From the IMG/VR virus record IMGVR_UViG_3300007541_000267, positions 1-21,851 of that record: a DNA stretch of 21,851 nt, one strand, 5' to 3'. A program made the translations under genes and the position numbers. This document shows, piece by piece, positions 1 through 21,851 of this stretch (position 1 is its first letter; every line of letters begins with the position of its first letter). The notes below the pieces were generated by a model. That model was given only the letters and a program-made list of their open reading frames with translations, searched no databases and was not told where the DNA came from. This DNA comes from a virus.

Positions 1-1
1 C

Positions 2-328
2 AACGTGTACCGCATCATCTCCACCACCCCGCGCAGCACCACCTCCGACACCACGGTGATGGAGTTCTTCCTGCGCACCAACCCGATGATCCAGTCGATC
101 GAGCCCCTCAACGAGCTCGAGGCCGGCAAGTCCGGTGGCGCCCTGTCCAAGGACCGGATCATGGTGTACGACCGCAGCCCCGACAAGCTGCAGCTGCACA
201 TCCCCCAACCCCTGGAGTTCCTGCCGCCCCTGCGTCAGGCTCTGGAGTTCACCGTTGCTGCGCACGCACGCATCGGCGGCCTCTCGCTCTACTACCCGAA
301 GAGCGCCCTGGTTCTTGAAAAGGCTTGA
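2..328 (+). CDS. Major capsid protein, DUF2184-like, C-terminal part
   Basis: The reading frame is already open at the left edge of the window, so this is the last 108 residues of a longer gene. The end of the protein carries the pattern I associate with DUF2184-type phage major capsid proteins: a segment with YDRSPDKLQLHIPQPLEFLP, followed by a conserved AHARIGGLSLYYPKSAL strand near the C-terminus. This protein would form the icosahedral head shell. Its place just before small connector genes fits a head gene at the end of the head module. The internal GTG at position 5 is probably not the true start, because the frame continues upstream and the matched domain is much longer. Codons end almost always in C or G. 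The family call is from remembered motif similarity, not a search. Confidence 0.75.
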   Translation, partial: NVYRIISTTPRSTTSDTTVMEFFLRTNPMIQSIEPLNELEAGKSGGALSKDRIMVYDRSPDKLQLHIPQPLEFLPPLRQALEFTVAAHARIGGLSLYYPKSALVLEKA

Positions 329-367
329 CCTATTCCTGAATCAGTCATCCTTCATCTCGTCCTAGCC

Positions 368-781
368 ATGATCCTTGTTTACCGCCCCGAACTTGAAAAC
401 CCCCCGATGGATAAGGAGTGCACCATCGGGTTCTCGTTCGTCGGGGGCGGCGGCCTGCCCGAACACATCCAGATCAACGCGGGCGTCACCCGCGACTTCC
501 CCGAAGCGATCTGGAGCAAGATCCAGGACTACGACGTGGTGAAGACCCTCCTCAAGCTCGGCGCCCTGCGCATCGAGACCGAGGACAAGGAGACCACCGA
601 GCCCGCCTCGGCCCAGGACGTGGACAGCATCCACGACCTCCCCATCGCGCTGGCCCTTGAGCTGATCGAATCCTCCTTCGATCCTCAGCAGCTGCGCCGT
701 TGGGAAGCCAAAGAGCAGCGGATCAAGGTGCGCAACGCCATCGGCAAGCGCATCACCGCCATTACTGAGGGCAACGGCTGA
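368..781 (+). CDS. Small head/connector-region protein, FluMu-like
   Basis: This 137-residue protein lies between the capsid gene and the DUF4054 connector gene. The first half has a glycine-rich stretch (FVGGGGLPEHIQINAGVT) followed by AIWSKIQDYDVVKTLLKLGA, which resembles short phage proteins with a Mu-like FluMu N-terminal domain. The second half is helical and charged (RRWEAKEQRIKVRNAIGKRI), also a recurring ending in that group. No enzymatic motif is visible. The start is uncertain: ATG at 368 has no clear ribosome binding site, and ATG at 407 (MDKECTIGF) is a reasonable alternative. Its stop overlaps the next start as TGATG, so the two are probably translationally coupled. The role is unknown; head completion or connector assembly is inferred from position only. 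Confidence 0.7.
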   Translation: MILVYRPELENPPMDKECTIGFSFVGGGGLPEHIQINAGVTRDFPEAIWSKIQDYDVVKTLLKLGALRIETEDKETTEPASAQDVDSIHDLPIALALELIESSFDPQQLRRWEAKEQRIKVRNAIGKRITAITEGNG

Positions 782-1089
782 TGACCGTCCCCTCGAGCGC
801 TGAGTTCCTCTCCCGCTTCCCCGAGTTCGGCGAACAGTCGACCTCGGTGGTGGAAGGCGCTCTCGCCGAGGCCGGCCGCTCCGCCAACGCCGAGGTCTGG
901 GGCACGGTCCACACCGACGCCGTCAGCTACCTCGCCGCCCACCTGCTCGCCATCCGCACCATGCAGATCGGCCTGCAGGTCGAGGCCCAATCCGGCTCCC
1001 CCGCCGGCGAAGGCCTCGCCGCCACGCTCTACGGCCAGGAGTACCAACGCCTGCTCACCAGCAGGCCCATCTGTGGATTCGCGCTGTAG
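781..1089 (+). CDS. DUF4054-like head-tail connector protein
   Basis: This 102-residue protein begins with FLSRFPEFGEQ, continues with a helix ending in VSYLAAHLLAIRT, and closes with LYGQEYQRLL followed by a glycine-containing tail. That order (RFPEF, then YLAAHLL, then YGxxYxxL) is the signature I know from DUF4054 proteins, which sit next to capsid genes and act as head-tail connector or adaptor subunits below the portal. It is slightly shorter than the roughly 120-130 residues I expect for the family. It overlaps the preceding gene by one base and is followed by a stopper-type candidate and a gp10-like gene, the usual order of neck genes. Only the family assignment rests on sequence; the ring function is known for related connectors and inferred here. 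Confidence 0.75.
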   Translation: MTVPSSAEFLSRFPEFGEQSTSVVEGALAEAGRSANAEVWGTVHTDAVSYLAAHLLAIRTMQIGLQVEAQSGSPAGEGLAATLYGQEYQRLLTSRPICGFAL

Positions 1090-1091
1090 CC

Positions 1092-1490
1092 ATGGCGATC
1101 CCAGCCACAACCATCGCCGCCTACGCCCCCTGGGGTAACGCCCAGCTGGCGTTTGAGATCGCCACCGGGGTCACCACCACCGACCCCGCCACCGGCAACG
1201 CCGTCCAATCCACCGAGCTCGTCGAATACCTCGCCGCCCTCAGCCTCCAGGCACCCTCCTGGAAAGCGGAGCCCGGCGCCGACACCACCACCTACTCCTG
1301 CCGCGGGCGCCTCCTCAGCCCCGCCATCCTCGACCCCCGCATCACCAACGGCTCCCAGGCCGAAGCGGTGATCAACGGCACCCGAGGACGGTTCGAACTG
1401 GTCTTCGACCTGGGCATGGACGCCTACCACCGGCGCGACCTCCGCCAGCAGATCCAAGGCACCTTCCGCATCGTCGGAGGTCACCACTGA
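1092..1490 (+). CDS. Hypothetical neck protein, possible head-tail stopper
   Basis: This 132-residue protein begins two bases after the preceding stop. It has no signal peptide, no membrane segment and no catalytic motif. A middle segment (STELVEYLAALSLQAPSWKA) leads into a beta-rich half with TYSCRGRLLSP and a final RGRFELVFDLGMDAYHRRDL stretch, a mix that would suit a small beta-barrel. The position between a DUF4054 connector and an HK97 gp10-like protein is where many siphoviruses place the head-closure stopper, so that role is the best guess. I do not recognise the sequence family itself. Codon use is strongly C-ending, like its neighbours. Its stop overlaps the next start (TGATG at 1488-1492). 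Confidence 0.7.
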   Translation: MAIPATTIAAYAPWGNAQLAFEIATGVTTTDPATGNAVQSTELVEYLAALSLQAPSWKAEPGADTTTYSCRGRLLSPAILDPRITNGSQAEAVINGTRGRFELVFDLGMDAYHRRDLRQQIQGTFRIVGGHH

Positions 1491-1864
1491 TGGCCCCTCG
1501 CCGCCGCCAGCTGAACCAGGCACTCGAAGCCGCCACGGCCCAGGCCGTCCGGCAACTCGGCACCTGGCTCGACGCCCGCTTCACCGAGGAAATCTCCGCC
1601 GTGAAGTGGGACTACCCCACCCCTCCAAAGGTGCGGGACATCGTCGACACCGGCCGGCTCCGCGCCAGCCAGACCCGCGTGGTCAACGCCGACGGCTCGA
1701 TCACCTTCACCTGGCCCGTCGAATACGCCGGCCAAGTCCACGAGGGCGGAGTTGCCACCACCGGCCTCCGCTTCCCCGGCCGCCCCTGGACGAAGGCTCC
1801 TCTCGAGGAGGCCCCGGCCAAGTTCGGCCAACTGCTGCGCTCTGCGCTGGAGGCCCAGCAGTGA
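1490..1864 (+). CDS. HK97 gp10-like neck/tail completion protein
   Basis: This 124-residue protein has a basic, helical N-terminus followed by the block DIVDTGRLRASQTRVVNAD, then FTWPVEYAGQVHEGG, and RPWTKAPLEEAP near the end. The sequence VDTGRLRxS, a YAxxVHEG element and RPW is typical of HK97 gp10-like proteins, which help join tail to head or finish the tail top. The start ATG at 1490 is preceded by GGAGG at 1476-1480 with a 9-nt spacer, which supports it. The gene lies immediately before the tail terminator gene, the standard place for this family. The exact structural role varies between phages (neck type 1 or tail completion) and is inferred. Confidence 0.78.
   Translation: MAPRRRQLNQALEAATAQAVRQLGTWLDARFTEEISAVKWDYPTPPKVRDIVDTGRLRASQTRVVNADGSITFTWPVEYAGQVHEGGVATTGLRFPGRPWTKAPLEEAPAKFGQLLRSALEAQQ
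1849..1853 (+). promoter_or_regulatory. Ribosome binding site deciding the GTG start at 1861
   Basis: GGAGG lies 7 nt before GTG at 1861, inside the end of the gp10-like gene. This is a full Shine-Dalgarno match at ideal spacing. It supports a GTG start that overlaps the previous stop codon (GTGA) over a longer reading frame that begins at 1606 within the upstream gene. Confidence 0.75.
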
Positions 1865-2334
1865 CGATCTCCACCCAGTGCCCCCCGGTCACCGCGCTGC
1901 GGCGCACCCTTGAGCTCCACATCCTCGACCTCTACGAGAGCGACGGGACCACCCTCAAGGCGTACACCGCCTGGCCCGGGCACTACACGCTCCCCGACGC
2001 CAGCCGCGTTCCCGCGGTCTACGTCACCGGCGCCTCGATGGTCCCCTCCAACTGGACCATCACCGGCATCGAGTGCGTCATCGAGGACGTCCCCGAGATC
2101 ACCAGCCCCGGTTCGATCGGCGGCGTCATCTCCTTCGAGAGCTGGAACGTCCGCTTCACGAACTACGGCACCAAGGAAGGCACTCGCATGCCGGCATCCC
2201 TGCTGGACATCGCCCGTCGCCTGGCGCGGGCCTTCCCCCGGGACCAGGTCACCTACCTGTCCCGCACCGAGGCGACCTTCGAGTCCCTCACGGCACGCAT
2301 CCGCGGCGCCGTCCTGAACCCCCCGATCCCTTAA
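1861..2334 (+). CDS. Tail terminator-like protein
   Basis: This 157-residue protein starts at GTG 1861, overlapping the preceding stop as GTGA, with GGAGG seven bases upstream. It begins with an N-terminal helix (VTALRRTLELHILDLYE), then a beta-rich core, and ends with a helix (MPASLLDIARRLARAFPRDQ) and a final strand segment. Tail terminators of siphoviruses are of this size and sit between the gp10-like gene and the major tail protein, where they cap the finished tail tube and provide the surface that binds the head. I see no diagnostic motif, so the call depends mainly on size and gene order. An in-frame ATG at 1606 would add 85 residues read from another frame of the gp10-like gene and is not accepted. 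Confidence 0.65.
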   Translation: MTISTQCPPVTALRRTLELHILDLYESDGTTLKAYTAWPGHYTLPDASRVPAVYVTGASMVPSNWTITGIECVIEDVPEITSPGSIGGVISFESWNVRFTNYGTKEGTRMPASLLDIARRLARAFPRDQVTYLSRTEATFESLTARIRGAVLNPPIP

Positions 2335-2346
2335 GGAGTCCCCACC

Positions 2347-3351
2347 ATGGCCGACTACGCCATCGGGCTGTCGTTCCACAAGGCGCACCGGACGATCGTC
2401 CGCGCCGTGGATCTGACCCCGCCCGCCCGCTACTTCGCCACCCGCGATAGCGCCGGCTACATCACCCTGCCCATCCTCGAGACCGGCAAGTCCTACGTCG
2501 AAATCCAGGGCATCACCAACACCAGCTTCCAGATCAACGACAACAACCAGGAGTTCCGCCTCCTGGGCGATGACGGCTGGATGGACTCCGTGATCACTGG
2601 GTCCTCGGTGCAAGCCTCGGTGACCGCCTACTTCCTCAAGGACGCCGAAATCCCCGCCGGTGGCGTCGATCCCGTCTTCCGCGGCAACTACGACGAGGGC
2701 TTCGACCTCATCCAGAAGGCCCGCTACAACAAGGACTACGAGATCTACGTCGAGTTCCTCAAGGAGCTGGGCCAGGCCGACGGCAGCACCGGCAACTTCA
2801 TCTACGACTTCACCGGCTTCAACGCCGTGGTGCAGAACTACTCGGAGAACCTCACCGCCGAGGGCCTCACCGAGATCTCCTTCGACCTGATGTCCCGGGC
2901 CCGCCCCGTCTTCGGTCGCTACGACGCCGGCGCCAGCCGCATCAGCTTCGGCAACGTCCAGTCCTCGCTGCTCTTCCTGGTGAACGGCACCCGCCAGGCC
3001 GCCACGAGCCCGGCCGACAACGCCGACAGCGTGGCCGTGGGCGACGACATCACCGTCACCTACACCAGCGACGGCACCGCCCCGCTCACCCAGCTCTCCC
3101 TGGGCCAGAGCGACGGCTCCGGCTTCAGCCTCGAGAACGCCTCCACCGGCGCCAAAGTGCCCGCCACGGTCTCCCTGGCCTCCAACGTGGTCACCATCAA
3201 CCCGAGCGCGAACCTGGCCGCCGGCACCATCTTCCGCCTCGTCATCGCCGACGGCGCCATCACCCAGGCCGTCGACGCCTCCGGGACCGCTTCCGCTTCG
3301 GGCATCAAACGCCCCCTGCAGGGCCTCACCACCACCTTCAAGACCGCTTGA
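2347..3351 (+). CDS. Major tail (tube) protein with C-terminal Ig-like domain
   Basis: This 334-residue protein should form the stacked rings of the tail tube. AAGGAG at 2333-2338, 8 nt before the ATG, is the strongest ribosome binding site in the area, as expected for an abundant protein. Residues 1 to about 205 look like the tube domain (for example GKSYVEIQGITNTSFQIND and GNFIYDFTGFNAVVQNYSEN). From about residue 211 a separate beta-sandwich follows, with SPADNADSVAVGDDITVTYT and FRLVIADGAI; this matches the bacterial Ig-like fold of the Big_5/SbsA type. Such domains usually decorate the outside of the tube and may bind cell-surface sugars. An intrinsic terminator lies 25 nt after the stop. 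The tube call follows from position, size and the added Ig domain; the tube half was not matched to a named family. Confidence 0.8.
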   Translation: MADYAIGLSFHKAHRTIVRAVDLTPPARYFATRDSAGYITLPILETGKSYVEIQGITNTSFQINDNNQEFRLLGDDGWMDSVITGSSVQASVTAYFLKDAEIPAGGVDPVFRGNYDEGFDLIQKARYNKDYEIYVEFLKELGQADGSTGNFIYDFTGFNAVVQNYSENLTAEGLTEISFDLMSRARPVFGRYDAGASRISFGNVQSSLLFLVNGTRQAATSPADNADSVAVGDDITVTYTSDGTAPLTQLSLGQSDGSGFSLENASTGAKVPATVSLASNVVTINPSANLAAGTIFRLVIADGAITQAVDASGTASASGIKRPLQGLTTTFKTA

Positions 3352-3375
3352 TCCCCGAGCTCGGTCCCTTCACCT

Positions 3376-3397
3376 GGCCCCTTCCCGGGGCCTTTTT
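3376..3397 (+). terminator. Intrinsic terminator after the major tail gene
   Basis: A 6-bp all G/C stem, GGCCCC (3376-3381) and GGGGCC (3387-3392), with loop TTCCC, is followed directly by five T residues (3393-3397). It lies 25 nt after the major tail protein stop and before the first ATG of the next gene. It would reduce transcription into the chaperone and tape measure genes, or give the major tail gene a stable mRNA end. It also marks a sharp fall in GC content. Confidence 0.8.
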
Positions 3398-3407
3398 ATT
3401 GGCACAA

Positions 3408-3650
3408 ATGCAGCACGATCTTCTTATAGACCCGATCAACACGGTCTTTGCTATTAACTGTCTGGAAGAGGGCGACACACTCCACTGCGGCGCCCTCTAC
3501 CTGGAACCCCTCGTCCAGAGCCATCGTATCCGCTTAGCGTATGACGGCGCTAGTCTGGAGGTGGAAATTCCCCCCGAGCTCGTCAACCAGCCAACGCCGT
3601 ATCAGGCTTGGCAGGTTGTACTCCCTATCCACAATGAGCAAGTACGCTAG
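3408..3650 (+). CDS. Hypothetical 80-residue protein before tail chaperones
   Basis: I do not recognise this small protein. It has an acidic, mixed alpha/beta sequence with LLIDPINTVFAINCLEEGDT near the start and RLAYDGASLEVEIPPELV in the middle, with no membrane segment or metal-binding motif. The ATG at 3408 was chosen because it lies after the terminator hairpin. A TTG at 3348 in the same frame would overlap the tail protein stop and translate through the hairpin, which is less likely. No ribosome binding site is obvious at 3408. The stop overlaps the start of the chaperone gene by 17 bases. Codon use is mixed, unlike the C-ending codons just upstream. It may belong to the tail chaperone group by position. 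Confidence 0.55.
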   Translation: MQHDLLIDPINTVFAINCLEEGDTLHCGALYLEPLVQSHRIRLAYDGASLEVEIPPELVNQPTPYQAWQVVLPIHNEQVR

Positions 3651-4146
3651 TCTTTTATTCTCTCCTGAAGAGTACTACGAAATCGGACCCTTCAGGTTCC
3701 CTATTTACCATGATCTTGTGCCAGGTGAAGCCCGAGGCATAGAGGAGTTGGCACGAAAACAGTCTAGGCATACGTTTAACTCAATCAAGCTAGCAAAGAC
3801 AATCGCTAAAGACAAAAACATTACCACTCAAGAAGCCATTGATCTACTCGGTAGCGGAACCGACGACAACCAAGACATCTTCTTTGAGTACGCTGCAGAA
3901 TTAGAACAGCTTCAGCAAATGAGCGTTGGCGCTGTAGAGCATAAAGTTAAACACGTCACGTTGTTTATGAAGTTTCGAGGAGAAGTGAAGCTGCCAAAAG
4001 CAAAAGACTATACAAAATTAGAAGACTGGACAGAAGAAGACACTGAAAGCATACCCAATAAAATGCTGAACAAAATAACTGAGTTTATATCTTGGGAGCA
4101 AAATGGTTGGCCCAAAGATAACGAGGGAAACGAAGAGGCGGAGTAA
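3634..4146 (+). CDS. Tail assembly chaperone, gpG-like (short product)
   Basis: This 170-residue, highly charged protein sits directly before the tape measure gene, where siphoviruses carry the G and G-T tail assembly chaperones. These coat the tape measure protein before the tube forms around it and are not part of the finished virion. Residues 30-60 are basic and helical (ARKQSRHTFNSIKLAKTIAK), and the middle contains a long helical stretch (FFEYAAELEQLQQMSVGAVE). The end is acidic (DNEGNEEAE). The start at ATG 3634 (MSKYASLLF) avoids the 110-base overlap that an ATG at 3541 would need. A slippery heptamer lies 13 bases before the stop codon, so a fraction of ribosomes should shift to the T frame. 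The family call rests on position, size and the frameshift arrangement. Confidence 0.75.
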   Translation: MSKYASLLFSPEEYYEIGPFRFPIYHDLVPGEARGIEELARKQSRHTFNSIKLAKTIAKDKNITTQEAIDLLGSGTDDNQDIFFEYAAELEQLQQMSVGAVEHKVKHVTLFMKFRGEVKLPKAKDYTKLEDWTEEDTESIPNKMLNKITEFISWEQNGWPKDNEGNEEAE

Positions 4147-4162
4147 CCAAGAAAGTTACTCC
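4125..4162 (+). promoter_or_regulatory. Programmed -1 ribosomal frameshift signal (GGGAAAC + hairpin)
   Basis: GGGAAAC at 4125-4131 is in the correct register of the G frame (G GGA AAC), the same type as the lambda GGGAAAG slip site. After an 8-nt spacer, GGAGTAAC (4140-4147) pairs perfectly with GTTACTCC (4155-4162) around a 7-nt loop. The loop bases CAAGA (4148-4152) could also pair with TCTTG (4178-4182), which would give a pseudoknot. The G stop codon lies inside the stem. The -1 frame is closed by TAA at 4119-4121 and then stays open to 4601, so slippage can only work in a window of about 22 bases, and the heptamer is inside it. Confidence 0.88.
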
Positions 4163-4601
4163 AGAGAGTACTCTTAGTCTTGCAGAAACCATACTAAAAA
4201 CACCAGTCACAGACTGGGATGAGCTTTACCTACGCATAAAGCTATCCGCTCTAGGGCACGAGTTTGGTGCGCATAAGTTTCTGAGGACTCCTGTAGGCGT
4301 AATAAGACTACTACTCTCCCGCATCAATAACGAAGAACAGCGCCTAGCTAATATCCACTCTATTACCGCAGCCAGCTTAGCTCATGTAGTTGTGAGCGTC
4401 GCTCATGGATTGTCAGGCTCTAAAAAGCCTGCACCTCAGATAAAGCCGAAAGACTTTTTGCCATTTCCTAACTGGGACGAAGCTAATAGTAACAGTAAAG
4501 AAACGGCGGATGAAGCAACACGCTTTGTCCTGAGCCAACTAATACAAAAGCGTCGCATACCAGTTCACGTTTTTGTAGCGCTCATGCAAAGCGGAACCTG
4601 A
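4131..4601 (+). CDS. T part of the G-T tail assembly chaperone fusion
   Basis: This frame has no ATG near its beginning and is expected only as the end of a fusion made by -1 slippage: join(3634..4131, 4131..4601), 322 residues, of which 156 come from this part. The T segment starts with the basic linker RRGGVTKK, then a helical domain (TDWDELYLRIKLSALGHEF), a helix with NNEEQRLANIHSITAA, and the ending region APQIKPKDFLPFPNWDEA, an element I associate with siphovirus T-type chaperones. In lambda, G binds the tape measure and T recruits tube subunits; the same division of work is inferred here. A GTG at 4392 could in theory start a 69-residue product but would cut the domain. The stop is 55 bases before the tape measure gene. 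Confidence 0.8.
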   Translation, partial: RRGGVTKKVTPESTLSLAETILKTPVTDWDELYLRIKLSALGHEFGAHKFLRTPVGVIRLLLSRINNEEQRLANIHSITAASLAHVVVSVAHGLSGSKKPAPQIKPKDFLPFPNWDEANSNSKETADEATRFVLSQLIQKRRIPVHVFVALMQSGT

Positions 4602-4656
4602 CTCAACTACGAGCGCTAGCATAGAGCGAAAGGCCCTGATTCACACGGAGCAAGGG

Positions 4657-7600
4657 ATGGCTGGACAGGAATACAGGGTAAGAATCACAGCCGAAACAAA
4701 GAGTGCTACCGACAAGATAGATAGCGTACAGAATAGCCTTAACAATCTAACAGACAAAGCGCATAATATCAAACTAAACATGGACGCTAATGCCGTCCGT
4801 GATAGCGCGCGCCATGCAGAAGATATAGCGAAAAACCTCAAAGCCAGTAAAGCCTCTATCCAAGAAGCCAGCGGCTTCAGCATCGTCTCCGGCGACTCGC
4901 TCTCGCGTGCGACCGCCCTTGCTTCGACGTTCTACGGTATCCGCAAGGATATCGGAGGCATCAACGCGGATCTGGGCAAAGCCACCCAGAAGACGAATCT
5001 GTCCGAGTTCATGCGGACAAATCAGTTCCTAGACCGCGTCCTGGAAAATTCGCGCAGCCGTACCCGCGAGATCGTAGAGACCTACAAGAACATCCGCGAG
5101 CTACCGGGAACGGGAGAAGTTCTCGGTCCTGTTGAGAATTTCGCCCGGGTCAAAGCGTGGGAGACCTACGGTGATCAAATCGCCGGAGCAACAGTACAGG
5201 CTGCGAAAGACTCCGTAGTCGCCAGTGCCCAGAAGACAAAAGACTTTTTCTACGGAGACATCGTCAAAGAGTTCAACGTCGGGCTTAATACCACAATCGA
5301 TAATCTCGCCAGGATCGGCCTGGCGATTCAAGGCGTACAGCTCTTAGTCGGCCCCCTGGCAGCCGCTTGGTCTGCGGCATTCGACGCCATCATCGGCCAG
5401 AACATCAGGCTCGAACAGACCATTCTCTCAACCCAGACGACTCTAGCCTCTACGGGCAGAGTCATCGATCAAGCCACGGGCTTCGAGCTGACCGACCCCC
5501 TACAGAAGATCCAAGCCCTCGAGGGCGGAGTGCGCCAAGCGATCGACAACATCCGCATTCGCTCTCTGGATCTCGCTGGTGTGACATCCCAGCAGATCAT
5601 CGAGATCTTCGGTGTTGTCGCCACATCGATCAGCCAGGTCAACGGCACATTAAAGGACGCTGAAGATCTTGCTATTAGCTTCACCGCCGCTCTCGGTACA
5701 CTCGGTATCCCCTTCTTCCAGGCTCGTCAAGAAATAGGTTCGATCCTTGGAGGTTATATCACTGAAGATTCTCTACTTGCGAAGAGACTTCAAATAAGCA
5801 ATCAAGACATCGCCAAAGCCAAAAGTAGTGTTGATGGTGTTGTCGGCTATCTACAAAAGAAACTCGAAACTGCAGTAGCCGGCCAAGCCATTCAAGCCAG
5901 AGGTTTTGCTGGTGTTACTTCTAACATCCAAGAAATCTTTGAAGTCCTGGCTCAGAACATAGGTGCGCCCCTGCTGGAGCCCCTGGTCGGTGGGCTGACT
6001 GTGATCTACGAGACCCTGAAGAGGGTCCAGGGTGTTGTCACCGAGGTCGGTAAGTTCCTTTCAACAACCATCGCCAGCACCATCACAGGCATAGCCAATA
6101 TCTTCAAAAGCACCCGTCTAGCCGAGGGCGCTCGCAAACTTCTAGACAGCATTGCGGCTCCTTACAAACAACTCGCCTTTGCCATCGAGCTCGGTCTCGG
6201 TGGTAAAGGCCAGAACCTACTGCAGCAATGGTTGAACGGAACTGCAAAAATCCCCCCGGTCATGGAGGGAATTGTCAATGCCCTCCGAAGCTTCGGTAAC
6301 TTTCTGAAGCTTCAACTGGAGTTGATTACCCAGCCTATTCAACAGCTTATCGATCAAACTCGCGACCTCGCCGGAGGCGGGGCCGGTATCGCGCAGCGCG
6401 TAGCAAGAATTGCCTCCATTCCATTCGGCAACTTTATTGAGTTCACCCAGACATTCACAATGGGCTGGGATACCATTACAACAACAATAGCCGAAGCAAC
6501 AAGAGTTCTCGCCAAGTTTGTCGTCACCCTGGGCAAACTCAAAATCACAGAGTTTACAGCGCAGATTCGAGCTGCTGCTGCCGTGTTTGAGGTATTCGGC
6601 AGTGTCCTGCTGGGCCGACTGAATCTGGCCATATCGTTCTTCGATACTTTCGCGAATGTAGCCGGGTCTGAACTGGCCAAGTTCACGGTATCACTACTGG
6701 CAATCAACAAGCTAATCAATCAAACAGACTTCTTCGGAATAAAAGGAATAGCTATATGGGCTGTACAGACGAGACAGATATTCGGACAGCTCATCGGCGA
6801 TGCCAAGCTCTTTGTCAAAGGCTTCAAAGACGCCGGCAACATATCTGGCTTTACGGATAATGTCGCAGCGAGTTACTCTAAACTCTTTTCTCTGCAAGCG
6901 CAGAGCAAGAATCCAGTCATCGCCAACCAGGCACAGATCGCTGCCACCGAGCAGGCCATCAAAGGGCTTAACACCCAGATGGCAGCCCAGGGGGTGGGCG
7001 CCGCCAAGATGGCGGAGTACAGCAAAGAACTGACCACAGCGCAACAACGGCTGGTTGAACTGCGTAAGACCCAGGAATCCTTCACCCGAGCTCAGCGTGC
7101 GACCGCCGGCGTGCAAATGCTGTTCGGCGGCGGTAAGGAAATCGAGGCGGCCCGCGAAGCGGCACGCCAGGCCTCCGTTCTCGCAAGCGGTGCCGCCACA
7201 GCTCGCGGGCTCGAAGGCGCTCTCGAAGCCCTTCGAATCAAGCTGGGCATGACCAAGGAGGAGTTTAGATCCCTCGGGGGTGCCGCCAAAGCCGCAGGTA
7301 AATCCATCCAGACCTTCATTACTACAACAGCGCTGATCAACATCGGTTTCACCGCTCTTTCTTTGGGAATCGCAGCCGGTATTTCCTGGTGGCAGCAGTA
7401 CGAAGAACGGGTCAAGGCAGCGCGCCTAGAAACCATGAAGATGGCTTCCGTCAACAAGATCCTCAACAGTGGCTGGAGCTCCACCATCCAGGCAGCGGAG
7501 GGCGGTGACGTCGCTTCTCAACTCAAGCTCGACAACCTGCGTAGCGAAGCCCAAGCAGCCATATCAATCCAACAGGACAAACAAGCAAAGTTAGCGGAAC

Positions 7601-10600
7601 AATACAAAAAGAAAAATGATGAACTCTACAAAACCAAACAAGCTATAGCACGGCTAGAAAAGGCCGGAGCTGACTATTCAAATGACTACGACGCTTATCT
7701 AAACAAGCGTGTCCGCCAAGAGAAAGAGCTGCAAGGCATAAAAGCACAGCAGCTGAAAATCGACGAAAATCTGCTCAAAGCACGCAGGGCTGCTCAGCTT
7801 CTGGTTGACGAGCAAAATCAAGTCAAAGATTTCCAAATTCTGTCTGAACGTCGTCTAGACTTAGAAAGCAAGATTAAGCAGGTTAGAGAAGACTTCACCA
7901 AAGAAGTCACCGATAAAGAGTTTCAGTCCCGAATCGATGTTCTTAGTACGGAACAACAGATTCGCCGCGAAATGATCGAACAAGAGAAAAGCGCTCTAGC
8001 CTCGCGCTTGCAACTCCTCAGTACCAATTCCAGTGATCAAGAGGCGAAAGGCCTCAACTATCTACAGAAGTACAAGATTGCACTACTTGATGCGGTTCAG
8101 TCAGAGGAGCAAAGGCGAACTGAGCTTCAGATTAAACAAGATCAGATGCGAAAAGCGATAGAAGACTACGCCTTCAAAATGGCACGCGAAAAAATCCGCC
8201 TGGAGAAAGAACTTGGAGGCTATCAGAAGCAAATGGAGCAGTACAAGAACAAGCAAACAGACATAAGAGTACAGAAAGAAGTCAACGCCGCACGGCAAAC
8301 TGCACTCCTACGCGGACCAAGCTACGAACCTATCAATACTGAGCAGCAGCAAGCTTTTGTCAACGCCTCCCAGCGTTATGGCATTGATCATCGCGACGCC
8401 TTCGCAATGCTCAACATCTTGGGCAAAGCCATGCTTCAGCTCTCCGGGGCGGAAACTCCAGATGTTGCCATCGGAAAACTGAAAGGTATGCTCGACGCCC
8501 GATCAGCGCGAGGCATGAATAACAGCATGGAACAGCTTGTCCAAGATTACATAACAGGACCACAAGTTAAGGATGTGAGCAAACTTGTAGGTTCACTACG
8601 TCAGTACGCAGTCAAAGCTTTCAACACAAGCCGCTGGCTCAGCCCCCGCGACACATCTCAGCTTGCCTCACCTGACCTCAACATCGACTACGCCAGCATG
8701 GAGCGGCGCATGACCGAGGCCGAAGCCGCGACCGTAGAAGCCACCAAGCGCTACCAAGCTGCTGTAGCTGCGGGGGACAAAGCGCGGCTTGAACAGCTGC
8801 GCAAGGAGATGCAGGATGCTTCAACGATTACTGACCTCAAGATCGACTACACATCCGAGCTTGAAAAAGCTTCCGAGAACCTCAAGAACACCGCGCTATC
8901 CGTCTCCAATCTCGGTGACTCAAGTCTAGTCCTCGAGACCGAACTCAACAAAGCGACGCAGACATTCCGAGCACGTCTCCGCGGCGTGCTAAGGGAAGCT
9001 CTACAGTCCGGTGCCGTAAAAGAGAGTGCGATCAACACTATTGCTAGTGGCAAAAGCGCTGCATTCGTCGATCAACTTCCGATTGACGCTGCGACTAAGA
9101 CGACAATTAAAGATATGCTCACTGCTTTTAACGCAGCTGTTGACCGTATTCGCCGGGTCGCGCCTCAAATCAACCAGCTTAATCAACTCAGCACTTTAAG
9201 CTCTTCTACTGAGCGTTCTTTTGGTCGCTCCGCCACGGAAGAGCGTATCCAAGCGCTACTCGCAGGTCCACTGGACGCATACCGAGACGTTGCACTCGGG
9301 CTGAACGCCCAAAATGGCTATTCTCTCAACAATGAGATCTCTAAAATACGTATCAACCAAGGCCTTGAGCAGATCCGAGTGCTGCAGTCGCTTCCTTTCA
9401 AGCTGACCGGGCAACAGCTCGAAGCATTCAACCAGGCTGTGGAGGGGTCGACTGCTCGTCAAATCGCTCAGGCTCAAGCACTCGATGCCGTAAACACGGC
9501 CGTCTCCAACTTCACGGCCCGCGCTGCGCTTGCCGAAAAGAGCTCAGGCATCCTGGCCAGTGCCTACAAAAATCTGGCTGCGGATGCATTGAAAGGAGGC
9601 ACAAGCCTCAAAGACGCCATCCAGACGTTCACCGACAACGTCAGCTCAAACTTCGTTGACCTCTTCCTCGAGTACGCGATGAAGCCCATCGAGGATCAGC
9701 TCAGAGGCACATTCAGCAAGCTTTTCGGTGTCGAAGATGCACAGAAAGAAGCAGCCAAGCGCCTCCAGGAATCCGCCAGTGCGCTGAACGATGCCGCCGC
9801 TGCTCTCAAAAACAGCGCCACCGTTCCAGGCGGCCAAGGCGGCCCCGACCTCCCACAAGACTTACTGAATCAACGTGCCATCGCCCCTGCTCAGATGACA
9901 ATGGCCAATATCCAAGCAATGCCAGTTGAAAGCTTGGACTTCGTTCTGGAAGATGCCTTCAAGGGCTTCGGCGACACCTTCCTCGCCTTCGGGGAGGACA
10001 CCAAGAAAGCAGGCGAGGCCGGCAAGCAAGGCTTCGGCAAATTCCTCGGCGCCATGACCGGCGTCGCCACCGGCGCCCTGGCCATCACCGGCGCCATCCA
10101 GGCGATGCAGGACTCGAACAACGGCACCTACGGCACCTTGATGGGCATCGCCGGCATTCTCGGCGGCCTGGGCGCCATCACCGGTGGCTTCGCCGCTCTC
10201 GGGAAACGCGCCGCTGGCGGCCCTGTTAACGCCCGCAACCCCTACGTGGTGGGCGAGATCGGACCTGAGCTGTTCGTACCCGATACGAACGGCACGATCA
10301 TCCCGAATAACAGGTTGACCGAGAATCGGATGTACCTAGAGCAGATGAACAGCGGGTCCACCGGCTCCCCCCTTGAGATGGGAGCGGAGGCGGACGGAGG
10401 GATGGCCGCAGCGACGCGTGCTGCAATTAGGGAAAGCAGTCGCCTGCAAGAAACAAGATTACAAGTCTTCAGTCAGCAACAAGCGATGGAACGTCGCTAC
10501 GAACGCGAGCGGATAGAAAACATGAGTGCAGCACCGGGAGAGCTGAACATTAAATACGAGTCACAGGTCATCAACAATGTCGAATACGTAACCAAGGATC

Positions 10601-10704
10601 AAGCCGAGCGTATGGCGGCACAGTCTGCAATCCGTGGGCGCGAACTTGCTCTAAGCTCATTGCAGAACAGCGTCAAGACTCGTAAGCAAGTGGGGATGGC
10701 TTGA
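4657..10704 (+). CDS. Tail tape measure protein
   Basis: At 2015 residues this is by far the largest gene, and it directly follows the chaperones. GGAG at 4647-4650 lies 6 nt before the ATG. Visible parts in order: helical, polar N-terminus (residues 3-68); a hydrophobic segment near 215-247 (GVQLLVGPLAAAWSAAF); a helical stretch near 738-820; a strongly hydrophobic segment at 886-912 (ALINIGFTALSLGIAAGISW); a long K/E/Q-rich coiled coil near 960-1218; a second helical half; a Gly/Ala-rich hydrophobic region near 1791-1850; and a conserved ending, GGPVNARNPYVVGEIGPELF, near 1853-1872. The ending is typical of tape measure C-termini. The protein sets tail length; at about 1.5 angstroms per helical residue this would suggest a tail near 300 nm, an estimate only. 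No peptidase or lysozyme motif was recognised. Base composition changes abruptly several times along the gene. Confidence 0.93.
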   Translation: MAGQEYRVRITAETKSATDKIDSVQNSLNNLTDKAHNIKLNMDANAVRDSARHAEDIAKNLKASKASIQEASGFSIVSGDSLSRATALASTFYGIRKDIGGINADLGKATQKTNLSEFMRTNQFLDRVLENSRSRTREIVETYKNIRELPGTGEVLGPVENFARVKAWETYGDQIAGATVQAAKDSVVASAQKTKDFFYGDIVKEFNVGLNTTIDNLARIGLAIQGVQLLVGPLAAAWSAAFDAIIGQNIRLEQTILSTQTTLASTGRVIDQATGFELTDPLQKIQALEGGVRQAIDNIRIRSLDLAGVTSQQIIEIFGVVATSISQVNGTLKDAEDLAISFTAALGTLGIPFFQARQEIGSILGGYITEDSLLAKRLQISNQDIAKAKSSVDGVVGYLQKKLETAVAGQAIQARGFAGVTSNIQEIFEVLAQNIGAPLLEPLVGGLTVIYETLKRVQGVVTEVGKFLSTTIASTITGIANIFKSTRLAEGARKLLDSIAAPYKQLAFAIELGLGGKGQNLLQQWLNGTAKIPPVMEGIVNALRSFGNFLKLQLELITQPIQQLIDQTRDLAGGGAGIAQRVARIASIPFGNFIEFTQTFTMGWDTITTTIAEATRVLAKFVVTLGKLKITEFTAQIRAAAAVFEVFGSVLLGRLNLAISFFDTFANVAGSELAKFTVSLLAINKLINQTDFFGIKGIAIWAVQTRQIFGQLIGDAKLFVKGFKDAGNISGFTDNVAASYSKLFSLQAQSKNPVIANQAQIAATEQAIKGLNTQMAAQGVGAAKMAEYSKELTTAQQRLVELRKTQESFTRAQRATAGVQMLFGGGKEIEAAREAARQASVLASGAATARGLEGALEALRIKLGMTKEEFRSLGGAAKAAGKSIQTFITTTALINIGFTALSLGIAAGISWWQQYEERVKAARLETMKMASVNKILNSGWSSTIQAAEGGDVASQLKLDNLRSEAQAAISIQQDKQAKLAEQYKKKNDELYKTKQAIARLEKAGADYSNDYDAYLNKRVRQEKELQGIKAQQLKIDENLLKARRAAQLLVDEQNQVKDFQILSERRLDLESKIKQVREDFTKEVTDKEFQSRIDVLSTEQQIRREMIEQEKSALASRLQLLSTNSSDQEAKGLNYLQKYKIALLDAVQSEEQRRTELQIKQDQMRKAIEDYAFKMAREKIRLEKELGGYQKQMEQYKNKQTDIRVQKEVNAARQTALLRGPSYEPINTEQQQAFVNASQRYGIDHRDAFAMLNILGKAMLQLSGAETPDVAIGKLKGMLDARSARGMNNSMEQLVQDYITGPQVKDVSKLVGSLRQYAVKAFNTSRWLSPRDTSQLASPDLNIDYASMERRMTEAEAATVEATKRYQAAVAAGDKARLEQLRKEMQDASTITDLKIDYTSELEKASENLKNTALSVSNLGDSSLVLETELNKATQTFRARLRGVLREALQSGAVKESAINTIASGKSAAFVDQLPIDAATKTTIKDMLTAFNAAVDRIRRVAPQINQLNQLSTLSSSTERSFGRSATEERIQALLAGPLDAYRDVALGLNAQNGYSLNNEISKIRINQGLEQIRVLQSLPFKLTGQQLEAFNQAVEGSTARQIAQAQALDAVNTAVSNFTARAALAEKSSGILASAYKNLAADALKGGTSLKDAIQTFTDNVSSNFVDLFLEYAMKPIEDQLRGTFSKLFGVEDAQKEAAKRLQESASALNDAAAALKNSATVPGGQGGPDLPQDLLNQRAIAPAQMTMANIQAMPVESLDFVLEDAFKGFGDTFLAFGEDTKKAGEAGKQGFGKFLGAMTGVATGALAITGAIQAMQDSNNGTYGTLMGIAGILGGLGAITGGFAALGKRAAGGPVNARNPYVVGEIGPELFVPDTNGTIIPNNRLTENRMYLEQMNSGSTGSPLEMGAEADGGMAAATRAAIRESSRLQETRLQVFSQQQAMERRYERERIENMSAAPGELNIKYESQVINNVEYVTKDQAERMAAQSAIRGRELALSSLQNSVKTRKQVGMA

Positions 10705-11153
10705 TGTCAGTCGCAACGGTCAACTACTTGCAATTTCGCAACCGCGTGACATTCGCTGCCGCGAGCCCGTTGTGGCAAAACTTTTACGTTGATCGCGCCT
10801 CTGACTTTCTGCCTTTTGGCTATGGGCAGGGTGGCGGGCAAACAGCAGGTGACCGCTCACAGGGCAGCCTTGTAACGCCCGTCAACGCCATCTCTTTGAA
10901 TTACGCCAAGGAAGCAGCAGATAACCGCTATATCGCAGAAGTCATCACCCGCGAGATCAATATCAGTTCACTTACCGAGGCCGGCACGATCTCACGCGAA
11001 CTCTGGGTCGTTGGCAGTTTCAGCCATGACCAAGAGATGCTGACCTTCACGCTGCGCGGTCCGGGCGACGCGACCCGCCAAGGCCCTGGGCGCTTCCTGT
11101 CACGCTCGCTTGTGGGCAGCGTTCCAAGCTCCGGTACTTTGGTGATCTCATGA
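10704..11153 (+). CDS. Minor tail protein, lambda gpL/gpM-like position
   Basis: This 149-residue protein follows the tape measure gene with a TGATG overlap and a GGGGA ribosome binding site at 10692-10696. The N-terminus is aromatic (NYLQFRNRVTFAAASPLWQN); the second half is more conserved in style, with YIAEVITREINISSLTEAGT, ELWVVGSFSHDQEMLTFTLR and a final RFLSRSLVG. It has no membrane segment. The position between tape measure and NlpC/P60 protein is that of lambda M and L, which build the tail tip complex. I recall similar proteins in cyanobacterial phages labelled only as tail proteins. A TTG at 10701 in the same frame is less likely than the ATG. The L/M comparison is by gene order rather than by a firm sequence match. 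Confidence 0.65.
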   Translation: MSVATVNYLQFRNRVTFAAASPLWQNFYVDRASDFLPFGYGQGGGQTAGDRSQGSLVTPVNAISLNYAKEAADNRYIAEVITREINISSLTEAGTISRELWVVGSFSHDQEMLTFTLRGPGDATRQGPGRFLSRSLVGSVPSSGTLVIS

Positions 11154-11527
11154 ACTGGCACCGCTGGCTAGGTAAACCACATGTCACCGGCGCTGATCCG
11201 GCGACTGACGACGGTTGCGACTGCCTAATCATGGTGACACGAATTCGAGAGCACCTTGGCTTGGCGGCGCCATCCTCAGCCCATATCGCAAACATGATCG
11301 CCTTGGCTAAGGCAGAAGCCTACCGAGACATCGCTCAGTACATCCGCCCCAACTTGATCAAGCTTGATTCGCCACATGACGGCGCATTTACAGTGTTTGC
11401 GACACCCGATCAAATTGGAGCCGCAGTCTTAATCGACAGCGGTTTACTGCACGTCAGCCACAAGCGAGGCGTGCGGTGGATACCGGCCAACATGCTCCGC
11501 AGCTTCGACTGGTACGACTGGAAATGA
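11150..11527 (+). CDS. NlpC/P60 family tail-tip peptidase, gpK-like
   Basis: This 125-residue protein overlaps its neighbours at both ends (ATGA at 11150 and 11524). It has the NlpC/P60 pattern: an early Asp-Cys pair (GCDCLIM, candidate catalytic Cys25) and, later, IDSGLLHVSHKRGVRWIP, with candidate catalytic His101, followed by the aromatic ending SFDWYDW. In lambda-type phages gpK carries this domain next to the hub gene and is thought to act at the tail tip, possibly cutting cell-wall peptides at infection. The protein is the bare catalytic domain, without the extra Mov34/JAB-type N-terminal part seen in lambda gpK. The third residue of the catalytic triad cannot be fixed by eye. The usual gpI gene is missing between this gene and the hub gene. 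Confidence 0.75.
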   Translation: MNWHRWLGKPHVTGADPATDDGCDCLIMVTRIREHLGLAAPSSAHIANMIALAKAEAYRDIAQYIRPNLIKLDSPHDGAFTVFATPDQIGAAVLIDSGLLHVSHKRGVRWIPANMLRSFDWYDWK

Positions 11528-14500
11528 GCCTTCTACCGCAGGACCGCTACATCGCAGAACTCCTCGGGCTAACCGAGGACGAAATGAGTTGGTACAAGGC
11601 AGAGGTGCAGCGCCGCGCGATGGAAGGCCCAAAGCCGGCAGTGATAGCTGGAACGGAAACACTTGCGATTATTAGCCTCGTACTGACCGTACTAAGTGTT
11701 GGTTTAACAGTTGTCGCTAGCTTCTTAGTCCCAAAACCACCACAACCAACTGAACGTGGCAGGCTTACCACTCGTCAACGGCAAGGCGACACCTTGCAGG
11801 TGCCGTCAGCATTTGCACCAACATACGGCTTCGAGGCTGTCCAGGATATTGCCCCGCTCGGCGACCCGATCCCGCTGATCTACACGAAGCGTGAATTCAT
11901 CAATGGGCAGTGGTACGGCGGCACCCGCGTCAACACCCCGCTGCTGTGGAGCCAGATCTGGTCCCTAGGTGGCAACCAAATGCTTCGCGCAGTGTTCTTG
12001 GTCTCCGAGGGCGAGATCGAAAGCATTCACCCTCAGTCTTTCGCCATTGGCAACAACACCCTTGGCGCTTATTCGTTTGAGGGCAGCTCACAGCGCATCG
12101 CGATCTACAGCGTGCCCAACGGTGGCCGGATGGCAATCGGCAACTACCTATCAGGATCCACTACGGATCTCGGTGCAGGCGGCGGTTACGGACCTGACAT
12201 CTTCCGTGCTGACATTGGTTCCAACGACTTCCAGCCGGTCTTCTGCGGCGCCTACAAACCGAGCACGTCCACGTCGTTCGGCCTCTATGCACCCATGGCC
12301 AACGGGCTCGGGTACAGGATCAACCCACGCATCAGGCCGCTGCGCACCTTGCAAGTTGTCAGCAATTCCTACGAGGCCGACGATGACGCGCAAGCAACCG
12401 CAGAAGCGTGGAAATACAAATACTGCTACAGCAGTAAATCTGGCATTATTGCCACATCCAAGGGCAGTACGCCACGCACTTTGATCGACCTCGAAGTGGG
12501 TGATACGTTCACCTACATGCTGAGCTCTAAGAGTGATGCACTCTTCGCTGGCTTAAAAAACCCTGCTATCAAAGTAGGTTCTGTCAACAGCGACAACAAA
12601 GTCGGATCGCAAGATGGCGAAGAAACTCTGGTTGCAGTTGGTCAATCTGTGGCAGGCCGACAGAAGCAATACGACTCCAACCTCCGTGAGGGTGAGCTGT
12701 ATAAAGTCGGTTCTTGCCTTGCCATTCTTACATCACGCGATCCGTTGTTTGTCAGCGAGATTGATTATTACCCGGACGTCAATAATGAAGCCGGCCCCGT
12801 ATCACTTGATCCAGATGTAATCGCCTCGCGAGGTCGCACTGCGTACTACTTTTTCAAGGTTGTGCGGGCTGGTACAATCGGTATTGCGGGCGCTGACATT
12901 ACTGACACGCGATTCTTCGATAACCCCAACTCACGCTTCATCTACCCAGCAGAGAGTGCAGCGTTCAATGCCTCCAAGCCATGGGAATTCCAGACGCCAG
13001 GGCTTGACTATGCGGCAGGCGAAATTGGTGAGCGTTACTACACTGCATCATCGTTCCCACAGCTTTATCGCTGCGCCCTTGGAAGCGTTCGCCTGAATCG
13101 TCCGACGCGCTATTTCGAGATTGGTATTCGCAGCACAGTCGCCATGCAAGTGCAAGGGCTGTGCAACTTTGGCGATGTCCCATCGGAAACGCCCACATTT
13201 GACCGTGGCGTTGTCAGTGTGGTCACGCGCACTGCTGGCCCTACGACAGGATTGGTCAACGGCACGTATGTTGCCCAGCGCGATATTGGAGATGGCACTG
13301 GCTTTGAATACACTATTGTCGTAAGCGGGAATGCAATTACGTCTGAAACAATTACCGAATCTGGCATTAACTATGACACTGGAGCCACATTCGGCATCAA
13401 CATTCCAAACACTGGTGGTGGCACCAGCGCTCTTTCTTATCGCATTGACGAAGTAGTAAGTGTACAATCGGGCACGCAGCTCACGTCAGGCTACGAAGCA
13501 ATCAACTGGAAGTCTGCCGACGCCTTAGACGGCGAGCCCGTAGAAAGCAAGCTCACCAATACTATTTTCAGCTCTGGCACTGTCACATCGCCAGAAAAAC
13601 GTTACAGCTTCTTCCGTGTATCCCTTCGCTCGGATGTTTCTGACGAGTCGGCATTTGTTGGCACAAGCAATGTCATATTCTGCGTGGGCAGCGCTAAGGA
13701 AGTGCCCGCGTTCAACTATCTGCGCTTTGCGATGGACGGCGACGCCACATGGGAAGTGCGGGTGGAGCCAATTTCCAGTTGGGAGCTACGCAATCAGATC
13801 TTTCAGGTGTTCCTGCTTGACGCGAGTGAATCACCTTCGATCCTGCAAACTCGCTTGCGGTTTGCCTTCGGCAGCATCTGGGCCAAGGGTTATTTCTTGG
13901 ATACACGCGACTTCGACAACCTGTTTGACATGCAAGGCTTGCGGCCTCAGCAGGAAATTGGCATCAGTTGGACCGAGGGCGTGTATAGCAGCCCCACAGA
14001 CGGTACATACATTGATCGCTACGCCCGTGCCGCAGAATTCTTCGTCTACGACGAGATCTCGACAAGCTGTGGTTCCGCACCCGAGCACGAGATTACCTAC
14101 GTCAACGTCATGCAGCCCAATGCAACGGCGCCGCAATATGACAACCTCTGCTTAATCGGAATGAATGTGCGTGCCACGCAAGAGTGGTCGCAGTTCTCGC
14201 AGCTATCCGCGTATGTCACGGCTGGCATCAAGGTTGATCGCTTCTCGGGTGTCAACGAAGCCACGCATCTATTCCCGGAAATACTCTATGACTTCATGTT
14301 GAACACTCGCTACGGTCTCGGTAATGAAATCAGTCCAGAGCAGATTGATGTTGCATCGTTCGCTGCTGCCGCCCAGTTCTGCTACGACAATCGCTTTTTT
14401 TACGTAGGTCCCAAGCTGACCAACGTCAACTGGCGCCAGTGGGCAGCGGACATCGCAGCCACGCACTGCCTTTTGCTGATCGAGCGCGGCGGCGTTTTCT

Positions 14501-15270
14501 ATCTGGAGCAGGCCATTCCAGAGAGGCCCGAGATCAAGGGCATGTTCACTGCCGGCAACTGCACCAGCATGGAGCTGGTCATGGCCGAAGCGGAACAGCG
14601 TCAGCCGTTCTCGGTGAGTGTGAAGTTCCGCTCGGAGCGCTACGGCGGCGCTGTGCCCTCCGAGAGTTCCGACCCTGCCTACGGTTTGTTCCCCGAGCCT
14701 CAAGAGCTCCTGATTCGTCATGCGCAGTGGGGTGAAGGCCCAATCGAGAGCATCGATCTCTCCGACTACTGCACTAGTGACAACCACGCTGTCAAAGCCA
14801 CCCGCTACATCATTGGAGCCCGCCGCCTCAGTGATCACACAGTCAAGATCCAGACCACCTACGAGGCGTTGACTAGCTCTCTCGCACCTGGCGACTTCAT
14901 CAAAGTTGCGCTGGACTACACGCACTACAACCAATTCGTCAATGGCGCCGTCACCGGCGACGGCAAGCTTGTGTCGTCCACCCCGATGTCCGACGGCAGC
15001 TACACCGTGCTGTACTGGACAGGCGAACAAGCCGCCGAGGTCGTGGAAGGCCAGCTGCAGGTCACCGGCGACGGCACAAGCGCATCTCCTGCCGGCATTG
15101 TCTTCACGGTGAAGACCTCCGAGATCGTCACGCGCACGTACCGCATCGACTCCATCACGCCCTCCGAGGACGGCTACCAAATTGAAGCAGTGCATACTCC
15201 TCTGCTAGAGGATGGCACGCTGCAGCTCTACGCTGAGTGGAGTGATCCTTCCTATTGGGTGACAGTCTGA
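11524..15270 (+). CDS. J-like tail hub / host specificity protein
   Basis: The 1248-residue product starts at ATG 11524, overlapping the peptidase stop. Residues 48-69 form a hydrophobic helix (LAIISLVLTVLSVGLTVVAS) after a short polar N-terminus, as in many J-like proteins. Next comes a conserved block around residues 120-160 (TKREFINGQWYGGTRVNTPL, SQIWSLGGNQMLRAVFLV). A beta-rich domain is interrupted near residues 560-650 by a Gly/Thr-rich module. Residues about 905-1000 hold hub-like elements (LYDFMLNTRYGLGNEI and a segment with LLLIERGGVFYLEQA), followed by beta domains to the C-terminus. J-like proteins form the central hub below the tube and bind the receptor. Position after the NlpC/P60 gene supports this. 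Receptor contact by the inserted module is inferred. Confidence 0.82.
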   Translation: MSLLPQDRYIAELLGLTEDEMSWYKAEVQRRAMEGPKPAVIAGTETLAIISLVLTVLSVGLTVVASFLVPKPPQPTERGRLTTRQRQGDTLQVPSAFAPTYGFEAVQDIAPLGDPIPLIYTKREFINGQWYGGTRVNTPLLWSQIWSLGGNQMLRAVFLVSEGEIESIHPQSFAIGNNTLGAYSFEGSSQRIAIYSVPNGGRMAIGNYLSGSTTDLGAGGGYGPDIFRADIGSNDFQPVFCGAYKPSTSTSFGLYAPMANGLGYRINPRIRPLRTLQVVSNSYEADDDAQATAEAWKYKYCYSSKSGIIATSKGSTPRTLIDLEVGDTFTYMLSSKSDALFAGLKNPAIKVGSVNSDNKVGSQDGEETLVAVGQSVAGRQKQYDSNLREGELYKVGSCLAILTSRDPLFVSEIDYYPDVNNEAGPVSLDPDVIASRGRTAYYFFKVVRAGTIGIAGADITDTRFFDNPNSRFIYPAESAAFNASKPWEFQTPGLDYAAGEIGERYYTASSFPQLYRCALGSVRLNRPTRYFEIGIRSTVAMQVQGLCNFGDVPSETPTFDRGVVSVVTRTAGPTTGLVNGTYVAQRDIGDGTGFEYTIVVSGNAITSETITESGINYDTGATFGINIPNTGGGTSALSYRIDEVVSVQSGTQLTSGYEAINWKSADALDGEPVESKLTNTIFSSGTVTSPEKRYSFFRVSLRSDVSDESAFVGTSNVIFCVGSAKEVPAFNYLRFAMDGDATWEVRVEPISSWELRNQIFQVFLLDASESPSILQTRLRFAFGSIWAKGYFLDTRDFDNLFDMQGLRPQQEIGISWTEGVYSSPTDGTYIDRYARAAEFFVYDEISTSCGSAPEHEITYVNVMQPNATAPQYDNLCLIGMNVRATQEWSQFSQLSAYVTAGIKVDRFSGVNEATHLFPEILYDFMLNTRYGLGNEISPEQIDVASFAAAAQFCYDNRFFYVGPKLTNVNWRQWAADIAATHCLLLIERGGVFYLEQAIPERPEIKGMFTAGNCTSMELVMAEAEQRQPFSVSVKFRSERYGGAVPSESSDPAYGLFPEPQELLIRHAQWGEGPIESIDLSDYCTSDNHAVKATRYIIGARRLSDHTVKIQTTYEALTSSLAPGDFIKVALDYTHYNQFVNGAVTGDGKLVSSTPMSDGSYTVLYWTGEQAAEVVEGQLQVTGDGTSASPAGIVFTVKTSEIVTRTYRIDSITPSEDGYQIEAVHTPLLEDGTLQLYAEWSDPSYWVTV

Positions 15271-15659
15271 TGGCGAGTCTTCCAGCACTAACGCCTACGG
15301 CAATGTCTTTCACAGCACCTGAGTTCCCGGTGAAAGCAAACACGTCACTCAGTGGTGTCGTATCCCGCCGTTTGTTCGGCAACCGAGGTTCGCGTGCGAC
15401 GCTAAGCCTTAGCTACGACAACATTACAGATACAAACGCCGCTGAATTTATAGCTAGTTGGACTGCCTCGAAAGGGCAAACTAATGAAATAACGATACCC
15501 ACAGAAACCTTTGCTGGTGCCGACTCAGATCTCGTTGCTTACCTTGAAGCTGGCGGTGATGATCTTAATTGGCACTTCGCTGAACCACCGCAGGTTGCAC
15601 GTGTCGTGCCCGGCATCAGCAGCGTCCGCGTCTCCTTAGAAGCCACCCGCGACGCCTAG
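15270..15659 (+). CDS. Tail-tip associated protein, unknown function
   Basis: This 129-residue protein starts at ATG 15270, sharing bases with the hub gene stop (TGATG). It begins with MSFTAPEFPVKANTSLSGVV, followed by RRLFGNRGSRATLSLSYDNI and a short helix (TNAAEFIASWTASKGQ), and ends with a WHFAEPPQVARVVPGISSVR strand segment. I recall similar short proteins in cyanobacterial phage tail clusters, annotated only as hypothetical or tail proteins. The combination of two beta sheets with one helix would fit a tail-tube or baseplate-type fold, but no named family was matched. The tight coupling to the hub gene suggests it is part of the tail tip. It ends just before a hairpin that covers the next ribosome binding site. 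Confidence 0.65.
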   Translation: MASLPALTPTAMSFTAPEFPVKANTSLSGVVSRRLFGNRGSRATLSLSYDNITDTNAAEFIASWTASKGQTNEITIPTETFAGADSDLVAYLEAGGDDLNWHFAEPPQVARVVPGISSVRVSLEATRDA

Positions 15660-15679
15660 CTAAGCTGACAACAGCTTGG
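15660..15679 (+). promoter_or_regulatory. Hairpin covering the ribosome binding site of the next gene
   Basis: Right after the stop codon at 15657-15659, bases 15660-15667 (CTAAGCTG) pair with 15672-15679 (CAGCTTGG) around the loop ACAA, giving 8 bp with one G-U wobble. The last two paired bases are the first two of the GGAG ribosome binding site at 15678-15681. There is no T-run, so it is not a terminator. A ribosome ending the upstream gene would open it, which suggests translational coupling. Function is inferred from pairing only. Confidence 0.55.
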
Positions 15680-15681
15680 AG
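15678..15681 (+). promoter_or_regulatory. Ribosome binding site deciding the TTG start at 15688
   Basis: GGAG is followed by a 6-nt spacer and TTG at 15688, which opens a protein beginning MAVLTGKNGALQWNG. An earlier in-frame TTG at 15676 lies inside the hairpin and overlaps this binding site, so the later TTG is preferred. Confidence 0.6.
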
Positions 15682-15687
15682 CGAGTC

Positions 15688-16086
15688 TTGGCGGTCCTTA
15701 CTGGTAAAAACGGCGCACTGCAGTGGAATGGTGCCACGGTGGGCAAAGTCCGATCGTGGTCGCTGAGCATTAACAAGGACGCACTCGAAACCACCAGTCT
15801 CGGGCTCAGTGATCGCACCTACACCCCGGGTCTCCGGGGGAGCACTGGCAGTGCCGAGCTGATGTACGACCCGAATGAAGGCCAGGCCGCTGCCCTGCTC
15901 AACAGCATCCTCAGCAATGACGCATCTGTGGCCCAGTCAGTGGGCTTCGTACTCGATCAAGCCGGCGGTAAGACCTTGGGCTGTACCGCATTCTTGACCG
16001 GAGCTTCCCCCAGCGTCAGCGTTGGCGACATTCAGGTCTGCTCTGTGACCTTCCAGGTGTCCGGCGCCTTATCTGGTGGCTTCTGA
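15688..16086 (+). CDS. Tail-tube-like protein (first of a pair)
   Basis: This 132-residue protein uses a TTG start at 15688. Around residues 24-60 it carries SWSLSINKDALETTSLGLSD, then a YTPGLRGSTGSAELMYD strand pair, a helix (GQAAALLNSILSN), and a closing region with CSVTFQVSGALSGGF. A tryptophan-led strand, then an acidic loop with TTSLG, then a glycine-rich hairpin, is the layout of small tail-tube subunits. Its end overlaps the next gene as TGATG. A matching motif recurs in the C-terminal third of that next gene, so the two may be paralogues. Being placed after the hub gene, it is unlikely to be the main tube protein; a distal tube ring or tip adaptor is an inference. Confidence 0.65.
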   Translation: MAVLTGKNGALQWNGATVGKVRSWSLSINKDALETTSLGLSDRTYTPGLRGSTGSAELMYDPNEGQAAALLNSILSNDASVAQSVGFVLDQAGGKTLGCTAFLTGASPSVSVGDIQVCSVTFQVSGALSGGF

Positions 16087-17144
16087 TGGCGGTCCTTGGT
16101 GTCAACGGGATTGTCAGGCTCCGTCGCGAAGCGCCTGACCCGCTGGTGCTGCCCCAGGTCGCTATGCGGCCGGACATCGATGTGTTTCTGGTGCGCAATC
16201 AGGACTACTGGAACGGGGACGAAGTACGGCTGTTCTCGCCAGACGGGCTACCTCTGTCCACCGATGCGCTTCCCAACGGCGTTGGCTGCTACTTCGGATC
16301 TGTCTGGGAGCTAGGGAGCAACCGTAACCATGTGTCTTCCGAGAGCGACAATTATTATCAATCAGATTCCGCTTACTTCTACAATCGTGGTGCTCCTATC
16401 AACAGCGCTACTTACTATATCTATCGTGATCAGCTTGATCGCATCAGCTTTTACACCACCCGTGCCGCCGCTCTCGCAGGTAGCACTGCTAACCGTATCG
16501 ACCTGCGCTCCCTGGCGTTCGACTTCCTTGTCGTGTCCGCCGCCGGTACTGAGGAGTACGACAACGCTATTGCCGAGTGCGTAGCCGCTGCAGGCGACTA
16601 CCGCTTCAGCGATGTCCGTGATGAAGTCACACTGGCCAGCATCTGTGACTATGCCCCTTTGTACGAGCAGCCAGTAGCGGGTACAACCGAATATGACAAC
16701 GCCGACCTGCAACCTCGACGTTGGATCAATGGGTTTCCTTGGTTGATACAAGGGCAGCTGCAGCAGTGGAGTATTGAGCTTAATGCGGAGAATATCGATA
16801 CAACTGCAGTCGGGCAAACCTTTGGAGATAACATTAAATCTATTGTAAGTGGTGGCGGTAGCTTTGACTTTATCGTAGAGCGAACAACCAACGAAGGTAG
16901 TTATGACTCTACGGCTTTAATGCAGCTATTGCTGCTGACGGAAAAAGGGTCAAAAGCAGAAGCTGAATTTTATATGATAAACGCTAGACCTGAATCCTGT
17001 GGGCAGTTAGCACCAGGTGATCTGTACTATAAGTGTGATATACTAATTACAAACAGTGCTGTAAACACACGAGCAGATGAAATCATTGTGGGCACTGCGA
17101 AGTTCGTGACCACAGGATCCATCGAGCTTAAGATGGGCACATAG
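16086..17144 (+). CDS. Tail protein with C-terminal tail-tube-like domain
   Basis: This 352-residue protein starts in the previous stop (TGATG). The first half has VFLVRNQDYWNGDEVRLFSP and CYFGSVWELGSNRNHV, a pattern I recall from cyanophage tail-cluster proteins of unknown role. A middle segment contains two similar phrases, AGTEEYDNA and AGTTEYDNA. From residue 228 a second domain begins with QWSIELNAENIDTTAVGQTF, aligned in layout with the preceding protein, and continues through ALMQLLLLTEKGSKAEAEFY to the end. GC content falls in this part: 38 of 60 bases are G/C at 16141-16200 but only 23 of 60 at 16921-16980. The domain may thus have been exchanged. A structural role in the distal tail is inferred from position. 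Confidence 0.65.
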   Translation: MAVLGVNGIVRLRREAPDPLVLPQVAMRPDIDVFLVRNQDYWNGDEVRLFSPDGLPLSTDALPNGVGCYFGSVWELGSNRNHVSSESDNYYQSDSAYFYNRGAPINSATYYIYRDQLDRISFYTTRAAALAGSTANRIDLRSLAFDFLVVSAAGTEEYDNAIAECVAAAGDYRFSDVRDEVTLASICDYAPLYEQPVAGTTEYDNADLQPRRWINGFPWLIQGQLQQWSIELNAENIDTTAVGQTFGDNIKSIVSGGGSFDFIVERTTNEGSYDSTALMQLLLLTEKGSKAEAEFYMINARPESCGQLAPGDLYYKCDILITNSAVNTRADEIIVGTAKFVTTGSIELKMGT

Positions 17145-17157
17145 CATAGGTGTATCC

Positions 17158-20100
17158 GTGGCAGCCATCGTTCTCCCTGGGCAAGCCGGCGCGATCGACG
17201 ACATTGATGTCACGCAGGCTCAATTCCGCGAACAGATCGCTGCCATTGCCGTAGCCGCCCGTCGCTACTCCGGCGGTACAGCTCAAGGTGTCAGCACCAC
17301 GTGTCTGTACGTCGACCCCGAGATCGGCACCGACGACTGGGAAAGTGGCGTGGCTGACGGCACTGCCACACCTGTTCTGACCAACCAGCAGATCACTGCT
17401 GGCTATTCCAAGACAGCGCCGTTCAAGACGCTACAGCGTGCCTTGATCGAAGCCGCACGCCTCTCCATCATCGCAGGCGTCAATAATGATCTCTACGACC
17501 GCGTTGTGATTCGCGTGTCGCCCGGGGAGCACATCATTGACAATGCCACAGCAGGCGCCGAAACCGTCAGCTCGTGGGGCTCTTCGTTCTCGCCCACTGC
17601 CGAGAACCTTCGTGCTTTCAATGGCAGCACCATTGGCGTGATCCTGCCGCGTGGCGTCAGCATCGTCGGCGAAGACCTGCGCAAGAGCGTCATTCGTCCC
17701 AGTACGGTGCCGGCGCCCAATCTGAACCCGTCTACAGAACGCGGCGCGATTTTCAAGGCAACGGGCGGCTCGTTCTTTTTCAACTTCACTTTCAAGGATG
17801 CGATTGGCATTACAACGTCGCATCACATGCTGTCGGCGTTTGAATTCTGTGGCGATGCTGAGCTGACCGCGTATTACAACAAAATTGCCACGGCATTTGG
17901 ACTCAACCCTTCTGATATTGGCATCGTCAATCCTGGTGAAACGCAAATCACCACGGTCTATCCCGACGGCACTGCAACGTCTGCTGTTGACTCCACACGC
18001 GGTAGTTCGCCTTATATCTTCAACTGTTCGCTGCGCTCCGACTATGGAATGTGCGGCATGTTCCTTGACGGTGATAAAGTCACCGGCTTCAAGAGCATGG
18101 TGGTGGCACAGTTCACCAACGTGTCTTTGCAAAAGGATATGAACGCTTGGGAGGTTTACTCAGGCGGCAGTTGGAGCGTTCCTGCTAATTACGCTGCGTA
18201 CATCGCATCGAATATCAATGATGTTCGTTATCGCATTGCGGGCGACATCAACCATTCGACTGGCTGCTATGAGATTGACTACCGCAGCTTCGGCTTTAAG
18301 TGCATTAACAACTCAATCCTGCAAGAAGTTAGCTGCTTTGTGATTGGCGATGCTGTTCACCATTGGACAGCAAGTGGTGGCGAATGCACCATCACTAATA
18401 GCAACAGCAACTTCGGCCTAACTGCGCTGCTGTCTTCTGGCTTCCGTGGCATTGGCACTGCTGGTGGCGCCTTCACGCAAGACCAAGGCTTCCTGATGAA
18501 GGAACTTCGTCGTGCGTTGAAAGTGCGTACTGACGGCAGCAACATTCGTCAGATCACGATTGGCACTGTCGCTTCGTATAACAGTGGCACAGGCGTCATC
18601 ACGCTTGATACTCCTTTTGACCCTGACCTGACCTTCGGACGTTACGGCTACAGCTTGAAGCAAGACGACTACATCTGGATCGAAAACCGCAGTCGTGACA
18701 CAGGGCCTGGTTATGTGCCAGGCGACAAGGAGGCATCGAGTGCGATTGACGTGAGGGCCAAACTTGCTGCTACGCCTTGGGCAGAAGGCAGCCCCACACT
18801 GATCAATGTCAATCCCAGTGGTGACTTAGCAATCAACAATATCACCACGATGGATCCTGCGGTGCTTGTCGGTAACCGCGTCTACATTCGCCGCTTAATT
18901 GATACACGCACGCCAGATGAGCGCAAGTATTCGCTGGTCGTAGAAAACAGCGCACCTGCTTCCACCCGTCGTCCAGTGGGCAATTTTGTCGTCCGTTTGG
19001 GCGGTAAGAGCAACGTTGCCAACCAACTGGATCCAACCAATGGCGCGGGGCAAGTATTTCTTGTCTCGGAATCGACAGTCAACAACACCGGCGGCGTTTC
19101 TACCAGTCGTTTTAGCCTCGTGCTGCGTCCTGGTGACTCCGCCACGAGCTTCACTCCAGATGCGTACTACCGTGTTGGCACACCTGCGCTGAATTCCAAC
19201 CGCGTCTATCGCTCCAAGCGCAACGATAGCTATTCATCGTTTTCGCTGGATGAATGGGAACCGACTCTGCCGATGCTGACAAATGAGCGCGGCATCGAAT
19301 CGTTGCGAATTGCAATCGGCCCTGAACTGCTGATCGACAAGGATCTGTCTAACGATCCTGACAGCACCGATCTTGGTATTGATCAAACCACGGATCAAGA
19401 CATCTTAAATCAAATCTATAGCTCCACGGACTACCGAGGCGCCTATGACTTGATGACTGCTGTGGGCTATAGCGCCGCTGATGCACGCTCCGTACTGGCG
19501 CTGCAGAACACTGCTGAAGATCGTGCCTGGGATCCATCGGCACTTGCGAGCCCTGCACCGAGCGGCAAGCTCAGCGCTCGCGGCTACTGGCCACTGGAAT
19601 TCAACCGCCCGAGCCTGATCCGCGCCTTTGGGCAAGCCTACGAATGGGCAGGCCAGGGCAACTATTCCAAGGCAATGCCTAAGTATCAAGTGACGGCATT
19701 GACCGACCAACACAAGGTGGACTACTTCGCCGTCAACCATATGGGCGGCCGGGTCTACAACACCGGATTCAACGAGGACGGCCTGATCGTTCAAGGCGAC
19801 ACGATCAACGATCTCGGCACCAATACTGTTGTTACCACTGAAACTGCTGGTCTTGGCGCACTTGGCGGTGATCCTGATTTCCCAGCAGTGCCGACCAGCT
19901 TCGACACGCTGACGATCAACCAAGAATTTAATGCGCTGCAAGAGGCGACGGTCAATAACTTGACCATCAATGGCACTGTTGAGGGTTCGCCAACTTTTGC
20001 GCCAAATGTATTGCCCGCTGCAAGTGCTGCCGTAGCCGGCATCATTGAGCTTGCCACGGCTGCTGAACTTGCGCTGTTTGAAGATATCAACAAGGCGGTA

Positions 20101-20805
20101 ACGCCGGCAACGCTTGGTGCCATTCGCGGCGCGTCTGATGGCTTGGCATCGCTTGATGGGACGGGCAAGGTGCCGATCTCGGAGCTGCCGAGTATTCCGA
20201 CAAGTAATCTCCCGAGCGCGTCCACTACAGCGCAGGGCATCATCGAGATTGCAACTAACACTGAGGCGGCAGCATATAGCGACACGTCTCGCGCATTGGT
20301 GCCGAGCAACCTTGCTGCATTGAGAGCTGCGGCCAACGGACTTGCAACGCTAGATGGCAGCGCTCTACTGCCGACAGATCAACTGCCAGAAATCCCACTG
20401 GCAAACATCCCGACGCTGACCAATGCCAAGCTTCCCGTACTGGAGCTAGCAAAGCTGCCGACGATCCCAGCAAACAAACTGCTGACCACACCAGTTGCTT
20501 GGACGGCTGGCAATACTAACTTTGACCTAAGCGCTAATTTCACTTTCACGCATACAGGCACCGCCACCTCACTGGCACTTGGAACGCCTGTCACGACGGG
20601 ATACATTGGAACGTCCGGCTTTATCTATATCACTAATGCCACTGGAGTGGCACTGGTCGGGATTGATGACGCCTATTGGAAAGGCGCCGTTAATACTTGG
20701 ATTAATCCAACCACAAACAATGCTGGCCTTACGGGCAATTTGATTATTGGTTACTACATCGCCGCTGCAAATACAGTGGTGTACACCGCATCAATGGTGA
20801 GCTGA
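17158..20805 (+). CDS. Large tail fibre / beta-helix structural protein
   Basis: The GTG start at 17158 follows an AGGTG ribosome binding site and lies 13 bases after the previous stop. The 1215-residue product has, near residues 85-110, APFKTLQRALIEAARLS, the entry element common in beta-helix (pectate-lyase-like) proteins. It then has many short strands with Gly/Asn turns, including PYIFNCSLRSDYGMCGMFLD, GFKSMVVAQFTNVSLQKD and GGECTITNSNSNFGL. I recall close counterparts of these phrases in structural proteins of T4-like marine cyanophages. The C-terminal quarter changes to a fibre shaft with a 66-residue tandem repeat, repeated LP/IP motifs, and a final beta head domain. It probably trimerises and extends from the tail tip for host binding. 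No chaperone or lyase active site was recognised. Confidence 0.75.
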   Translation: MAAIVLPGQAGAIDDIDVTQAQFREQIAAIAVAARRYSGGTAQGVSTTCLYVDPEIGTDDWESGVADGTATPVLTNQQITAGYSKTAPFKTLQRALIEAARLSIIAGVNNDLYDRVVIRVSPGEHIIDNATAGAETVSSWGSSFSPTAENLRAFNGSTIGVILPRGVSIVGEDLRKSVIRPSTVPAPNLNPSTERGAIFKATGGSFFFNFTFKDAIGITTSHHMLSAFEFCGDAELTAYYNKIATAFGLNPSDIGIVNPGETQITTVYPDGTATSAVDSTRGSSPYIFNCSLRSDYGMCGMFLDGDKVTGFKSMVVAQFTNVSLQKDMNAWEVYSGGSWSVPANYAAYIASNINDVRYRIAGDINHSTGCYEIDYRSFGFKCINNSILQEVSCFVIGDAVHHWTASGGECTITNSNSNFGLTALLSSGFRGIGTAGGAFTQDQGFLMKELRRALKVRTDGSNIRQITIGTVASYNSGTGVITLDTPFDPDLTFGRYGYSLKQDDYIWIENRSRDTGPGYVPGDKEASSAIDVRAKLAATPWAEGSPTLINVNPSGDLAINNITTMDPAVLVGNRVYIRRLIDTRTPDERKYSLVVENSAPASTRRPVGNFVVRLGGKSNVANQLDPTNGAGQVFLVSESTVNNTGGVSTSRFSLVLRPGDSATSFTPDAYYRVGTPALNSNRVYRSKRNDSYSSFSLDEWEPTLPMLTNERGIESLRIAIGPELLIDKDLSNDPDSTDLGIDQTTDQDILNQIYSSTDYRGAYDLMTAVGYSAADARSVLALQNTAEDRAWDPSALASPAPSGKLSARGYWPLEFNRPSLIRAFGQAYEWAGQGNYSKAMPKYQVTALTDQHKVDYFAVNHMGGRVYNTGFNEDGLIVQGDTINDLGTNTVVTTETAGLGALGGDPDFPAVPTSFDTLTINQEFNALQEATVNNLTINGTVEGSPTFAPNVLPAASAAVAGIIELATAAELALFEDINKAVTPATLGAIRGASDGLASLDGTGKVPISELPSIPTSNLPSASTTAQGIIEIATNTEAAAYSDTSRALVPSNLAALRAAANGLATLDGSALLPTDQLPEIPLANIPTLTNAKLPVLELAKLPTIPANKLLTTPVAWTAGNTNFDLSANFTFTHTGTATSLALGTPVTTGYIGTSGFIYITNATGVALVGIDDAYWKGAVNTWINPTTNNAGLTGNLIIGYYIAAANTVVYTASMVS
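20023..20418 (+). repeat. Two 66-residue tandem repeats in the fibre protein
   Basis: The segments 20023-20220 and 20221-20418 code for two gapless 66-residue units; by hand count 29 of 66 residues are identical. Shared elements are GII(E)LAT/IAT near the start, a VxP or LVP turn near residue 28, a GLAxLDG element at residues 40-46, and LPxIP near the end. Such units occur in phage fibre shafts, where they form trimeric spirals. The DNA copies have diverged, so this is an old duplication. Confidence 0.8.
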
Positions 20806-20806
20806 C

Positions 20807-21721
20807 ATGGCAGGCAATTCAGTACCAGCTTTCTTTGGCGTACGAGGCAGGACGCTAAAACCTGTTTCCATTGATGTAACTTTCACAACTGACCAGTCTG
20901 GATCGATGCGTGCCTTCGTGGCATTTATCTCTAGCATTTCGACGATTGTCGCACTTGAAAACGCGCTTACTGCTCAAGGTGTTGGCATTAGCCAAGACAA
21001 TCGCTACTCGCTTTGTAGCGGAGCAGGAGGGATTGATTCACCACTTGGCGCCCACGACGAATTGGATGAAATTGAATACTTTGTTACCGTTGATAGTGTG
21101 CTGCAGCGATGGGCGCCTGGCCCCGAAGTTGTTGCGGGCAATGTTCTTTGGCCGTCACTAAGCGCTAATGCTGGCAATGATACGGAAGACATGGCCTTGG
21201 CTGCGCATTTGATCGCAGGGGGCGCTAGAGAATACCAAGCAACTGCGCAGCGAATTATTATTGCAGCGGGAGATCTTCAATGTAATTACCTAGAAGATGT
21301 TGTTGATAATAGTGTCGCGCTAGCAACTCTTACAGCCGAAGCCACGGCGCAGCGCTACATTGGCGTCCACGCAGTGAATATCGCTTTTACGGAGCCCGCT
21401 AGTGCAAACCCCGTGCCGCCTGGGGATGTATTCGGCTTTGTTTACACCACTGACTCCGTTGGTACTGCTATTTATTTAGATGGCAATACTTTACATTACA
21501 GGGAAGGTGTGGATGTATCCAAGGTGACCCTTACATATGCCGGATCCACGGGTGGATATGGCCCAGACCCAGGGCAAGCGGATGAAATTCTCGCATTTGC
21601 CGAGGCTACAAATGGAGCGATTTATCGCCTTGCTTTAACTAATACAACTGCAGGAACTGAAGCGCTGGGCGTGTCTCTTGGTCAAGTACTTGGCCAGTAC
21701 CTATACGCTACGGAGTCATAG
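20807..21721 (+). CDS. vWA-domain protein with MIDAS motif, candidate tail adhesin
   Basis: This 304-residue protein starts one base after the fibre stop, with GGTGAG just upstream. Near the N-terminus VTFTTDQSGSM gives a full MIDAS metal-binding motif DxSxS (Asp29, Ser31, Ser33) at the end of a hydrophobic strand. A candidate second ligand is Thr126 in GNDTEDMALAAHLI, and a third is Asp156 in RIIIAAGDLQ, in the usual order of a von Willebrand factor A domain. The domain spans roughly residues 20-240. vWA domains bind protein or sugar ligands through a divalent metal. No signal peptide or membrane anchor is visible, as expected for a virion part. Its place between two fibre genes suggests receptor binding or fibre attachment, which is inferred. 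The final 60 residues may complete the same domain. Confidence 0.78.
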   Translation: MAGNSVPAFFGVRGRTLKPVSIDVTFTTDQSGSMRAFVAFISSISTIVALENALTAQGVGISQDNRYSLCSGAGGIDSPLGAHDELDEIEYFVTVDSVLQRWAPGPEVVAGNVLWPSLSANAGNDTEDMALAAHLIAGGAREYQATAQRIIIAAGDLQCNYLEDVVDNSVALATLTAEATAQRYIGVHAVNIAFTEPASANPVPPGDVFGFVYTTDSVGTAIYLDGNTLHYREGVDVSKVTLTYAGSTGGYGPDPGQADEILAFAEATNGAIYRLALTNTTAGTEALGVSLGQVLGQYLYATES

Positions 21722-21722
21722 A

Positions 21723-21764
21723 ATGAAGACACCGGCCCATGACCGGCTTCCATCGGCTCGATAG
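21723..21764 (+). other. Possible 13-residue coupling mini-ORF
   Basis: An ATG one base after the vWA stop opens a 13-codon frame (MKTPAHDRLPSAR) that ends with TAG two bases before the next gene's ATG at 21767. It has no ribosome binding site of its own. It could carry ribosomes from one gene to the next, or be chance. Within it, CCGG occurs twice around CCCATGA, a weak 4-bp stem. Confidence 0.2.
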
Positions 21765-21766
21765 CC

Positions 21767-21851
21767 ATGTCCCTGCAGATAGAACTCAAGAAAAGCGCTG
21801 TTTCGCAGAAGCAGCCTTTTCCCAGTGACCTTGCCCTTGGCGAGATCGCGC
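21767..21851 (+). CDS. Tail fibre protein, N-terminal fragment
   Basis: Only the first 28 codons are inside the window. They give MSLQIELKKSAVSQKQPFPS followed by DLALGEIA. The pattern of an I-x-L-K-[KR]-S-A-V opening followed by LxxGEIA is the common N-terminal domain of phage tail fibres related to the major tropism determinant and hyaluronate-lyase-type fibres, which attaches the fibre to the tail. The position after a beta-helix fibre and a vWA protein fits. The start has no strong ribosome binding site. What lies beyond the N-terminal domain cannot be seen. Confidence 0.65.
   Translation, partial: MSLQIELKKSAVSQKQPFPSDLALGEIA

Follow-up and report, generated by a model that had tools for sequence, protein, structure and literature searches.

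How a reading frame with no usable start codon comes to be translated is the question raised by the tail gene region of the virus record analysed here, a stretch of 21,851 bases (the window) carrying head-completion and tail genes. All features discussed lie on its forward strand. The first of the two overlapping frames, G, opens with ATG at 3634 and ends with TAA at 4144-4146 (3634-4146, 170 aa); it is regarded as the unshifted product of a putative tail assembly chaperone gene on the grounds of the ORF, the alignment of 49 representative homologues and its position between a tail protein and the tape measure. Near the 3' end of its 170 codons stands the heptamer GGGAAAC (4125-4131), which is read in frame as GA[G GGA AAC], that is as G_GGA_AAC in the X_XXY_YYZ register. 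The -1 frame is open after TAA at 4119-4121 and is closed by TGA at 4599-4601, and its T part (4131-4601) comprises 156 codons after the slip, with 48 aligned homologues and a sub-threshold match to Pfam PF06223. There is no ATG in it until codon 151, and the first GTG or TTG is codon 87 (GTG 4392), where a mechanical ORF call (4392-4601) begins. A first-pass annotation had reported the heptamer in exact register and the -1 frame open as far as 4601 with no usable ATG, and had warned that a simple gene call drops the first 87 codons of T; coordinates and frames agree with it on all these points. It had also described a spacer of 8 nt (4132-4139) and a perfect 8-bp hairpin (4140-4162), in which GGAGTAAC (4140-4147) forms eight Watson-Crick pairs with GTTACTCC (4155-4162) around the 7-nt loop CAAGAAA (4148-4154). 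These elements are present, but the G stop, assigned by that annotation to the loop, lies inside the 5' arm of the stem.

The answer that very probably holds is a recoding of the lambda G/GT tail-assembly-chaperone type, in which a -1 slip at GGGAAAC makes a G-T fusion, probably with the aid of the hairpin. Most ribosomes would finish G at the stop at 4144 and release the 170-aa protein. In a minority, the P-site tRNA would shift back by one base from GGA to GGG and the A-site tRNA from AAC to AAA, a slippage probably favoured by the hairpin 8 nt downstream, and the slipped ribosomes would read the -1 frame to 4601 to give a fusion of 322 aa, the only form in which T is predicted to be expressed. 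After tandem slippage the junction is expected to run ...WPKDNEGN and then RRGGVTKKVTPE... (...WPKDNEGN/RRGGVTKK...). In phage lambda the tape measure is bound by many copies of gpG and a few of gpGT, whose T domain brings in the tube protein (PMC5009743). By analogy, many G and few GT molecules would coat the tape measure of the present phage, with T recruiting the tail-tube subunit. A pair of this class would be expected to yield GT at a few per cent of the amount of G and to leave neither protein in the virion.

The surrounding genes fit this assignment. Two genes upstream of G there is a probable major tail (tube) protein with a C-terminal Ig-like domain (2347-3351; PHROG major tail protein, E 0.007; Pfam Big_5, 1.3e-7), and where the sequence of relatives extends far enough on that side, a homologue precedes G in nearly all of them. 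It is followed by a 100-aa gene of unassigned function (3348-3650), which is conserved in the GGGAAA clade with 44-80% identity in most relatives and was not found in the loci resembling that of Synechococcus phage S-CBS4. Downstream of T lies a tape measure protein of 2015 aa (4657-10704; PHROG tape measure, 1e-6), which over 24% of its N-terminal 1000 aa is 44% identical to tape measure proteins from phages of Nodularia and Planktothrix. The order is thus tail protein, 100-aa gene, G, T and tape measure. It is a general rule that tail length amounts to 0.15 nm per residue of the tape measure, by which a tail of near 300 nm would be predicted.

Relatives were gathered by alignment-based scans of IMG/VR, one genome contig and phage S-CBS4; only by such a search were they reached, as neither annotated phages nor IMG/VR gave any match to the window T part alone. 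The collection comprises 152 distinct G genes in 49 lineages at no more than 85% identity. In all 152 an in-register slippery heptamer lies within the overlap of G and the -1 frame: AAAAAAA in 65, GGGAAAC in 57, GGGAAAG in 22, AAAAAAC in four, AAAAAAG in two, GGGAAAA in one, and both AAAAAAA and CCCAAAG in one further gene (L259), although these genes are kin and the counts are not independent. Different heptamers kept in one register in two deep clades are what selection for slipping predicts. In all complete cases the T frame stays open for a further 140-155 codons after G has stopped, and its protein sequence is conserved. The proposal that a -1 frameshift joins tail chaperones G and T is therefore well borne out by the heptamers, the open and conserved T frame and the synteny; its authors had named loss of the heptamer and stem in close relatives that keep both frames as contrary evidence, and the heptamer is lost in none of the 152.

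The same comparison bears on three other explanations of the overlap. Any single metagenome contig may hold an indel, so that the change of frame could be an assembly or sequencing error or the mark of a decayed gene; an identical frame relation in 152 distinct G genes on independent contigs and in the isolate S-CBS4 leaves this explanation with a negligible probability. T could otherwise be a separate gene with an internal start, at GTG 4392 or elsewhere, and its overlap with G incidental. A GTG-started ORF does exist at 4392-4601 and gp033 of S-CBS4 is annotated as such a truncated ORF, but conserved T sequence sets in some 60 codons upstream of GTG 4392, and in nearly all representatives no start precedes it (the conserved DW motif is codon 27 after the slip, and upstream of it a start codon is likewise missing in nearly all), and a separate gene is contradicted by the invariance of the heptamer, which makes it highly improbable. 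The frame could finally be set by slippage of the polymerase and not of the ribosome, which is conceivable at the A7 of the S-CBS4-like clade; GGGAAAC holds no long homopolymer, the XXXYYYZ register is kept and this exact heptamer is found in 57 of the 152 genes, so that transcriptional slippage, too, has very little in its favour.

Heptamers of this kind are rare. In the forward genes of the window there are five in-register XXXYYYZ heptamers (Y being A or T) in 6,794 codons, and among 35 representative G genes no in-register GGG/AAA-AAA-N heptamer occurs outside the site in 6,287 codons. The glycine codon at the slip site is GGA in all 31 representatives with GGGAAA heptamers, against 55 of 292 glycine codons (19%) elsewhere in those genes, and the base preceding GGA stays G in representatives across differing codons (GAG, GCG, GGG, CCG and GTG). 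Further in-register XXXYYYZ heptamers of the window stand at 11628, 11730, 12555 and 16655, in long tail genes.

Phage S-CBS4 offers a true homologue of the pair. Its gp032 and gp033 (locus L013, 5001-5971) show a G with 31% identity, an in-register AAAAAAA, a T homologue and the tape measure next to it; it differs from the window in the A7 heptamer, in a weak hairpin and in being annotated as two truncated hypothetical proteins. The GenBank starts are 5070 for gp032 and 5750 for gp033, while the conserved G start is at 5001 and T begins at 5504, which means that 23 codons of G and 82 codons of T are missing from the annotation and the fusion is unannotated.

Frameshifting of the lambda G-T type is widely conserved in long-tailed phages (PMC5009743). 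With lambda G/GT (gpG, gpGT) the window shares the order tail protein, G, T, tape measure, a T in the -1 frame without a start, a G_GGA_AAN heptamer close to where G ends and a T weakly similar to the Pfam minor tail protein T. It differs from lambda in a heptamer ending with AAC instead of AAG, in the extra 100-aa gene between tail protein and G, in a G without detectable similarity to named chaperone families and in a G stop placed within a hairpin stem. At G-T frameshifts of archaeal tailed viruses G_GGA_AAC and G_GGA_AAG have been reported, and that of lambda uses G_GGA_AAG (PMC5009743, PMC7618472). A system cited to PMC5009743 has the same heptamer set, GGGAAAC included, in unrelated hosts, and is likened to the present one by the heptamer only. 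The gp17.5/gp17.5* pair of phage SPP1, in which a -1 shift likewise precedes the tape measure gene, is a functional analogue whose heptamer, UUUUUUC, is unlike GGGAAAC (PMC6316719).

Similarity searches add little to the gene order. The window T scores 23.5 bits against PF06223 (Phage_tail_T, minor tail protein T), below the cut-off of 25.9, and this family is matched by seven of 48 T parts at E<=0.1 (best E 7.8e-5). For G no significant match to a named chaperone family was obtained in Pfam, PHROG or PDB by sequence or fold, for T no credible PDB match by sequence or fold search, and at the slip site no Rfam family; a search of BFVD returned for T one unnamed Caudovirales protein (6.7e-4), which is uninformative on function. 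As G matches no named family and neither G nor T a solved fold, the filing of the pair as lambda-type rests on gene order, frame relation, slip site and weak T homology. In E. coli, A_AAC is reported to slip less readily than A_AAG when it stands in the A site (PMC5009743), and this weakness, together with a G free of any named family, a T match under the cut-off and a patchy hairpin, speaks against the lambda-type reading. Nevertheless, judged from sequence, it is near certain that the frameshift of the window is real and functional, and it appears ordinary in kind.

The role of the hairpin is a separate matter. Stimulatory hairpins usually stand 5-9 nt behind the slip site (PMC7618472), and the 8-nt spacer of the window fits this range. 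Perfect hairpins of at least 8 bp with a spacer of 5-9 and a loop of 4-9 arise in 0.07% of dinucleotide shuffles and are equally rare along the window (0.07% of its positions, or three places). Ranked against local control places, the hairpin has an energy percentile of 0.015 or 0.09, according to the span that is allowed, and the folding energy of the slip region is less striking, being moderately unusual at z -1.5. Among representatives the top 5% relative to control places in the same genes is reached by 6/35 or 10/49, three to four times the expectation. Conservation of the stem in related phages, which the first-pass annotation had proposed as a check, is not what was found: the hairpin is missing in most relatives, many representatives have none at all and none is present in L009 or L098, while it is strong in two lineages with short-tailed G and in scattered others.

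The same annotation had considered an H-type pseudoknot possible, and one might see in such a structure, formed by stem and loop, the main stimulator. The pairing itself exists, as CAAGA (4148-4152) is complementary to TCTTG (4178-4182) over 5 bp. A loop-tail match of this length is, however, expected by chance in 3-9% of shuffles, loop 1 would have zero length, with stem 1 directly abutting stem 2 on the 5' side, a sterically unfavourable arrangement, and of five other relatives with a hairpin that were tested, L213 alone has a match longer than 3 nt (5 nt), which the other four lack. The pseudoknot is thus unsupported, and its part as main stimulator is improbable. With regard to an upstream Shine-Dalgarno stimulator, the window has no SD-like tetramer within 18 nt of the site, and any such tetramer is present in 16 of 49 representatives.

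The two hairpin lineages consist of the window with L002 and L014 (support 95/83) and of L035 with L075 (99/99); further members were sought and none was found. All five have short G tails, with the stop 7-25 nt past the heptamer against 37-55 nt in the majority of GGGAAA-clade relatives, and all five carry analogous strong hairpins, of differing sequence, close behind the heptamer. Two other short-tailed G genes (L003, L068) have no strong hairpin. Over all representatives the distance of the stop is not significantly related to hairpin strength (Spearman 0.13, p 0.47), and the comparison of short-tailed G genes with the rest gives p 0.06, so the association of a short G tail with a strong hairpin is no more than suggestive. 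The same applies to the contrast in hairpin strength between heptamers ending in AAC and those ending in AAG (p 0.07-0.12), which is confounded by ancestry. It is simplest to regard the heptamer as the core signal and hairpins as enhancers confined to particular lineages. A more far-reaching version, possible but rather unlikely, holds that the heptamer alone suffices and that hairpins were gained separately where the G tail shortened and the stop came to lie in or beside the hairpin (window, L002 and L014; L035 and L075), so that hairpin and neighbouring stop codon may jointly set the G:GT ratio.

It can be said that the finding supplies the predicted form of the missing long chaperone of a large and mostly uncultured phage family that includes a phage of Synechococcus. 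The case of gp033, cut by its first 82 T codons, illustrates that automatic gene finders miss such fusions. The 152 slip sites, with and without hairpins, are a natural test of the contribution of hairpins to bacterial -1 frameshifting, and the same set also tests why the A-site codon met most often in the GGGAAA clade is A_AAC, which is deemed weak in E. coli.

Several minor observations accompany these results. Two more distant loci (L011 and L012, on contigs >110 kb), which stand outside the 152, have at 3590-3740 a T-like -1 frame without any XXXYYYZ heptamer, and their overlap holds CAG GGG GAG (G_GGG_GAG), a possible non-standard slip site. In L005, L015, L024 and similar loci a stretch near GAGTTCAGCCC[AT]CCCC just 3' of the heptamer is strongly conserved where the frames overlap; dual coding likely explains it, and a role at the nucleotide level is also possible. 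The 4-kb contig that carries the G-T pair of L174 is catalogued with a Proteobacteria genome (isolate AM_0268), in whose bin it probably landed as a piece of phage DNA. The homologues in phages of Synechococcus, Nodularia and Planktothrix suggest that the host of the phage is a cyanobacterium. Along the window from 2347 through 4601 and onward, third-position GC is 0.95 in the tail-protein gene, 0.46 in G, 0.40 in T and about 0.6 from the tape measure on. A drop in total GC at G is seen as well in L002, L014, L056, L098 and L109 (0.59-0.63 upstream, 0.44-0.47 in G), and since it is common to close relatives it appears to be an old feature and no fresh junction.
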